Of a DNA stretch of 64,000 nt, positions 1-64,000 are shown piece after piece (the stretch's first letter is position 1; every line of letters begins with the position of its first letter). Origin of the DNA: Taibaiella koreensis. Lineage in GTDB: Bacteria > Bacteroidota > Bacteroidia > Chitinophagales > Chitinophagaceae. The notes under the pieces are model-generated. The model was given only the letters and a program-made list of their open reading frames with translations. It ran no database searches and was not told the origin of the DNA. The stretch spans positions 248,001 to 312,000 of the forward strand of contig NZ_QVNU01000003.1 in the NCBI RefSeq assembly GCF_003545715.1, written 5' to 3'. The position numbers were made by a program, and so were the translations under genes.

Positions 1-52
1 CAAAGAACCCTTTCAAAAAACAAAATCTTAATCAGCCAATGTTATGCGTAAT

Positions 53-946
53 CTATTTTGAAGCAACTTTAGGCGCCGTCTCACCGGCATGTATCTTTTC
101 GCCCAGTTCTTTTATGGCAGCTACCACTCTGGGGCCAAAGCCGGCAAGCAGCTCGCCATCCATTACGATAAAATGCTTATTCTTTCCTGCTTTCGTTTGC
201 GCAATACCCGGCACTTTCAGCATGCCTTCGGGACCATCTACACTTTGCAGGCCGGAGCTGAACAGCAGGATCGCTTCCGGATCGGCTTTTACTACAGACT
301 CGGCGGTAAGCGGCTTGAATCCTTCTATATCGCCGGCAGCATTGGTGCCGCCTGCCAGCTCAATCATAGTAGCCATGGGCATATGCTTACCGCATACAGA
401 CAAGGCGCCTGCGCCACGGGCATAGATGAACAATACTGATGGTTTGGAAGTATAGGTGGGTAGCAGGGCATATGCCGAATCGATACCGGCTACCAGCTTT
501 TTGCCAGCTTCTTCGCGATGGAAGGAATCGGCCAGCTGGGTAATGAATTTTTTGGTTCCGGCCACGGAGTAGTCCTGCTCGATCACCCATACCTTAATGC
601 CCGCCTGTTGCAGCTGGGTGGCTTGTTCGGGTTTGATCCCCCTTTCCTTCATGCTGATCACATAGTCGGGCTTGAGCGCCAGTATGGATTCCACATTAAG
701 GTTATGCGTATGACCAACCTTGGGTTTGGACTGGAGGGAGGCGGGATAGGTGCTGGTGACATCGATGCCGGCAAGGTTATCTTCCATGCCCAGCGCTACC
801 AGTGTTTCGGATAGCGCACCACTCAGGGAAACGATACGTACGGGTTTGTTGGTGGCTTCCGGTTTTCCGGCCTGATCGCCGGTAGCAGAGCCGCAGGAAT
901 ATAAGGTAACAGAGAGTAAACTGAGAGAAAGGAGCTTGCGAAGCAT
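53..946 (-). CDS. Heme/cobalamin-type ABC transporter substrate-binding lipoprotein
   Basis: 297 residues. The N-terminus is a lipoprotein signal peptide with a Cys near residue 18 in the context YSCGS, so the protein should be anchored in an envelope membrane. The body has the class III periplasmic binding fold seen in HmuT and BtuF: the RIVSLSGALSETLVALG opening, VESILALKPDYVI, and a late AESVVKADPEAILL segment. The family binds heme, vitamin B12 or ferric chelates and hands them to an ABC permease. HmuT fits best by overall pattern, but the ligand cannot be read from sequence. No permease or ATPase gene lies in the window; it may lie left of position 1. A TAnnTTTG-like -7 box sits at 976-983, and a terminator at 1046-1078 separates the gene from the upstream ompH-like genes. 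Confidence 0.85.
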   Translation of the reverse strand: MLRKLLSLSLLSVTLYSCGSATGDQAGKPEATNKPVRIVSLSGALSETLVALGMEDNLAGIDVTSTYPASLQSKPKVGHTHNLNVESILALKPDYVISMKERGIKPEQATQLQQAGIKVWVIEQDYSVAGTKKFITQLADSFHREEAGKKLVAGIDSAYALLPTYTSKPSVLFIYARGAGALSVCGKHMPMATMIELAGGTNAAGDIEGFKPLTAESVVKADPEAILLFSSGLQSVDGPEGMLKVPGIAQTKAGKNKHFIVMDGELLAGFGPRVVAAIKELGEKIHAGETAPKVASK

Positions 947-1045
947 GGCAATAATTTCGATTTAAACTATTGCCGCAAAAGTAATGTCACGAAATTGTAA
1001 AGAATATCAAAATCAGGAAAAGATGTTTCACAATCGGGAAAATAA

Positions 1046-1078
1046 AAAAGAGTCAACTTTAAAAAAGTTGACTCTTTT
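1046..1078 (-). terminator. Intrinsic terminator after the ompH-like pair
   Basis: Perfect 15-bp inverted repeat (1046-1060 and 1064-1078) with a 3-nt loop and A/T tails on both sides. It lies just past the stop of the ompH-like gene and could also work in the opposite direction. Confidence 0.85.
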
Positions 1079-1105
1079 TCACTGGGAATAGTGACTGCTA
1101 AGAGA

Positions 1106-1603
1106 TTACTTGATACCCAGCTTGGCTTTCACCTGGGGCATAATGTTTTCGGTTTCTTTGGCATACAGCAACTGTGTACCATCGAAGATATAATCGAAGC
1201 CGCCTTCTGTGCCTACATCCTTAATTGCCTTTTGGGCTTTATCCAGGATGGGTTTGAACAGCTCTTCTCTTTTCTTGGACATCTTATCGTCAGCGCCCTG
1301 CCTGAACTCTTCGATACGGTTCTGCAGGTCGTTCAGTTCTTTTTCTTTCACTTCTTTCACCGCGTCAGACATGGTGCTTGCGCCGTCCTGGTAGGCCTTG
1401 AACTTGGTTTGCGCATCTGCCGCCATTGATTTCATTGTAGTTTCCAGCTCTTTACCGTATTTGGTCAGAACTGAGTCTGCTTTACGGGCTTCAGGCATGG
1501 TTTCCAGCAGTTCGCGGGAATTGATATAGCCTGTTTTTTTCTGTGCACTGGCTCCAAAACCAATAGTCATTCCGAGAGCAAGCAAAAAAAGGATTTTCTT
1601 CAT
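1106..1603 (-). CDS. OmpH/Skp-family periplasmic chaperone (second copy)
   Basis: 165 residues, with a Sec signal peptide ending near ASAQ (about residue 20) followed by an alpha-helical, charge-rich body typical of Skp/OmpH. The family forms trimers that hold unfolded outer-membrane proteins in the periplasm. Motifs include GYINSRELLETMPE at the start of the mature domain and FDYIFDGTQLLY near the C-terminus. It is the second of two tandem paralogues downstream of bamA, which places it in the outer-membrane assembly cluster. A 101-bp gap separates it from the first paralogue, so it may also have its own promoter. The intrinsic terminator at 1046-1078 ends the unit. Confidence 0.9.
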   Translation of the reverse strand: MKKILFLLALGMTIGFGASAQKKTGYINSRELLETMPEARKADSVLTKYGKELETTMKSMAADAQTKFKAYQDGASTMSDAVKEVKEKELNDLQNRIEEFRQGADDKMSKKREELFKPILDKAQKAIKDVGTEGGFDYIFDGTQLLYAKETENIMPQVKAKLGIK

Positions 1604-1704
1604 CTTATAACCTCTTGTTTTTGTGGTACTGTTCCTTTTCCGTGGGGGAGGAACCTGATTTTGTTATATTGAAAATTTAAAAATTGCAGCGAAGGTAAGG
1701 GAAA

Positions 1705-2220
1705 TTATTTTACACCCGGAATCAATTTCAGAATCTCATCGCTTTTATCGAGCTTGGGATCGGCGTAAAAGATAGTAATACCGCCGGCCTTATCATACAC
1801 CATGTCAAAGCTACGTGACTGCGCATATTGCTGTACGGCATTGTACACCTTATCCTGAATCGGTTTGACCAGGCTCTGGCGCTTTTTGAATACCTCGCCT
1901 TCATAGCCGAAATATTTCTTCTGTAGGTCCTTGGCCTCTTTCTCTTTAGCTACGATTTCGTCTTCCCGTTTTTTGCGGGCATCTTCCGAGAGCATAGGGC
2001 GTTCGGCCTGGTAGCTTTTATACATCTGATCGATGTTCTGCATTTTGGCATCTACTTCTTTTTGCCAGCCCTGTGAGGCGGCATCAAGCTGCTTCTGAGC
2101 ATTGTTATAGTCGGGGATCTTTTCCAGCATATATTTTGAATCGATCACGCAGTAACGTTGCGCCCGGGCGGCCAGGCCGGTCATGAGCACCAGCGACATA
2201 GCCAACAATATCTTCTTCAT
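1705..2220 (-). CDS. OmpH/Skp-family periplasmic chaperone (first copy)
   Basis: 171 residues from the ATG at 2220. A start four codons upstream is possible, but this one directly begins a clean signal peptide (MKKILLAMS... to ARAQ). The mature part opens with YCVIDSKYMLEKIPDY, the usual strand of this family, and continues as long charged helices. It diverges clearly from the neighbouring copy, so the pair is an old duplication. Immediately upstream lies bamA, whose outer-membrane substrates this chaperone would be expected to escort. The genes uppS, bamA, ompH, ompH all read on the minus strand and may be co-transcribed. Confidence 0.9.
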   Translation of the reverse strand: MKKILLAMSLVLMTGLAARAQRYCVIDSKYMLEKIPDYNNAQKQLDAASQGWQKEVDAKMQNIDQMYKSYQAERPMLSEDARKKREDEIVAKEKEAKDLQKKYFGYEGEVFKKRQSLVKPIQDKVYNAVQQYAQSRSFDMVYDKAGGITIFYADPKLDKSDEILKLIPGVK

Positions 2221-2359
2221 AGGTTCTTGCAATTTAATGCTTTTGTTAGATAGACGAAGTTAGATCAAGTTTAATGGATCACTCAATTCATCCAAAATCT
2301 TAGTACTTTCTTAAGAAGAGGCAGCCACCCTTTTAGGAACGGAACACCTCTCCGATCTG

Positions 2360-4993
2360 CTAATCCGGTTCGAAACCTAACATAAAGGTAAACTTGGTAG
2401 CGCCGCCAAACTTGACGCCATCACCCAGGCGGTCGAAGCCAAGACCGTAGTCAAGACCAAGCAGACCGAACATAGGCAGGTATACCCTTACGCCCAAACC
2501 GGCCGAACGGTAGAGTTTAAATGGATTGTAATCCTTAAAGCTGTCCCAGCCGTTGGCGCCCTCAACAAAGGCCAGGCCGAAAATGGTAGCGCTGGGATTG
2601 AGCGAGAACGGATAACGTACCTCGGCCGTATACTTATTGAAGATAACCGCATTCTGTGCGTACACCTCATAGCCACGCTGCGAAATGATATCGCGGCCTA
2701 CGTAATAGTTAAAGCCGGAGAGACCGTCGCCGCCCACATTGAAACGCTCAAACGGAGAATAACCGATGTCTTTGTTGTAATAGCCCATGAAGCCATATTT
2801 GGCGGCAAACTTAAACACCAGGTCGCCCACGATGCGCTGGTACCATTCGGCGGTAAAGCGGTACTTATGGTATTCGATCCATTTGTACTTGGTCGAAGGC
2901 GATGCATCGGCATAGTTTGTCGAGCTGAACAGCGAGTAGGGCGGGGTGAACTGGAATGTAAAATTGATATTGGAACCGCTCCTGGGATAAATCGGCTGGT
3001 CCACCGAGTTGCGCGCAAGGGTAAGGCGGAAGAACAGGTTGTTGGCCGTACCGTTGCGGAAATCGCTCACGAAGTAGTCGTAATCCTTCAGGAAATAGTT
3101 TTGATAGTTGATACCATAAGAGAAAACGAAGTTGTCGTCGGGCCATTTCAGCCTTTTGCTCAGGCTCACACCACCACCGAAGTTGCGCAGGTAGTGGGCA
3201 TTGGGATCGCCGGTATAGTAACCGCCGTCATCGGAATAAGACTGGCGGCCGTATACAGCACTTACAGTAAGCGCCGTAGGCCTCTTGCCACCCAGCCAGG
3301 GTTCGGTGAAGGACAGGTTGGCAGAGTTAAAGAACTTACCGTTGGACTGGTAACGGACAGACAGCTTCTGTCCATCGCCCATGGGCAGTGGATCCCACTC
3401 TTTAAATTTCAGGATATTGCGCAGCGAAAAGTTGTTGAACACGATACCGATCGTACCCGTGAAGCCGATACCGCCGCCGAAACCGGCTGACAGCTCAAGC
3501 TGATCACTGGATTTTTCCACTACGTTGTAGTCGATGTCCACCGTACCGTCAGCATAATTGGGCTTGGGTACCGGGTTTACTTTTTCAGGGTCGATAAAGC
3601 CCAGGTTGGAGATCTGGCGGATGGAACGGATGATATCGGTACGGGAGAATTTATATCCCGGCCGCGTAAACAGCTCCCGGCGCAGCACATGATCATTGGT
3701 ACGGTCGTTGCCGTAGATACCGATGTTCTTAATAGTCGCCTGCGGTCCTTCCTGGATATGTACTTCATAATTGATGGTATCGCCTACGATCGATTTCTCG
3801 ACCGGGTCTACCTTGAAGAACAGGTAGCCGTCATCCATGTACAGGCTGCCGATATCCTGGCTGCCGTCCATGCTGGGCATACCGCCCATTCTGCTGTCCA
3901 GCTTTTCCTGGTCAAATACATCTCCCTTTTTGATGCCCAGAAGCACCGTCAGTATAGAGTCGGAATATTTTGTGTTGCCGCGCCATGCGATGTCTCCGAA
4001 ATAATATTTGCGTCCCTCTTTTACCTTCAGCTCTACGTTGAGGTTGCCGTTGGCCGCCTTGTAGGTCGTATCGGAAACGATCTGCGCGTCGCGGTAGCCC
4101 TGGGAATTGTAATAGGCCAGGATGCTGTTCTTGTCTTCATCGTACTTTTTCGGGTTGAACTTGGAGCCGGCGAAGATATTCCAGCGGAAGTAGGGGTTCA
4201 GCGCGTCCAGCGTTTTGCTCAGCGACAGGTAGCCCTGGTTCCTCAGGTAGTTTTTGAAAGTACGTTTGTCGCCGGCATTGTACACAGAGCTTTCATCGGC
4301 GGGGGTAAGCGATATGCGGGGCATTTCCTTGGTGCCTTTCATATTACCTTTCAGCTTGGTGTCGGACAGGTGCTCATTGCCGGTGAACATGATCTGGTTA
4401 ATATGTGTTTTGCCACCTTTGTTGACATCGATCAGCAGGGCAACGGAATTGATGGCGCTGGTATCCCTTTGCTCCCTGATGTTCACCGTAACCGACACAA
4501 AACCCTTGTCGGCATAGTATTTTTTCACTTTATCCTCGATGTCCTTCTTGATCGCCTCGGTTACCATACGGTTTTGCACCAGGTTCAGCTTCTCCTTTAT
4601 CTCCGATTCCTGCGACTTGGAAATGCCTTTGAAGGTAAAGCGGCTCAGGCGGGGCCGTTCGGCAACTACGATCTCGATCGAAGCCTTGTTCTCTACTATT
4701 TTGGTAATATTGACCGACACATCTGAAAACAGCTGCTGGTTCCAGAGGTTCCGGATAGCCTTGGCTATGGCCGGATCGTCGGTAAGCTTGATCCGGTCGC
4801 CGGGTGCAAGACCCGAAACAGTTTTTAGCAGCTCAACGTCCATGTATTTGGCGCCGGACACTTTGATGTCCCCGATCACAAGATCGGCGTTTTGGGAAGA
4901 GCGGACGCCTCCCATCTGCGCTATCGCTACAGAAGCGGAACACTGGAGCAGGACTAAGACGCAGAGGAAATAGCGGAATTTTAAAATGTGCAT
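2360..4993 (-). CDS. bamA: Outer membrane protein assembly factor BamA
   Basis: 877 residues, within the usual range for Bacteroidetes BamA. A signal peptide covers about residues 1-26 (ending AIAQ). POTRA repeats follow over roughly residues 35-430, including the typical TFKGISKSQESEIKEKLNL and ITFTGNEHL-type strands. A 16-strand Omp85 beta-barrel fills the C-terminal half, with the barrel/lid motif VGGDGLSGFN. BamA is the central subunit of the complex that folds and inserts outer-membrane beta-barrels. Its neighbours fit: uppS upstream and two Skp-like chaperones downstream. A final F-rich strand (FTFMLGFEPD) resembles the normal C-terminal signal. Confidence 0.97.
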   Translation of the reverse strand: MHILKFRYFLCVLVLLQCSASVAIAQMGGVRSSQNADLVIGDIKVSGAKYMDVELLKTVSGLAPGDRIKLTDDPAIAKAIRNLWNQQLFSDVSVNITKIVENKASIEIVVAERPRLSRFTFKGISKSQESEIKEKLNLVQNRMVTEAIKKDIEDKVKKYYADKGFVSVTVNIREQRDTSAINSVALLIDVNKGGKTHINQIMFTGNEHLSDTKLKGNMKGTKEMPRISLTPADESSVYNAGDKRTFKNYLRNQGYLSLSKTLDALNPYFRWNIFAGSKFNPKKYDEDKNSILAYYNSQGYRDAQIVSDTTYKAANGNLNVELKVKEGRKYYFGDIAWRGNTKYSDSILTVLLGIKKGDVFDQEKLDSRMGGMPSMDGSQDIGSLYMDDGYLFFKVDPVEKSIVGDTINYEVHIQEGPQATIKNIGIYGNDRTNDHVLRRELFTRPGYKFSRTDIIRSIRQISNLGFIDPEKVNPVPKPNYADGTVDIDYNVVEKSSDQLELSAGFGGGIGFTGTIGIVFNNFSLRNILKFKEWDPLPMGDGQKLSVRYQSNGKFFNSANLSFTEPWLGGKRPTALTVSAVYGRQSYSDDGGYYTGDPNAHYLRNFGGGVSLSKRLKWPDDNFVFSYGINYQNYFLKDYDYFVSDFRNGTANNLFFRLTLARNSVDQPIYPRSGSNINFTFQFTPPYSLFSSTNYADASPSTKYKWIEYHKYRFTAEWYQRIVGDLVFKFAAKYGFMGYYNKDIGYSPFERFNVGGDGLSGFNYYVGRDIISQRGYEVYAQNAVIFNKYTAEVRYPFSLNPSATIFGLAFVEGANGWDSFKDYNPFKLYRSAGLGVRVYLPMFGLLGLDYGLGFDRLGDGVKFGGATKFTFMLGFEPD

Positions 4994-5053
4994 TGAGATC
5001 GTTAAGCTATTTTATCGTTGGGTGTGTGTATATGTTGATTGGTCCTGGCAGGT

Positions 5054-5800
5054 TCAGGAAGGCCGTACCTGCTCGCTCGTTTTACCAAATCTTCTTTCCC
5101 GTTGCTGATAGTTCAATATGGCGTCAAACAAATGTTCTTTACGGAAATCGGGCCAGTGGACGTCGCTGAAGTATAATTCTGTATAAGCCATCTGGTATAG
5201 GAGAAAATTGCTGATGCGGTGCTCGCCTCCCGTTCTGATCATCAGTTCCGGGTCGGGGTAATCGTGTGTACAAAGGAATTGTGTGAAAGTAGCGGCGTCA
5301 ATATCAGCAGGTAGAAGATTGCCTGCTGCAACGGCAGTGGCCACCTGCTGTACCGCATTAACGATTTCCCAGCGGGCACTATAGCTAAGCGCCAGGACAA
5401 GGTTGAGGCCCGTACAGCCCGAAGTGATGTCCATACCCTCATTCAGCTCCTGCCGGCAGATTTCGGGCAACGAAGCAAAATCGCCGATCACGCTCAACCG
5501 CACATTATTCTTCTTCAGATCGTCGACTTCCTTCCTTATCGTGCTTACCAGCAATTCCATAAGCGCGTCGACCTCGTATTTGGGCCGGTTCCAGTTTTCG
5601 GTAGAGAAAGCGTATAAAGTAAGGTATTGTATGCCGATCTCCCCGCAGCCTTCCACTACTTCTCGCACGCTTATCACTCCCTGCTGATGGCCATGGATAC
5701 GGTCTTCACCCTTCTCTTTGGCCCAGCGCCCGTTGCCGTCCATAATGATGGCAATGTGCTGCGGCAGGTATGTTGTGTCGATTAAAGATTTGCTGTCCAT
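5054..5800 (-). CDS. uppS: Isoprenyl transferase (undecaprenyl diphosphate synthase)
   Basis: 248 residues, normal for the family. It condenses isopentenyl diphosphate onto farnesyl diphosphate to make the C55 lipid carrier for peptidoglycan and other glycans. The catalytic Asp lies in IAIIMDGNGRWA (about residue 21), followed by the HGHQQG helix. The C-terminal substrate-binding block reads RTGGEHRISNFLLYQ, where most homologues have RTSGE. The adjacent bamA supports an envelope-biogenesis cluster. A -7-like TAACTTTG box lies at 5829-5836 (minus strand), giving a short leader; no convincing -33 box is seen. Confidence 0.96.
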   Translation of the reverse strand: MDSKSLIDTTYLPQHIAIIMDGNGRWAKEKGEDRIHGHQQGVISVREVVEGCGEIGIQYLTLYAFSTENWNRPKYEVDALMELLVSTIRKEVDDLKKNNVRLSVIGDFASLPEICRQELNEGMDITSGCTGLNLVLALSYSARWEIVNAVQQVATAVAAGNLLPADIDAATFTQFLCTHDYPDPELMIRTGGEHRISNFLLYQMAYTELYFSDVHWPDFRKEHLFDAILNYQQRERRFGKTSEQVRPS

Positions 5801-6076
5801 TTCAGGCTTTCGTCATTACAAAAGTGGGCAAAGTTACAAAAATAGCATTACGATCTGCTACGAAAGGTTACGTAAATTGGATTAACGCCGTCTTAACCCA
5901 CCTCGGGCCGCATAACGAATGGAGATAAACGCAACAATGGCCGCCAAAATTGTTCATTCTTGCTAATTTTTAAAGGAAAAGGACATAAGATGAGGCGAGT
6001 ACTTAACGCAGGTTTAAGCGATAAGCTCTAAATTTGGCTGGTTATCTTTCCCTGTTAACAGATCATTTCACAATTT
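5801..6076. other. Divergent intergenic region between uppS and the HerA-like gene
   Basis: 276 bp. It holds a minus-strand -7-like box at 5829-5836 for uppS and a plus-strand TAAATTTG box at 6029-6036 for the HerA-like gene. Neither has a clear TTTG at the expected 19-21 nt. No small ORF or hairpin stands out. Confidence 0.4.
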
Positions 6077-7612
6077 ATGCACGACCAGGAAGCTTTTCTC
6101 GCCGCCATTCAAAATGGCTATACCTTCAAAGGTACGCACATTAAAATAGGGGTGGCTATGTTGGACGGCGCTGTAGTAGATGGCGCCGACGTAAACCTGC
6201 CCCTGGGTATGATGAACCGCCATGGCCTTATTGCGGGCGCCACGGGAACGGGAAAAACCAAGACCCTGCAGGTAATCGCCGAGGCGCTGAGCGACGCCGG
6301 AGTACCGGTGCTGCTTATGGACATTAAAGGCGACCTGAGCGGTATCGCAGCTGCCGGCACCGAAAGCGATAAGATTAAAGAACGGTACCAGCTGCTCAAG
6401 GAAACCTACAAGCCTGCCGCTTACCCGGCTGAGCTGCTGTCGTTAAGCCAGGAAAAAGGCGCCCGGCTCAGGGCTACCGTTTCCGAATTTGGCCCCGTCC
6501 TGCTGGCCAAGGTGCTCGATCTTAACGACACGCAGGCCGGCCTGCTGTCGATGCTCTTCAAATATTGCGATGACAAGGGCCTGCCGCTGCTCGACCTGAA
6601 AGACCTGAGCCGGGTGCTCCAGTATGCCGGCGATGAAGGCAAGGCCGATATTGAAAAGGACTACGGGAAAATATCAACGACCTCTACGGGAACCATCTTG
6701 CGCAAGGTGATTGAACTGCAGCAGCAAGGCGCCGACCAGTTCTTCGGAGAACTGTCTTTCGAAGTGGCAGACCTGATGCATGCTGCACCCGATGGCCGCG
6801 GCATGGTCAACATACTCAGGGTTACCGATATGCAGGACCGTCCCAAGCTGTTCTCCACCTTTATGCTGCAGTTGCTGGCCGAGCTGTATGCTACCCTGCC
6901 CGAGGAGGGCGATAGCGATAAGCCAAAGCTGGTGCTGTTCATCGACGAGGCGCACCTGATCTTCAAAGAGGCGACCAAAGTGCTGCTCTCCCAGATCGAG
7001 ACCATAGTAAAGCTGATCCGAAGCAAGGGAGTAGGCGTTTTCTTCTGTACCCAGAACCCGCAGGATATACCGGCTTCCGTGTTAAGCCAACTGGGCTTCA
7101 AGCTGCAGCATGCTCTGAGAGCATTTACGGCCAACGATCGTAAGGACATTAAGCAAACCGCGGAAAATTACCCCGAAAGCACCTTTTATACAACAGAAGA
7201 CCTGATTACCCAGCTGGGTATCGGTGAGGCGCTCATCACCCTACTCAATGAAAAAGGTGTGCCGACACCGCTGGCGCATACTTTCCTCATTTCGCCCCGC
7301 TCCAGGATGGATATCCTCAGCGCAGCAGAGATCGATACCCTCACGGCATCGTCGCGGCTGATCGCTAAATATAACGAAGCCACCGACCGGGAAAGTGCGT
7401 ACGAAATGCTGAACCGGAAGCTGGATGCAGCGGCGGCGCAGCAACCTGCTCCCGCTCCCGAAGCACCTTCGGGCGGCACTGCCAGGCGCGGCGCAGCTCC
7501 TAAAGAAGAGAAATCATGGTTGGAGCGGGCGATCAATAGTTCGGCGGGGAAGCAGGTGCAACGTTCGGTTGTACGCACGCTGTTTGGCGTCATCCAGAAG
7601 ATGTTTAAATAG
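6077..7612 (+). CDS. HerA-like ATPase of the DUF853 (YjgR) family
   Basis: 511 residues. Walker A is GATGTGKT at about residues 54-61 and Walker B is LFIDEAHLIF near residues 287-295. These identify a HerA/FtsK-type P-loop ATPase in the DUF853 branch typified by E. coli YjgR. The conserved block around VFFCTQNPQDIPASVLSQLG supports this. The C-terminal 60 residues are Ala/Pro-rich and basic and look disordered. The cellular role of DUF853 proteins is not established. Unlike archaeal HerA or phage-defence HerA-Sir2/DUF4297 pairs, no nuclease or effector gene is adjacent, so I do not infer a defence role. Confidence 0.9.
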   Translation: MHDQEAFLAAIQNGYTFKGTHIKIGVAMLDGAVVDGADVNLPLGMMNRHGLIAGATGTGKTKTLQVIAEALSDAGVPVLLMDIKGDLSGIAAAGTESDKIKERYQLLKETYKPAAYPAELLSLSQEKGARLRATVSEFGPVLLAKVLDLNDTQAGLLSMLFKYCDDKGLPLLDLKDLSRVLQYAGDEGKADIEKDYGKISTTSTGTILRKVIELQQQGADQFFGELSFEVADLMHAAPDGRGMVNILRVTDMQDRPKLFSTFMLQLLAELYATLPEEGDSDKPKLVLFIDEAHLIFKEATKVLLSQIETIVKLIRSKGVGVFFCTQNPQDIPASVLSQLGFKLQHALRAFTANDRKDIKQTAENYPESTFYTTEDLITQLGIGEALITLLNEKGVPTPLAHTFLISPRSRMDILSAAEIDTLTASSRLIAKYNEATDRESAYEMLNRKLDAAAAQQPAPAPEAPSGGTARRGAAPKEEKSWLERAINSSAGKQVQRSVVRTLFGVIQKMFK

Positions 7613-7785
7613 AGGTGCTCCGGGCCCGGAAAGCGATATCCTGGTATTTAGCCTACCTTTGCACCTTATTGGCCTGCCGTAATCGTCAGTTGCCGGTTCC
7701 GAAGCGACCGGCCTGCCGGCGCAAAGACAGGCCGGATTCTTAAATAATAACAACATGGCTCCGGAGCATTCCGAAGCCCCGCAAA

Positions 7786-9258
7786 ATGACCAAAACGACA
7801 TTCGATCAATTGGGCGTAATCGCCCCTATCCTGCAGGCGGTATCCGAAGAAGGCTATACCCATCCTACCCCCATACAGGAGCAAGCCATTCCCATTGTGC
7901 TGCGCGAGAAAGATCTGCTGGGCTGTGCCCAGACCGGTACCGGCAAGACAGCAGCTTTCGCTATCCCTATTCTGCAGCTGATAACGGCGCAGCCCCGTCA
8001 GCCAGGCACACCCAAAATAAAAGTACTGGTGCTCACGCCTACGCGTGAGCTGGCCATACAAATAAGTGAGAGCTTTTCGACCTATGGCAAGCACCTGAAG
8101 GTAAGCAACCTCGTAATCTTCGGCGGCGTGCCACAGGGCCCGCAGGTAAAAGCGCTGAAAGCCGGTGTAGACGTGCTGGTAGCCACCCCCGGCCGCCTGC
8201 TCGACCTTATCGGACAAAATTTTATCTCACTTCAGGATATCAGCATCTTTGTGCTGGATGAGGCGGACCGCATGCTCGACATGGGTTTCATTCATGATGT
8301 GAAAAAAGTTGTGGCCAGGTTGCCGGTACAAAGGCAAAGCCTTTTCTTCTCAGCAACTATGCCCCCCGAGATCCAGAAGCTGGCTAACACCATATTGGTA
8401 AAGCCTGAAAAGGTGGAGGTGACCCCGGTCTCCTCGACAGCGGAAACCATCAGGCAGTCTCTGTATTTTGTAGATCAGAAAGAAAAGAAGAAGTTGCTGG
8501 TCCATATCCTGGAGGATAAGACTATCGAGCGGGTGCTGGTGTTTATCCGCACCAAGCATGGGGCCGACAAGCTCGTGAAGGACCTGCACAAGGCGGGTAT
8601 CGCCGCTGAGGCCATACACGGCAATAAATCACAGAACGCGCGGCAACGGGCGCTCAGTAATTTCAAGTCGTTCCACACCCGTGTGCTGATCGCGACAGAT
8701 ATTGCCGCACGCGGTATCGATATCGACGACCTGACGCATGTTATCAACTTCGACCTGGGCGATGTTCCCGAAACCTATGTACACCGGATCGGCCGTACCG
8801 GCCGTGCCGGTAACAGCGGTATCGCTATCGCTTTCTGCGATGAAGAGGAAAAGGATAACCTGAAAGCGATCCAGAAGCTGATCGGATTTGCCATACCCGT
8901 GGTGGAAGCCCACCCCTTCCTGCCGGAGCAGTCGGAGGTGGTGCAGTTCCGCGCACCTAAAAATAAGGCCACAGTGGCGCCGGCCAATTCGGTGCCGGCG
9001 GCCGGACAGCAGGCCAGGCAACATTCGGGACGGAACCAGAAAAAGGCGCCGGCCAGGGAAGAACGAAGGGACCCCCGGTCGCCCGGTAAGTCCGATGTGA
9101 ACGAAAGACAGGCACAGGAGAAAGAGAAAAGGCCGATGCACAAGGAAAAGCACGCAGCGCCTAAGGAAAAACACGCGGCGCCCAAAGAAAAACAAAGTCA
9201 TTCGCAGGAAAAAGAACAGCCTTCAAAAGAAAAGGACAATTTCTGGCTCGACTGGTAA
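7786..9258 (+). CDS. rhlE: DEAD-box ATP-dependent RNA helicase, RhlE type
   Basis: 490 residues. The helicase core covers about residues 1-375: Q motif PTPIQEQAI, motif I AQTGTGKT (48-55), motif II DEAD (near 156), motif III SAT, and motif [12 protein letters not shown]. It unwinds short RNA duplexes in ribosome assembly or mRNA turnover. The tail (about 395-490) is very basic and Ala/Pro/Lys/Glu-rich, with three near-copies of a KEKHAAP-type heptad, as is common in Bacteroidetes RhlE paralogues. A TACCTTTG -7 box at 7654-7661 lies about 125 nt upstream, so the mRNA probably has a long leader, which is frequent for cold-regulated helicases. Confidence 0.95.
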
Positions 9259-9276
9259 GCTATCTTTTCCAACATC

Positions 9277-9819
9277 ATGACACTGCCCGTACACGCCGAT
9301 ATTATTTTAAGGAATTACCAGGAGGAGGATGCTGCGCAGTTGTTTGCAGCCGTAGAGGAGAACAGGGCCCACCTGCGGCCCTGGCTTATATGGGTGGATG
9401 GTACCCGGAAGATGGCGCATTCGCTGGAGTATATCCGTAATGCGCGTCAGGAACAATACAATCAGCAAAGCATCGCTTTTGGTATTTTCCGTAACGACAG
9501 GCTCATTGGCGGTCTCGGTATGCATCAATGGGACCAGCGTCTCCGTAAAGCTCAGATCGGTTACTGGCTGGTGGCCAGCGAAGTGGGTAACGGCACCATG
9601 ACCCGTTGTATCGCTGTATTGCTGGATTACCTGTTCGGTCAGCTGGAATTAAATAAGGTGGAGCTCCACTACCTGCCTGCCAATACCCGGAGCGCGGCAG
9701 TGGCAGAGCGCCTGGGCTTCGGGATCGAAGGTATACTGCGCGACAGTTTTCTGATGAACGGGACCTTGCACGACCTTGTGGTGGCCGGTCTGCTGAAGAA
9801 GGAATACAAAAGCGTATAG
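9277..9819 (+). CDS. GNAT N-acetyltransferase, RimJ/RimL-like
   Basis: 180 residues covering a full GNAT fold. LRNYQEEDAAQLF forms the first strand and helix, IGYWLVASEVGNGTMTRCIAVLLDYLF is the acetyl-CoA binding region, and NKVELHYLPANTRSAAVAERLGFGIEGILRD is the late signature of the RimL branch. RimL-type enzymes acetylate N-termini of ribosomal proteins or small amines. This one has a degenerate pyrophosphate loop (EVGNGT rather than QGKGYA). It starts 18 bp after rhlE and is probably co-transcribed. The substrate cannot be assigned. Confidence 0.88.
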   Translation: MTLPVHADIILRNYQEEDAAQLFAAVEENRAHLRPWLIWVDGTRKMAHSLEYIRNARQEQYNQQSIAFGIFRNDRLIGGLGMHQWDQRLRKAQIGYWLVASEVGNGTMTRCIAVLLDYLFGQLELNKVELHYLPANTRSAAVAERLGFGIEGILRDSFLMNGTLHDLVVAGLLKKEYKSV

Positions 9820-10138
9820 CAGCCGGAAAGCCTGCTGCTCCATTCTCTTCGGCTTCTTCTCTTTCCCGCCAGTAATGTTTTATCTATTGCTTGTTGCTGC
9901 AGGACTGTTGCTGGCTGGCTGCATTTACTTATCGCTAGCCGTGTCTTTTACTGCGTCCTTTATTCCCGCCTATACACTCATCACTCTTTTATCAACTTAC
10001 CCTGGACAGTCGTCGATAACCCATTCCCGCCTTACATGGCTGGACACGCAATCGCAGCTTTGGAGATATTGGCTACCCGAACGCTATGGGAGCCAGGCAA
10101 TATACAGCTCTGCCGGCGAAAGGGCCGCAGGGAAGGCA
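9820..10138. other. Convergent intergenic region, no gene seen
   Basis: About 320 bp between the ends of the GNAT gene and the porZ-like gene. A plus-strand reading frame opens at 9875 with a hydrophobic start, but it runs more than 300 bases antisense into the porZ-like gene and resembles no family I know. I see no strong terminator here. Confidence 0.4.
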
Positions 10139-12457
10139 TTATTGGTGGATCATGAATTTGCCGGTGGCTTTCTGCGTACCGTCCTTATTCACGACAAATA
10201 CAAGGTAAACGCCGCTTTGCACTTTACGACCGGTATAATCCTTGCAGTTCCATACGGCCTGGCCGCCCAGCGCACGGGTACGGTATACCAGCTGGCCCGA
10301 GACGTCGGTAAAGCGCACATCGGCATTCTCTGCTACGCCGCGTACGGCCACCATGCCATTATAATCTGTAGGAACCGGGTTGGGATAGATATACAGCTTG
10401 TCCGCATTTTTGGCTGTACCCTCTGTAGCGGTACCGCGAAATATGACCAGTCCTTTTTCCGTTGAGATAAAAACATCGCCGGTCACAGGATTAATATTGA
10501 TCCGTTCGATGCCATTGGCAGGAAGAGGGCTGTTTTGTTCGGTAAAGCGGTAAATGGTTTTAGAACCGTCATCCGATACCAGCCATACGCCGTTCGATGT
10601 GCCGATCCACTTACGGTTGGCCCCATCTACGGCAATCGTCCTTACGGATTCCCCTTCGAAAAGATAGCCGGCAAATTGGTCGTTCTGGATCACGCGAAGC
10701 TCGGCCTGGCAGTTTACCTGGTCCAATGCTTCTGCACCGCAGTTGACGATAGCAATCCCGTTTGCAGTGCCGATCCATATAGCGCCGTCTTTGTCTTCGG
10801 CAATGGAAAGTGTATTGTTATCAGGGAGGTTTCCGGTATGTTCACCTACCCTGAAGATACGGTAGGCATCGTCAGAGGTATTGTCCAGCGTCCCTTTGTC
10901 GTCATAAACGATGGCGCCAGCTCCCAGGGTAATGAACCACTTCAGGTTATTCTGGTCCACGATCACATCAGCAGCTGAATGCGCGGTATTTTCGCTGATG
11001 CTTTTGCCATTGATCCATCGACCGTCCCTGGTCTTGACCACCAGCTCGTTTTTAGCAGATCCAAAGTTGTTCATCCAGAGGTTGCCGTCGGCATCCAGCG
11101 CCAGGCCGGTAACATAGCACAAGGTGCTGCCCGGCGCCGGGTCGAGAAATCCGACGCCGTATACTTTAGCATTGCCGTTGACATCCCGCTCATATAGTCC
11201 ACCGGTAAGTGAAGCCGCATATACGGTATTGGTGCTCCTGTCTTTCAGTATCCTGATGAAATCCTGTACCCAGTCGCCGCCGGGCACCCAGGAAATGTTC
11301 ATCCAGCTATCGTCCCGGTACTCCGACATCATAGCGCGGTTTAAGGTAGGCCCATAGCTGGGCCTTTTGCCGCCATGAGCGACCCAAACATCATCATCGT
11401 AAGCCCATACGTCAAATGAGCTGGCCACAATGGGCCCATCGGGAAAATAAGGTTCGGAGTGTGTGGCATCGATCTTCTTTCTCAGGCCGTGCTTATCGGG
11501 AAAAGCATGACCGCTGGCGTCGCCAAACCATACCTCTCCGTTGGCGAGATGCACTACCTGGGCGGGAATAATAGTAGCAAAAGAATCTATACGGGAACCA
11601 TCGGCCCGGCGCAATACTGCATAGCCACCCTCGCCGTCGGCCTGTGCCGTGCTCACCCACAGGCCACCCAGGCCTGCGTCCAGGTGAGATACCGGGTTCC
11701 GCAACTTTTCCAGGAATTGCGCAGTACCCTCGTCGGGTATGCGGAAAAGGCTATCGTTTTGGGCAGCATAAATATTGCCCTCGGAAGCAGCTAAATAGCG
11801 GAATCCTGTGTTGGGATCCAGCAATTTCCAAGAGGATTGGTCCAGTATCGAGGGACTGTTTTTGGCTATCCGGAACAGGCCGACGCTGGTCGCCGAATAA
11901 ATATAGGTATTGTCGGTAATCGTCGCGTATACAGATGCCGTAAGCGAATTGTCGTAAAAGGTGATCGTCTCTTTAATCTCTTTCTTCTGGAGGTTGAGCC
12001 TTACTAGGCCTATACCCGTGCTAAGGTAAGCGATGCCGTTATCTGCAGTGACACTGTGAATGGTCTTATCGCCGGTGATCGGAGCACTTTTGAAGTCCGG
12101 AAGGAAGCTGAATGTATTGTCTTTGAATATATCGATATTGCTGCTGGAATAGGCCAGCACAGCACAGCCGGTCGTGGCGTCGTACGCTACACCATTGAGC
12201 CCGACATCGTGCATCCCGTTGACCTTGCTGTAAGGCGAAAGGGCGCCGTCCGCCCGGTTGTAGGTAAAAAAACCTGAAGTGGTGGCACAAAAGAAGGTGG
12301 TACCGTCGGTCGCCACACCATTTACCTGGTTGTAAGGCAACAGGGACTTCCATTGCGCCACTCCGGGACCACCTTTTTGGGCGTGGGCCTCCGTCGCGCC
12401 GCAAAGCGCTGCGAGTGCTGAAAAAAGAATAGCCGGGATAAAATTCAGTTTGCTCAT
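10139..12457 (-). CDS. porZ: PorZ-like two-domain beta-propeller protein with T9SS sorting domain
   Basis: 772 residues from the ATG at 12457. A further 26 upstream codons are open, but this start begins a signal peptide ending at AHAQ. Two successive beta-propellers follow, with repeated strands such as WIGTANGIAIVNCG, KWIGTSNGVWLVSDDG and DVFISTEKGLVIF. The last 85 residues form a T9SS type A sorting domain (YIYPNPVPTDYNG, then SGVYLVFV). P. gingivalis PorZ has the same layout and belongs to the cell-surface attachment complex of the T9SS. Assignment to PorZ rather than another propeller protein rests on this architecture. A -7-like box at 12466-12473 would give an almost leaderless mRNA. 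Confidence 0.8.
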   Translation of the reverse strand: MSKLNFIPAILFSALAALCGATEAHAQKGGPGVAQWKSLLPYNQVNGVATDGTTFFCATTSGFFTYNRADGALSPYSKVNGMHDVGLNGVAYDATTGCAVLAYSSSNIDIFKDNTFSFLPDFKSAPITGDKTIHSVTADNGIAYLSTGIGLVRLNLQKKEIKETITFYDNSLTASVYATITDNTYIYSATSVGLFRIAKNSPSILDQSSWKLLDPNTGFRYLAASEGNIYAAQNDSLFRIPDEGTAQFLEKLRNPVSHLDAGLGGLWVSTAQADGEGGYAVLRRADGSRIDSFATIIPAQVVHLANGEVWFGDASGHAFPDKHGLRKKIDATHSEPYFPDGPIVASSFDVWAYDDDVWVAHGGKRPSYGPTLNRAMMSEYRDDSWMNISWVPGGDWVQDFIRILKDRSTNTVYAASLTGGLYERDVNGNAKVYGVGFLDPAPGSTLCYVTGLALDADGNLWMNNFGSAKNELVVKTRDGRWINGKSISENTAHSAADVIVDQNNLKWFITLGAGAIVYDDKGTLDNTSDDAYRIFRVGEHTGNLPDNNTLSIAEDKDGAIWIGTANGIAIVNCGAEALDQVNCQAELRVIQNDQFAGYLFEGESVRTIAVDGANRKWIGTSNGVWLVSDDGSKTIYRFTEQNSPLPANGIERININPVTGDVFISTEKGLVIFRGTATEGTAKNADKLYIYPNPVPTDYNGMVAVRGVAENADVRFTDVSGQLVYRTRALGGQAVWNCKDYTGRKVQSGVYLVFVVNKDGTQKATGKFMIHQ

Positions 12458-12537
12458 ACCTGCATCAAAAGTACTATAAAACGTCGGTTTTACCCAGTTT
12501 ATTGCGCTATAGAGGGGATACGGGCAGCCTGGCACAA

Positions 12538-12569
12538 AAAGCCCCGATGCCTGGGAGCAGCGGGGCTTT
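12538..12569 (-). terminator. Intrinsic terminator after the pseudouridine synthase gene
   Basis: Inverted repeat AAAGCCCCG (12538-12546) and CGGGGCTTT (12561-12569) with a 14-nt loop, followed on the minus strand by a run of T. It lies 13 bp past the stop of the RluB-like gene and isolates porZ as its own unit. Confidence 0.8.
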
Positions 12570-12581
12570 GATATATTTTAT

Positions 12582-14498
12582 TTAATGCAGATGCTTCAGG
12601 TTGATCACTTCCTGCTTGGTCAGGAAGCGCCATTTGCCACGGAGTACATTTTTCTTGGTCAGCCCCGCGTACATCACGCGATCCAGCTTCTCTACCTCGT
12701 AGCCCAGTGACTCAAAAATGCGGCGCACAATACGGTTCTTACCGCTGTGGATCTCGAGTCCGATCTCATTCTTACTATCGAGATACTCCAGCTGATCGAC
12801 CTCGGCCTGGCCGTCTTCCAGCATAAGGCCTTCCTTGATCTTGTCGAAATCGGCCTTGGTCAGGTTCTTGTCGAGCGTAGCCTTGTATACCTTTTTGATG
12901 CCATATTTGGGATGGGCCAGCTTCTGGGTCAGCTCGCCATCGTTGGTCAGCAGCAGGAGCCCGGTGGTATTCCTGTCGAGTCTTCCTACGGGGAACACCC
13001 GTTCCTCAATCAGGTTTTCCACCATTTCCATTACAGTACGGCGCCCCTTGGGATCATCGGTGGTGGTAATGAATCCTTTGGGCTTATTCATCAGGATATA
13101 GATCAGGTTCTTCTGGATAACGAGCTTATTGCCGTTCAGCAATACGGTATCTGCAGTCGTTACCTTAAAGCCCGGCTCGGTGATCAGCGTATCATTCACC
13201 ATCACCTTACCTTCCTTGATCAGCGCAACGGCATCGCGGCGACTGCATATATCGCAGTGGGCGATGAATTTATTCAGCGGCATCGGCTGGTCGTCGCCGG
13301 CTTGTGCAGGTTGCTCTATTGCGGCTTCCCTGCTGTCTGGCCGGGCGTTGTATGCCCTTTCGTGTGGATTTTCGTTATCAAACTGTTTTTTGAAGCGGCT
13401 TTGGGCATCATGGCGATTCCTGCGGGGGGGCTCCTCGCCATCGTCCGTTTTTTTCCTGCCCGGCTTCACGTCGCTTTTACCAAAGCTGCGCTCCTGCGGC
13501 TCATTGTCCCATTTATTATCGAGCTCTTTGGAAAAGGTTACTTCTTCCTCCTGTTCCTTCCGTTCCCGCTGCAGCTTTTGTTTGTGCTGTCGGGCGGCGA
13601 GCTCCTCATCGTCCAGTTTGCCAAAGGCATTGGCATAACGATTGGGGCGTTTGGGCTCTTCCTCGTCTCTGTGAGCTTGTTTTTTGTCTGGCCTATCCGT
13701 TTTCTTGAAGGGGCGATCTTCTTTGCCAGGGCCTTTGGAAAAAGATCTCTCGCCATCCTGTTTAAAAGGCTTTTTGAACGGGCGCTCGTCCTTATCACCG
13801 AATGACTTTTTGAAAGGACGCTCTTCCTTATCACCGAATGATTTCTTGAAAGGACGCTCTTCCTTATCACCGAATGATTTCTTGAAAGGACGTTCTTCTT
13901 TATTGCCGAATGACTTTTTGAAAGGACGCTCTTCCTTATCACCGAATGATTTCTTGAAAGGACGTTCTTCTTTATTGCCGAATGACTTTTTGAAAGGACG
14001 CTCTTCCTTATCGCCAAAGGCTTTCTTGAACGGGCGCTCTTCTTTATTGCCAAAAGATTTTTTGAAAGGACGCTCATTCTTATCACCGAATGATTTCTTG
14101 AACGGGCGTTCTTCTTTATTACCGAATGGCTTTTTGAAGGGACGCTCATCCTTATCGCCAAATGACTTCTTGAAAGGACGCTCTTCTTTGTCGTCGAATG
14201 ACTTCTTGAAGGGACGCTCATCCTTATCGCCAAATGACTTTTTGAAAGGGCGTTCGTCTTTATCGCCAAATGACTTTTTGAAAGGGCGTTCGTCTTTATC
14301 GCCGAAAGATTTCTTAAACGGGCGCTCTTCTTTATCGCCGAATGACTTCTTGAAAGGGCGTTCTCCCTTATCACCGAAAGTCTTTTTGAACGGGCGCTCT
14401 TCCTTATTATCGAAAGATTTGCGGAAAGGCCTTTCTTCTTTGGAACCGGAAGATTCACGGTCGGAACGGCTATCGGAATGAAATGGCTTTTTATGCAT
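12582..14498 (-). CDS. RsuA/RluB-family pseudouridine synthase with long repeat extension
   Basis: 638 residues, more than twice the usual 240-290. The catalytic part is C-terminal: an S4 RNA-binding domain (MPLNKFIAHCDICSRRDA, about residue 405 on), then the RsuA/RluB/E/F core with FPVGRLDRNTTGLLLLTNDG, where the Asp of GRLDRNT is the catalytic residue. This group isomerises specific uridines in rRNA. The N-terminal part is basic and disordered, with about 19 copies of a 12-residue unit (KEERPFKKSFGD type, residues 21-248), then Lys/Arg/Glu-rich linker. Such tails occur on this protein across Chitinophagales, but the copy number here is large. The exact target uridine (RluB type or other) is undetermined. 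Confidence 0.92.
   Translation of the reverse strand: MHKKPFHSDSRSDRESSGSKEERPFRKSFDNKEERPFKKTFGDKGERPFKKSFGDKEERPFKKSFGDKDERPFKKSFGDKDERPFKKSFGDKDERPFKKSFDDKEERPFKKSFGDKDERPFKKPFGNKEERPFKKSFGDKNERPFKKSFGNKEERPFKKAFGDKEERPFKKSFGNKEERPFKKSFGDKEERPFKKSFGNKEERPFKKSFGDKEERPFKKSFGDKEERPFKKSFGDKDERPFKKPFKQDGERSFSKGPGKEDRPFKKTDRPDKKQAHRDEEEPKRPNRYANAFGKLDDEELAARQHKQKLQRERKEQEEEVTFSKELDNKWDNEPQERSFGKSDVKPGRKKTDDGEEPPRRNRHDAQSRFKKQFDNENPHERAYNARPDSREAAIEQPAQAGDDQPMPLNKFIAHCDICSRRDAVALIKEGKVMVNDTLITEPGFKVTTADTVLLNGNKLVIQKNLIYILMNKPKGFITTTDDPKGRRTVMEMVENLIEERVFPVGRLDRNTTGLLLLTNDGELTQKLAHPKYGIKKVYKATLDKNLTKADFDKIKEGLMLEDGQAEVDQLEYLDSKNEIGLEIHSGKNRIVRRIFESLGYEVEKLDRVMYAGLTKKNVLRGKWRFLTKQEVINLKHLH
13755..14438 (-). 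repeat. In-frame 36-bp tandem repeat, about 19 copies
   Basis: Each 36-bp unit encodes 12 residues of the type K-E/D-E-R-P-F-K-K-S-F-G-D/N. Units differ by synonymous and a few replacement changes (for example KSF to KPF, KTF or KAF). Two alternating subtypes (GD and GN endings) appear in pairs, which suggests duplication of two-unit blocks. The period is exact throughout, so the reading frame is never broken. Confidence 0.95.
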
Positions 14499-14548
14499 TA
14501 TTCAGAAACGAACATTTTTTAATTAATAAAACGAAACCTGCGGCCGGA

Positions 14549-15595
14549 TCAGGCGGTTCCCGCCCGGTTAATATTGGCCAGCTGTCCGCAGGCCGCATCG
14601 ATATCCTTACCCCTGCTGCGACGCAGCCGGGCGTTGACCCGGTGTGTACCGAGGTAATTCATAAATTGGTCGGTAACACTTTCTTCGGGTTTTACAAAGT
14701 CGGCCTGGTCGATAGCATTATATTCAATGATATTCACCAGGTCGGCAGGCACCTGGCGGTAGATCTTTACCAGCTCATCGGCATCCTTGAGGCTATCGTT
14801 GAAATTTTTAAACAGGATATATTCAAAAGTGATCTCATTGCCCGTCTTTTGATAAAAATGGTTAAGCGCCCCGATCAGCGACTGGAGATCGTTGCTTTCA
14901 TTGATCGGCATGATCTCGTCCCGTTTCTTATCATTTGCGGCATGCAGCGATAGCGCCAGCTTGAATTTTACCTCATCGTCGCCCAACTGGCGTATCATTT
15001 TGGCTACGCCGGCTGTAGATACGGTAATGCGGCGAGGGCTCATGCCCAGGCCTTCGGGCGAAGTGATCCGCTCAATAGCGCCCATTACATTTTTGTAATT
15101 GAGCAGCGGTTCACCCATACCCATAAACACAATATTGCTGAGGTGCCGGTTGAAATGTTGTTCGGCCTGATCATTAAGCAGTGTTACCTCATCCACGATC
15201 TCGTCAAAATCGAGGTTGCGGGCACGGGGCAGATAACCTGTGGCACAGAACTTACAGCTGAGGCTGCAGCCTACCTGCGAGGATACACAGGCAGTCATTC
15301 TTTTGTCGGTGGGGATCAATACGCCTTCGATAAAGCGGTCGTCGTGAAGCTTCAGACGGCTTTTTACAGTACCGTCGTTGCTGTATTGGCTATGGTCGAT
15401 GCTGACCTTAGGAATGCGGTAGGTTTCGGAAAGCTTGTCGCGCAGCTTTTTGGAAAGGTTGCTCATCTCATCGATGGCGCCTGCGTGCTTTTTCCAAATC
15501 CAGTCGTGGATCTGGGCAGCACGGAATCTTGGTTCTCCCCATTCGCTCATCAACTGCTCTATCTCAGCCAGGGGCACATGTCGCAGATTTTTCAT
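14549..15595 (-). CDS. rlmN: Dual-specificity rRNA/tRNA adenine-C2 methyltransferase RlmN
   Basis: 348 residues, typical length. It is a radical-SAM enzyme that methylates C2 of A2503 in 23S rRNA and A37 in some tRNAs. The [4Fe-4S] cluster motif CxxxCxxC is C110, C114 and C117 (VGCSLSCKFC). The two mechanistic cysteines are present as C103 (TACVSSQ) and C336 near the C-terminus (DAACGQLAN). The SAM-binding GMGEPL motif is also seen. A TATCTTTG -7 box at 15621-15628 lies about 25 nt upstream, which fits the chosen start. It sits next to the pseudouridine synthase, another rRNA-modifying gene. Confidence 0.97.
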   Translation of the reverse strand: MKNLRHVPLAEIEQLMSEWGEPRFRAAQIHDWIWKKHAGAIDEMSNLSKKLRDKLSETYRIPKVSIDHSQYSNDGTVKSRLKLHDDRFIEGVLIPTDKRMTACVSSQVGCSLSCKFCATGYLPRARNLDFDEIVDEVTLLNDQAEQHFNRHLSNIVFMGMGEPLLNYKNVMGAIERITSPEGLGMSPRRITVSTAGVAKMIRQLGDDEVKFKLALSLHAANDKKRDEIMPINESNDLQSLIGALNHFYQKTGNEITFEYILFKNFNDSLKDADELVKIYRQVPADLVNIIEYNAIDQADFVKPEESVTDQFMNYLGTHRVNARLRRSRGKDIDAACGQLANINRAGTA

Positions 15596-15685
15596 CTGTG
15601 AATCTTTTTTGAATTAGCGGCAAAGATACGAAAATATCAGCGGATGTGTATAACTGATTACTATGCCACCTTAGGTATTGTTCTT

Positions 15686-15883
15686 TTACCAATGCTCACA
15701 GGTAAGTATACAGGCCGGGAGTACTATATGGGGTAGTAGAAGTATGGCCATGTTGATGCAGAAGTATTTCCACGCGCCGGTCTTCGGCAAATAGTGCAAT
15801 TCGGGGAGAAGGTGGATACTCCAGATGCCCGATGCAACCAGGCCGGTGAATGTGGTGTATAAAATGAGCAGCGCGCCGCTCAT
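15686..15883 (-). CDS. Possible small membrane protein, unknown
   Basis: 65 residues with two hydrophobic segments (about 3-22 and 42-60). An AGGTGAAGG sequence lies just before the ATG, unusual for this genome and compatible with a ribosome-binding site. I do not recognise the family. It begins immediately after the terminator of rny, so it would need its own promoter or read-through. It could be a chance ORF. Confidence 0.35.
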   Translation of the reverse strand: MSGALLILYTTFTGLVASGIWSIHLLPELHYLPKTGAWKYFCINMAILLLPHIVLPACILTCEHW

Positions 15884-15895
15884 GCCTTCACCTAA

Positions 15896-15932
15896 AGAAA
15901 AAAAACCACCATGATCGTTAGATATGGTGGTT
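15896..15932 (-). terminator. Intrinsic terminator of rny
   Basis: Inverted repeat AACCACCAT (15904-15912) and ATGGTGGTT (15924-15932) with an 11-nt loop, followed on the minus strand by a run of eight T. It is placed about 20 bp past the rny stop. Confidence 0.85.
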
Positions 15933-15952
15933 GTAAAGCTGAAAAAATATAA

Positions 15953-17527
15953 TTAACGGGCTACGTTCACAGCACGTTTTTCGCGGATCACGGTTACCTT
16001 GATCTGGCCCGGGTATTGCATTTCTTTCTGGATCTTGTCGGCAATTTCGTAGCTGAGACGATCGCTGTCGGCATCGGTTACCTTATCGGCTTCCACGATC
16101 ACACGCAGCTCGCGGCCGGCCTGTATCGCATAAGCCTTTTCCACACCATTGTAGGCGATCGCGAGGTTTTCCAGATCTTTGATCCTTTGGAGGTAGCTCT
16201 GCATGATCTCGCGACGGGCGCCGGGACGGGCGCCGCTGATAGCGTCGCAGGCCTGGATAATGGGGGAAATAATATAAGTCATTTCCATTTCATCGTGGTG
16301 GGCGCCGATGGCGTTGACGATGGCAGGATGCTCGCCGCATTTCTCGGCCAGGCGGGCGCCCAGCAAGGCATGGCTCAATTCTGTTTCTTCGTCGGGCACT
16401 TTACCGATATCGTGCAGCAGGCCGGCGCGTTTGGCCAGCTTGACCACCTTCTGACCCAGCCCCAGCTCGGCAGCCATGACGCCGCAAAGATTAGCTGTCT
16501 CCTTAGAGTGCATCAGCAAGTTCTGTCCGTAGGACGAACGGAAGCGCATTTTGCCCACCATGCGTACCAGGTCTTTATGCAGACCATGGATGCCCAGCTC
16601 GATAATGGTTCTTTCGCCTATTTCCATTACCTGGTCTTCGATCTGCTTCTTGGTTTTTTCCACCACCTCTTCGATACGGGCGGGGTGGATACGGCCATCC
16701 TGTACCAGGCGCTGGAGCGACAGGCGCGCGATCTCACGGCGCAGGGGATCGAAGCAACTCAGTACAATCGCTTCCGGGGTGTCGTCGATAATGAGGTCCA
16801 CACCTGTGGCGGCTTCCAGGGCCCTGATATTACGACCCTCACGGCCGATGATCTGCCCTTTGATCTCATCGCTTTCCAGGTTGAATACGGTAATGGCGTT
16901 CTCGATAGTTTGCTCGGCAGCCACACGTTGGATGCTCTGGATCACGATCTTTTTGGCTTCTTTTGAAGCATTAAGCTTGGCCTCTTCCACGATTTCCTGG
17001 ATATGGGCCATGGCGCCGGTACGTGCTTCTTCCTTCATGGCCTCGATCAGCTCGTTCTTGGCTTCCTCAGCGCTCAGGTTCGATACTTTTTCAAGGCGCT
17101 TGATGTGCTCTTCCTGGTGCTTTTCCAGCTCGGAACGCTTGATGCCTACAATTTCCAGCTGTTTGTCCAGGTTGGCCTTTAGCTGGCTATACTCATTGCT
17201 TTGTTTCTGAAGGGCTTGGTTTTTATCGTTTAAAGATTGTTCTTTTTGTCTCAATTTGTTTTCTGCATCGGCTACCTTTTGGTTACGCAGGTGGATCTCC
17301 TTTTCATTTTCCGATTTCATCTGGAGAAATTTCTCCTTGGCCTCCAACAGTTTTTTCTCTTTCAGGGTTTCGGCAAGCACTTTAGCGTCTTCTGCAATCT
17401 TCTGCGCCTGCTGTTCTGCTTCCTTTATCTTTTGTTCGGTATTTTTTGCAAAAATCAGTTTACCCAGAAATATGCCTATTATCAATGCCGCGACCGCGAC
17501 CAACGCGGGGATCATAGCTGAATCCAT
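15953..17527 (-). CDS. rny: Ribonuclease Y
   Basis: 524 residues, the normal size. The N-terminus has one membrane helix (about 5-24), followed by a long coiled coil (about 28-175) rich in Glu, Lys and Gln. A KH domain contains [27 protein letters not shown] (given as position about 215-245), and the HD phosphohydrolase domain carries [12 protein letters not shown], where His-Asp bind the metal. RNase Y is a membrane-anchored endonuclease that starts mRNA decay. It is transcribed divergently from the esterase gene at 17828. Confidence 0.96.
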
Positions 17528-17703
17528 ATAATTGTATTGTCATTTTTTGTTTGTTAGAAATAAAAATGTATAACCCTCTGTCATTAAAAGAAACGGGGTT
17601 TAACGTGCGAAGTTAACATTTATTCCTGTAAAATTCCCACCCTGCAACGAAGTAACGGCCGGATTATTGTTTGAAGACAAATACTTCAGCAACACTTTTT
17701 TCT

Positions 17704-17725
17704 ACCGGAATTCCGGTGTTTTTTT
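17704..17725 (+). terminator. Orphan terminator-like hairpin
   Basis: Palindrome ACCGGAATTCCGGT (17704-17717) followed by a seven-T tract. No plus-strand gene lies upstream within the divergent region, so it may end a short untranslated RNA or act as an attenuator. Confidence 0.5.
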
Positions 17726-17775
17726 GCATCAGGCAACCCTTTCCGGTGCCAACGCATTTTAGTTTAATGCTGTCC

Positions 17776-17807
17776 TTTAACCAGGATAAATACCGTGAGT
17801 ATTTTTG
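17776..17807 (+). promoter_or_regulatory. Possible promoter of the first T9SS esterase gene
   Basis: TTTA at 17776-17779, a 20-nt spacer, then TATTTTTG at 17800-17807. The -7 part matches the Bacteroidetes consensus TAnnTTTG; the -33 part has one mismatch. The predicted leader is about 14 nt. Confidence 0.4.
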
Positions 17808-17827
17808 ACCAATAAAAGTTATTTTCC

Positions 17828-19729
17828 ATGCTATTCAGAAAACAATTTCTGGGTGCTTTAGCCGCCCTGAGCCTTATTGCCTTCGAAACTTCCGCACAAA
17901 CGACGGGCAGCTTTAATGAAACGATCACTTTTATGGGCGCGAGCCGTACGCTCTCCTGCTACGTGCCGCCCGGCTACGACCCCTCTGTACCCTGTGCCCT
18001 GATCGTGGGGCTGCATGGCGCAGGTGATAACAGCACGGCCTACCGCGATGCGCTGGTTGGACCACTGGGTTTTCCCGCAGCTGTGACCAATACGATCCTG
18101 GTTTGTCCCGACGGTGGTTCCGACCCCGGCAAAGATTTTTATACCCCTGCAGGAGATGAAGCCATTATCGAAGAAGCGATCCAGTTTGCACAAACCCATT
18201 ATGCTATTGATGCGAATAAGATCGTGCTCCAGGGATTCTCCCTGGGCGGTAGAAGCGCGCTGCGCTATGGCCTCAATCATCCCGGCGAATTCCTGGGATT
18301 GCTGCTCAATACACCTGCTGTACAGGGCGTGAAAGAAGCCGATGCCCAATGGGGCGCTGCGGGGCTGTATAACTATCCCAATGCCGGTGCAACGCCCATG
18401 CTGCTTAGCCTGGGCAATGACGATGCCTTGTACCAGGGTCCCGTCGACCATACCTATGAGCAATTGATCCGTAATGATGCTGCCGTAAGCATGAAGCGCT
18501 TTGCAGGCGGACATACGGTGCCTCCCTTCTCTTTCATGGGGGATATTTTCGGCTATTTCAGCCAACCGGCGCAGCCCGGGGCCGATGCGGAGCTGGTGCA
18601 TGTGGTTACCGACCTCAGGAAATGCGACGGCGGTGCCATCACACCGCATCTGCTGGTCCACAACGCGGGCAACACGCCGTTGAGTGCTATTCACCTGAAG
18701 TATGATTGGGGTGGAGCCGTGCAGTCTTTTACCTGGAACGGAACTATGCCTTCTTTCGGGCATGCCGATATTGATCTCCCGTCTTTTACACCGGCCAATG
18801 GCGACTATACATTGCACGTAACGATCGATACGCTCAACGGCAACGTAGCCGATACTTTTGTGACCAATAATACAGACTCTGCCGATTTTCGTATCGTGGC
18901 AACAGCCAAAACGCTTCCCTATCGTGAGGATTTCAATACAGAATCCTTCGGTGACGATTGGTATACCGAGGCTTCGGGGGATTATTTCAGCCAATGGGGT
19001 TATGATGGCGATGTAAAGGCAATGAACACCTTCAATACCTTGTGGGTATTTGAGAATACCGGTATAAAAGAAGAGCTCATATCGCCTGTGGTCAACTTCA
19101 GCAGTTTGCCCGATCCCTTCCTCACCTTTGATGTATCGTTCAACTATAGCGCCTTTACGGCTGCCTTCCTGGGCATCGATACCTCGTTTTCCGATACCCT
19201 TGAGGTGCTGGTGTCGACCGATTGCGGCGCTACCTACCAAAGCGTATATAAGAAAACCGGAGCGGCGCTGGCTACCTTCCCGCAGCCCATCACCAATCCG
19301 GCTTCGATACAGGCTTACCTCTTTACACCCGGCGCCAACGACTGGCGCAAAGAACGTATAGACCTCACGCCCTATGCTACAAGTACCGATGCTTCGGTGA
19401 AATTCCGGTATATTTCCGGATTGGGCGGTTGCATCTATATCGATAATGTAGCCGTCGAAAACAAAACAACGGGCATCAACGAGATGACGCAGCCGGTGAT
19501 CAGCCTGTCGCCCAATCCCGCACAGGATATCGTGACCATAAATGCCGGGAATGATAAGCTCCGGTCGGTACTGGTGAGTGATCTTTCGGGTCGCACGGTA
19601 TTGCAGCAGCAGGAGAATGGCCGCAATACTACAACAGTATCCACAGCTGCTCTACCGAACGGTATTTACCTTTTTAATATCAGCAGCGATAAAGGCAGCA
19701 TGAAGCAAAAGCTTGTGGTGCGTCACTAA
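17828..19729 (+). CDS. Secreted alpha/beta-hydrolase (PHB-depolymerase-like esterase) with T9SS sorting domain
   Basis: 633 residues. A signal peptide ends near TSAQ. The alpha/beta-hydrolase domain (about 30-245) opens with CYVPPGYDP, has the oxyanion strand LIVGLHGAGD, the nucleophile elbow GFSLGG (Ser138) and a late GGHTVP giving the catalytic His. This pattern belongs to the LpqC/PHB-depolymerase and feruloyl-esterase group. A CARDB-like Ig domain (about 250-355) and a jelly-roll-like region follow. The last 80 residues are a T9SS type A sorting domain (LSPNPAQDIVTI ... LPNGIYLFNI). It should be exported and attached to or released from the cell surface. The substrate is unknown. The gene at 52128 is a shorter paralogue. 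Confidence 0.82.
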   Translation: MLFRKQFLGALAALSLIAFETSAQTTGSFNETITFMGASRTLSCYVPPGYDPSVPCALIVGLHGAGDNSTAYRDALVGPLGFPAAVTNTILVCPDGGSDPGKDFYTPAGDEAIIEEAIQFAQTHYAIDANKIVLQGFSLGGRSALRYGLNHPGEFLGLLLNTPAVQGVKEADAQWGAAGLYNYPNAGATPMLLSLGNDDALYQGPVDHTYEQLIRNDAAVSMKRFAGGHTVPPFSFMGDIFGYFSQPAQPGADAELVHVVTDLRKCDGGAITPHLLVHNAGNTPLSAIHLKYDWGGAVQSFTWNGTMPSFGHADIDLPSFTPANGDYTLHVTIDTLNGNVADTFVTNNTDSADFRIVATAKTLPYREDFNTESFGDDWYTEASGDYFSQWGYDGDVKAMNTFNTLWVFENTGIKEELISPVVNFSSLPDPFLTFDVSFNYSAFTAAFLGIDTSFSDTLEVLVSTDCGATYQSVYKKTGAALATFPQPITNPASIQAYLFTPGANDWRKERIDLTPYATSTDASVKFRYISGLGGCIYIDNVAVENKTTGINEMTQPVISLSPNPAQDIVTINAGNDKLRSVLVSDLSGRTVLQQQENGRNTTTVSTAALPNGIYLFNISSDKGSMKQKLVVRH

Positions 19730-19750
19730 GAGAAAACATTACTGTTTGCA

Positions 19751-19785
19751 AAAGCCGTTCCTAATTACCCGGGACGGCTTTTCTT
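19751..19785 (+). terminator. Intrinsic terminator after the first esterase gene
   Basis: Stem AAAGCCGTTCC (19751-19761) and GGGACGGCTTT (19771-19781), one G-U pair, 9-nt loop, followed by a T-rich tail. Confidence 0.8.
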
Positions 19786-19847
19786 ATTTATATTTGTGCC
19801 AGGCTTATTTACATCATATCAGGTATATTCAATCGTTTATATAACTT

Positions 19848-21296
19848 ATGCGACCATCCAGGCACCTCCCCTTCTGGCTCATTACGCTGGCCATATTCAT
19901 TGGCCTGCCAGGCTATACCCTTATACAGGACGGTATGTTCATGGATGCGATGCTCTATACCAGTGTGGCGCATAACGAGGCGTTGGGATGGGGCAGCTTC
20001 TGGTACCCGCAATTCAGCCAACTGAACCTGGATCTCCCCGGTGTCCATGCTTTTCACGAGCAGCCGCCGCTCGCCTTCGGTATTCAATCGCTTTTCTTCC
20101 GGCTGTTTGGCAGCAGTATGTACGTGGAGCGCTTCTATGTATTCTTCACCAGCTGTATTGCTGCTTTCCTTATCCACCGCTTGTGGCGGCTGGTGTTCCG
20201 GAACGATAAGACGCTTGCAGGCTATAGCTGGTTGCCGGTCTTTTTCTGGATCACGATCCCTACGGTTTTTTGGACGGCATCCAATAATGTGAATGAAAAT
20301 ACCATGGGCGTTTTCATCCTGGCATCGGTGCTCTGCTCCTGGAAAGCGCTTAATGGCCCGGGCCGTTCTTGGGGGTGGATCATTGTTTCGGGCCTGCTCA
20401 TTTTCCTGGCTACGCTCAGCAAAGGATTCCCCGGGTTTTTCCCCCTTTGTGTTCCCTTCCTGTATTGGTTGTGTACACGTAAGGTTTCTTTCAAGACCGG
20501 TTTTGGTTACGCTTTCCTGCTGTTGCTGATCCCGGCGCTCATCTATCTGGTCCTTTTCCAGGTGGAGCCCAGTAAGGGAAGTTTATCTACCTATTTATTC
20601 AAAAGGGCCTTTGCCCGTATAGCCAGCGCGCCTACCACCAGCAACCGCTTTCAATCGCTAATCGACCTGTTTTCCGACTTGTTGCCACAGTTGGGACTCC
20701 TCCTCATTTTTGCTCTGATCGGCAGAGTGAAAAAAGTGAAATACCAGCCGGCTACCGGTCGGGGGCTTATCCTGTTTTTCCTGCTCACCGGTCTGGCTGG
20801 CTCCGCGCCGCTTATGCTTACTATGGTTCAGAAGCAGTTTTATATAGCGCCCAGCTATCCTTATTTTGCTATAGGGCTGGCCATGATCGCACTGCCCTAT
20901 GTATCGGCTTTTGTGGGTACAAGAAGTACGGCAGCGCCGGGTTTTAAAATATTCAGGGTAATTAGCCTGTCGCTGTTCTGCGGGGCGGTGCTGGTAGTAG
21001 CAGCCATGAAAGGAAAAACGGGAAGAGACGGCGATATTCTGCATGATATCAAAATAGTGGCGCCGCTGGTGTCGCAGGGTGCTGCGCTCACCATTACGGA
21101 CTATGCCTTCAGCAACGACTGGGAGCTGCAGTGCTACCTGATGCGTTATCATGGTATCAGCTGCCTGCACCGGCCTGCGACCGCCACCCGTTTTATGGTC
21201 ATTGATAAACGGGAACAGACCGACCGGGACATGTCGGCATATGCCAGGAAAGAAGTGGGCCTGGAACGCTACGATCTTTATGAACTAAAACAATAA
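19848..21296 (+). CDS. ArnT/PMT-like membrane glycosyltransferase (GT39/GT83 type)
   Basis: 482 residues with about 11 predicted membrane helices. The first periplasmic loop carries the acidic pair typical of GT-C enzymes (QDGMFMDAMLYTSVAHN, residues about 25-42) and then HEQPPLAFGIQSLFF, the HxxPP-type motif of ArnT and related dolichyl/undecaprenyl-phosphate sugar transferases. A soluble C-terminal tail follows. These enzymes move a sugar from a lipid carrier to lipid A, glycan or protein on the periplasmic face. The acceptor here is unknown. A TATATTTG -7-like box lies at 19789-19796, just after the preceding terminator. Confidence 0.82.
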   Translation: MRPSRHLPFWLITLAIFIGLPGYTLIQDGMFMDAMLYTSVAHNEALGWGSFWYPQFSQLNLDLPGVHAFHEQPPLAFGIQSLFFRLFGSSMYVERFYVFFTSCIAAFLIHRLWRLVFRNDKTLAGYSWLPVFFWITIPTVFWTASNNVNENTMGVFILASVLCSWKALNGPGRSWGWIIVSGLLIFLATLSKGFPGFFPLCVPFLYWLCTRKVSFKTGFGYAFLLLLIPALIYLVLFQVEPSKGSLSTYLFKRAFARIASAPTTSNRFQSLIDLFSDLLPQLGLLLIFALIGRVKKVKYQPATGRGLILFFLLTGLAGSAPLMLTMVQKQFYIAPSYPYFAIGLAMIALPYVSAFVGTRSTAAPGFKIFRVISLSLFCGAVLVVAAMKGKTGRDGDILHDIKIVAPLVSQGAALTITDYAFSNDWELQCYLMRYHGISCLHRPATATRFMVIDKREQTDRDMSAYARKEVGLERYDLYELKQ

Positions 21297-21308
21297 TGAC
21301 AGGGAAAC

Positions 21309-21342
21309 AAAAGGAACCGCCGATACTTCGGCGGTTCCTTTT
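21309..21342. terminator. Bidirectional terminator between converging genes
   Basis: Perfect 15-bp inverted repeat (21309-21323 and 21328-21342) with a TACT loop and A4/T4 ends. It serves both the glycosyltransferase gene and glnS, which converge here. Confidence 0.92.
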
Positions 21343-21363
21343 GCTATAGACTAATCCGGTATT

Positions 21364-23028
21364 TTAACCTTCTTTCTTCGCTTCTTTACCCCAGCTGTCT
21401 TTCAATCCTACAGTACGGTTGAAGACCAGGTGGTCTGGTGTGCTGTTCTTATCGGCGCAGAAATAACCCTTACGCAGGAACTGGTAGCGGTCGCCGGGTT
21501 GCGCATTGGCCAGGGCCGGCTCTATATAAGCGTTAGGCAATACCTGCAGCGAATCGGGATTAATATAATCCTTGAAATCGCCTTCTTCGGAAGAAGGATT
21601 CTCCACGCGGAACAGGCGATCGTACAGCCTTATCTCTGCTGTACGGGCATGCGGTACACTTAACCAGTGAATGGTCCCTTTTACCTTGAGGTTGCTGCTG
21701 TCGGCGCCGCTTTTGCTCTCCGGCAGATAGCTGCAGTGGATCTCGGTAATGTTGCCCTGCTCGTCCTTTTTGAAGTCGTCGCAGCGGATGATGTAAGCAT
21801 ATTTCAAACGCACCATGAGGCCGGGCCCGAGGCGGAAGAATTTCTTGGAAGGGCTTTCCATAAAATCTTCCCGCTCTATCCACAGCTCACGGCTAAACGG
21901 TACGATACGACTGCCCGCGTTTTCATCTTCCGGATTGTTCTCTGCTTCCAGCTCCTCTGTTTGTCCTTCGGGGTAATTGGTGATCACCAGCTTTACGGGG
22001 TCCAGCACGGCCATGGCCCTGTTGGCGACTTTATTCAGGTGCTCACGGATGCAGAATTCCAACAGGCCCACATCCGTAATATTTTCCCTTTTGGCAATCC
22101 CGATGGTATCAGCAAAGTTGCGGATGCTCTCAGGCGTATAGCCCCTGCGACGCAGCCCGCTGATGGTAGGCATGCGGGGATCGTCCCAGCCTTCAACGTG
22201 TTTTTCGTTGACCAGCTGCAGCAGCTTGCGCTTGCTCATGACCGTATAGCTGAGGTTGCGCCGGGCAAATTCGTACTGGTGCGAAGGAAATATCTCCAGC
22301 TGCTCGATAAACCAGTCGTACAATGCCCTGTGGTGAATAAACTCCAATGTACAGATCGAGTGCGTAATGTGTTCGATGCTATCGCTCTGCCCGTGGGCAA
22401 AATCATACATAGGATAGATGCACCACTGGTTGCCCGTACGGTGATGGTGGGCATGCTTGATCCTGTAGATAATAGGGTCGCGCATCAACAGGTTAGGATG
22501 GGCCATGTCGATCTTTGCCCGCAGCACTTTGGCGCCATCAGGATATTTGCCCTCCCGCATCTCGCGGAACAGCTGCAGGTTCTCTTCCATAGTTCGGTCG
22601 CGATAGAGGCTGTTGGTACCGGGGCGGTTCAGGTCGCCTTTGGATGCCGCCATCTCTTCCGAGCTGGAATCGTCGACATAAGCGAGGCCTTTATGGATCA
22701 GCTTTACGGCAAAATCGTGCAGCTGCTCAAAATAATCGGAGGTATAGCGCAGTTCGTCCCATTGGAAGCCCAGCCATTGCACATCGTTCATAATACTTTC
22801 CACGTATTCTGTCTCCTCGGTCACGGGATTGGTGTCGTCGAAGCGCAGGTTGCACTTGCCCTTGTACTTGAGGGCCAATCCGAAATTGAGGCAGATAGAA
22901 GCCGCGTGTCCGATATGCAGGTAACCGTTAGGCTCCGGAGGGAAGCGGGTGTGAATACTGGTGTATTTCCCTTCGCTCAGATGGCCTTCAATAATTTCTT
23001 CCAGAAAATTGAGGGAACGTTCTTCCAT
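21364..23028 (-). CDS. glnS: Glutaminyl-tRNA synthetase
   Basis: 554 residues from the ATG at 23028. An upstream in-frame start at 23109 is rejected because it lies inside the -7 box (TAACTTTG, 23107-23114). It charges tRNA-Gln directly. The class I signatures are [13 protein letters not shown] (HIGH region, about residue 30) and VMSKRKL (KMSKS region). The catalytic core is followed by the two-part anticodon-binding beta-barrel. The C-terminus lacks any YqeY extension; a separate YqeY-like gene lies at 50500. Confidence 0.97.
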
Positions 23029-23295
23029 TGTCTTGCTTAAAAAATAATTGTTTTGATAAAGATCTACCGGGCTTATTTTCTTTACATAACGCCCGGTAGC
23101 GGCTTGCAAAGTTAAGCATACAAAAGAAGATTTCGGGGATATGGTGCAGAGAAGGCTATGGTCACAGAACTGTTAATTAATGCGCTTATCGAAAAATTAA
23201 TATGGCATGCAACAGAATATGTTCGTAATATTGCATCTTCAATTCTGAAACATTATCAAAGTCCGGTTAATGCCGGCATTTCATTCTTAACTGAA

Positions 23296-23421
23296 ATGAC
23301 AAAAAAAAGCAACATAGTATTGGTAGCTAACACCAGGTGGTGTGCCAATAGTGTTTTTTTTCCTACTCCCTCTGGGGTAGTTTTTTCTCCTACCGTTACG
23401 CCGTTCATCGTGCGACGTTGA
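23296..23421 (+). CDS. Candidate leader peptide of the arginine operon
   Basis: 41 residues, ATG to TGA, starting MTKKSNIVLVANTRWC and ending in two Arg codons (CGA CGT). It lies about 130 bp before the first operon gene and contains an intrinsic terminator in its coding sequence. That arrangement fits ribosome-mediated attenuation, with translation speed over the ORF deciding whether the hairpin forms. Against it: there are only three Arg codons and the terminal pair lies after the hairpin. The peptide may be only incidental to a structured leader. Confidence 0.3.
   Translation: MTKKSNIVLVANTRWCANSVFFPTPSGVVFSPTVTPFIVRR
23363..23386 (+). terminator. Attenuator-like hairpin before the arginine operon
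   Basis: A 7-bp stem with one G-U pair (23363-23369 with 23374-23380), loop CTCT, then TTTTTT (23381-23386). The segment GGTGG just upstream (about 23336-23340) can pair with part of the left arm and so could act as an antiterminator. The hairpin lies inside the leader, not after any plus-strand gene. Confidence 0.55.
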
Positions 23422-23549
23422 TACCGGATAGCTTCTGACCTCGCGACAGGCAGATGATCCTCCGGCAGCTTTCCGCTTCAAACTTTATTGTCTACCAGGA
23501 ACAGGTATGCTTTACGGCATAGCTATTGCCTTTCTATCTCTTTTTGAAA

Positions 23550-24161
23550 ATGGAACATCATTTTCAGATAATGGTAGCTGATGCTACGCATTATGGTTTC
23601 GCGCAGCTTATTTGCGACGAAATGGCCGCTTCGGCCCAGGCCCGCGGTACCGGTATAGCCCGGCGCAGCCCCGATTATATCGTGGAGAAAATGCACGAAG
23701 GCAAGGCGGTGATCGCCTTCGACGACCAGGGTTTCTGGGCCGGCTTCTGCTATGTGGAAAGCTGGAGCCATGGACAGTACGTTGCCAATTCGGGCCTCAT
23801 TGTTGCGCCGCCCTACCGCAAATATGGTCTCGCGCGACTGATCAAGAAGCGGGTCTTTGAACTGAGCCGGGAACTGTTCCCGCAGGCCAAGATCTTCGGG
23901 CTCACTACCGGGCTCGCAGTAATGAAGATCAATTCGGACCTGGGCTACGAGCCGGTTACCTATTCCGAACTTACCCAGGACGAAGCCTTCTGGAAGGGCT
24001 GTCAAAGCTGTATCAACTACCCGATCCTTTTATCCAAGGAACGGAAGAACTGTCTGTGCACCGCAATGCTGTTTGAACCACCGGTGGTAGCTGCGGCTGG
24101 CCCGGCCGGAATAGCGGCTGAGGCCCCGGAGTCTATGTGTCTTTCTACAGAAAATCTTTAA
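23550..24161 (+). CDS. GNAT acyltransferase, probable N-acylglutamate synthase of the arginine pathway
   Basis: 203 residues from the ATG at 23550; an eight-codon longer form is possible. The GNAT core is seen as GFWAGFCYVESWSHGQYVANSGLIVAPPYRKYGLARLIKKRVFEL, given here as residues about 60-105, with PPYRKYGLA as the acyl-CoA loop. The C-terminal 35 residues are Ala/Pro-rich. It is the first gene of an operon that otherwise encodes every arginine step from acylglutamate on, and there is no argJ or classical argA. The likely job is acylation of glutamate, using acetyl- or succinyl-CoA. That is an inference from position and family. Confidence 0.78.
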   Translation: MEHHFQIMVADATHYGFAQLICDEMAASAQARGTGIARRSPDYIVEKMHEGKAVIAFDDQGFWAGFCYVESWSHGQYVANSGLIVAPPYRKYGLARLIKKRVFELSRELFPQAKIFGLTTGLAVMKINSDLGYEPVTYSELTQDEAFWKGCQSCINYPILLSKERKNCLCTAMLFEPPVVAAAGPAGIAAEAPESMCLSTENL

Positions 24162-24182
24162 ACAAATAAGCAAACAACGATA

Positions 24183-25382
24183 ATGGAAAAAGTAATCCTG
24201 GCATACAGCGGCGGACTTGATACAACCTATTGCGCCTTATACCTGAGCAAGGTGATGCAGCTGGAGGTACATGCCGTAACCGTGAATACCGGCGGCTTTT
24301 CGGAAGAGGAGCTTACCGCATTGCAGCAGAAAGCACAGCAGCTGGGCATCGCATCTCATAAGGTGATCGATGTAACGGAAGCTTATTATAACGATTGCAT
24401 CCGGTACCTGATCTATGGCAATATGCTGAAGAACGGCACCTACCCCCTCAGTGTGAGCGCCGAGCGCCTGGTGCAGGCTATGAGCATTGCCCGGGAGGCC
24501 CTGGCTGCCGGCGTTACGTACATCGCACATGGCAGCACCGGCGCGGGCAACGACCAGGTGCGCTTCGACGGTGTATTCCAGGCTATGGCGCCCGGTATAA
24601 AAATATTGACGCCCATCAGGGACCAGCAGCTGAGCCGGGAAGCCGAGATTGCTTTCCTGCATGAGCAAGGGATCGATATCGATTTTGCCAAAGCAAAGTA
24701 CAGCATCAACAAGGGTTTATGGGGTACCTCTGTAGGGGGCGCCGAGACCCTGACCTCGCATACTTACCTGCCCGAAGAAGCCTGGCCTACGCCGCTTACC
24801 GAATCGCAGCCGCTGGAGCTGACCATCACCTTCAGCAAGGGACAGCCCGTGGGGCTGGAAGGCGCTGCATTTGCGCATCCTACACAACTGATCCAGGCGC
24901 TTCAGGCCATTGCACAGCCTTACGGCATAGGTCGCGATATCCATGTGGGTGATACTATCATCGGCATCAAAGGCAGGGTAGGTTTCGAAGCCGCCGCACC
25001 CATGATCCTGATCAAAGCGCACCAGCTGCTGGAAAAGCATACCTTGACCAAATGGCAGATCTACTGGAAAGACCAGCTGAGCACCTGGTACGCCAACTGG
25101 CTGCACGAAGGACAAGTGCTGGACCCCGTAATGCGGCATATTGAAAAATTCCTTGAAGACAGCCAGCAAACGGTAAGCGGTACCGTGAAGGTGCTGCTGG
25201 AACCCAGGCATTTTACGCTGCTGGGTATCGATAGCCCGCATGACCTGATGAGCAGCCGGTTCGGCAGTTACGGGGAAATGAACAATGGCTGGAGCGGCGA
25301 AGATGTGAAAGGCTTCACCAAAATATTTGGCAACCAGGTTGCTATTTTTCACCAGGTCAATCAAACCGTGCATAATGATTAA
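24183..25382 (+). CDS. argG: Argininosuccinate synthase
   Basis: 399 residues. It joins citrulline and aspartate with ATP to form argininosuccinate. The N-terminal PP-loop is VILAYSGGLDTTYC (about residues 4-17). GSTGAGNDQVRFD and YSINKGLWGTSVGGAE carry the substrate-binding residues. It starts 21 bp after the acyltransferase gene and overlaps argC by 8 bp, which indicates tight translational linkage within the operon. Confidence 0.97.
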   Translation: MEKVILAYSGGLDTTYCALYLSKVMQLEVHAVTVNTGGFSEEELTALQQKAQQLGIASHKVIDVTEAYYNDCIRYLIYGNMLKNGTYPLSVSAERLVQAMSIAREALAAGVTYIAHGSTGAGNDQVRFDGVFQAMAPGIKILTPIRDQQLSREAEIAFLHEQGIDIDFAKAKYSINKGLWGTSVGGAETLTSHTYLPEEAWPTPLTESQPLELTITFSKGQPVGLEGAAFAHPTQLIQALQAIAQPYGIGRDIHVGDTIIGIKGRVGFEAAAPMILIKAHQLLEKHTLTKWQIYWKDQLSTWYANWLHEGQVLDPVMRHIEKFLEDSQQTVSGTVKVLLEPRHFTLLGIDSPHDLMSSRFGSYGEMNNGWSGEDVKGFTKIFGNQVAIFHQVNQTVHND

Positions 25383-26343
25383 GATCGGTATTGCAGGCGC
25401 GGCGGGCTATACCGGCGGCGAGCTGCTGCGCATCCTTCTACGGCATCCCGATGCGGATATTGTCTTTGCACATAGCCGCAGCAGGGCAGGACAGCCGCTG
25501 AGCCAAATACATGGCGATCTCCTGGGAGAGACAGCGTTGACTTTTTCGGATAGACTTGATGCTGATATCGATGTGCTGTTCCTCTGCCTGGGACATGGTG
25601 AGAGCGTCGCCTTCCTGGAACAATATGGTTTACCGAAGCATGTAAAGCTGATCGACCTTTCGCAGGATTTCCGGCTGAAGGCCCGTAATGTTCAAGGCGA
25701 CAGGACATTTGTTTATGGTCTTCCCGAGCAGAACCGGAAGCGGATCGCAGCAGCAGACAGCATTGCCAATCCCGGGTGTTTTGCCACCGCGCTACAGCTG
25801 GGTTTGTTGCCACTGATCCATCAGGGCTTCGACGGAGACGTATATGCCACGGGTATTACCGGCGCTACCGGCGCGGGGCAAAAGCTCTCTGAAAGCAGCC
25901 ATTTTGCCTGGCGCAGCAACAATATACAAGCGTATAAAAGCCTGCAGCATCAGCATCTCGCAGAGATCGGCGAACAGCAGATGGAAGCAGGCCAGGCCGC
26001 GCATATTCACTTTGTACCCTGGCGGGGCGACTTTGCACGTGGCATCTTTGTGTCGCAGCAGCTGCAAACGACACTGTCACTGGATGCGCTGAATGAATTG
26101 TATGAAACATGGTATGCTACGCATCCATTCACCGTATTGAGCCGCGGGCCCATCCATATGAAACAGGCCGTCAACACAAACAAATGTCTTATTCATATTG
26201 AGCAGGTTGAGGAGCAAACAGTGATCCACACGGCCATCGATAACCTGCTGAAAGGTGCATCGGGGCAGGCCGTACAGAATATGAACCTGATGTTTGGCTT
26301 GCCGGAAGATTCGGGGCTCAGGCTAAAAGCAAGTTATTTTTAA
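25375..26343 (+). CDS. argC: N-acyl-gamma-glutamyl-phosphate reductase
   Basis: 322 residues from the ATG at 25375, which overlaps the end of argG. Longer in-frame starts would overlap argG more and would disrupt the Rossmann start. The NADPH motif is GIAGAAGYTGGELLR (residues 4-18), and the catalytic Cys is C135 in NPGCFAT. The reaction reduces N-acyl-glutamyl phosphate to the semialdehyde. Whether the acyl group is acetyl or succinyl is not visible here. Confidence 0.96.
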   Translation: MIKIGIAGAAGYTGGELLRILLRHPDADIVFAHSRSRAGQPLSQIHGDLLGETALTFSDRLDADIDVLFLCLGHGESVAFLEQYGLPKHVKLIDLSQDFRLKARNVQGDRTFVYGLPEQNRKRIAAADSIANPGCFATALQLGLLPLIHQGFDGDVYATGITGATGAGQKLSESSHFAWRSNNIQAYKSLQHQHLAEIGEQQMEAGQAAHIHFVPWRGDFARGIFVSQQLQTTLSLDALNELYETWYATHPFTVLSRGPIHMKQAVNTNKCLIHIEQVEEQTVIHTAIDNLLKGASGQAVQNMNLMFGLPEDSGLRLKASYF

Positions 26344-26359
26344 TACCAAAGAAGGCGCA

Positions 26360-27496
26360 ATGAAACTATTTGAAGTATATCCCCAGCAAGACGTGGTGAT
26401 TGACAAAGCCAGGGGTGTTTTTGTATGGGACGACAAGGGGAATCGCTATCTCGATATGTATGGCGGTCACGCGGTCGTCTCGATAGGTCATACCCATCCA
26501 CATTATGTGTCACGGCTTACAGAGCAGCTGCAGCAAATAGGCTTTTACAGCAATGCCATACGCATGCCTTTGCAGGAGGCGCTTGCAGAAAAGCTGGGAC
26601 AACTAAGCGGACGTCCCGATTATCGTCTGTTCCTGTGTAACTCAGGGGCCGAAGCCAATGAGAATGCTTTGAAACTTGCCTCTTTTCATAATGGAAGGGA
26701 TAAGGTCCTGGCGTTTGATAAAGCGTTTCATGGACGCACTTCCCTGGCGGTAGCGGCGACCGATAACCCCTCACTGGTAGCGCCGGTGAACGTTACGGAT
26801 AAAATACATTTCCTACCCTTTAATGATGAGGAAGCGCTGCAGTCCTATTTTAAAGAAAAAGGGGACACGCTGTCTTCCGTTATCATCGAAGGTATACAGG
26901 GCGTCGGTGGCATCAGGGTGGCACAGCCCTCCTTCCTGCAGCTGCTGCGCCGGCTTTGCGATGCTCATGGTGCACTGCTGATCGCCGACAGCGTGCAGTG
27001 TGGCTACGGTCGCAGCGGAAGGTTTTTCTCGCACGACCACTCGGGTATCGACGCCGATATTTATACCATGGCCAAAGGCATGGGTAACGGATTCCCGGTA
27101 GGCGGCATCCTCATCGCACCGCATATCAAAGCAAAGATGGGTATGCTGGGTACTACTTTCGGCGGCAATCACCTGGCTTGCGTCGCCGCGCTGGCAGTGC
27201 TGGAAGTAATGGAAAAGGAAAACCTGATGCAAAGGGCAACGGACACTGGTACCTATCTCATGCAGGAGTTGGCTGCTCTGCCGGGCATCGAAGCGGTGCG
27301 CGGCGCTGGTCTGATGATCGGCTTCGATGTGCCCGGCAAGCAGGCAAAGCTGCGACACGATCTGCTGTACCGGCAGCGGGTATTTACCGGTGAGGCAAAG
27401 CCTGATGCCGTAAGACTTTTACCACCTTTATGCCTTAACCAGGAAGAGGCTGGCCTGTTCCTCACAGCATTAAGGGAAGCATTGCCGGAAACATAA
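26360..27496 (+). CDS. argD: N-acylornithine aminotransferase
   Basis: 378 residues, class III PLP aminotransferase. The PLP-binding Lys is K239 in TMAKGMGNGFPVGG. CNSGAEANENALKLA (phosphate-binding) and FHGRTSLAVAAT are also typical. It converts N-acyl-glutamate semialdehyde to N-acylornithine. It starts 16 bp after argC. Confidence 0.96.
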   Translation: MKLFEVYPQQDVVIDKARGVFVWDDKGNRYLDMYGGHAVVSIGHTHPHYVSRLTEQLQQIGFYSNAIRMPLQEALAEKLGQLSGRPDYRLFLCNSGAEANENALKLASFHNGRDKVLAFDKAFHGRTSLAVAATDNPSLVAPVNVTDKIHFLPFNDEEALQSYFKEKGDTLSSVIIEGIQGVGGIRVAQPSFLQLLRRLCDAHGALLIADSVQCGYGRSGRFFSHDHSGIDADIYTMAKGMGNGFPVGGILIAPHIKAKMGMLGTTFGGNHLACVAALAVLEVMEKENLMQRATDTGTYLMQELAALPGIEAVRGAGLMIGFDVPGKQAKLRHDLLYRQRVFTGEAKPDAVRLLPPLCLNQEEAGLFLTALREALPET

Positions 27497-27533
27497 CTTT
27501 TCATCAGAGCATTAATCAATCCAATAACAACAA

Positions 27534-28484
27534 GTGAAGCAATTTATCTCCGTAAAGGATGCCCCAGGCATTGATACCCTGATTGACCGGGCTTTGGCCT
27601 ACAAGGCCAATCCCTTTTCTGATAGGACATTAGGGAAGGACAAACGTATCGGCCTTCTTTTCTTCAATCCGAGCCTGCGTACCCGCATCAGCACACAGGT
27701 TGCCGCACAGCAGCTGGGTATGGAAGCGGTTGTATTCAATGCGGGTACAGAAGGCTGGGCGCTGGAGTTTGCCGATGATGCCGTGATGAACGGCAGTACA
27801 GTAGAGCATGTCAAAGATGCAGCGCCGGTATTGGGCACTTATTTCGATTTGCTTTGCATCCGTACTTTCCCTTCATTGCAGGACAGGACAAAAGACTACA
27901 GCGAGCAGGTGCTGCAGCAGTTTATCCGCTATGCCGGTATACCCGTGATCAGCCTGGAGAGCGCTACCTTGCATCCGCTGCAGTCCCTGGCCGATATGAT
28001 CACGATCAGGGAGCACATGGTCGGGCGCAAGCCCAAAGTGGTGTTGACCTGGGCGCCGCATATCAAAGCGACGCCGCAATGTGTGGCCAACAGCTTTTCC
28101 CAATGGGCCAATGCCTGGGACCAGGTGAAGCTGACCGTGACCTGCCCCGAAGGCTACCAGCTGGATGAGACTTTTACAACAGGCGCTACCGTTACCACCG
28201 ACCAGGAAGCGGCGTTGCAGGATGCCGATTTTGTTTATGTAAAGAACTGGAGCAGCTACAGGGACTATGGTAAGGTGTTGCCTGTAATGGAAGACTGGAT
28301 GCTTACTGAAGAAAGGCTGAAGCATGCTCCGGCGGCGAAGATCATGCATTGCCTCCCTGTACGGAGAGAGCTGGAGCTTTCCGGAGCATTGCTGGATAGC
28401 AACAGGAGCCTCGTTACGGAGCAGGCAGCCAACCGGGTATGGAGCGCCCAGGCTGTGCTGGCCTCTATTTTAAAAGCATTATAA
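27534..28484 (+). CDS. argF': N-succinyl/N-acetyl-ornithine carbamoyltransferase
   Basis: 316 residues, starting at GTG 27534. The carbamoyl-phosphate motif is FFNPSLRTRIST (about 43-54); TLHPLQSLADMIT and MHCLPVRR complete the active site. The sequence is of the Bacteroides SOTCase / Xanthomonas AOTCase branch, not of classical ornithine transcarbamylase. It carbamoylates an N-acylated ornithine, so deacylation must come later. The position known to separate succinyl (Pro90, B. fragilis) from acetyl (Glu92, X. campestris) specificity appears to be Val90 here (GSTVEH), which favours succinylornithine. Confidence 0.93.
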   Translation: MKQFISVKDAPGIDTLIDRALAYKANPFSDRTLGKDKRIGLLFFNPSLRTRISTQVAAQQLGMEAVVFNAGTEGWALEFADDAVMNGSTVEHVKDAAPVLGTYFDLLCIRTFPSLQDRTKDYSEQVLQQFIRYAGIPVISLESATLHPLQSLADMITIREHMVGRKPKVVLTWAPHIKATPQCVANSFSQWANAWDQVKLTVTCPEGYQLDETFTTGATVTTDQEAALQDADFVYVKNWSSYRDYGKVLPVMEDWMLTEERLKHAPAAKIMHCLPVRRELELSGALLDSNRSLVTEQAANRVWSAQAVLASILKAL

Positions 28485-28493
28485 GAGCAACAT

Positions 28494-29282
28494 ATGAGCA
28501 AACAGAAGGTAACCGTGGTTAAGATCGGTGGCAATGTGATCGATAAAGCGCAGGATCTGCAGCTTTTTCTGCAATCCTTTGCACAGCTTGAAGGGCCGAA
28601 GATACTGGTGCATGGCGGGGGCAAGCTGGCTACAGAACTGGCGGAACGATTGGGCGTTCCGCAGCAGATGATCGCCGGTCGCCGGGTAACAGATGAGGAG
28701 ACCCTGAAGATCATTACAATGGTCTATGGCGGGTATATCAATAAAAATATCGTAGCGCGATTGCAGGCGCTGGGCTGCGCCGCATTAGGTCTTTGTGGCG
28801 CCGACGCCAACCTGTTACAAGCAAGCAAGCGAAAGGTGACGACACATGACTATGGCTTTGCCGGCGACGTGGAGCGGGTCAATGGTATTGCGCTGGAGCA
28901 ATTGCTCCAACAGGGGCTAAGCCTCGTGATCGCCCCGGTGACGCACGATGGCAAGGGACAATTGCTGAACACCAATGCCGATACCATAGCCCGGGAGATC
29001 GCTCTGGCCTTACAGAAAGATTATGCGGTAAGCTTGCTGTATTGTTTTGAAAAGAACGGTGTCTTACTGGATGTATCCGACGAGCAAAGCGTGCTGCAAG
29101 ACCTGGACCAGGCATTATTGCAACGGCTGGTGGCCGAAGGGTGTGTGTATGAAGGCATGCTGCCCAAACTGGAGAATGCTTTTACCGCAGCATCGGGCGG
29201 TGTAGACCGGGTACAGATCGGGCATTGGAGCCATCTTGTTGCGATGACGGCAGGAGCGTCGGGCACAGCGATCAGAAATTAA
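28494..29282 (+). CDS. argB: N-acylglutamate kinase
   Basis: 262 residues of the amino-acid-kinase fold. VVKIGGNVID (about 9-18) and LVHGGGKLA bind ATP and the substrate; NADTIAREIALAL closes the nucleotide site. It phosphorylates N-acylglutamate, the step before ArgC. There is no long N-terminal helix, the feature that usually goes with hexameric, arginine-inhibited forms, so direct feedback inhibition by arginine is less likely. It starts 9 bp after argF'. Confidence 0.95.
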   Translation: MSKQKVTVVKIGGNVIDKAQDLQLFLQSFAQLEGPKILVHGGGKLATELAERLGVPQQMIAGRRVTDEETLKIITMVYGGYINKNIVARLQALGCAALGLCGADANLLQASKRKVTTHDYGFAGDVERVNGIALEQLLQQGLSLVIAPVTHDGKGQLLNTNADTIAREIALALQKDYAVSLLYCFEKNGVLLDVSDEQSVLQDLDQALLQRLVAEGCVYEGMLPKLENAFTAASGGVDRVQIGHWSHLVAMTAGASGTAIRN

Positions 29283-29287
29283 AACAC

Positions 29288-30352
29288 ATGGAGCAACTAT
29301 TTCACAATGCAATATCGCTATTGCAACAGCTGATCCGCATCCCTTCCTTCAGCAGGGAAGAGGAGGGTACGGCGGCGTGCCTGCAACAATGGCTGGAAAC
29401 AAAAGGCATTGCCGTAGAGCGGACCGGCAACAATATTATCGCCCGGAGCAAAAGCTTTGATCCCTGTAAGCCAACGCTGCTGCTCAACTCACATCATGAT
29501 ACGGTGAAACCCGCTGCCGGATATAGCTTCGATCCTTTTAACCCTCACCTTGCCGATGGCCGGCTGTACGGATTGGGTAGCAACGATGCCGGCGCCGCAT
29601 TGGTTTGTTTGTTGCAGGCTTTCGTTTACCTGCACAATACGGAGCCTGGTTGCAACCTTATCCTTGCTGCTACAGCGGAGGAAGAGATATCGGGCAAGGG
29701 GGGTATCGCATCGGTACTGCCGCTCCTGGGCGATATCGCCTGCGCCATTGTAGGAGAACCGACCCTGTTACAAATGGCCGTTGCGGAGCGGGGATTGATG
29801 GTGGTCGATGCTGAGGCTTGTGGTATTGCGGGTCATGCTGCGCGAAGGGAAGGTGAAAATGCGATTGACAAGGCGTTGCAGGATATCGCATGGCTACAGG
29901 GGTATCGCTTTGAAAGAGATTCGGAATGGCTGGGGCCGGTTACGGCTCAGGTAACCGTGATCGAAACACCCAATAAACAGCATAATATGGTACCTGATCG
30001 TTGTCGGTTCACGATCGATATACGGCTTAATGAACAGTATACGCATGAAGAAGTGCTGCAAACGTTGCAGGACGGTATGCAGGCAACATTGCTGCCGCGC
30101 AGTATGCGGTTGCGCAGCTCAATCATCGATGCCGCTCATCCGCTGGTCTGTGCCGGCCGGCAGCTGGGATTAACGGCTTATGGTTCGCCTACATTATCCG
30201 ACAAGGCGCTAATGCCCTTTCCGGCATTGAAGTTGGGACCCGGCGATTCGGCCCGCAGCCATACAGCAGATGAATATGTTTACCTGGAGGAAATACGGAA
30301 TGGCATTGTTACTTATGTCGATTTGATCCGTGGCTATGGGGCAATGGTTTAA
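29288..30352 (+). CDS. argE: M20-family deacylase, ArgE-like (N-acylcitrulline/ornithine)
   Basis: 354 residues from the ATG at 29288. Zinc-ligand motifs are LLLNSHHDTVKP (His and catalytic Asp), GSNDAGAAL, and ATAEEEISGKGG with the general-base Glu. The family removes acyl groups from amino acids. Because the carbamoyltransferase acts on acylornithine, the substrate here is probably N-acylcitrulline, as in Bacteroides. It begins 5 bp after argB and is the last gene before the heptamer arrays. Confidence 0.9.
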   Translation: MEQLFHNAISLLQQLIRIPSFSREEEGTAACLQQWLETKGIAVERTGNNIIARSKSFDPCKPTLLLNSHHDTVKPAAGYSFDPFNPHLADGRLYGLGSNDAGAALVCLLQAFVYLHNTEPGCNLILAATAEEEISGKGGIASVLPLLGDIACAIVGEPTLLQMAVAERGLMVVDAEACGIAGHAARREGENAIDKALQDIAWLQGYRFERDSEWLGPVTAQVTVIETPNKQHNMVPDRCRFTIDIRLNEQYTHEEVLQTLQDGMQATLLPRSMRLRSSIIDAAHPLVCAGRQLGLTAYGSPTLSDKALMPFPALKLGPGDSARSHTADEYVYLEEIRNGIVTYVDLIRGYGAMV

Positions 30353-30357
30353 ATTCC

Positions 30358-30441
30358 AGGTATCAGGTATCAGGTATCAGGTATCAAGTATCAAGTATCA
30401 AGTATCAAGTATCAAGTATCAAGTATCAAGTATCAAGTATC
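30358..30441. repeat. Heptanucleotide array 1 (A-A/G-GTATC), 12 copies
   Basis: Four copies of AGGTATC followed by eight of AAGTATC, exactly head to tail, starting 5 bp after the argE stop. A partial copy follows. The reverse complement nearly matches the unit of array 2, so both arrays could pair as a long imperfect hairpin. Confidence 0.97.
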
Positions 30442-30451
30442 AAGTACTCCC

Positions 30452-30553
30452 TACCTAATACCTAATACCTAATACCTAATACCTAATACCTAATACCTAA
30501 TACCTAATACCTAATACCTAATACCTAATACCTAATACCTAATACCTAATACC
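30452..30553. repeat. Heptanucleotide array 2 (TACCTAA), 14 copies
   Basis: Fourteen identical TACCTAA units and a final TACC. The lack of any variation indicates recent slippage. It lies 10 bp after array 1. Confidence 0.97.
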
Positions 30554-30562
30554 ACCCACAAT

Positions 30563-30604
30563 ATCTAACGTCTAACGTCTAACATCTAACGTCTAACATC
30601 TAAT
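30563..30604. repeat. Heptanucleotide array 3 (A/G-TCTAAC), 6 copies
   Basis: Six units, ATCTAAC or GTCTAAC, the last being ATCTAAT. The final base is directly followed by the argH ATG. The array therefore forms the whole translation-initiation region, and no purine-rich ribosome-binding site is present. Confidence 0.95.
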
Positions 30605-31924
30605 ATGAAACTCTGGCAAAAAGACCATACCGATACGGCAAAGCTGGTAGAGCAATTTACCATAGGAAAAGACCGCGATTTTGATCTGCTGCTGGCCGCT
30701 GCAGACATACAAGGTTCGCTGGCGCATACGGCAATGCTTTGTCATGTGGGTCTGCTGACCAGGGAGGAAACGGAGCTTATCCATAAAGGATTACAGGATA
30801 TAAACGCCCAGATCGCCGCAGGCTTATTCCGCATTGAAGACGATGTGGAAGATGTACATTCACAGATCGAGCTGCAGCTTACCCGGGATATCGGCGAGGC
30901 CGGGAAAAAAATACACAGCGGGCGTAGCCGAAACGACCAGGTGGCCGTTGCCATCAAGCTATACCTGAAAGAAGAGATCAGGGATATTGCCAAGCTGACC
31001 TCAGTTTTGTTCAGCCAGTTGCAACAATTGAGCGGACAATATCGCCATTGCCTTATGCCGGGTTATACACATCTGCAGGTAGCCATGCCTTCTTCATTCG
31101 GACTCTGGTTCGGCGCCTATGCAGAGAGTCTGGTAGATGATCTGGAGCTGCTTGCTGCTGCCTATAAGGTGACCGATAAGAACCCCTTGGGCAGCGGGGC
31201 CGGCTATGGCTCTTCCTTCCCGCTTAACAGGCGTCTCAGTACGGAACTGTTGCAAATGGGTGGTCTGCATTATAATGTGGTATATGCGCAAATGAGCCGG
31301 GGAAAGACCGAACGCTTTGTGGCTACAGGTATTGCTGCGTTGGGTGCAACGTTGGCAAGGCTTTCAATGGATGTTTGTTTATTCATGAACCAGAACTTTG
31401 GTTTTCTCAGCTTCCCGGAAGCATTGACCACCGGAAGCAGCATTATGCCGCATAAAAAGAATCCCGACATATTTGAGTTGGTAAGAGGAAAAGGAAACAG
31501 GCTGCAATCAGTGCCTAATGAGCTGACATTGCTGACCACCAATCTGCCGTCGGGCTATCACAGGGAGCTGCAATTGACCAAGGAGATCCTGTTCCCGGCA
31601 TTGGAGATGCTTAAGGACTGTTTCCGCATCCTCAGCTTCGCCCTGCCGCAGGTAAAGATAAAGGAGGATATTCTGAGCGATAATGCTTACCGATATTTAT
31701 TTACAGTAGAAGCCGTCAACGACCTGGTGAACCAGGGCCTGCCTTTCCGGGAGGCTTATCGGGCCGTAGGCGCCAGCGTGGAGGAGGGTAATTTTGACTA
31801 CCAGGGATTCGATCCGTCGCGGCATACGCACGAAGGATCGATGGGCAATCTGTGCAATGAGGAGATCAGGGTTGCGATGGAAAAAGTACTGCGCCAGTTT
31901 AGTCTTGAACTGCCGGAAGCGTAG
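30605..31924 (+). CDS. argH: Argininosuccinate lyase
   Basis: 439 residues, normal length. It splits argininosuccinate to arginine and fumarate. The fumarase/aspartase signature GSSIMPHKKNPD lies near residue 281, and SGRSRNDQVA and PGYTHLQVAMP are further active-site blocks. It completes the operon but is separated from argE by 252 bp of heptamer arrays, so its expression may depend on their length. Its 3' end overlaps the convergent crp-like gene by 26 bp. Confidence 0.97.
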   Translation: MKLWQKDHTDTAKLVEQFTIGKDRDFDLLLAAADIQGSLAHTAMLCHVGLLTREETELIHKGLQDINAQIAAGLFRIEDDVEDVHSQIELQLTRDIGEAGKKIHSGRSRNDQVAVAIKLYLKEEIRDIAKLTSVLFSQLQQLSGQYRHCLMPGYTHLQVAMPSSFGLWFGAYAESLVDDLELLAAAYKVTDKNPLGSGAGYGSSFPLNRRLSTELLQMGGLHYNVVYAQMSRGKTERFVATGIAALGATLARLSMDVCLFMNQNFGFLSFPEALTTGSSIMPHKKNPDIFELVRGKGNRLQSVPNELTLLTTNLPSGYHRELQLTKEILFPALEMLKDCFRILSFALPQVKIKEDILSDNAYRYLFTVEAVNDLVNQGLPFREAYRAVGASVEEGNFDYQGFDPSRHTHEGSMGNLCNEEIRVAMEKVLRQFSLELPEA

Positions 31925-32543
31925 CTTTTTGGACTTTACTTTCGGTAACAGGCTCTTTTTCTTTTTTCCGCGTAGCCATTTTTTTCCGGTTCCGGCTCAG
32001 GGTTTCCGGCTTAATGCCCAGATAGGAGGCAATCATGTGTTGCGGTACCCGCTGTACGATCTCGGGGTAGAAATCGACAAACATCTTGTATTTGTCCTCT
32101 GCAAAATGGGTCAGGTAATTGATCACGCGCATATGCAGCGCGTAGAGCCTTTTCTGCATGGCCACCCGGAAGTACTTTTCGAGCTTAGGTACCTGGGCCA
32201 GCAGCTTCTGATAAATCTCCCGGTCGATGTACAAAACCTCCGAGTGTTCCAGCGCATCGATATTGTACAAGGCTTCCAGGTCTTCCAGCTGGTGGAAGCT
32301 ATCGGGGATCCAGCTGCCTTCGGGTGCAAACTGGATCACATGCTCCACGTCTTTTTCTCCTTTAAGATAAGCGCGGAGCATACCCTTCTCTACAAAGAAA
32401 AGATGGCGGAAGACCTCGCCAAACTGCATCAGGTATTGGCGCTTGCGCAATTTTTTTACAATGAATGATGCCTTGACAATTTCTTCTTCCGCCTTGTTCA
32501 GTAATACCTCTTTACTGATATCGGCGATCAACAACTCCATCAT
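31899..32543 (-). CDS. Crp/Fnr-family transcriptional regulator
   Basis: 214 residues from the ATG at 32543. The N-terminal cNMP-binding beta-roll (about 15-115) contains [16 protein letters not shown]. The C-terminal winged helix has [23 protein letters not shown], given as residues about 168-190. The cAMP-contacting RxS motif of true CRP is not evident, as is usual for the Bacteroidetes members. The start overlaps the stop of the DUF3050 gene by ATGA, so the two are translationally coupled. Its targets are unknown; the partner gene is a candidate. Confidence 0.88.
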
Positions 32544-33334
32544 ACCGTTATAGTTTGTGCTGTGCTGATTGAAGCAAAAGTATCTGCAATAGCATCCCAA
32601 AGCCGGATGCGGCACTGCAGGGCTTCGATCACGGCTGCCGTAGCTTCTGCCCACTTCGTCTCGTCTGCGCCACAGAGCGATGCAGTCATGCGATGGGCGA
32701 GGTGCGCGTGGTGATCGCCATCTACTTCAATATGGCGCTCTAAATAATATTTGAAAATCCCGACCTTCTCCGGCGCCTGTGCATGCAGCTCGTTGACGAA
32801 AGAGAGGAACATGCGGGGAATGAGATCTTCCCGGCCAAATGTAAATACGGCTGCCTGCACATGCGGTTTTCCACTACCGATCGTCTCAAAAGTGTTCTGC
32901 ACGAACAATGCCGCCATCGTGGGAGCGCTGCTCTGGGAGAGCGCTTCCTGCAATCCTTTTCCTGCGCCAAGCAGCTGAAGCAACTCCTTGATAGCCCCGG
33001 TATCGGCGCCGGCCTGATGCATGGCTTCCAGGTAAAGCTCGAAATGACTGTGCCTGTGCCCCTGTTCATCGGCATCACTTTCCTCTCCCGTAACGATCTC
33101 GTTGATCAGGTAACGGGTTTCCGCATCGCCCCGGGGCACCCAGGGAATATCCACGCAAGTAAGCTCACGCTGCAGGGCTTTCAGCAGCGACATAAAATCC
33201 CATACGGCAAACACATGATATTGCATGAATTGCTGTAAGTGTTCCAGCGAAACAATCTGCCGGTAAACAGGGTGGTGGATCAGCTGCTGCTGTAACGGCT
33301 CAATTTTCTGCTGTAAGCGTTTGATGTAGTCCAT
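32540..33334 (-). CDS. DUF3050 domain protein (heme-oxygenase-like helical fold)
   Basis: 264 residues. The whole protein matches the DUF3050 pattern: an opening with [35 protein letters not shown] (about residues 18-52), then [13 protein letters not shown] and a late [13 protein letters not shown]. Many conserved His and Glu residues suggest a di-metal or heme-oxygenase-like helical bundle. The function of DUF3050 is not established. A TACCTTTG -7 box lies at 33372-33379. It is the first gene of a two-gene unit with a Crp-type regulator. Confidence 0.88.
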
Positions 33335-33433
33335 TGGTAATTGCCAGGTAAATACCTGATTTTTAGCCCCGCAAAGGTAGGGTAATCGATTCTTATCTAT
33401 TATAGAAACTTACAATAGGGCCCTTAAAGAAGT

Positions 33434-33463
33434 CTGCCCTCCGGATCGGGATCCGGAGGGCAG
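33434..33463. terminator. Strong hairpin after pepT
   Basis: Perfect 14-bp inverted repeat CTGCCCTCCGGATC (33434-33447 and 33450-33463) around a 2-nt centre. There is no T tract on either side, so it may be an mRNA 3'-end stabiliser or a protein site rather than a true intrinsic terminator. Confidence 0.5.
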
Positions 33464-33481
33464 GAGATAGGTTTCAATTCA

Positions 33482-34726
33482 TTATTCTATGACGATCTGT
33501 GCCAGGTGGACACATATTTCCATCGCCTTTTCCATATCCTGAACACTCACGTATTCTTGTTTGGAGTGGATCCCCATTTCACCGGTAAAGATATTGGGGC
33601 AGGGCAAGCCCATAAACGACAGGCGTGATCCGTCGGTACCACCCCGGATGCTGATACGCTCGGGTGTAAGGCCTGTGCGGCGGTAGGCCTCTTCGGCATA
33701 GGCCATTACCTTCGGATGCTGATCCAGTATCTCCCGCATATTGCGATATTGCTCCTTCACGGCAAACTCGTAGCGGGCGCCGGGATATGCGGTCACCGTT
33801 TCCTTCAGAATGCCTTCCAGGCGGCTTTCATATTCGGCCAGCTTTGCCGTGTTATGATCGCGGATGATGAAGTCGATCCGGGTCTTTTCTGCGCCGCCTT
33901 CGATATGTACAGGATGTACAAAACCTTCCTTATCGCTGGTGGTCTCGGGGCTCCAGCTGTCACGGGGCAAAGCCGCAAGAAATGCGCCGGCGATCTTGGT
34001 TGCATTTACCAGCTTACCTTTGGCATAGCCAGGGTGTGCGCTGATGCCGTGTATCGTAATGTTGACGCCATCGGCTGAGAAACTCTCACCTTCCAGGTGT
34101 CCTCTTTCGCCACCATCGAGCGTATAGCCAAAATCAGCATTAAGTTTTTTCATATCCACTTTATCTACACCACGACCAATCTCCTCGTCCGGTGTGAACA
34201 GGATACGGATCCTGCCGTGCTTTATCTCCGGGTGCTCTATCAGGTATTGTGCGGCATCCATGATCACGGCAACGCCGGCCTTATCGTCGGCGCCCAGCAA
34301 GGTGAGGCCCGATGCCGTAATGATATCGTCGCCGATCCTTTCTTTCAGGTAAGGGTGGTTTTGTGTCGAGACGACCACATTGTTATCATCAGGCAGCACG
34401 ATATCGCTGCCATCGTAATTGCGGTGCAGGATAGGCTTTACGTGTTCGCCACTGCTGTCGGGCGAGGTATCTACGTGAGCACAGAAGCATAGCACAGGCA
34501 CATCGGCATCAGTAGTAGCCGGTATGGTGCCATATACATAGCCGTGCTCATCCAGCTCGGCGTCGGCGATACCGATTGCCTTCAGCTCGTCTACCAGCAG
34601 CTTGCTGAGGTTCTTCTGCTTTTCGGTAGAGGGCTGGGTTGTAGAATAAGGATCACTTTGGGTGTCGATCTGCACATAGCGCATCAGGCGCTCGGCGACC
34701 GTATGTTGATAATCAGAACCGGTCAT
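33482..34726 (-). CDS. pepT: Peptidase T (tripeptide aminopeptidase)
   Basis: 414 residues from the ATG at 34726; the longer in-frame start would run through the promoter. It is a dizinc M20 enzyme that removes N-terminal residues from tripeptides in the cytoplasm. Metal-binding motifs are CAHVDTSPD, LGADDKAGVA, FTPDEEIGRG and a late GGTDGSRLS. It fits with the secreted protease and SusCD system at 43.6-50.4 kb in peptide use. Confidence 0.96.
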   Translation of the reverse strand: MTGSDYQHTVAERLMRYVQIDTQSDPYSTTQPSTEKQKNLSKLLVDELKAIGIADAELDEHGYVYGTIPATTDADVPVLCFCAHVDTSPDSSGEHVKPILHRNYDGSDIVLPDDNNVVVSTQNHPYLKERIGDDIITASGLTLLGADDKAGVAVIMDAAQYLIEHPEIKHGRIRILFTPDEEIGRGVDKVDMKKLNADFGYTLDGGERGHLEGESFSADGVNITIHGISAHPGYAKGKLVNATKIAGAFLAALPRDSWSPETTSDKEGFVHPVHIEGGAEKTRIDFIIRDHNTAKLAEYESRLEGILKETVTAYPGARYEFAVKEQYRNMREILDQHPKVMAYAEEAYRRTGLTPERISIRGGTDGSRLSFMGLPCPNIFTGEMGIHSKQEYVSVQDMEKAMEICVHLAQIVIE

Positions 34727-34749
34727 TGCGGAAAAAGATTTTGTGGAGA

Positions 34750-34780
34750 CAAAGGTAGGGATGATCTTAAAACGAATCAA
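34750..34780 (-). promoter_or_regulatory. Promoter of pepT
   Basis: On the minus strand: TTG (34778-34780), 20-nt spacer, TACCTTTG (34750-34757). The predicted transcription start is about 17 nt before the ATG, and this rules out the longer reading of the gene. Confidence 0.6.
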
Positions 34781-34828
34781 GCGGGATTTGGGAGATTGGT
34801 ATTCGGATATCAGGTGGAATATCAGCAC

Positions 34829-35054
34829 GAGGATAGGAGGTAAACGGTATGCCGGGGCTTCACACGGCAGGGGAGACCAAGCCGGTCGGAACGCGTAGCG
34901 GTCTGAACGGTGGGGTGGTTTGGGTCATTTAAAATGTTCATGAGATATTTACGCCCGAATTTTTCGGCTTGCGAATAAGGTGGAAATATCATCAATAAAA
35001 AAAGCTCCCTTTGATCAAGGGAGCAATAAAGATATTATTTACACGAACCTGCAA
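34829..35054. other. Intergenic region between pepT and the NMO-like gene
   Basis: About 225 bp. Apart from the terminator at 34997-35024 I see no ORF or repeat. Confidence 0.4.
34997..35024 (-). terminator. Intrinsic terminator of the nitronate monooxygenase-like gene
   Basis: Stem GCTCCCTT (35004-35011) and AAGGGAGC (35017-35024), loop TGATC, followed on the minus strand by seven T. Confidence 0.88.
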
Positions 35055-36023
35055 CTAAGCTACCGGCTTTGCCGCCGCCTGGTAAAATGGCTGCTCTTTT
35101 GTGGCGCAGAATTCATTCCAAAGGTCATGAACGATCTGGGCAGCAGGTTTAATATCGTTGATCTGTCCGCTCACCTGCCCGACCTCCAGCTCACCTTCTT
35201 CCAGCTCGCCCTCAAACATGCCGAGCTTGGCCCGGGCCCTACCCAAAAGCTGCACCAGCTCTTCATTACCGGCCCCGCGGGCTTCGGCTTCACTCACTTG
35301 CTGATAGAACCGGTTCTTGATGAGCCGGACCGGGGTAAGCTTCTTCAAAGAGAGCATGGTGTCTCCTTCGCCGGCATTCACGATCGCCTCTTTGAAATGG
35401 CTGTGTGAGGAGGCTTCAGGACTGCAAATAAAACGGCTCCCGACCTGCGCTCCTTCTGCGCCCAAAGCCATTACTGCGAACATTGCCTTTCCTGTAGCAA
35501 TACCGCCGGCGGCGATCAGCGGGATATCGATAGCCTGGCGTACCTGCGGGATAAGACAAAGCGTAGTGGTCTCTTCCCGCCCATTATGCCCGCCGGCCTC
35601 GAAGCCTTCGGCGACAACAGCGTCGACACCGGCATCCTGGCTTTTAAGCGCAAATTTGGCGCTGGAAACTACGTGGACCACGGTGATCCCCTCGTTCTTC
35701 AGGATTTGGGTCCAGGTCTTGGGATTCCCGGCTGAGGTAAATACGATCGGTATTTTTTCTTCAATAATGTGCTTTACGTGTTGGTCGATATCGGGGTAGA
35801 GCAGGGGCAGGTTTACGCCGAAAGGCTTGTCTGTGGCTGCTTTACATTTGCGGATATGTTCAAGCAATGTGTCGGGATACATGCTGCCGGCGCCGATAAG
35901 GCCCAATCCGCCGGCATTGCTGACCGCCGAGGCCAACCGCCAGCCGGAAGCCCATATCATACCTGCCTGCACGATGGGGTACTGAATATTAAAAAGCGTA
36001 GTGATCCTGTTCTGGAATGTCAT
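35055..36023 (-). CDS. Nitronate monooxygenase-like flavoprotein (NMO / FabK-like)
   Basis: 322 residues of the FMN-dependent TIM barrel. IQYPIVQAGMIWAS is the usual start, AEGFEAGGHNG is the FMN-phosphate and active-site block, and LIAAGGIATGKAM and GAEGAQVGSRF the later ones. The family contains nitronate monooxygenases, which detoxify propionate 3-nitronate and similar compounds, and FabK enoyl reductases. The EAGGHNG form with His suggests the NMO side. No fatty-acid genes are adjacent. Exact activity is unproven. Confidence 0.85.
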   Translation of the reverse strand: MTFQNRITTLFNIQYPIVQAGMIWASGWRLASAVSNAGGLGLIGAGSMYPDTLLEHIRKCKAATDKPFGVNLPLLYPDIDQHVKHIIEEKIPIVFTSAGNPKTWTQILKNEGITVVHVVSSAKFALKSQDAGVDAVVAEGFEAGGHNGREETTTLCLIPQVRQAIDIPLIAAGGIATGKAMFAVMALGAEGAQVGSRFICSPEASSHSHFKEAIVNAGEGDTMLSLKKLTPVRLIKNRFYQQVSEAEARGAGNEELVQLLGRARAKLGMFEGELEEGELEVGQVSGQINDIKPAAQIVHDLWNEFCATKEQPFYQAAAKPVA

Positions 36024-36066
36024 AGCAATTAAAACGAGTTTTCGGTAAACAAAACCGGGGGCAACC

Positions 36067-37062
36067 TTATCCCAGGTCGATATCCGTATTGTCGCCTATG
36101 TTCAGGCTTTGGCTCATGCCGTGCACATAGGCATCGCTACCAATGATGGAGGATTTCAGCACCACCTCGTCCAACTCGGCGAAAGAGCCAATAATGCTGT
36201 TCCGGATAATAGAGGACCGGATGGTTGTATTTTCTCCTATCGATACGGAAGGCCCGATGATAGAATGGGCTATGGTGCAGCCGCTGGCGATATTGACCGG
36301 TGGAATGATCACCGTATCGGGAAATTCGGGCACGGTATAGCCTGCCTGCTCGCTCATGGTCTTTAGCAGCGTGGCATTGGTTTCCAGCAGCGTCTCTTTT
36401 TTCCCGCAGTCAAACCAATTGTTGACTTTAAATGCTTTGAACACGATGCCTTGCTCGATCATATGCTGCAGCGCATGTGTCAGATGATATTCGCCATCGG
36501 CATCGGCACGGTTGTGGAGATAAGCATCCAGCGCGCTGAACAGGGCATGGGTCTCCCTGATCTTATATACGCCCACCATGGCCATATTGGACTTGGGGAT
36601 GAGCGGCTTCTCGACCACTTTCAGCACCCGGTTGTTGTCATCTACTTCTGCCACGCCAAAGCTGCGGGGATCGTCGACCCTACGGATGCCGATCTGCGAA
36701 CTTTCGCTCTGCAGCACGGTCTCAATGTCGAAGTCACAAATAGTATCGCCAAACACGATCAGCACCTCATCGTCCTTGACCACATCGCGGGTAAGCCATA
36801 TAGCATGGCCGGTGCCCCTGCGGTCGTTCTGGGTTACAAAAGTGCAGCGGAGACCCGGGTAGGTACGCTGTACATAATCCTGTATCTTGTCGCCCAGGTA
36901 GCCGATAATAAAAATATATTCTTCAATGCCTTTGTTCAGCAGGGCATCGACGATCACGCTCAGGATCGTTTTCCCCGCCATGGGCATCAAGGCCTTGGGT
37001 TGCGTATAAGTATGCGGTCTGAGTTTGGTGCCGGCTCCGGCCACCGGTATGATAGCTTTCAT
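36067..37062 (-). CDS. Sugar-1-phosphate nucleotidyltransferase with left-handed beta-helix
   Basis: 331 residues from the ATG at 37062, which begins directly with the nucleotide-binding loop KAIIPVAGAGTKLRPHTYTQPKALMP. The normal motif has GTRL; here Arg is Lys. The Asp of FGDTICD coordinates magnesium. From about residue 250 a hexapeptide left-handed helix follows (IAHSIIGPSVSIGENTTIRSS). The family makes NDP-glucose or dTDP-glucose for polysaccharides. The closest types are glucose-1-phosphate thymidylyl- or uridylyltransferase-like proteins. The sugar is not determined. Confidence 0.85.
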   Translation of the reverse strand: MKAIIPVAGAGTKLRPHTYTQPKALMPMAGKTILSVIVDALLNKGIEEYIFIIGYLGDKIQDYVQRTYPGLRCTFVTQNDRRGTGHAIWLTRDVVKDDEVLIVFGDTICDFDIETVLQSESSQIGIRRVDDPRSFGVAEVDDNNRVLKVVEKPLIPKSNMAMVGVYKIRETHALFSALDAYLHNRADADGEYHLTHALQHMIEQGIVFKAFKVNNWFDCGKKETLLETNATLLKTMSEQAGYTVPEFPDTVIIPPVNIASGCTIAHSIIGPSVSIGENTTIRSSIIRNSIIGSFAELDEVVLKSSIIGSDAYVHGMSQSLNIGDNTDIDLG

Positions 37063-37231
37063 AAACAGAGCGTGAAAATACAATTTTATCGTCAGCGACG
37101 AACGAATGACAACGATTTGATGATTAAAGGATAACAAGCGGCAGGCCATTGGCGCCGGCGCCGGTCCCGGGGCAATATGCAAAAAAGACTGCCCGGGTGA
37201 GCAGCCTCTTGCCACAAAGCCGGCCGGTTGA

Positions 37232-38521
37232 CTATTGTTTCATTGTGACCTGGATGACGCCATTTCTGCCGGCTTCACCATATTGTGCCGTTGCGGTCTC
37301 ATCTTTGAGTATGGTTATGGATGCAACACGGTCCGTCGGGATGGCTTGCAGACTTGTGACATTATCGATCTTGCCATCGACTACCAGCAACGGCCTTTCG
37401 TTTGTGGCAGGCGTTTTAAGATTTACCGAGGCGACCCCAGGGTTTAGTTCAACATTTAGCTCAAAAGTATTGTTGGTGGCTTGGCTATAGGAAGTTGTTC
37501 CCGCTTGTGTTTCAGGCGTCTGCTTATACTTCCGCCGATCGGAGCGGTTCCTGTTTTGGCGCTTTTTGGTACTTGCAGTGACAGGCTTGGCCGGATGACC
37601 TGTTTTTTTTACAACCTTTGGTTGCTGTGGCAAGATTGATTTTACTTGGTTTTTTTGTTGTCCGAAAGAAAGGCTCACAGCCAGTAGGAGGGCAGTGAAA
37701 ATGCTCAGCGCCAAGCCGTACCTAGACAACTCAATGGCGGATGATCTTGGTTTGTTCATCATATGGATCCTGGATTTTAAATGTGTCGTATTGAAAGGAT
37801 GACCCAGCCCGGCGGGTGTATACCCGGCGGCCGTGTGCAGCAGGCTGTACTGGTACAGCTGCTTTTTTGCGCCGGAGTGCAGCACTGCCTCATCGGCCAG
37901 GAATTCGAGGTTGCTCCGGATCGCTTTATCCAGCAACCAGGAAACCGGGTTGCACCAGCAGGCTATCCTGCAGAGCATACCCAGGAGCATGTCGATACTA
38001 TGCTCTTGCTGTATATGGGCCTGCTCGTGCTGCAGGATCAGGGTCAGATCGGTCTCGCTGTGCTGCATTGGGTCCAGGAAGATATTTCCAAAGCTGGAGA
38101 ACGGATGGCGGTTGCCGGGTACTATCCTGATCCTGTGACACCGGTATATCATTTTATTGCTTTGGCGGTAAAGGGCAAAGAGTGAGACTGCCTGCAGCAG
38201 GAAGATCGCGGCGACCGCGCCGGAACCGGCAGCGTATAGCCAGGCGGTTGCAGAGATCCAGGAAAAGCCCGTTTGCCTTACTGAGGGCGCCGGCGAAAGG
38301 TGCATGGCCGTAGTTGAAAGGCTTATGGTCTGTAACATTTCCGGTACGGGCCGTACTAATGTAAAGGAAACGAAAGGCGCTACAGCTGCGGCGAGCAGAA
38401 TACCCAGGAGGAATATCCTGTTGAGCCGGAAGAACGTGAGCCGGCGGAGGCCATAGCGATAGAGCAGGTAGCCGCCAGTGAGCACTATATTGATCTTCAG
38501 CAATACAAAAAGGACCGACAT
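37232..38521 (-). CDS. BlaR1/MecR1-like M56 membrane metalloprotease sensor
   Basis: 429 residues. Four membrane helices are seen (about 3-22, 36-55, 88-115 and 270-290). The M56 zinc motif HEQAH is at 165-169, with a Glu about 35 residues later (LEFLADEAVL). BlaR1-type proteins cleave the partner repressor on signal. Instead of a penicillin-binding sensor, the C-terminus is a Lys/Gln-rich linker plus a TonB-receptor plug-like segment (RPLLVVDGKIDNV ... ASITILKDETATAQYGEAGRNGVIQV), as is usual in Bacteroidetes. It lies 28 bp after the blaI-like gene and is surely in its operon. Confidence 0.9.
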   Translation of the reverse strand: MSVLFVLLKINIVLTGGYLLYRYGLRRLTFFRLNRIFLLGILLAAAVAPFVSFTLVRPVPEMLQTISLSTTAMHLSPAPSVRQTGFSWISATAWLYAAGSGAVAAIFLLQAVSLFALYRQSNKMIYRCHRIRIVPGNRHPFSSFGNIFLDPMQHSETDLTLILQHEQAHIQQEHSIDMLLGMLCRIACWCNPVSWLLDKAIRSNLEFLADEAVLHSGAKKQLYQYSLLHTAAGYTPAGLGHPFNTTHLKSRIHMMNKPRSSAIELSRYGLALSIFTALLLAVSLSFGQQKNQVKSILPQQPKVVKKTGHPAKPVTASTKKRQNRNRSDRRKYKQTPETQAGTTSYSQATNNTFELNVELNPGVASVNLKTPATNERPLLVVDGKIDNVTSLQAIPTDRVASITILKDETATAQYGEAGRNGVIQVTMKQ

Positions 38522-38549
38522 AAAGTAAGTTTAGGAGTGATCCAATCAT

Positions 38550-38906
38550 TCATTTTTTCTGCTCGATCATAGCAATGATCTCTTTCAGCTCCTCAGGCGA
38601 TATCTTTTGTTCCTGTGCAAAAAAGCTGACCATTTCCTTATAGGAATTGGAGAAATAGTCTTTTGCGATATGGGAAAAATGATTCCGCTGATACGCTTCA
38701 ATGCTGATTGCGGGCTGGTACCAATAGCTGTTGGCCATTCTCTTGCTTCTCACAAAACCTTTCCGCTCCAGGTTTTTTACCGTCGATGCCACAGTCGTGT
38801 AAGCAGGCGGAGCTTTCATGGCGCTCACAAAGTCGCGGATAAACCCGCCGCCGGTATGCCAGATGGCTTGCATGACTTCTTCTTCTGCAGGAGATAATTT
38901 TTCCAT
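38550..38906 (-). CDS. BlaI/MecI-family repressor
   Basis: 118 residues from the ATG at 38906; an upstream TTG at 38927 overlaps the -7 box and is rejected. The winged-helix domain opens KLSPAEEEVMQAIW and contains AYTTVASTVKNLERKGFV, the recognition part. The C-terminal helices dimerise and hold the cleavage region. Such repressors are removed by the neighbouring M56 protease and control their own operon. A dyad at 38929-38947 within the promoter is the probable operator. Confidence 0.93.
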   Translation of the reverse strand: MEKLSPAEEEVMQAIWHTGGGFIRDFVSAMKAPPAYTTVASTVKNLERKGFVRSKRMANSYWYQPAISIEAYQRNHFSHIAKDYFSNSYKEMVSFFAQEQKISPEELKEIIAMIEQKK

Positions 38907-38924
38907 AGCTCTACGAATAATTCG

Positions 38925-38956
38925 CAATTCTACGAAATATCCGTAGATAAACCAAA
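38925..38956 (-). promoter_or_regulatory. Promoter of the blaI-blaR-like operon with embedded operator
   Basis: On the minus strand: TTTG (38953-38956), 20-nt spacer, TAGAATTG (38925-38932). A perfect 6-bp dyad TCTACG-N7-CGTAGA (38929-38947) lies between the boxes, and a further CTACGAATAATTCG element lies at 38911-38924 over the start site. This layout is what BlaI-type autorepression predicts. Confidence 0.65.
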
Positions 38957-38989
38957 TTTTGTTTAGCTTTTGTCAGTTTATCGCCTGGG

Positions 38990-39021
38990 TTTGCACACAC
39001 AGCGGCAAATGATTACTTTTG
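38990..39021 (+). promoter_or_regulatory. Promoter of the E2 gene
   Basis: TTTG (38990-38993), 20-nt spacer, TACTTTTG (39014-39021). It is a full match to the Bacteroidetes sigma-70-type consensus and places the transcription start near 39028. Confidence 0.75.
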
Positions 39022-39045
39022 CACCGTCTTTTGAAAAATACGTTT

Positions 39046-40359
39046 ATGGCAATCGTCGATTTAGTAATGCCCAAAATGGGTGAAAGTATAATGGAAGCCA
39101 CGGTATTGAAGTGGCACAAGCAGCCCGGTGACCAGGTGAAAATGGATGAGACCATTCTGGAGATCGCTACCGACAAGGTTGACAGCGAGGTGCCTTCTAC
39201 TGCCGCAGGCACCATTACCGAGATCCTGTTTAAAGAAAATGACGTAGTACCCGTAGGTACCGTTATTGCCCGCATCGATTCGGCCGCCGCTACAAGCAAT
39301 GGTGCTCCTGCGCCGCAGCCCCAACCGGCCGCACAGCCTGCTACTACGCCACAAGCTGCGTCTGCTGCTGCACAGCCCGCCGCTACGATCGCTTCCGGCG
39401 GCAATCGCTTCTATTCGCCGCTGGTACTCAATATCGCTGCCAAGGAAGGTATCGGTATGGCCGAGCTGGAAAATATTCCCGGTACCGGTAACGAAGGCCG
39501 TGTGACTAAAAAAGATATCCTGACCTACGTCGCTTCCCGCGGAGCTGTTCCTACCCCGCAGGCAGCAGCCCCACAACCTGCGCCTCAGCAGGCGGCAGCG
39601 ACCACAACTGCCGTAACGCACACGCCGCAACCTGCGACCAGCTATAGCAGCAATGTGGAGATCGTGGAAATGGACCGCATGCGCAAGCTGATCGCCGATC
39701 ATATGGTGCGCAGCAAGGCCACTTCGCCCCACGTCACCAGCTTTACCGAAGCCGATGTGACCAACCTGGTAAAATGGCGCGATAAGAATAAGAAAGCTTT
39801 CGAAACCAAGTATGGCGAGAAGATCACCTTTACTCCCATCTTTATCGAAGCTGTGGTGAACTGCATTAAGAAATACCCGATGATCAATGCCAGCGTAGAT
39901 GGCGACAAGATCATCATCAAGAAAGATATCAATATCGGTATGGCTACGGCGTTACCCAGTGGTAACCTTATCGTGCCGGTGATCAAAAGCGCCGAAACGA
40001 AGAACCTGCTGGGTCTGTCCAAGGACGTGAACAGTCTGGCCAATGCTGCCCGCAACAATAAGCTCAAAGCAGACGATACGCAGGGCGGTACCTTTACGCT
40101 TACCAACGTGGGTACCTTTGGTAGCCTGATGGGCACGCCCATCATCAACCAGCCCCAGGTGGCGATCCTGGCCGTAGGCAGCATTAAGAAGCGCCCTATG
40201 GTACTGGAGACAGTCGATGGCGATGTGATCGCTATCCGCCACATGATGTATCTCTCGCTCAGCTACGATCACCGTATCGTGGATGGCTCGCTGGGCGCCA
40301 GCTTCCTTACGGCTGTGGCCAATGAGCTGGAAGCTTTCGACAGCAACAGGCAAGTATAA
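39046..40359 (+). CDS. 2-oxo acid dehydrogenase E2 component (dihydrolipoyl acyltransferase)
   Basis: 437 residues from the ATG at 39046; the earlier in-frame start at 39019 lies inside the promoter. One lipoyl domain (about 2-77) carries the lipoylated Lys44 in EIATDKVDSEVPS. A Pro/Ala-rich linker, the E1/E3-binding domain (FYSPLVLNIAAKEGIG to KKDILTYV, about 125-165), a second linker and the catalytic domain follow. The catalytic His409 and Asp413 are in YDHRIVDGS. The enzyme could serve pyruvate, 2-oxoglutarate or branched-chain substrates. E1 and E3 genes are not in the window. Confidence 0.93.
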   Translation: MAIVDLVMPKMGESIMEATVLKWHKQPGDQVKMDETILEIATDKVDSEVPSTAAGTITEILFKENDVVPVGTVIARIDSAAATSNGAPAPQPQPAAQPATTPQAASAAAQPAATIASGGNRFYSPLVLNIAAKEGIGMAELENIPGTGNEGRVTKKDILTYVASRGAVPTPQAAAPQPAPQQAAATTTAVTHTPQPATSYSSNVEIVEMDRMRKLIADHMVRSKATSPHVTSFTEADVTNLVKWRDKNKKAFETKYGEKITFTPIFIEAVVNCIKKYPMINASVDGDKIIIKKDINIGMATALPSGNLIVPVIKSAETKNLLGLSKDVNSLANAARNNKLKADDTQGGTFTLTNVGTFGSLMGTPIINQPQVAILAVGSIKKRPMVLETVDGDVIAIRHMMYLSLSYDHRIVDGSLGASFLTAVANELEAFDSNRQV

Positions 40360-40379
40360 ATGTTTTCTGTATTATAGAT

Positions 40380-40417
40380 GAGCGGGACCATGTTTGTGGT
40401 CCCGCTCGCTTTTTTTG
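40380..40417 (+). terminator. Intrinsic terminator of the E2 gene
   Basis: Stem GAGCGGGACCA (40380-40390) and TGGTCCCGCTC (40397-40407), loop TGTTTG, then a run of T. Confidence 0.92.
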
Positions 40418-40435
40418 GATATGATCTGTCCCGGC

Positions 40436-40870
40436 TTAGCTGCTGTGATCGCTTACGATGACCCACTGCCCGGCTACCTTTTCGAATAGTAAAGTAAAAT
40501 AGCCTTCCAGGTCGCCTATGCTGCGCTGCAGGTGCCAACGGCCCACCACCTGGCAATAGCGGTCCGAAAGTGGCTTCAGCCTGAGGATATCGAACCGGAG
40601 CTTCCCCATCGCTTCTTTATCAGGGTAGCTTTTCCGGTAGTTATCCAGCGTTTGTTGCCAGCCGTAAGTAATTCCCTTTTTACCAATGAACATCAGGGAA
40701 TCGCTGTGCCAATAACCTTCCATATAGCCCTCAATATCACCCCTGTTCCAGGCCGCAGATTGCCTGTCTAGCACATTGCCGATCGCCTTGCCGGCCGGCG
40801 CAGTTTGGGCCATGGCAGGTCCGCCGGCGCAGCAAAGCAGCCATAATAAGATGAAGGGCGGGCGAATCAT
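40436..40870 (-). CDS. Secreted SnoaL/NTF2-like domain protein (DUF4440 type)
   Basis: 144 residues from the ATG at 40870, which starts a signal peptide ending AMAQ. The rest is one NTF2-like cone fold: VLDRQSAAWNRGDIEGYMEGYWHSDSL at the start and GYFTLLFEKVAGQWVIVSDHSS at the end. Bacteroidetes have many such periplasmic proteins, mostly of unknown function. The earlier in-frame ORF start lacks a signal sequence and overlaps the pspC terminator. Confidence 0.82.
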   Translation of the reverse strand: MIRPPFILLWLLCCAGGPAMAQTAPAGKAIGNVLDRQSAAWNRGDIEGYMEGYWHSDSLMFIGKKGITYGWQQTLDNYRKSYPDKEAMGKLRFDILRLKPLSDRYCQVVGRWHLQRSIGDLEGYFTLLFEKVAGQWVIVSDHSS

Positions 40871-40903
40871 AGTATGTATATTTTGGATCAAATATACCTG
40901 AAA

Positions 40904-40931
40904 ATAAAAAGGGGTGCAAGAATACACCCCT
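40904..40931 (-). terminator. Intrinsic terminator of the padR-pspC unit
   Basis: Stem AGGGGTG (40910-40916) and CACCCCT (40925-40931), 8-nt loop, followed on the minus strand by a T-rich tract. Confidence 0.75.
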
Positions 40932-40967
40932 CGTAAAAACTACTACCACATCTTTAGCTGCCGGCGG

Positions 40968-42830
40968 CTATTGGTCGCTGGTATCTGTATCATCGGCGCT
41001 TTGTGCGCCTTCCTCTTTTTCAGAAGGATTGTCGATCACGCCGTCGGGTCCCATTTTGTAAAAAACATCTTCATCCCAGTTATGGTATTCTCTTGTACGG
41101 TAGCGAAACCGGCCCGGGCGCACGACAAAATCCCGGTCGGTATAATAGGAGCTTACAAGATCTTCTGCACGGAATACCTTGCCGGCAGGGACCTGGAGCT
41201 CCACTTTCAGCTTCTGTGCACGGAAGGGATCGCCCTTGGGAAGGCTGAAGTCCTGGGGAAGATAAAGCACGTTACCCTCCTGGCGATAGTGGAACTCAAG
41301 CGGAAGCGCCAGTTCCTGCGCCCGGCGTGAATTACGGCCACGAGCGCTTTTTTGCACCGAAAGATGATAGAAGCTATCGGGGCTGGTGATGATCCTGAGA
41401 CTGATATTGCTGATAGCAACGGTGCTGTCGTCGCGGAACCGGACACCCTCATGATCATTGTCTTCTTCGTCCCGCTCGGTCTCGCCGTTCTCATCCTGTA
41501 TGCTTTGGCGAATGATAAGTGTATCGTTGACCGGTTGGTTAAGGCTGAGCGGATAGGTCTTGCGATAGGTCGCTTTAAAGTCGGAAGCAATGGAAGTGCC
41601 AATCCAGAACAGGCCAAACACACCCGCAATAAATAGGGCAGTGAATGTCCCAGTCAGCCATTTGTTGGTGGCTACTTTACGGCCGGAGATCATTCTTACC
41701 AGCAAACGGATGATGGCAATAAAGGGAATGAGCAGGGTAAGGGCCACGCAGATCCATAGCAGGGAGCGCTGGGTTGCACTTTCAGTGATGAGGGCGCTGA
41801 AAGGCAGAATGAAAACGGAAGAAGTGGCTAGGCCGAACAAGGCGGCCAGGACGGCAATGATGATACCGGCCAGGGTAATGAGCACAGTGCCCAGGATCAT
41901 GAACACGAATATCTTTACCAGCACGGCAACAAATTGTCCGAGACCGGACCGCCGGGGTGGGGCGATGCGCTCGGTTTCCCCACCCTTGATGGCCTGGCTA
42001 AGGTTGTGCACATCCACTTTTTCGCCGCGCATCTCCAGCTTTTCTGCAACGGTATTGGCCTCGGGAAGGGAGGCCCATAGAATGATATACAGCACAACCA
42101 AGGTGGGCAGACCACCAACCATGAGTGAGAACAAGGATTGGAAGAATGAGCCGCTACCCAGTATGCTGAAGAAAATGATACCCAGCAAGGGCGCAGCAAA
42201 TATGATCCTGGGTACAATGGGGTCGATGTTGGCATAAGCGGCAATACCCGAGCATACACCGCCTACGACTTTCTGTTTGGGGTTGCGGTACAGCCGCCGC
42301 CGCACAACAGCCGTATTGCCGTCGCCCTCCGGGAGTAGCGCCCACAACACGATGTATACGATGGCACCGGCGCCCCAGGCCAGGGTGACCAGGAAGAAGG
42401 CCATACGGACAATAGTGGAATCGATATTGAAATGTGCAGCCAGACCACCGCATACACCGCCGATCATTTTTTCGCGGCGGCTGCGGGTGAGGGGCGGGCG
42501 TGTCTGGCTTGTTGTATTCTGGCGCTCTTCTTTACGGTGGCTCTTTGCGGCTTCTTCCTCGCCGGCTTCGCTTTCAATCTGTTCGGGGCTGCCCATTACG
42601 GCGATCATATCGGTAATGTCGGTGGCCATGATACAGGGAGCGCCTTTGCTCAGCTTATCCTGGAATAGCTCGCCCATGCGGTCTTCCATGTCCCTTACGA
42701 TCTCATCGCCGCCTTCTTCGCGGGAGAAGAACGTTTTAAGCCGGTTGAGGTAGTCGCGGAGCTGGTCGTAAGCCGATTCGTCGATAGGGATGAGTCTGCC
42801 CGCCAGGTTTATATTGATGATCTTATTCAT
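40968..42830 (-). CDS. Membrane protein with two PspC domains
   Basis: 620 residues. A soluble N-terminal region (about 1-115) is followed by two PspC domains: REKMIGGVCGGLAAHFNID (about 119) and KQKVVGGVCSGIAAYANID (about 186), each with its hydrophobic hairpin ending in LWALLPE or LWASLPE. Four or five further helices and a large extracytoplasmic C-terminal region of beta-strand character (DUF4097-like) follow. PspC proteins take part in envelope stress responses. The gene lies 50 bp after a padR-type regulator, a standard Bacteroidetes pair in which the regulator probably controls the unit. Confidence 0.9.
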   Translation of the reverse strand: MNKIININLAGRLIPIDESAYDQLRDYLNRLKTFFSREEGGDEIVRDMEDRMGELFQDKLSKGAPCIMATDITDMIAVMGSPEQIESEAGEEEAAKSHRKEERQNTTSQTRPPLTRSRREKMIGGVCGGLAAHFNIDSTIVRMAFFLVTLAWGAGAIVYIVLWALLPEGDGNTAVVRRRLYRNPKQKVVGGVCSGIAAYANIDPIVPRIIFAAPLLGIIFFSILGSGSFFQSLFSLMVGGLPTLVVLYIILWASLPEANTVAEKLEMRGEKVDVHNLSQAIKGGETERIAPPRRSGLGQFVAVLVKIFVFMILGTVLITLAGIIIAVLAALFGLATSSVFILPFSALITESATQRSLLWICVALTLLIPFIAIIRLLVRMISGRKVATNKWLTGTFTALFIAGVFGLFWIGTSIASDFKATYRKTYPLSLNQPVNDTLIIRQSIQDENGETERDEEDNDHEGVRFRDDSTVAISNISLRIITSPDSFYHLSVQKSARGRNSRRAQELALPLEFHYRQEGNVLYLPQDFSLPKGDPFRAQKLKVELQVPAGKVFRAEDLVSSYYTDRDFVVRPGRFRYRTREYHNWDEDVFYKMGPDGVIDNPSEKEEGAQSADDTDTSDQ

Positions 42831-42880
42831 TGTTGTAGCATTAAGACTGTGAGTGGTAGAGAATGGATTTGATTAATGGC

Positions 42881-43216
42881 TTACGATGAAGTATCCCGGG
42901 TGAGCTGGTTAACGGCATCGGAAAGCTGTTGCCAGGTTTGTTGCAATTCCAGGTAAAAGGCTTCCCCTTTTTCGGTAAGGCTGAAATACTTGCGGGGAGG
43001 GCCCGATGCGCTTTCTTCCCAGCGGTAGCTCAGCAGCTCGGCGTTCTTAAGCCGGGTCAGGAGCGGGTATAGCGTGCCTTCGAGTATAGATAGCCCTGCT
43101 GCTTTCATCCGATCGATAATATCGGAGGGATATACTTCCGATTTTCTGATGATGGAAAGAATACAAAACTCCAGTACACCTTTGCGCATTTGCGAATTCG
43201 TGTTCTCTGTATTCAT
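42881..43216 (-). CDS. PadR-family transcriptional regulator
   Basis: 111 residues. The winged-helix pattern is complete: GVLEFCILSIIRKSEVYPSDIIDRM, LEGTLYPLLTRLKNAELL and GPPRKYFSLTEKGEAFY. It is the short PadR type with only a brief C-terminal helix. It is transcribed just before the PspC gene. Its promoter (43289-43320) gives a leader of about 65 nt. Confidence 0.93.
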   Translation of the reverse strand: MNTENTNSQMRKGVLEFCILSIIRKSEVYPSDIIDRMKAAGLSILEGTLYPLLTRLKNAELLSYRWEESASGPPRKYFSLTEKGEAFYLELQQTWQQLSDAVNQLTRDTSS

Positions 43217-43288
43217 GTCGGTTAATATTATAGTGTAACGTTCCTTTTTGTCCAGAAACCATCTGTTCAGGCTTCGTCTTTATGATGC

Positions 43289-43320
43289 AAAGATATAGCC
43301 AATGGATAGTATTATGCAAT
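43289..43320 (-). promoter_or_regulatory. Promoter of padR
   Basis: On the minus strand: TTG (43318-43320), 21-nt spacer, TATCTTTG (43289-43296). Confidence 0.55.
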
Positions 43321-43387
43321 ACCAAGTACTATTTTTGTGTTTTTTTTAACTAAAACGAAAAGTTTCGGTTACGTATATATCGTCAAT

Positions 43388-43431
43388 TTAGTATAGTTGG
43401 AACCGGGAATTAGTATAGCTGGAAACAGGAA
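43388..43431. repeat. 22-bp tandem direct repeat upstream of the protease gene
   Basis: Two adjacent copies (43388-43409 and 43410-43431), both starting TTAGTATAG and ending GGAA, identical at 19 of 22 positions. The spacing equals two helical turns, which fits tandem regulator sites. Confidence 0.8.
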
Positions 43432-43656
43432 GTGTCTTTTAGGCGCAGATGACCTTAATGTGTCTTCAGGGTCATCAAATGGTTAAGAGTTTGAAGAAAT
43501 GACTAGAGGATTATACCTAATTTTGAGTACAGGAACTAGTTGAATTAGTTAAATAATGTTTAACAACAATAAAAACATTATACAAATTTAAATCTAAAAG
43601 GGCTTAGGTGGTTTTGTCATTTAATCTCTATATTTACACGCTTAAAAACAAAAAGT

Positions 43657-45459
43657 ATGAAGAAGATTTATCTAACCGGAGTTCTTGCCTGTGCAATCGG
43701 AGGAGCGGTAAATGCTCAGATGAGTGAAGGTGGTATTCCGTGGAGCGTTAATTCCAAGAATGGAGCGATGGTGAGCGAGGTGGCAAAAATTAACCTTCCT
43801 ACCCCCAATTACGAAAAATATAAAGCGCAGGACCAGCAAGACGCCCTGTCTGGTGTGGCTAAACCCTACCGTGTTTCTGCTCTGGTAAATACAAATATCG
43901 ACCTGAACAGTGGTACCTGGTCCTATATGGATGATGGTAGCAAAGTATGGCGTACGGCAGTACATGTGGACAACGCACTGGCACTGGATTTCTATTATGA
44001 TAAATTCAGCCTGCCCGAAGGTGTACGTCTTTACCTGACCAACGAGAACCGCAGGCAGATACTGGGTGCTTACACCAATGGTAATAATAACAGCTTTGGC
44101 AACTTTACCAATGAGCCTGTACAAGGCAGCACGGCCTACCTGGAACTGAATGTCAATGCCAATGTTCCTGTTTCCGCTATTAATCTGCACATTGACAAGA
44201 TCACTGCTTACTACCGTGGTGTTGACGAGCTGGCCCGTTGGGGAACCGATGGTAACACGCCTATTGCCCGCCCCACTGCCGGTTCTTCTCCCTGTAACAT
44301 CAATGCTAACTGTAGCCAGGGAAATGGCTATGAGAAACAAAATAAAGCCACTGTAAGAATCACGATAGTGGGTGCGGATGGTAACGGTTTTTGTTCCGGA
44401 ACAATGCTGAACAATACCGGTAATGTGCAAAACGGTACTTGTAAGCCGCTGGTGCTGACTGCAACACACTGTGATAGCCCCACCCACAGGGACGATGCCA
44501 ACTTCTCCCAGTGGCGTTTTGATACGCACGATCAGTCAGTAGACTGCAACGGTACTGTAGCTAACGATCCGCTGAAGCATACCTTGGTGGGTTCTGCTTT
44601 CAGGGCTCGTTCCAACAACCCTTCTTTTGCGATCCCCGCTAACTCCCTGGTAGCTGACTTTTTGCTGCTCGAACTGACACAGTCTGTTCCTGCCAGCTAT
44701 GATGTGTACCTTGCCGGCTGGAACCGCAATACCACCCTGGCCAATGACCCCGATATGGATTTCTTTATCGGCTTCCACCACCCTGCCGGCGACTTTAAAA
44801 AGCTGGTAACTGCCGATGGCGTACTGGCCGGCGGACAGTTTAACCAAACTTCGGTACCCGCTACCCACTGGAATATTACTGCCAGTGCAGGTGGTACAGA
44901 GCAGGGATCATCAGGAAGCGGATTGTTCGACAAGAACGGCCGCCTGATCGGCGACCTTTCCGGCGGACCTAAAGGTACCGGCGAGTGTGCTCCTCTGGGC
45001 TTCAATTCTCAGTACTCCAAAATTTCTTATGCCTGGGAGAATACCTACGACCAAACAGCATTCGCTGCTTATGCCGGCCCCCAAAGTCAGTTGAAAGGAT
45101 GGCTGGATCCGCTCAATGGTGGTTCCACTATGATACTTGATGCTACAAAGTCTGATTGCTCTGATTTTAGCCCTGTAGGTATCAAAGAAATGGAAAACCT
45201 GTTGAACAGCTCCATCAGCCTTTATCCTAATCCTTCTACTTCCGGTTTTGTAAAAGTAAAAGCAAACTTTGCCAAGCTGACTGACCTGAATATTACTGTA
45301 TTCAATATCCTGGGCGCCAAAATGGGAACCTACGCTATCAAGAATGTAGCTTCCAACGAATTTGCACTGGATATGAGCGGTTATGCCAACGGCACTTACC
45401 TGGTAAACATCGCTACCGGTGATGCCAGCATCTCTAAAAAGATCGTATTGAACCGATAA
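43657..45459 (+). CDS. Secreted trypsin-like serine protease (lysyl-endopeptidase type) with T9SS sorting domain
   Basis: 600 residues with a signal peptide ending VNAQ. A beta-rich prodomain (about 25-200) precedes an S1-fold domain: the catalytic His271 in LTATHC, an Asp near residue 333 in VADFLLLEL, and the Ser419 in QGSSGSGLF. Several Cys pairs are typical of the Achromobacter/Lysobacter lysyl-endopeptidase branch. The last 75 residues are a T9SS sorting domain (SLYPNPSTSGFVKVKA ... ANGTYLVNI). It should be secreted over the outer membrane. Its place just before susCD suggests supply of peptides for import. Cleavage specificity is inferred only. Confidence 0.87.
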   Translation: MKKIYLTGVLACAIGGAVNAQMSEGGIPWSVNSKNGAMVSEVAKINLPTPNYEKYKAQDQQDALSGVAKPYRVSALVNTNIDLNSGTWSYMDDGSKVWRTAVHVDNALALDFYYDKFSLPEGVRLYLTNENRRQILGAYTNGNNNSFGNFTNEPVQGSTAYLELNVNANVPVSAINLHIDKITAYYRGVDELARWGTDGNTPIARPTAGSSPCNINANCSQGNGYEKQNKATVRITIVGADGNGFCSGTMLNNTGNVQNGTCKPLVLTATHCDSPTHRDDANFSQWRFDTHDQSVDCNGTVANDPLKHTLVGSAFRARSNNPSFAIPANSLVADFLLLELTQSVPASYDVYLAGWNRNTTLANDPDMDFFIGFHHPAGDFKKLVTADGVLAGGQFNQTSVPATHWNITASAGGTEQGSSGSGLFDKNGRLIGDLSGGPKGTGECAPLGFNSQYSKISYAWENTYDQTAFAAYAGPQSQLKGWLDPLNGGSTMILDATKSDCSDFSPVGIKEMENLLNSSISLYPNPSTSGFVKVKANFAKLTDLNITVFNILGAKMGTYAIKNVASNEFALDMSGYANGTYLVNIATGDASISKKIVLNR

Positions 45460-45468
45460 GCAATTCTA

Positions 45469-45553
45469 AGCCCGCAACAAAAAGTTGAGCTGCGAATAGT
45501 TCAAACGCTGCCGACAAGTGTCTGATAAGCAGGAGCCCTTCTTGTTGCGGGCT
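45469..45553. other. Intergenic element with 12-bp inverted ends
   Basis: AGCCCGCAACAA (45469-45480) and TTGTTGCGGGCT (45542-45553) are perfect inverted copies about 60 nt apart. The space between can form smaller hairpins (CTGC...GCAG, GACA-AG-TGTC). There is no T tract afterwards, so this is not a standard terminator. It may be a structured RNA element between the protease gene and susC. Confidence 0.5.
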
Positions 45554-45623
45554 ATTGATATCATTGCGCGTTATAAATGAGTTTCGTTGTAAATATTTTC
45601 GTTAACAAATAATACAAAATAAT

Positions 45624-48600
45624 ATGAGAAAAAGGCTACTATTACTTGCCTTATTTGTAGGGCTGGGTGTACAAGTTGCACTGGCTCAAAGTCGTACTGT
45701 GAAGGGAAGAGTGTTGGATAACAGTGGTGACGCCTCTCCTGGCTCCACCGTTACGGTAAAAGGTACGCAGGTTGGAACGGTAACCGATGCAGACGGTAAT
45801 TTCCAACTGGATTTGCCCGAAGGATCTAATACTTTGATCATCAAAGCTGTAGGTGCTGAAGACCGGGAGTATAAAATTACAGATGTAAATGCTCCCATTG
45901 TTGTAAAGATGGAAGACGCTTCTCAGAATGTTGGAGAAGTGGAGGTTTACGGACACAAGGTGGACAAAAAATCCTACACCGGTTCTGTTGCCTCTATGGG
46001 TGCTGCGGAAATTGCCAAAAGGCCGGTAACCAGCATCGCTAAAGCGCTTGATGGCGCTATGCCTGGTGTTGAGGTTACCAGCGGTGGTGGCCAGCCTGGT
46101 TCTTCTCCTGATATCCAGGTGCGTGGCCAGGGATCGCTGAGTGCGAGTAGTGCACCATTGATCGTACTGGATGGCGCTCCTTATAGCGGATCACTGGTAT
46201 CGATCAACCCTAACGACGTTGAGAACATGACGGTACTGAAAGATGCGACGGCCACGTCCATCTACGGTGCGCGTGGTGCCAACGGCGTAATCCTGATCAC
46301 GACCAAAAAAGGTACTTCTAATAACGGAAAGCCCCGTATCTCCCTGGATGCGTCTGTTGGTATACTCAACCGCTATATTCCCGAATACAGCCGTCTGGGT
46401 ACAAAAGATTACTACGAGACTGTATGGGAAGGTTACAAGAACATGGAGAACGCCAATGGTAACTCCCCCTCTTCTGAAGGCCTGATCGACTTCCTGGGTA
46501 ATTATAATGCCTATAAGATCGCTAACAAGGACCTGATGGTTATCGACGATCGTCAGCATGCTACTGTTAACCCCAATGCTTCTCTCGCTTATACCGACGA
46601 CTGGCAGAAAGAGCTGATGCGTACCGGTATCCGTCAGAACTACTCCCTGGGCGTATCGAACGGCGATAAAAAGAGCGACTATTACTTCTCTCTGGGCTAT
46701 ACCAATGACCAGGGTATTGTAAAGAACTCCTCTTATGAGCGTTTTACTACCCGCCTTACGGTAAATTCCCAGATTACATCCTGGCTGAAAGCAGGTGTGA
46801 GCCTGGCTGGTACTTATGACAACCAGAAATTCTTCCTCGGACTGCCTCAGCCCGGCGATGATCCCAGCTCCAACGCTTATTCTAATCCCTTCTTCTTCAC
46901 CAGGACAATGGGCCCTATTTATCCTGTATACCGTTACGACAGGAATGGCAACCGTCTTTCACTGCCTGATGGAACACCTGAATATGACTTTGGTGAGAAT
47001 GGTCCGAATAATCCCTCCGGTCTCGATCAGCTGAGGCCTTTTGGTAGCCAGACCAACGCTGTTGCCAGCTTGTTCTACAACAATCCTACCAACAAGGCGC
47101 TGACCGGCTTTGGTTCTACTTACCTGGAAGCGAAGTTCCTGAAGGACTTCACTGCCCGCGCCAATTTTGTACTGAACTACCAATCAGAAAACCAGACTTC
47201 TTACTATAACTCCCTGTACGGCGATTACGCCAGCTCACAGGGCCTTGTAAGCCGTTTGCAGGCCACAACAATGAACTACACGTTCAACCAGCTGTTGACC
47301 TGGAAACCCTCATTTTCTATCTTCGCCGAAGATCATCACCTGGAATTGACTGTAGGTCACGAAGCCTACCTGATCAATATTAACCAAAGCTGGGTACAAC
47401 GTTCCGGCTTCCCCAGCCCTGACTTCCAGGAAGGTGCTGCTGCTGCTGTAGGTGTGGGCTCCGGTACACAGGCCGATAACCACGCTATCGAAAGCTATCT
47501 GTCACAATTGAACTATAACTATAAACAGCGTTACTTTTTAAGCGGCAGCTTGAGGAGGGATGGTTCTTCCCGTTTCCGTCCTAAGTCCCGTTGGGGTACT
47601 TTCTGGTCAGTAGGTGCTGGTTGGTTGATTTCTGAAGAGGAGTTTGCCAAAGGACAAACATCCTGGCTGAATATGGCTAAGATCAGGGGTAGCTACGGTA
47701 TCTCCGGTAACGAGAACCTGTCTAACGCCGGTGGTGCGAACTACTACGCTTCTCTGTCCCGTTACTCTGTATTGCCCAATGCCTCTGCGCCCGGTCTGCT
47801 GTTTGCCAACTGGGGCAATGACGATCTGCGCTGGGAAGGCCAGACCAACTTTAACGTTGGTTTCGACGCCGAATTCCTGAATCACCGTATCACTGCTACT
47901 TTTGACTACTTCATCCGCGGTTCAAACGCGCTGCTCTATGTACGCCCGCTGGCGCCTTCTACCGGTTCTACCGGTGTATACGACAACGTAGGTAACATGC
48001 AGAATGCTGGTGTTGAATTGGCTCTGGGTGTAGATGTTGTTCGTACACATGACTTTACCTGGAATGTTCGTCTGAACCTGACTCACCTGAAGAATAAGAT
48101 CACCAAAGTACAGGCACAGGATTCGCTCATCGGTGGTGGTACTATCCTGACCAAAGGTCTGGCGGTAAACTCCTGGTTTATGCCTGATTATGCTGGCGTA
48201 GATCCCAATACCGGCGCACCCCAATGGTATATTGTTGAAGATGCCAATGGCAATAAAGTGGAGCAAGACGGTGTTCATAACATTACCAACGATTACCAGA
48301 CGGCACAGGCGGTTGCTAACCGTAAGGTTTTTGGCTCTTCGTTCCGCGACCTGGATGGTTCTATTACCAATACTTTCTCTTATAAGGGATTTGATGCCTC
48401 TTTCCTGGTGTCATTTGGCCTGGGTGGTAAGTTCTACGATGGTAACTATGCCGCATTGATGAGCACGACTATCGATTCCCGTGGTCAGGCGCTTCATTCC
48501 GATATCCTGAAAGCCTGGAAGGAACCCGGTGACAACACCGATGTTCCCAGGGTCGACTTCAGCGATGCGGGTCAGTACAATGCTGCATTGTCAAGCCGCT

Positions 48601-48836
48601 TCCTGATCAGCAACTCTTTCCTTGCGATCAAGAATATCAATATTGGTTATACTTTCCCCACCAAATGGCTGAAAAACGTTCACTTTGAGTCTGCCCGTAT
48701 TTATGTTGCCGCAGACAACGTGCATATGTTTGCCGCCCGCAAAGGTGTCGATGTAAAACAGGCATTTTTTGGCCAGTCCAGCTATACTTATTTCCCCTAC
48801 CGTACCTATATGGTGGGTGTGCAGCTGGGATTATAA
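45624..48836 (+). CDS. SusC/RagA-type TonB-linked outer membrane transporter
   Basis: 1070 residues. Signal peptide to about residue 21, then a carboxypeptidase-like CarboxypepD_reg domain ([23 protein letters not shown]) and a plug domain with the SusC signature around [54 protein letters not shown], which starts near residue 177. A 22-strand barrel fills the rest, ending in an aromatic-rich strand. It imports large ligands with SusD as the lid. No glycoside hydrolase, sigma/anti-sigma pair or hybrid sensor is adjacent; a secreted protease is, as with the peptide-importing RagAB. Confidence 0.96.
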   Translation: [1070 protein letters not shown]

Positions 48837-48871
48837 GTTTTGCTTGATCTGAACAATAAAAAAATCAAACA

Positions 48872-50416
48872 ATGAAATCACATAAAAAAATAGTTTTACT
48901 GACGCTCTCGCTGGCTACGCTCAGCATGACAGCGTGCAAAAAATCCTTCCTGGAGAGAAAGCCTACTGATCAGGCTGCAACGGAAGATGTTTTCAAATCT
49001 ATAGAAGGTGCACAGGCAGCTGTGCAGGGTATGAATCGCCTGATCTATCAGATCGGGGATGTAACGGATAATTTCAGCTTTCTTTCCCAGAGTCTTACCT
49101 ATGACCTGATGGGTGAGGATATGCCAATTAATTCCTTCGGTTCGAACTGGTTCGTTCAGGAAGTGCGTTACGTGGCTGCCAGGGCTGCAATCGAGAATGG
49201 CGAATATTCCTGGCCGCTCTACTACAAATTTGTCAATAATGCCAATTTTATTCTGGCCAATATTGACGGTATCGTAGCGGATCAGGGTGCAAAGGACATG
49301 GTAAAAGCGCAAGCGCTTTCTTATCGTGCCTGGGCTTACTTCAACCTCTGCCGTTTGTACCAGCATACCTATAAGGCAACCGTTAGCGGTACTGGTACCA
49401 AATGGCCTGGCCCCGTAACCAAAGCACCAGCGGTGCCTTTGTATACTGCCCCTACACAAACACCCGCTCCCAGAGCATCGATGGAAGTAGTATACAAACA
49501 GATTACCGACGATCTTACAGCAGCAATTGCCCTGTTTGATGGTTCCGGTATGAGCCGCAGCACCAAATCTGAAATCGACGGTAACGTAGCCAGGGGTATT
49601 TATGCCCGTGTGGCACTCGAAATGCAGGATTGGGACAAGGCTGCTACTTATGCTAAAGAAGCGCGTGCCGGCTTTACTTACATGACACCTGCTGATATCG
49701 GCGCTGGTTTCAACTCTGTAGGTAATGCAGAATGGATATGGGGTTCTGCTATGAATACTGAGCAGAGCGCACCCTGGTATTCTTTCCTGGCACAAATGGA
49801 TCAGGATAATGGCATGCACAGCTCACGCCAGCAGAAAATGATCAACAGGCAGCTATACAACAAGTACCTGGATACCACAGGTGACGCCCGTAAAGTATGG
49901 TGGACCAAGACCGGAGACGAAGCCGCTGGTTACGTACCTTATTCCCAGCGTAAATTCAGAGCAGTTACCAAGGGTGGTTACGTAGGTGATTTCCCGCTGA
50001 TGCGTGCCAGCGAAATGGCACTGACAGAAGCGGAAGCACTGGCTCAGCAGAACAAAATAGCTGAAGCGGCTGCCGTATTCAATGAATTTGTTCAATCAAG
50101 AAGGCCTAGCTACAATGCACCTACCAGTTCTGCCGATACCCTGATCAAAGAGATCTGGATTCAGCGTCGTATCGAGCTTTGGGGTGAAGGTTTCCGCTAT
50201 TTCGATATCAAGCGTCAGCAGGCTACCTTTGCAGCTGTGAAACTTGCTCCCAACCAGATCGGTCTCGTGCGGACTGTTGCGCAAGGTCATATCGTAAGCA
50301 TCGTGGGCTCTGCCAACATGAACTTTGGTCAGTTCTCACCATCATTCCTGTGGCGTATACCGGGAAGCGAGTTGCTTGCCAATAAGAATATCGGTACAGC
50401 AGATCAGAATCCTTAA
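48872..50416 (+). CDS. SusD/RagB-type nutrient-binding outer membrane lipoprotein
   Basis: 514 residues. The lipoprotein signal peptide has its Cys in TACKK (about residue 22), followed by the usual SFLERKPTDQAATEDVFKS. TPR-like helices occur at AQALSYRAWAYFNLCRLY and LMRASEMALTEAEALAQ, and the C-terminus has IWIQRRIELWGEGFRYFDIKR, the SusD family hallmark (written as a motif from about residue 427). It forms the lid of the SusC channel. It starts 35 bp after susC and ends at an intrinsic terminator. Confidence 0.96.
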   Translation: MKSHKKIVLLTLSLATLSMTACKKSFLERKPTDQAATEDVFKSIEGAQAAVQGMNRLIYQIGDVTDNFSFLSQSLTYDLMGEDMPINSFGSNWFVQEVRYVAARAAIENGEYSWPLYYKFVNNANFILANIDGIVADQGAKDMVKAQALSYRAWAYFNLCRLYQHTYKATVSGTGTKWPGPVTKAPAVPLYTAPTQTPAPRASMEVVYKQITDDLTAAIALFDGSGMSRSTKSEIDGNVARGIYARVALEMQDWDKAATYAKEARAGFTYMTPADIGAGFNSVGNAEWIWGSAMNTEQSAPWYSFLAQMDQDNGMHSSRQQKMINRQLYNKYLDTTGDARKVWWTKTGDEAAGYVPYSQRKFRAVTKGGYVGDFPLMRASEMALTEAEALAQQNKIAEAAAVFNEFVQSRRPSYNAPTSSADTLIKEIWIQRRIELWGEGFRYFDIKRQQATFAAVKLAPNQIGLVRTVAQGHIVSIVGSANMNFGQFSPSFLWRIPGSELLANKNIGTADQNP

Positions 50417-50433
50417 TTTAACTTAGTTTTCCT

Positions 50434-50468
50434 TAGCCACCCGATCTTCCTTTCGGGTGGCTATTTTT
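50434..50468 (+). terminator. Intrinsic terminator of the susCD unit
   Basis: Stem TAGCCACCCGA (50434-50444) and TCGGGTGGCTA (50453-50463), 8-nt loop, then a T-rich tract. Confidence 0.9.
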
Positions 50469-50499
50469 ATTTTTCCGAAACTTTAAAACAGAGCTATAA

Positions 50500-50952
50500 G
50501 TGAATCTCGAATCACAAGTCATGGACCAACTGAAACAGGCCATGCGCGACAAGAACGAAGCAGCGCTGCGTACATTACGGGCTATTAAGGCGGCTATATT
50601 GGTGGAAAAAACAGCGGCTGGAGCAAAAGGTGAGCCGACTGAGGCCGATGAGCTCAAACTGTTGCAGAAACTGGTAAAGCAGCGAAAAGATTCGCTGGAT
50701 ATCTTCCGTGCCCAGCAAAGAGAAGACCTGGCTAAAACCGAAGAGGAGGAGATCGCAATTATCGAGCGTTTCCTGCCGCAGCAGCTTTCGGAAGCTGAGC
50801 TGGAAGCTCAGGTGAGAGCAATCGTTACGACAGTCGGTGCCTCTTCCCCAGCCGATATGGGCAAGGTAATGGGAGCGGCTTCGAAGCAATTGGCCGGAAA
50901 GGCAGATGGGAAAGCTATATCGGAAATGGTAAAGAAAATATTGGCTTCCTGA
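50500..50952 (+). CDS. GatB/YqeY domain protein
   Basis: 150 residues from a GTG start, chosen because the family begins MxLExxxMxxLKxAM and this form reproduces it. An ATG at codon 8 is the alternative. The protein is the tail domain of GatB as a stand-alone: helical part with TLRAIKAAI and LQKLVKQRKDSLDIF, then RFLPQQLSEAELEAQV and GKVMGAASKQLAGKADGKAIS. It is thought to help tRNA recognition, but the role of free YqeY is not settled. It heads a run of three close plus-strand genes. Confidence 0.92.
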   Translation: MNLESQVMDQLKQAMRDKNEAALRTLRAIKAAILVEKTAAGAKGEPTEADELKLLQKLVKQRKDSLDIFRAQQREDLAKTEEEEIAIIERFLPQQLSEAELEAQVRAIVTTVGASSPADMGKVMGAASKQLAGKADGKAISEMVKKILAS

Positions 50953-50983
50953 ACGGACGGCGGTAAAACACTTGTGCCGGTTT

Positions 50984-51535
50984 ATGATCATTGATGCCAT
51001 TTTCCTGATCTTCATGGTTTTTTTCATGATAAAAGGCTATAGCAGAGGTCTTGTTATAGCCCTTTTTTCCATGCTGGCCTTATTGCTCGGTGCACTGGGG
51101 GCATTGAAGCTATCGGGAACGGTGGCTGCGCATTTGTTTAAAGACGGACAGGGCGGCCGTTGGGCGCCTTTCCTGGCGTACCTGATCGTCTTTGTTCTGA
51201 TCGTATTCCTGGTACGTATGCTGGCAAGGCTGCTGGAGCGATCATTCAAAGCAGTAGCTCTGGGATGGCTTAACAGGCTCACCGGCGCCCTTTTGTATGG
51301 TTTTCTGGTAAGCTTTGTATTCAGCTCGGCGCTGTGGTTGCTGGATCGCATGGGTGTGCTATCCGATGAGGTGCGGACCGGCTCGGTCACTTATCGGTTC
51401 ATTGCACCCATTGCCCCGGCTGTATGCTCGGTGGCCGGGGCCGTTCTGCCTTTTGCCCGGCATATTTTTGATGATCTTTCGCTTTTCTTCGATAAGCTAA
51501 ACCAAACTATTCCCGCGCATGTGGGTGCTCATTGA
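50984..51535 (+). CDS. cvpA: CvpA-family membrane protein
   Basis: 183 residues from the ATG at 50984. Four membrane helices (about 3-22, 28-48, 63-85 and 100-122) with the start MIIDAIFLIFMVFFMIKGYSRG, typical of CvpA/colicin V production proteins. E. coli CvpA affects purF expression, colicin V secretion and envelope stress tolerance; the molecular role is unclear. It overlaps the next gene by 17 bp. Confidence 0.88.
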   Translation: MIIDAIFLIFMVFFMIKGYSRGLVIALFSMLALLLGALGALKLSGTVAAHLFKDGQGGRWAPFLAYLIVFVLIVFLVRMLARLLERSFKAVALGWLNRLTGALLYGFLVSFVFSSALWLLDRMGVLSDEVRTGSVTYRFIAPIAPAVCSVAGAVLPFARHIFDDLSLFFDKLNQTIPAHVGAH

Positions 51536-52079
51536 TAATTACGATTCTTTTACCTATATCCTGCATCACTACTTGCTGCAGCTACATCAGGAAGTGCAGG
51601 TTTATCGTAACGATGCGATCTCTTTAGCGGAGCTGCAACGGCTGGCGCCGGAACGGATCATTCTTTCGCCTGGTCCGCGAAGGCCAAAAGACGCGGGTAT
51701 AACAAACGAAGTGGTCCGGCATTTTTACCGTGAGACCCCGCTATTGGGCATCTGCCTGGGGCATCAGGCTATAGGCGCTTTTTTGGGGGCTACGCTTACA
51801 AAAGCCACACGGCCGGTACATGGGATGACCTCACCGATACTGCACCGGCAGGAAGGTATTTTTAGCGACATTCCTGTGGGATTTGAAGCTATGCGCTATC
51901 ATTCCCTGATCCTGCGCGATTGGGAAGATACAGGCATACGGCCGCTGGCCTTCTCCACAGAGCAGGAGCTGATGGCTTTCGATCATCCCGTTTTCCCGGT
52001 GACTGGTATCCAGTTCCATCCCGAATCGGTTCTGACCGCTTGTGGCATGCAGCTGCTGAAAAACTGGGCCAGCCACTAA
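51519..52079 (+). CDS. Class I glutamine amidotransferase, PabA/TrpG type
   Basis: 186 residues. IDNYDSFTY is the family start. The triad is Cys79 in LLGICLGHQAIG and His/Glu in GIQFHPESVL (about 167-172). The enzyme supplies ammonia to chorismate-using partners for anthranilate or 4-aminobenzoate. No trpE or pabB gene is adjacent, so PabA and TrpG cannot be distinguished; it might serve both. The ATG lies within the cvpA coding sequence, so translation is coupled. Confidence 0.9.
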   Translation: MWVLIDNYDSFTYILHHYLLQLHQEVQVYRNDAISLAELQRLAPERIILSPGPRRPKDAGITNEVVRHFYRETPLLGICLGHQAIGAFLGATLTKATRPVHGMTSPILHRQEGIFSDIPVGFEAMRYHSLILRDWEDTGIRPLAFSTEQELMAFDHPVFPVTGIQFHPESVLTACGMQLLKNWASH

Positions 52080-52127
52080 ACAGATGCAGATAAAAGAGTA
52101 AATTGCGATAATAAACCGATAGAATCC

Positions 52128-53312
52128 ATGAAACAATTACTCTGTTCGCTCATTTTGCTGCTGGGCGCTTTCAGTGCTGCGATGGCGGCCTGGACCAATC
52201 ATTCCCTTTCATCCGGCGGCCAGGTAAGGGTATACCGTACTTATGTGCCGCCCGGCTACGATCCCGGCCGCCCCGCCTCGCTTATTGTAGTGTTGCATGG
52301 CCTTGGTGGTACTATGTATGATGCCGATAATGTGGGCATTACCCAGATCGCCGATACGGCCAACATCATCCTGATTTCGCCCCAGGCCCTGGATTTCAAC
52401 AGCCCACTGGGCATTGTGGCCGGCGCCTGGAACAGCGGCATCGTGGTCAATGTTCCGGGACTGGGTGCAGTACCGGTAAATGGTACTGTCGACGATGTGG
52501 GATTTATTAAAGCGATGATGGATACCACTCAGGGATCGTACAGGATTGATCCGGCGCGGGTATATGTCTGCGGCGCTTCTATGGGTGGTTTTATGACCCA
52601 GCGGCTCGCCTGCGAAGCGGCAGGTTATTTTGCTGCAGCAGCCTCAGTAATGGGAACCTATGCACTGGCCTTGCCGCCCTGCAATCCGGGTAAAATGATA
52701 CCGATTGCACACTTTCATGGCACAAGGGATGAGGTGGTGAGCTGGAACGGCGACCTGCTTTTTGGAGGCTCTGCTTTCCCCGTTGGCCTTAGCGTCGACG
52801 CTCTTATTGCCCGATGGGTAACCCTCGACGGGTGCAACACAACGCCCCTGCACGAAGTATGGCCCGACAGCAATAACGACACCTTGTATGCCGAACACTA
52901 CAGCTATTCCGACGCAGCCGGCCAATCAAGGGTCGAGCTGTTTAAAGTGAATAAAGGTACCCACGCCTGGTATACCAGCGCCAATACCAATGGGGATATT
53001 GACTATGCCAGCGAAATATGGAAATTCTTTAACAAACAGTACCGTAGCGGAGCCACAGGAGTGGATGACCTGTTCCGCAAACAATTCTCTGTAAGCCTCT
53101 ACCCCAATCCTGCACAGGAAACATTACATATCGACGCCGCAGGGCAATTTAACAATGTACAAATCAGCGATCTTTATGGCCGCACCGTTGCCGCTTATAC
53201 CAAGCCCGATATTAAAGCTATAGATATCAGCGGTTTGAGGCCGGGTATCTATTGTATAAGGCTGCAAGCAGCACAGGGAGCGCTGGGGTTTGCTAAGTTT
53301 GTGAAACAGTAA
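52128..53312 (+). CDS. Secreted PHB-depolymerase/feruloyl-esterase-like hydrolase with T9SS sorting domain
   Basis: 394 residues. Signal peptide to about residue 20. The hydrolase domain begins RVYRTYVPPGYDPGRPASLIVVLHGLGG-like (residues 34-61), has the nucleophile Ser151 in CGASMGGFM, an Asp in HFHGTRDEVV and a His in KGTHAWY. The C-terminal 75 residues are a T9SS sorting domain (SLYPNPAQETLHI ... LRPGIYCIRL). It is a compact relative of the protein encoded at 17828. The substrate may be a polyester or a feruloyl-type ester; this is not resolved. Confidence 0.86.
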   Translation: MKQLLCSLILLLGAFSAAMAAWTNHSLSSGGQVRVYRTYVPPGYDPGRPASLIVVLHGLGGTMYDADNVGITQIADTANIILISPQALDFNSPLGIVAGAWNSGIVVNVPGLGAVPVNGTVDDVGFIKAMMDTTQGSYRIDPARVYVCGASMGGFMTQRLACEAAGYFAAAASVMGTYALALPPCNPGKMIPIAHFHGTRDEVVSWNGDLLFGGSAFPVGLSVDALIARWVTLDGCNTTPLHEVWPDSNNDTLYAEHYSYSDAAGQSRVELFKVNKGTHAWYTSANTNGDIDYASEIWKFFNKQYRSGATGVDDLFRKQFSVSLYPNPAQETLHIDAAGQFNNVQISDLYGRTVAAYTKPDIKAIDISGLRPGIYCIRLQAAQGALGFAKFVKQ

Positions 53313-53328
53313 ATTCCTGTTAGCTTTG
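53298..53328 (+). promoter_or_regulatory. Promoter of nadE
   Basis: TTTG (53298-53301), 19-nt spacer, TAGCTTTG (53321-53328). The -33 box lies within the end of the esterase gene. The start site would be near 53335, about 28 nt before the ATG. Confidence 0.7.
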
Positions 53329-53362
53329 CCTGGCCGGCGATCCAATGCCGTGCCTTTCGTTT

Positions 53363-55045
53363 ATGAAGATATTTCTTGCCCAGCAGAATTACCATATTGG
53401 TGATTTTGAGGTCAATACCGAAAAGATCATCGCAGCCATTCGCGAAGCAAAAAGCAAGGGTGGATCACTTATTGTGTTCAGTGAGTTGGCCGTTTGTGGT
53501 TATCCGCCCCGTGATTTCCTGGAATTCGAAGATTTTATTGAAAAAGGTATGGCCGCCATCAGGCGCATTGCTGCTGAGGCCGACACCATAGGTGTGCTGG
53601 TAGGCGCCCCGTCGCGTAACGACCACCCCGATGGCAAGGATCTTTTCAATAGTGTATACTTCCTGTACGAAAAGGAGATCAAGCAGGTCATTCACAAAAC
53701 ACTGCTACCCAACTACGACATTTTTGACGAATATCGCTACTTCGAGCCTTCCTTCGATTGGAACATAGTGCCTTTTATGGGCAAACGCCTGGCGGTAACC
53801 ATTTGCGAGGACATCTGGGATGTGGCAGATAATCCCATGTACCGGGTGCGTCCTATGGATATGCTCATGAAGCAAGAGCCCGATATTATGATCAACCTCA
53901 GCGCCTCGCCCTTTGACTATACGCATGCTGAAGACCGGCTGGCTGTGGTGAAAAAGAATGTGCAACGCTACCGGCTTCCGCTCATTTATTGTAATACGGT
54001 GGGCTCACAGACCGAGATCGTATTCGATGGCGGCTCGCTGGTAATGGATGATGGCGGCAACCTTATACGCGAAATGGCTTTCTTCAACGAAGAGCTGACT
54101 GCCGTGCATTGGAACGGCGACGGTACTTTTGAAGAGAAGCAAAGCCGTGCAGCGGGAGAGCTCCCCGACCAGGTGCTCGATCCTGTGCGCTACCAGCCCG
54201 AATTGAATATAGGCCTGGTGCACCAGGCGCTGGTGACCAGTATCCGGGAATATTTTGATAAAATGGGCTTCAGGCAGGCCATCGTAGCTTCATCCGGGGG
54301 GATAGACAGCGCGGTAACCCTGGCCCTGGCCTGCGAGGCCCTGGGCCCCGGACAAGTGCATGCGCTGCTGCTGCCTTCTCAATTTTCGACCGGGCATTCG
54401 GTGAGCGATGCGGGGCAATTGTCTGAAAACCTTGGTAACCGTTACGATATTTTGCCCATCGCCCCGGTTTTTGATGCGGTAGCGGCGTGTCTGAAGCCTG
54501 TTTTTGGTGATCTGCCGTTCAATATCGCTGAGGAGAACATCCAGTCCCGGATAAGGGGCTTGCTGGCCATGGCGCTGAGCAACAAATTCAATTATATACT
54601 GCTCAATACTTCCAATAAAAGCGAGCTGGCTACCGGGTATGGCACCCTGTATGGTGATATGGCCGGTGGATTGGCCGTATTGGGCGATCTGTACAAAATG
54701 CAGGTGTATGCACTGGCCCGTTATATCAACAGGAATGGAGAGATCATTCCGCTGAATATAATAGAAAAGGCGCCTTCGGCCGAGCTAAGGCCGGGGCAGA
54801 AGGATAGTGATAGCCTGCCGGACTATACCGAGCTGGATGCTGTGCTGTACCAGTATATCGAACGGCGCCAGGGACCCCAGGAGATTATTGGTATGGGCTT
54901 TGAAGCCGGGTTGGTAAACCGAGTGCTGCAGATGGTGAACCGTAACGAATACAAGCGCAACCAGTTCTGTCCTATTATCCGTGTTTCGCCCAAGTCGTTT
55001 GGTATCGGCAGGCGAGTACCCATCGTGGCCCGGTACCTGAGCTGA
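53363..55045 (+). CDS. nadE: Glutamine-dependent NAD+ synthetase
   Basis: 560 residues from the ATG at 53363. The N-terminal nitrilase-like glutaminase (about 1-260) shows Glu in FSELAVCGYPP, Lys in IHKTLLPNYDIFDEYRYF and the nucleophile Cys in TICEDIWD. The C-terminal synthetase begins near residue 275 and has the PP-loop VASSGGIDSAVTLALA and NTSNKSELATGYGTLYGD. It makes NAD from nicotinate adenine dinucleotide with ammonia channelled from glutamine. Length is normal for the bacterial two-domain form. Confidence 0.97.
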   Translation: MKIFLAQQNYHIGDFEVNTEKIIAAIREAKSKGGSLIVFSELAVCGYPPRDFLEFEDFIEKGMAAIRRIAAEADTIGVLVGAPSRNDHPDGKDLFNSVYFLYEKEIKQVIHKTLLPNYDIFDEYRYFEPSFDWNIVPFMGKRLAVTICEDIWDVADNPMYRVRPMDMLMKQEPDIMINLSASPFDYTHAEDRLAVVKKNVQRYRLPLIYCNTVGSQTEIVFDGGSLVMDDGGNLIREMAFFNEELTAVHWNGDGTFEEKQSRAAGELPDQVLDPVRYQPELNIGLVHQALVTSIREYFDKMGFRQAIVASSGGIDSAVTLALACEALGPGQVHALLLPSQFSTGHSVSDAGQLSENLGNRYDILPIAPVFDAVAACLKPVFGDLPFNIAEENIQSRIRGLLAMALSNKFNYILLNTSNKSELATGYGTLYGDMAGGLAVLGDLYKMQVYALARYINRNGEIIPLNIIEKAPSAELRPGQKDSDSLPDYTELDAVLYQYIERRQGPQEIIGMGFEAGLVNRVLQMVNRNEYKRNQFCPIIRVSPKSFGIGRRVPIVARYLS

Positions 55046-55066
55046 GCTGTGCTTTCCGTCGGAATG

Positions 55067-56545
55067 CTATTGTCTTGGCTTTGATCTGTCGGGCGAGCTG
55101 TTTTGCGGTGTTGCCGCACCAGGGCGGTTGCCGGCTTCACGAGGGCGTTTTTTCCCTGCATTGCTATCGGGGATGAAGTCGATCTCGTTTTCCCAGCCTG
55201 CTTTAAGCCGGATGGTAGTAGCATAAGGCAGTACTCTTTCCGGTTGCCGCCGCAGCAAAAGATTGCCGGGATCCCAGTGGCCGTTGCGGTTGGCGTCGAC
55301 GATCAGGCGCATGTCGTAGTTGCCGGGCGGCAGCAGGCTGATGCTGATGATCGAATCAGTTACGGGTTTCAGATAGATTGAATCGTTGTTATCTTTGAAA
55401 ATATAGAGCAGGATACTATCGCCAAAATAACGGCCGTCCACATGGATCTTCAGCTTGCCGTAATCTTCTTCCCGCTTGGTACGGAAGAAATATTTTCCGG
55501 GAGGGAGCTCCGCGCCTGTAGTATCCCTGGCCCAGCCCTTCACCAATCTTAAGGTGTACTTTTTGTCCGGCTGCCATTGGGTGCTGATCTTTATCCCGGC
55601 AGAATCTACCCGCAGTTTTTGTACGGCCTCCACTTCTATGCCATTATTCTCATAGCTAAGGTAAATCTTTGCAGAATCCAGGCTTTTCAGCTCCCGGTAA
55701 AGGTCTACAGACAGCTCCTTATCCAGCTCAAAGGTGCGCTCTGCCGGATTACTGGTATCTACCTGAACGAGGTAAGCGACCTTGCCGGGGCGCCGGGGCG
55801 GGACAATAGTTGCGGCGGTATCGGTTTCAGTCTTCACCGTATCGCGTTTTTCCCGGAACATATTGAATACCACGGTAGAATCTTTTTGTAGGGAGGGGAC
55901 CACCACACGGTCTATGAACCCGATCTTTTCTTCCCCCGGGTCATAAATATAGTTGTTGTTGGCATCCTGGATCGCATAGATACGGAAGGACTTGAGGGGC
56001 AAAGAACGAAAAAGAAAGCTTCCCGAAGCATCGGCACGTACGGCGTAAAGCGGTTTTTTTGCCATTACAGCGGTGTCGTTTTCGGTTGTATTGTACAAGG
56101 TGATCAACATGGACGAGTCGGCCATACCCGTGGCTGCGTCCACCACCTGCCCCCGCAGCTCAAGCGAATCAAAATAGGCGCCTGTGCTGAACATGTAAAC
56201 AAAATCCCGGTAAGGATTGGCCTCATGGTTGTCGGTAAGTGCGTCGCCCAGGTTGATCCGGTAAGTCGTATTGGCAAGCAGTTGGGTATCCAGTATTTTG
56301 ATCTCGACGCGTTTCCCATAGGAAAGTACGGAAGGCGTGATCTGCATCAGCGGCGATAGCGCAAGGTTTTTATCCAAATCGTGGATATCGATGTACTCGT
56401 TGAAATACAGCTCGATCTTTTTAGGCCTTATGTTTAGCGATGAATCCGAAGGCACCACCGAAAGCAATACGGGCGCCGTCTCATCCTTTTTCCCTCCTTC
56501 GGGCGGCACAATATTGGCGCAGCCGTTAAGGAGCGCCAGCAACAA
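55067..56545 (-). CDS. Ig-like (Big_5) domain lipoprotein, unknown function
   Basis: About 492 residues. The mature part begins at the Cys of LLNGCANIVPPEGGKKDETAPVLLS, the typical opening of a conserved Bacteroidetes lipoprotein with a Big_5 domain (VPSDSSLNIRPKKIELYFNEYID, about 33-130). Several beta-domains follow and a Lys/Arg/Pro-rich tail ends it. The start is odd: no ATG or GTG exists in frame between an upstream stop and the hydrophobic segment. Only TTG, CTG or ATT codons are available. The TTG at 56545 leaves just eight residues before the Cys, so the true start is probably a non-standard codon further upstream (about 56570-56590). Confidence 0.8.
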   Translation of the reverse strand: MLLALLNGCANIVPPEGGKKDETAPVLLSVVPSDSSLNIRPKKIELYFNEYIDIHDLDKNLALSPLMQITPSVLSYGKRVEIKILDTQLLANTTYRINLGDALTDNHEANPYRDFVYMFSTGAYFDSLELRGQVVDAATGMADSSMLITLYNTTENDTAVMAKKPLYAVRADASGSFLFRSLPLKSFRIYAIQDANNNYIYDPGEEKIGFIDRVVVPSLQKDSTVVFNMFREKRDTVKTETDTAATIVPPRRPGKVAYLVQVDTSNPAERTFELDKELSVDLYRELKSLDSAKIYLSYENNGIEVEAVQKLRVDSAGIKISTQWQPDKKYTLRLVKGWARDTTGAELPPGKYFFRTKREEDYGKLKIHVDGRYFGDSILLYIFKDNNDSIYLKPVTDSIISISLLPPGNYDMRLIVDANRNGHWDPGNLLLRRQPERVLPYATTIRLKAGWENEIDFIPDSNAGKKRPREAGNRPGAATPQNSSPDRSKPRQ

Positions 56546-56758
56546 CAGCAGAATGCATGCAGACAGGCAACGATGCGAGGAGAAGATAGTCAGCGATTAT
56601 TTATTTAGGCATCAAAATTAAGGTTATTCCGGCATTATTGCCGGCTACCGGAGATCATTTCTGTACCGGGGCAGAACGGTACATGTTTATGTTCCCGTAG
56701 CCTTGTATGGCAGCCGGATTTTAACGTACTTTGCCGCCGATTATTGCGTTATAAGGGA

Positions 56759-58030
56759 ATGAAGCATCACTACGACCAGTCTGTAGGCAGGTATAAAGAA
56801 ATACAAGACTGGATCGCCCTGTTCTGTTGCCTGGCAATGATCGCAGGGCTGTTTTTTTCACGAGCCCTGCTGTCGTCGGCCATACTGGTCTTGTGGGTTT
56901 CGGCATTGCATCCCGCGGTGATCCGGGACAACTGGCGGGCATTGAAGCGCGACCGGTTTTCACTGCTTTGTTTCGGATTTTTCGGCACCTACCTGCTGTC
57001 CGGACTCTGGAGCGACGATACCAGCTTCTGGCTGGCCAGCATAATCAATAAGCTTCCCTTTGTCCTGCTCCCTTTTGCCTTTTCTTCTGTGGCGCTGTGG
57101 CAGCCCCGTTTCCTGCGTTGGCTTGTTGCCGGCCTGGTGCTGATGCAGCTGGCCGTTGTCGGCAACAGCTTGCTACAGTTGGCTCTGGATCCCGATTATT
57201 ATATCCGGGGATACCATTTTTCCCGCCCATTACCCACCACCCGCTATAATGATCATATCCGTTTTAGCCTCACCCTGGTATTTTCCCTGCTCTTACTGGC
57301 CTGGCTAATGGGTAAAGAGCACGAACGTCCCTTGGGAAAAACCTGGCGGATTGTCATTTTTGGGGTAATGGCCATTTTTATCGTCTATATTCATATACTG
57401 GCGGCTAAAACGGGGCTCATTTGTCTTTACCTGGCTTTTGTGGGATATGCATTGCTTAAGGTCTTCGGGAGAAGTAAGATCAAGGCTTTTCTATTGATCC
57501 TGGGGATACTGGCCTTACCACTGACGGCCTATTTCCTGGTACCAACCTTTAAAACCAAGGTTGATTACGTGTTTTATGAGATTGATAAGTCACGGAAGGA
57601 AAAGAAATACGATTATACCCTGAGCGATGCCGGGCGCATGATCACCTATGAGCTGGGTAGAAAGGCCATTGCCAGGCACCCGATTATGGGCGTAGGCGCC
57701 GGCGATATCATGGATGAAATGAAACACGGGTACCGGGAGTACTACCCGGAGGTATCGCCCGACCAGCAATATGGACCAATAAACCAATATATGTTCACGG
57801 CGTTATGTGTAGGGTTGCCACTCAGCCTTTTCCTGGTGGGTATGAGCCTGGCGCCCTTTGGCTACAAGGGAAATGGAAGAATGTATCTTGGACTCACCTG
57901 CCTTATTCTTATCGTGAGCATAATGGTAGAGGCTATGCTGGAAGTACAGTTTGGTGTTTTTACCTACCTGTTCTTCCTGCTGCTATGGATCAATATAATA
58001 AAAAATAAATCGTTTGCGCCAAGTAGATAA
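56759..58030 (+). CDS. O-antigen ligase-like (Wzy_C) membrane protein, first copy
   Basis: 423 residues from the ATG at 56759 (a TTG 15 bp upstream is also open). About 10-11 membrane helices, with a large periplasmic loop at about 285-345 containing GRMITYELGRKAIARHPIMGVGAGDIMDE. That GxGxGD-type loop is the hallmark of WaaL/Wzy enzymes, which join or ligate undecaprenyl-linked glycans. A close relative follows 4 bp later. The acceptor, polysaccharide or protein glycan, is unknown. Confidence 0.82.
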   Translation: MKHHYDQSVGRYKEIQDWIALFCCLAMIAGLFFSRALLSSAILVLWVSALHPAVIRDNWRALKRDRFSLLCFGFFGTYLLSGLWSDDTSFWLASIINKLPFVLLPFAFSSVALWQPRFLRWLVAGLVLMQLAVVGNSLLQLALDPDYYIRGYHFSRPLPTTRYNDHIRFSLTLVFSLLLLAWLMGKEHERPLGKTWRIVIFGVMAIFIVYIHILAAKTGLICLYLAFVGYALLKVFGRSKIKAFLLILGILALPLTAYFLVPTFKTKVDYVFYEIDKSRKEKKYDYTLSDAGRMITYELGRKAIARHPIMGVGAGDIMDEMKHGYREYYPEVSPDQQYGPINQYMFTALCVGLPLSLFLVGMSLAPFGYKGNGRMYLGLTCLILIVSIMVEAMLEVQFGVFTYLFFLLLWINIIKNKSFAPSR

Positions 58031-58034
58031 TGTT

Positions 58035-59303
58035 ATGTCTGATTCCCCCAAAGGAATAACTGCTTACTGGACACCACAATTGCAGGAATGGATCCTATCG
58101 GTGAGCTGCATCGCTATGATCACGGGTATGCTTTTTTCAAGGGCATTGTTGTCTTTTTCAATGTTTATCCTTTTTTTGAACACCTTCCAACCCGACAAGC
58201 TGAAGCAGACATGGGTCATGCTGAAGCAAAGCCGGTTTGCTACTTGTTGTATCCTGTTTTTTCTTACTTATATCGTCTCCGGACTTTGGAGTGCCGATAC
58301 AGTCAATTGGGCGATGCTAATCAAGATCAAGCTACCCTTTATCTTTCTGCCGTTTGCATTGCTGAACACGCCGTTCGGCGACGAGCGTTTCCGGCGCATC
58401 ACAACGGGAGGCATCCTTATGGTATTGCTGATGGGAATGCTATACAGCCTGGCGCCGCTGATCGTCGATTCGCACTACCTTGACGATAACCTGCACCTAC
58501 CCTCGCCTATGGAGGGCGATTACATCCGCTTTACCATGGCGCTGGTGTTCGGCATCCAGTTTGTGTTCTGGTTTTTCCTGATTAAGAAAAAAAGTCCTAC
58601 ATCGCGGCTTATATCGGTGCTGCTGGTGCTTTGGGCGTTACTGGCCACGGCTTATATTCACATACAGGCAGCAAAGTCGGGACTACTGTGCTTCTACCTG
58701 CTATTAGTGGTCTTTGCGTTATCTCTGTTTAAAGGGAAAAAGATATGGATCGCTGTAGCCGGCCTGCTACTGATCGCTGCTATAGGAGCGACCGTTGTAT
58801 TGGTTGTCCCTTCTTTAAAAAAGCAGGTGGATATGGTGACGCGCGAGCAGGAGATATGGGAAAGCAAGGATGCCGCAAAGTTTGGCGCTACCTCAACTTT
58901 TGTTCCCCGCCTGCTATCGTATAAAATTGCTGCTTCTCTTATCGCTCAATATCCTGTTTTGGGTGTTGGGGCCGGCGATGTAAAGCTGGAAATGGACAAA
59001 GTATACCATCGCGATTACCCGCGTATCCCGGTTGAGGCGAGGCTTCTGCCCCACAACCAGTTTATCTGTACGGCACTTGCGGTAGGCATTCCTTTATCAT
59101 TGGTCCTGGTTGCTATGCTGGTAGCGCCTATGTTTGACCGCAGGCGGAATATTTTTACGGTATCCACTTTCCTGGTATCGCTGCTGGGCATGATGATCGA
59201 ACCGGCACTGGAAACGCAATACGCCGTTTTTGTCTATTTATTCTTCACCTTGTTTTGGCTCGAATTGCCCTTTGACAAAGAAAAAGGGCGGGTAGCTATC
59301 TGA
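58035..59303 (+). CDS. O-antigen ligase-like (Wzy_C) membrane protein, second copy
   Basis: 422 residues from the ATG at 58035, 4 bp after the previous stop. It has the same helix layout and the same loop motif (PRLLSYKIAASLIAQYPVLGVGAGDVKLE). Shared blocks include GLFFSRALLS/GMLFSRALLS and LSGLWSDDT/VSGLWSADT, so the two arose by tandem duplication and have since diverged widely. Their stop-start spacing suggests co-translation. Its 3' end overlaps the convergent coiled-coil gene by 8 bp. Confidence 0.82.
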   Translation: MSDSPKGITAYWTPQLQEWILSVSCIAMITGMLFSRALLSFSMFILFLNTFQPDKLKQTWVMLKQSRFATCCILFFLTYIVSGLWSADTVNWAMLIKIKLPFIFLPFALLNTPFGDERFRRITTGGILMVLLMGMLYSLAPLIVDSHYLDDNLHLPSPMEGDYIRFTMALVFGIQFVFWFFLIKKKSPTSRLISVLLVLWALLATAYIHIQAAKSGLLCFYLLLVVFALSLFKGKKIWIAVAGLLLIAAIGATVVLVVPSLKKQVDMVTREQEIWESKDAAKFGATSTFVPRLLSYKIAASLIAQYPVLGVGAGDVKLEMDKVYHRDYPRIPVEARLLPHNQFICTALAVGIPLSLVLVAMLVAPMFDRRRNIFTVSTFLVSLLGMMIEPALETQYAVFVYLFFTLFWLELPFDKEKGRVAI

Positions 59304-60216
59304 GGCTTACCGATCCTTTGCCGATGAGGTATCCCTGATGGTAAATCTCAACGTTGTAGGCGCCTTTAGCATATTCGCTGCTTTGCTGCCAATCTACATT
59401 AATATCTTTCACCGGCTGCTCGGTTTGCAGCATTACCGCTTTAGATACGGAATAGTACCGGGACTGGCCGTCGGCTGTTTTAAAGCTACCTGATCCCAAC
59501 GCAGCATTGCTCAGCAGCTCACCGTTGGGATTGGTAATACAGATGTTCAATTCTTTATTGCCGCTTTCGGCGATCCTGTTCTCATCTATATCGAAAGTAA
59601 TGCGCAGCAGATCGACGCGTCTGGCTTTTTCTGTTTCTTTTTCCTTGCGTCCGCCCCTGGTGAGTTTAATCCCGGTCATGCGGATATTGGAAGCATGAAG
59701 CACTTTGGCCAGGCTAACCTTTTGCTGCAGATCAGTATTGGATACAACTACCGAATCTCTCTGCACGGTAAGGGTCGAATTTTCCTGCTTTAGCCTGGCA
59801 ATCTGTTGCTCATAGTCGCCAATCCGGGTGTTGAGCTTGTGAATAAGCGCGCGGGCTTCGGCAACTTCCTGTTGCGTGGCTTTGTTTTTGGACAGAATTT
59901 CCTGGATACGCGCTTTGGTACGCCCCAGCTCAGAATCCTTTTCCTTTAACTGCTTATCCAGCTGGGCGTTCTTGCCGGTAAGGTCGTCAAGACGCGAGAG
60001 GGAAGCATTGTATTCACTCTGCAGCGCTGCCAGCGAGGTGTCGGCCTGCTGAAGTTGCTGTGTAGACTCCAGCAGCTTTTGCTGGCTCTTATTTCTCTGA
60101 AGAAAAAGATACACATTAGTGCCCAGTAATAAAGCGATGATAACTGCGTATATCCAGGTATTATTACGTTTTGGGCGGGAAGGCTGCGGTTGGGGTGTAC
60201 TCGACACTTCTTCCAT
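59296..60216 (-). CDS. Membrane-anchored coiled-coil protein, unknown function
   Basis: 306 residues. A short cytoplasmic Pro-rich start, one membrane helix (about 20-42), then a long coiled coil (about 45-165) rich in Gln, Leu and Lys. A C-terminal beta-rich domain follows from about residue 180, with RRVDLLRITFDIDENRIAESGNKELNICITNPNGE (residues about 203-237). The pattern recurs in Bacteroidetes genomes and is often mislabelled as an SMC-like protein. I know no established function. Confidence 0.8.
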   Translation of the reverse strand: MEEVSSTPQPQPSRPKRNNTWIYAVIIALLLGTNVYLFLQRNKSQQKLLESTQQLQQADTSLAALQSEYNASLSRLDDLTGKNAQLDKQLKEKDSELGRTKARIQEILSKNKATQQEVAEARALIHKLNTRIGDYEQQIARLKQENSTLTVQRDSVVVSNTDLQQKVSLAKVLHASNIRMTGIKLTRGGRKEKETEKARRVDLLRITFDIDENRIAESGNKELNICITNPNGELLSNAALGSGSFKTADGQSRYYSVSKAVMLQTEQPVKDINVDWQQSSEYAKGAYNVEIYHQGYLIGKGSVSLR

Positions 60217-60308
60217 TAGGCTAAACGGTTTTATGATTTCTGCACTTTCTTGCCCGTGCTAATAAATTTATAGATCAGACTCTTTAAATTCGTAACAAAT
60301 ATAGGCTT

Positions 60309-61049
60309 ATGATCACGCATAAGAAAGCTGAAAGAGTTTATTTTCACAAAACATTAATTATTGATATTGAAACAGTACCGCTTTCATATGACTGGAATTT
60401 AGTGCCCGACACGCTGAAGGATCATTGGTGTCACAAAATGCAGTTCCTGTCATTAAAGGAGGAGGAAAATGATCCAGCCGTCGCCTTTGCTTCCCGCGCA
60501 GGCATCTATGCCGAATTTGGGAAGATCGTCTGTGTCGGCATGGGATACATCATGCAGCAGAGCGACCGTAGGGTAGTACGCCTGAAGTCGATACGGAACG
60601 ATGATGAAAATGCGCTATTGCTCGAGCTGAAGCAAACCATAGAACATTTTCATCAGCAAAATAAGGACATCATCTTCTGCGGGCATAACATTAAGGAGTT
60701 TGATATTCCTTACATTTGCCGCCGCATGCTGGTCAATGGTATCGCGCTTCCTGAATGCCTCGACCTGGGCGGCCTGAAGCCATGGCAGGTAGGGCACCAG
60801 GATACGCTTGAGCTATGGCGCTTCGGGGATCACAAGCACTATACCGGCCTGGACCTTATGGCTTGGTTGCTGGGCGTGCCTCTTGCTGCTCCCGAGATGA
60901 ATAAGACGGCCATCGCCCGCATGTATTGGGAGCAGAACGATCCCGAGGGTGTAGCCGATCATTGCCTGAAGCAGGTGTATATGGCTAGCCTGGTATACCT
61001 GAAGCTTAAGGGTTGGCAGGAGGAGTGGCCGGAGCCATTGTATGTGTAA
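60309..61049 (+). CDS. PolB-type 3'-5' exonuclease-like protein (DNA_pol_B_exo2), exo III residue altered
   Basis: 246 residues of the RNase H-like DEDD exonuclease fold. Exo I is IDIETVP (Asp19, Glu21) and exo II is CGHNIKEFDIPY (Asp132). In exo III, where homologues have YC..DV, this protein reads HCLKQVYMAS, so the fourth metal ligand is Gln222. If the reading is right, nuclease activity would be weakened or lost. The gene is followed directly by holA, a replication gene, with 12 bp between stop and start. Confidence 0.85.
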   Translation: MITHKKAERVYFHKTLIIDIETVPLSYDWNLVPDTLKDHWCHKMQFLSLKEEENDPAVAFASRAGIYAEFGKIVCVGMGYIMQQSDRRVVRLKSIRNDDENALLLELKQTIEHFHQQNKDIIFCGHNIKEFDIPYICRRMLVNGIALPECLDLGGLKPWQVGHQDTLELWRFGDHKHYTGLDLMAWLLGVPLAAPEMNKTAIARMYWEQNDPEGVADHCLKQVYMASLVYLKLKGWQEEWPEPLYV

Positions 61050-61061
61050 TTGTTACAGAAC

Positions 61062-62060
61062 ATGAAAGAGTATAACCAAATCCTGCAGCAGCTGCAGCAG
61101 GGACAATATGCGCCGGTTTACCTGCTTGATGGTGAAGAGCCTTACTATATCGACAAGCTCCTGCATCATTTTGAAGAGCAGGTGTTACAGCCGGAAGAGC
61201 GGGATTTTAACCTCATCATCTTGTACGGCAAAGAGTCGGAATGGAAGGATGTGGTCAATGCTGCGCGACGCTTTCCCATGTTTGCCGAAAGAATGGTGGT
61301 GATCCTTAAAGAAGCTTCCCAGATGCGGGATATCAACGAGCTGGCCGGTTATATCGAGAATCCTTCGCCAACGACAATACTGGTGCTGGAACACCGGTTT
61401 AAAAAGGTGGACGGCCGCAGCAAACTGGTAAAGCTCATACCCCGGAAGGGCGTTTACTTCAGCTCGGAAAAGCTGAAAGAAGAAGAGGTGCCGGGCTGGG
61501 TGATGGACTTTGGCCAGGGCCAGGGGCTCGGGATCGGGCCGCTGGAGGCCGAAATGCTGGCGGTGTACCTGGGCAACGACCTGCAGAAGATTGCCAATGA
61601 GCTGGAAAAAATAAGAATTAATGAAACAGGACTACACCAGCTCACGGCAGAACATATAGAGAAGTATGTAGGCGTTAGCCGCGAGTACAATGTTTTTGAC
61701 CTGCCCGATGTGTTGTTCCGTGGCGACAACAACAAGCTGGCCCGTATGCTCAGCTATTTTACCGCCAATCCCAAGTCGGCGCCTATGGCACTGGTCATCG
61801 GTACCTTTTACGGATACCTGAGCAAGGTATATCTGTGCTACTATGGCAAGGCAGATTTTCAAAATGACCGTAAAATGGGCATCTGGAGCCACCACCGTAA
61901 GGCATCGCAACGGTTCTCGCTGGTGCATGTGCATCGTGGGATAGGCTTGCTGGAAGAATTCAGCCGTAAAATGGTCGGTATCGGCAATAGCAGCGGTGAC
62001 AGCGCGTTGCTGCGCGAGATGACCGCCAAGTTCAATGCCTTGCTGTACCAGGGCGCTTAA
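61062..62060 (+). CDS. holA: DNA polymerase III delta subunit
   Basis: 332 residues from the ATG at 61062; a TTG four codons upstream is less likely. The AAA+-like opening is YAPVYLLDGEEPYYIDKLLHHFE (about 15-37), then RRFPMFAERMVVILKEAS. The middle has LLAVYLGNDLQKIANELEKI-type helices and the end a collar domain. HolA opens the sliding clamp in the clamp loader. Its stop codon overlaps the stop of the small convergent gene by two bases. Confidence 0.94.
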   Translation: MKEYNQILQQLQQGQYAPVYLLDGEEPYYIDKLLHHFEEQVLQPEERDFNLIILYGKESEWKDVVNAARRFPMFAERMVVILKEASQMRDINELAGYIENPSPTTILVLEHRFKKVDGRSKLVKLIPRKGVYFSSEKLKEEEVPGWVMDFGQGQGLGIGPLEAEMLAVYLGNDLQKIANELEKIRINETGLHQLTAEHIEKYVGVSREYNVFDLPDVLFRGDNNKLARMLSYFTANPKSAPMALVIGTFYGYLSKVYLCYYGKADFQNDRKMGIWSHHRKASQRFSLVHVHRGIGLLEEFSRKMVGIGNSSGDSALLREMTAKFNALLYQGA

Positions 62061-62215
62061 CCCCTTATAAGCCGGTAGATCATGACGATAATGGCAATAA
62101 GGAACAGGAATATCGAGATCCGGTTCATACCATGCATGAACTTGATATTGATGTTCACAGGATCGTTAGGATCCCTCTTCCGAAGATAAAAATAAGTGAG
62201 CAGCTGTTTCCACAT
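62057..62215 (-). CDS. Small membrane protein of the DUF6728 type
   Basis: 52 residues, found by reading the minus strand. It starts MWKQLLTYFYLRKRDPNDP, then NINIKFMHGMNRISIF and a single membrane helix (about 34-50), ending RLIRG. The KxDPNxP and MHGxNRISI blocks match a small family I know from Bacteroidetes as DUF6728, of unknown function. Its stop codon shares two bases with the holA stop. Many gene callers would miss it because of its size. Confidence 0.75.
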   Translation of the reverse strand: MWKQLLTYFYLRKRDPNDPVNINIKFMHGMNRISIFLFLIAIIVMIYRLIRG

Positions 62216-62253
62216 TGGGTCGGGAAAATTTGTAGAATAAAATTACCGAAACA

Positions 62254-62286
62254 TTTGGAAAATAAGATCAAAATCAAGTACATTTG
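62254..62286 (+). promoter_or_regulatory. Promoter of tRNA-Ala
   Basis: TTTG (62254-62257), 21-nt spacer, TACATTTG (62279-62286). It is a full consensus match, with the start site near 62293, about 48 nt before the mature tRNA. Confidence 0.75.
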
Positions 62287-62339
62287 CACTCCTTTCTGAA
62301 AGGTGTGCCTGCCAGAAAGAAGTTCTTTTAAACACATAA

Positions 62340-62414
<75 letters not shown>

Positions 62415-62424
62415 CTTGAAAATC

Positions 62425-62460
62425 AGGCACTTACGACTAATGTAAGTGCCTATTTTTTTT
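62425..62460 (+). terminator. Intrinsic terminator of tRNA-Ala
   Basis: Stem AGGCACTTAC (62425-62434) and GTAAGTGCCT (62442-62451), 7-nt loop, then A and eight T. Confidence 0.92.
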
Positions 62461-63274
62461 CAATATTCTCCCAGTACCCTCCAAAAGTAACTACAGATTG
62501 TTTAAAATAGATTATACTCAGGTTTACACGATGTACTATTTTAAATTTATAAATGAATCTTTTGCCCCTGCCAGTCAGTAAGAGTAGCTATGGATAATAA
62601 TCACATTTAGGGTTTGAATTCGGTTCTGATGATATGGGGGGCGTACTTTGGGATTTCTTTTCCAGTAGCTTTTGATCCCCCGTTTCAGCTTATGGGCTGA
62701 ACAGGGCTACAATCGAACCCTTAGTGCCTTTATTGACCTTTATCGATAGTCTTAATCTCGAAAAATCAGAGGGTGATTGACCTAAAAGATGAAAATTATA
62801 GACGGACAATAATTCCGTCAAGGGGTACTTGTATCCATTATAAAAAAGCAACTCCTTATCCTTACAGATAACAAACGTCGGACGTTCGCAAATGCGAGAA
62901 AAAGAGTTTGTAAGTGGTATCAGGATTGAGCAAAAAAAGAAGAACTGACTTTGCAGGTTGCATTATCAATAACCAGCATCGTGTTCGTATTGCAAAAATC
63001 ATGCGGTATCGGGCAATAATTTTACTGTTCACCCAAACACTATTTCATGAAAAAAAAGTCAATGTAAAGCGACTATTTCTGAGCAAGAGTTTATGATGGA
63101 GTTGAACAGACGATAAAAATCTAACTTGCTCAGCAGCCTGGACGTCGATCCTTTTACTTCGCCGCACCCTGCCTGCTTACCCCATTCTCTCACGCTCTGT
63201 AATTCGGCAAGTCCGACTGCCCTCGCGGTGGTCATAATTGTATAGTCTGCCGCTAGGCGGGACATCAAAGGACC
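62461..63274. other. Gene-poor, AT-rich stretch
   Basis: About 810 bp with no convincing gene. Palindromes occur at about 62874-62886 (AACGTCGGACGTT) and right after it (TCGCA-AA-TGCGA). The segment about 63121-63260 is visibly richer in GC than its flanks and carries a 69-codon minus-strand frame of doubtful value. No transposase or inverted-repeat ends are recognisable. It may be a decayed mobile or repeated element. Confidence 0.4.
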
Positions 63275-63302
63275 ACAAAAAAAGCCACCTTTTATCGGTG
63301 GC
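63275..63302 (-). terminator. Intrinsic terminator after the Cys-rich ORF
   Basis: On the minus strand: AAGCCACC, a 7-nt loop, GGTGGCTT, then a run of T. The stop codon of the Cys-rich ORF lies within the hairpin, which argues that a minus-strand transcript covers that ORF. Confidence 0.8.
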
Positions 63303-63477
63303 TTGCCGGGTCTTTAGTTTGTAGATTACATTGCACGCATTGAGTAACCTGACACTGAGTTGCGCGACAGGAAGCAGCTCGAGTCGGAGCACAAGGCCCA
63401 CTTAAGGTTTCCGGAGGGTCTCCACCTTTTACAATGTCTTGCTGCGTAATGAGGTGGCGGTATTCATGTTGAAGCAA
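63292..63477 (-). CDS. Small Cys/Thr-rich ORF with GG motif, possible RiPP (lanthipeptide-like) precursor
   Basis: 61 residues if the TTG at 63477 is the start; no ATG is available in this frame. After a charged N-terminal part comes DIVKGG, then a 40-residue segment with five Cys and many Thr/Ser/Gln (SCRATQCQVTQCVQC). A leader ending in GG and a Cys/Thr/Ser-rich core is the layout of class I lanthipeptide precursors of Bacteroidetes. An intrinsic terminator follows at once. Weak points are the non-ATG start and the absence of any modification or export gene in the window. A different frame upstream (about 63480-63620) is also open, so a frameshifted pseudogene is possible. Confidence 0.35.
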   Translation of the reverse strand: MLQHEYRHLITQQDIVKGGDPPETLSGPCAPTRAASCRATQCQVTQCVQCNLQTKDPASHR

Positions 63478-63723
63478 ATGAGCAACTTGTAATCTCTTCT
63501 AAATCATTGAATCGCTCCTCATGGTTTTCATTGATTTTGCCCAAAACAGTCTTGAAGGAGCAACTTTTTCTCAGTTTATTCCAACCATACTCAATGAAAC
63601 AGCGTCTCCGTTCCGGATAATTCCTGCTTATCTAAACCTGGCCTGTATTTTCACGACTTCCGGAACAGCTGCGTTGAGGTAAATAGGCATTAAGGAACCA
63701 TACCTCATCCCAAAACATTACAA
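63478..63723. other. Intergenic region before the partial protease gene
   Basis: About 245 bp. A minus-strand frame (about 63482-63635) reads without stop but has no start codon and no recognised homology. I see no consensus promoter for the gene at 63724. Confidence 0.3.
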
Positions 63724-64000
63724 ATGAACAAGCTATTTTATCTTCTTTTCCTGGTCCTATTTTCCGCGACGATGTTTGCACAGAGCCAACTTACGCTAAA
63801 CGGGGGCGACATCGAGCAAAAGCACTATCTGCAGAAGATCCCTTATAGGAAGATAAAGGAGAAATTGATCGTTGATATTTCCATAAACGGAAAAACGTAT
63901 CATTTCCTTTTTGACACGGGCGCACCATTTTCTATTTCCAATAAGCTGTACAAAGAATTGAATCCTCAAACTATCAGTATGGGAAAGTTTCACGACTCAT
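63724..64000 (+). CDS. Retropepsin-like aspartyl protease family protein, cut by window end
   Basis: At least 92 residues, open at the right edge. A signal peptide covers about residues 1-20 (ending MFAQ). It is followed by IPYRKIKEKLIVDISINGK and the active-site motif FLFDTGAPFSIS, whose DTGA triplet is the mark of pepsin/retropepsin-like proteases. Bacteroidetes encode many secreted proteins with this single-domain form. The C-terminal part is not visible, so domain content and activity remain open. Confidence 0.8.
   Translation, partial: MNKLFYLLFLVLFSATMFAQSQLTLNGGDIEQKHYLQKIPYRKIKEKLIVDISINGKTYHFLFDTGAPFSISNKLYKELNPQTISMGKFHDS

Follow-up and report, generated by a model that had tools for sequence, protein, structure and literature searches.

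Three heptanucleotide arrays in the argE–argH gap of Taibaiella koreensis probably belong to a dispersed, polarised intergenic element

Rehm et al. (2015) described arrays of the heptamers GGGAATC and GGGGA(C/T)T in Xanthomonas and Nostoc and studied them as quadruplex formers (PMC4692102). The portions of that report available to us state that (i) 89–93% of the Xanthomonas GGGAATC arrays are intergenic; (ii) the Xanthomonas arrays lie mainly between co-directional genes, are rare in divergent gaps, and include many inverted pairs; (iii) in two Xanthomonas genomes, 83% of the arrays occupy the same gene context, with lengths that differ; (iv) the G-rich strand is the sense strand within 50 bp after stop codons and the antisense strand within 50 bp before ORFs; and (v) units of the Xanthomonas type contain G3–G4 tracts, and their oligonucleotides form quadruplexes (PMC4692102).

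A second system, the TAACTGA direct repeats, was reported by MacGregor (2015) from Beggiatoaceae, Cyanobacteria, and a few Bacteroidetes, and translational control was suggested for it (PMC4679880). In the sections of that paper accessible here, the TAACTGA repeats are intergenic, contain in-frame stops, and in many cases end by a start codon; those of BOGUAY consist of 2–6 copies of one unit, and 147 of 170 sets point to starts (Table 1 of PMC4679880). The same sections mention long arrays among other heptamer repeats in Gramella and Aequorivita and mixed heptamer assemblages in Elizabethkingia (PMC4679880). Heptanucleotide arrays are also over-represented among the long simple sequence repeats of bacteria, for which polymerase slippage was reportedly proposed to favour 7 nt (Mrazek et al. 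2007, as cited in later work). Across the portions of the literature examined, bacterial heptamer arrays are reported as over-represented microsatellites, and their function is not proven. The STRR repeats of heterocystous cyanobacteria are heptanucleotide arrays as well. To our knowledge, neither a polarity rule nor a multi-block element is known for the STRR repeats or for the long simple sequence repeats of the 2007 study.

The window analysed here is a 64,000-nt stretch of the Taibaiella koreensis genome (assembly GCF_003545715.1, contig NZ_QVNU01000003.1, positions 248,001–312,000). NCBIfam profiles identify a gene row of argG, argC, argD, a carbamoyltransferase, argB, argE, and argH, in which argC, argB, and argH match above the cut-offs and the other assignments are best matches below cut-off. 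From argG to argE, the gene models leave gaps of at most 37 bp, and the 252-bp gap between argE and argH is filled by three heptamer arrays, the last of which abuts the argH start codon (Table 1). Tandem Repeats Finder and the sequence itself confirmed this arrangement, which had been reported in a preliminary description of the locus. The argE stop codon ends at position 30352, and the last TCTAAT ends at 30604, directly before the ATG of argH (30605–30607); Tandem Repeats Finder delimits array 3 at 30564–30603 (5.7 copies, 90% matches). Translation of array 1 yields no stop in any of the three forward frames, every forward frame of array 2 is stopped once per 21 nt, and array 3 has a stop codon in each forward frame.

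Table 1. Features of the argE–argH region, in coordinates of the window.
Feature	Position	Strand	Basis
argE-like gene (ArgE/DapE-family deacylase), 5' of the arrays	29288–30352	+	Gene model; NCBIfam TIGR01910, E 2.4e-41, below cut-off
Array 1 (block R), 12.4 copies of GTATCAA/GTATCAG	30360–30446	+	Tandem Repeats Finder, period 7, 98% matches
Array 2 (block F), 14.6 perfect copies of TACCTAA (rotation CTAATAC), no G	30452–30553	+	Tandem Repeats Finder, 100%
Array 3 (block C), about 6 copies of TCTAACG/TCTAACA, last base adjoining the argH ATG	30564–30604	+	Sequence
G-free stretch, 125 nt, 40 C	30445–30569	+	Scan of both strands, 846-kb contig
Predicted RNA hairpin, array 1 with array 2; 4- or 6-bp stems between small internal loops	30358–30553	+	RNA fold
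argH, argininosuccinate lyase	30605–31924	+	TIGR00838, 325 bits (cut-off 279.5)

The claim that arrays 1 and 2 are nearly reverse complements stands in part, since their units, compared by eye, pair at 5–6 of 7 positions. The long hairpin proposed for them is indeed predicted for the RNA of positions 30340–30640 (−54.9 kcal/mol, z −4.06), and none of 100 shuffles folded as well. No intrinsic terminator was found on the plus strand of the gap. At three other loci (L178, L184, and L188), G+C-rich hairpin-like inverted repeats stand separately beside the arrays in the locus sequence, so the arrays need not be terminators. A promoter in the gap was rejected: five sigma-70-like matches on the minus strand recur in step with the 7-bp units of array 1, and none scores above 9 of 12. 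Rfam gave no structured-RNA match at the arrays, and its only match above the gathering score in the window is a tRNA (62341–62414). Elsewhere in the window, a 36-bp/72-bp tandem array (13770–14408, minus strand, 8.9 copies of 72) lies within ORF 12582–14498; it encodes repeats like FGDKEERPFKKS within the N-terminal extension of a 638-aa protein of which the C-terminal part looks like a pseudouridine synthase.

A period of exactly 7 sets the arrays apart from other tandem repeats. On C17, the 846-kb contig that holds the window, period 7 is the only one of the periods 2–13 for which arrays reach a lag identity of 70% or more (8 regions). A single order-2 Markov resample of C17 contained no array at any tested period. 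At a score of at least 16, the contig holds 12 period-7 arrays, all of them intergenic, and one array (period 9) over periods 4–6 and 8–13. In 985 kb around argH from 80 Bacteroidota loci, Taibaiella helva included, period 7 occurs in 16 regions (one of which, in L036, is an N run), and the other periods from 2 to 19 occur in 1 to 5 regions each, with the exception of the double period 14 (10 regions). A general period-7 signal was not clear in array-free intergenic DNA, where lag-7 z values of 2.2, 0.6, 2.6, and 0.6 compare with a spread of 1.4 to 2.4 at other lags. The array-free intergenic DNA of genome G003 (C4:100001–380000, L202–L215) has an excess of lag-21 identity (z 6.8 vs other lags).

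The heptamer feature is not specific to argH or to the arginine operon. A genome search for other 7-bp arrays found tandem blocks at no fewer than 31 intergenic junctions (26 further loci and five on contig C17); a sixth C17 site, near 846 kb, carries related, more mixed heptamers. Three blocks can be defined by their consensus, namely R (GTAYYAR), F (YTRRTAC, the reverse complement of R), and C (TCTAAYR), and arrays 1 and 2 are accordingly a single motif in two orientations. Over the whole genome, YTRRTACx3 has 201 matches and TCTAAYx3 has 51, and the reversed-pattern controls have 0. Where a junction has several blocks, they run R–F–C or in the mirrored sequence, and reverse-type units precede forward-type units in all 13 clusters that have both (9 in this genome, 4 in T. 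helva). None of the 102 arrays in the genus sequences examined lies in a gene. Of the 36 clusters that bear a C block, 31 have its outer end no more than 30 bp from a gene boundary, at 16 starts and 15 stops, on which ground a start-codon device was rejected for the family as a whole. Where both neighbouring genes are known, 32 of 46 clusters lie in co-directional, 10 in convergent, and 4 in divergent gaps, against base rates on C17 of 71%, 13%, and 17%.

In the wider family, YTRRTACx3 matches 11 of 147 genomes including this one (10 of 146 others); its reversed control also matches 11 of 147, so the few matches outside this genome are not specific. TCTAAYx3 occurs in 4 of the 147 genomes, three of them within the genus, and its reversed control in none. 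The conserved F–C core CTTACAATYGCTTACATCT, allowing 1 mismatch, was rejected as a family marker, with just 5 matches in 2 of 147 genomes. Our literature search, mainly of papers outside subscription, turned up no report of Chitinophagaceae elements built of R–F–C heptamers.

Two contigs of the assembly (C1 and C21; loci L001 and L200) both start within YTRRTAC-type arrays, in opposite orientations, as if the assembly had been split there by one long array. At positions 1671–1894 of locus L196 (contig C19, about 99.3–99.5 kb), degenerate heptamers form a tandem duplication of ~140 bp. A degenerate 62-nt stretch that is related to the arrays has 30 matches at about 15 genomic places, five of them within 0.7 kb at L196.

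The nearest named relative by argH is T. helva F-4 of the same genus group (82% identity), and its argE–argH gap retains shorter, decayed R, F, and C blocks in the same order. By eye, these comprise about 5, 3, and 5 units, compared with 12, 14, and 6 here, so that array length does differ between relatives. The 7-nt period is still visible in the decayed gap, with an identity of 0.50 at lag 7 vs 0.20–0.38 at lags not divisible by 7. On C17, three arrays (246, 278, and 555 kb) have T. helva counterparts that also bear arrays; conversely, three array junctions of T. helva contig C11 (276, 307, and 529 kb) have an array in this genome. Of 15 further T. helva loci, chosen for having arrays, nine sit at junctions with an array in this genome, and the other six matched no array locus in the compared set of this genome, which is not evidence of absence.

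Shared junctions can differ in content: at L196/L222, T. helva has a near-perfect (GTATTGG)n array and this genome a GTATTAG/TTGATAC mixture. In a comparison of one genome per species, the T. helva counterpart of locus L190 is a counter-example without an array, and genome G001 has a short argE–argH gap without arrays and no array at the 246-kb junction either; whole elements are thus also gained or lost. A different heptamer family, TTTTGAC/TTTTGAT, is found at C17 positions 371802, 373070, 376493, and 601880. Its TTTTGAC arrays at 371 and 373 kb lie directly 5' of start codons; the three near 371–376 kb are missing from T. helva, and the one at 601 kb is common to both species.

The arrays follow a strand rule. 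The sense strand is G-rich in 34 of 40 arrays within 50 bp of a stop and C-rich in 24 of 28 within 50 bp of a start (Fisher p 8e-9), in a sample in which this genome and T. helva share loci and the cases are not fully independent. Unselected contigs alone gave 7 of 10 G-rich near stops and 8 of 9 C-rich near starts (p 0.02). Array pieces without a G3/C3 tract on the G-rich strand obey the same rule (28 of 31 near stops, 19 of 23 near starts; p 8e-8), and of 109 skewed array pieces from the genus, only 5 have four or more such tracts. G3 tracts are absent from arrays 1–3, and array 2 has no G at all; the (GTATTGG)n repeats at L184 and L222 do contain them.

Neighbouring arrays of opposite bias are ordered as well. 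The G-rich array comes first in 12 of 12 pairs from four other Chitinophagaceae genomes (20 loci selected with YTRRTAC), in 4 of 4 pairs from 79 argH loci not selected for arrays, and in 3 of 3 from one further set. At the loci of this genome, 16 of 21 pairs are G-first, and the five C-first pairs, judged by eye, are neighbours of different unit families. Such polarity was rejected as a general property of inverted repeats, which are G-first and C-first in near-equal numbers on C17 (94 and 92) and C11 (74 and 73); those of genome G003 lean G-first (60 vs 32). A telomere-like, head-to-head templated addition of 3' ends, suggested by the G-first order, was also considered, and nothing supports it. 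Downstream of argH in Chitinophaga solisilvae (L068, 7329–7502), a long inverted repeat has arms made of TACGAAT/ATTCGTA heptamer arrays, the G-richer arm first.

We consider it likely, from sequence comparison, that the argE–argH gap is one locus of a vertically inherited, polarised, dispersed intergenic heptamer element that contains slippage-grown microsatellites. The blocks of this element would hold their order and polarity, R, then F, then C at the gene boundary, and single units would be gained and lost through replication slippage that favours 7-nt units. With slippage of this kind, arrays 1 and 2 may have grown recently from short seeds like those that T. helva has at present. The preliminary description had taken the perfect identity of array 2 as a sign of slippage, and the arrays are of the slippage-made kind. 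Most changes in length would be near neutral, with effects on argH that are at most modest. Neutral slippage alone does not predict the polarity, however, which counts against a purely neutral account. The argH transcript would have an untranslated leader that is largely free of G, and this leader may fold onto array 1.

This leader is the subject of the first alternative. Its G-free run takes in all of array 2 and the first part of array 3 and is the longest on either strand of the 846-kb contig (the next is 60 nt). In T. helva, too, no G-free run in 647 kb is longer than that of the argH leader, which measures 61 nt, has 15 C, and extends to the argH start; the margin over the next (55 nt) is narrow, and the coincidence hints at constraint. 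Under selection, C-containing untranslated RNA without G would offer ribosomes an open stretch to land on, or would load Rho and thereby set the polarity between argE and argH, and pairing with array 1 can mask it. The excess of C-rich sense strands near starts (24:4) agrees with this idea, as do G-free (TCAATAC)n arrays of about 4–5 copies directly before the argH ATG in 4 of 80 argH loci, namely three of Pedobacter (L032, L036, and L039) and one of a Sphingobacteriales MAG (L082); TCAATAC is one base off TTAATAC, and the site is the same place as that of array 3. However, the locus is common to the two species by descent, so theirs are not independent cases; crude ORF calling gives about 15 of 80 relatives a 2-nt gap before argH; and array junctions are not all at starts. 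The last 10 nt before the starts of C17 have a mild general bias (G 0.16 vs C 0.23), and no paper on Rho with G-poor RNA in Bacteroides came up in a literature search. We judge a selected G-free leader to be unlikely.

The preliminary description had suggested a copy-number switch, in which slippage in arrays 1–3 alters argH expression from cell to cell in the manner of phase variation. Perfect array 2, the predicted hairpin, and an array that reaches the argH ATG fit such a switch. So does the lack of TTTG, the consensus of the Bacteroidota −7 promoter element, on the plus strand of the gap, which leaves no obvious element of this type, so argH probably relies on readthrough. Nevertheless, the gap is untranslated, and 7-nt changes would therefore cause no frame shift; T. 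helva argH sits behind a short, decayed version of the arrays, for which no significant fold was predicted (z −0.98; 36 of 200 shuffles folded as well). Because C blocks adjoin stops as often as starts, copy-number control of argH is not favoured, and we hold a switch to be quite improbable.

A third alternative, drawn by analogy with the proposal for the TAACTGA heptamers of Beggiatoaceae, is that the units are protein-bound sites of translational control. Both systems share the unit length of 7, blocks F and C carry stops in every forward frame, and forward units reach the start codon, as they do in the part of PMC4679880 available to us. The near-even division of C blocks between starts and stops differs from the strong start preference of the BOGUAY sets in that source, and the change of the long unit between species at L196/L222 is hard on a sequence-specific binder; protein binding of this kind thus seems very doubtful. 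A transposase-spread mobile palindromic element (REP/RAYT, MITE, or similar) is extremely unlikely: the blocks are dispersed and intergenic with inverted arms, and the degenerate 62-nt relative recurs, but many junctions are common to both species, and the only match in the genome to Y1_Tnp (PF01797), the family covered by our transposase search, has no period-7 array in its 3345-bp locus, on which ground a REP/RAYT identity was rejected.

The vertically inherited, polarised heptamer element invites comparison with the systems described above. As far as the available portions of the Rehm et al. report go, the Xanthomonas-type and Taibaiella arrays share (i) an exact 7-nt unit that is over-represented against other unit lengths; (ii) intergenic positions, mostly in co-directional and seldom in divergent gaps, inverted pairs, and shared junctions, with exceptions, at which lengths differ; and (iii) a G-rich strand that is sense after stops and antisense before starts. 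They differ in that the Taibaiella strand rule holds without G3 tracts, arrays 1–3 lack G-tracts of the quadruplex type, the phylum is different, and a single locus combines several unit families in the order R–F–C. Taibaiella arrays without G3 tracts thus obey the location and strand rules reported for quadruplex-forming heptamers of Xanthomonas. This agreement speaks against quadruplex formation as a general cause and directs attention to strand composition, to slippage, or to effects that arise in the RNA where genes meet.

A broader proposal, to which we give little credence, is that bacteria of distant phyla independently keep the same heptamer punctuation of gene borders, with G-rich RNA after stops and C-rich, nearly G-free RNA before starts. 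It would act at the RNA level (for example, in Rho loading or by insulating adjacent transcripts from each other); what counts would be the composition of the strand and the 7-nt spacing, not a fixed motif or G-quadruplex, and slippage would set its strength at each locus. If this were true, the argE–argH gap would illustrate it strongly; the gap, where T. helva has decayed seeds and this genome expanded arrays, is also a compact place for a test. With the TAACTGA repeats, as the accessible sections of PMC4679880 present them, the Taibaiella arrays have in common that they are intergenic heptamers with in-frame stops, some of which end at a start codon. They are set apart by their units (GTATCAA, TACCTAA, and TCTAACR), by three families with an inverted R–F pair, and by the absence of a preference for starts over stops.
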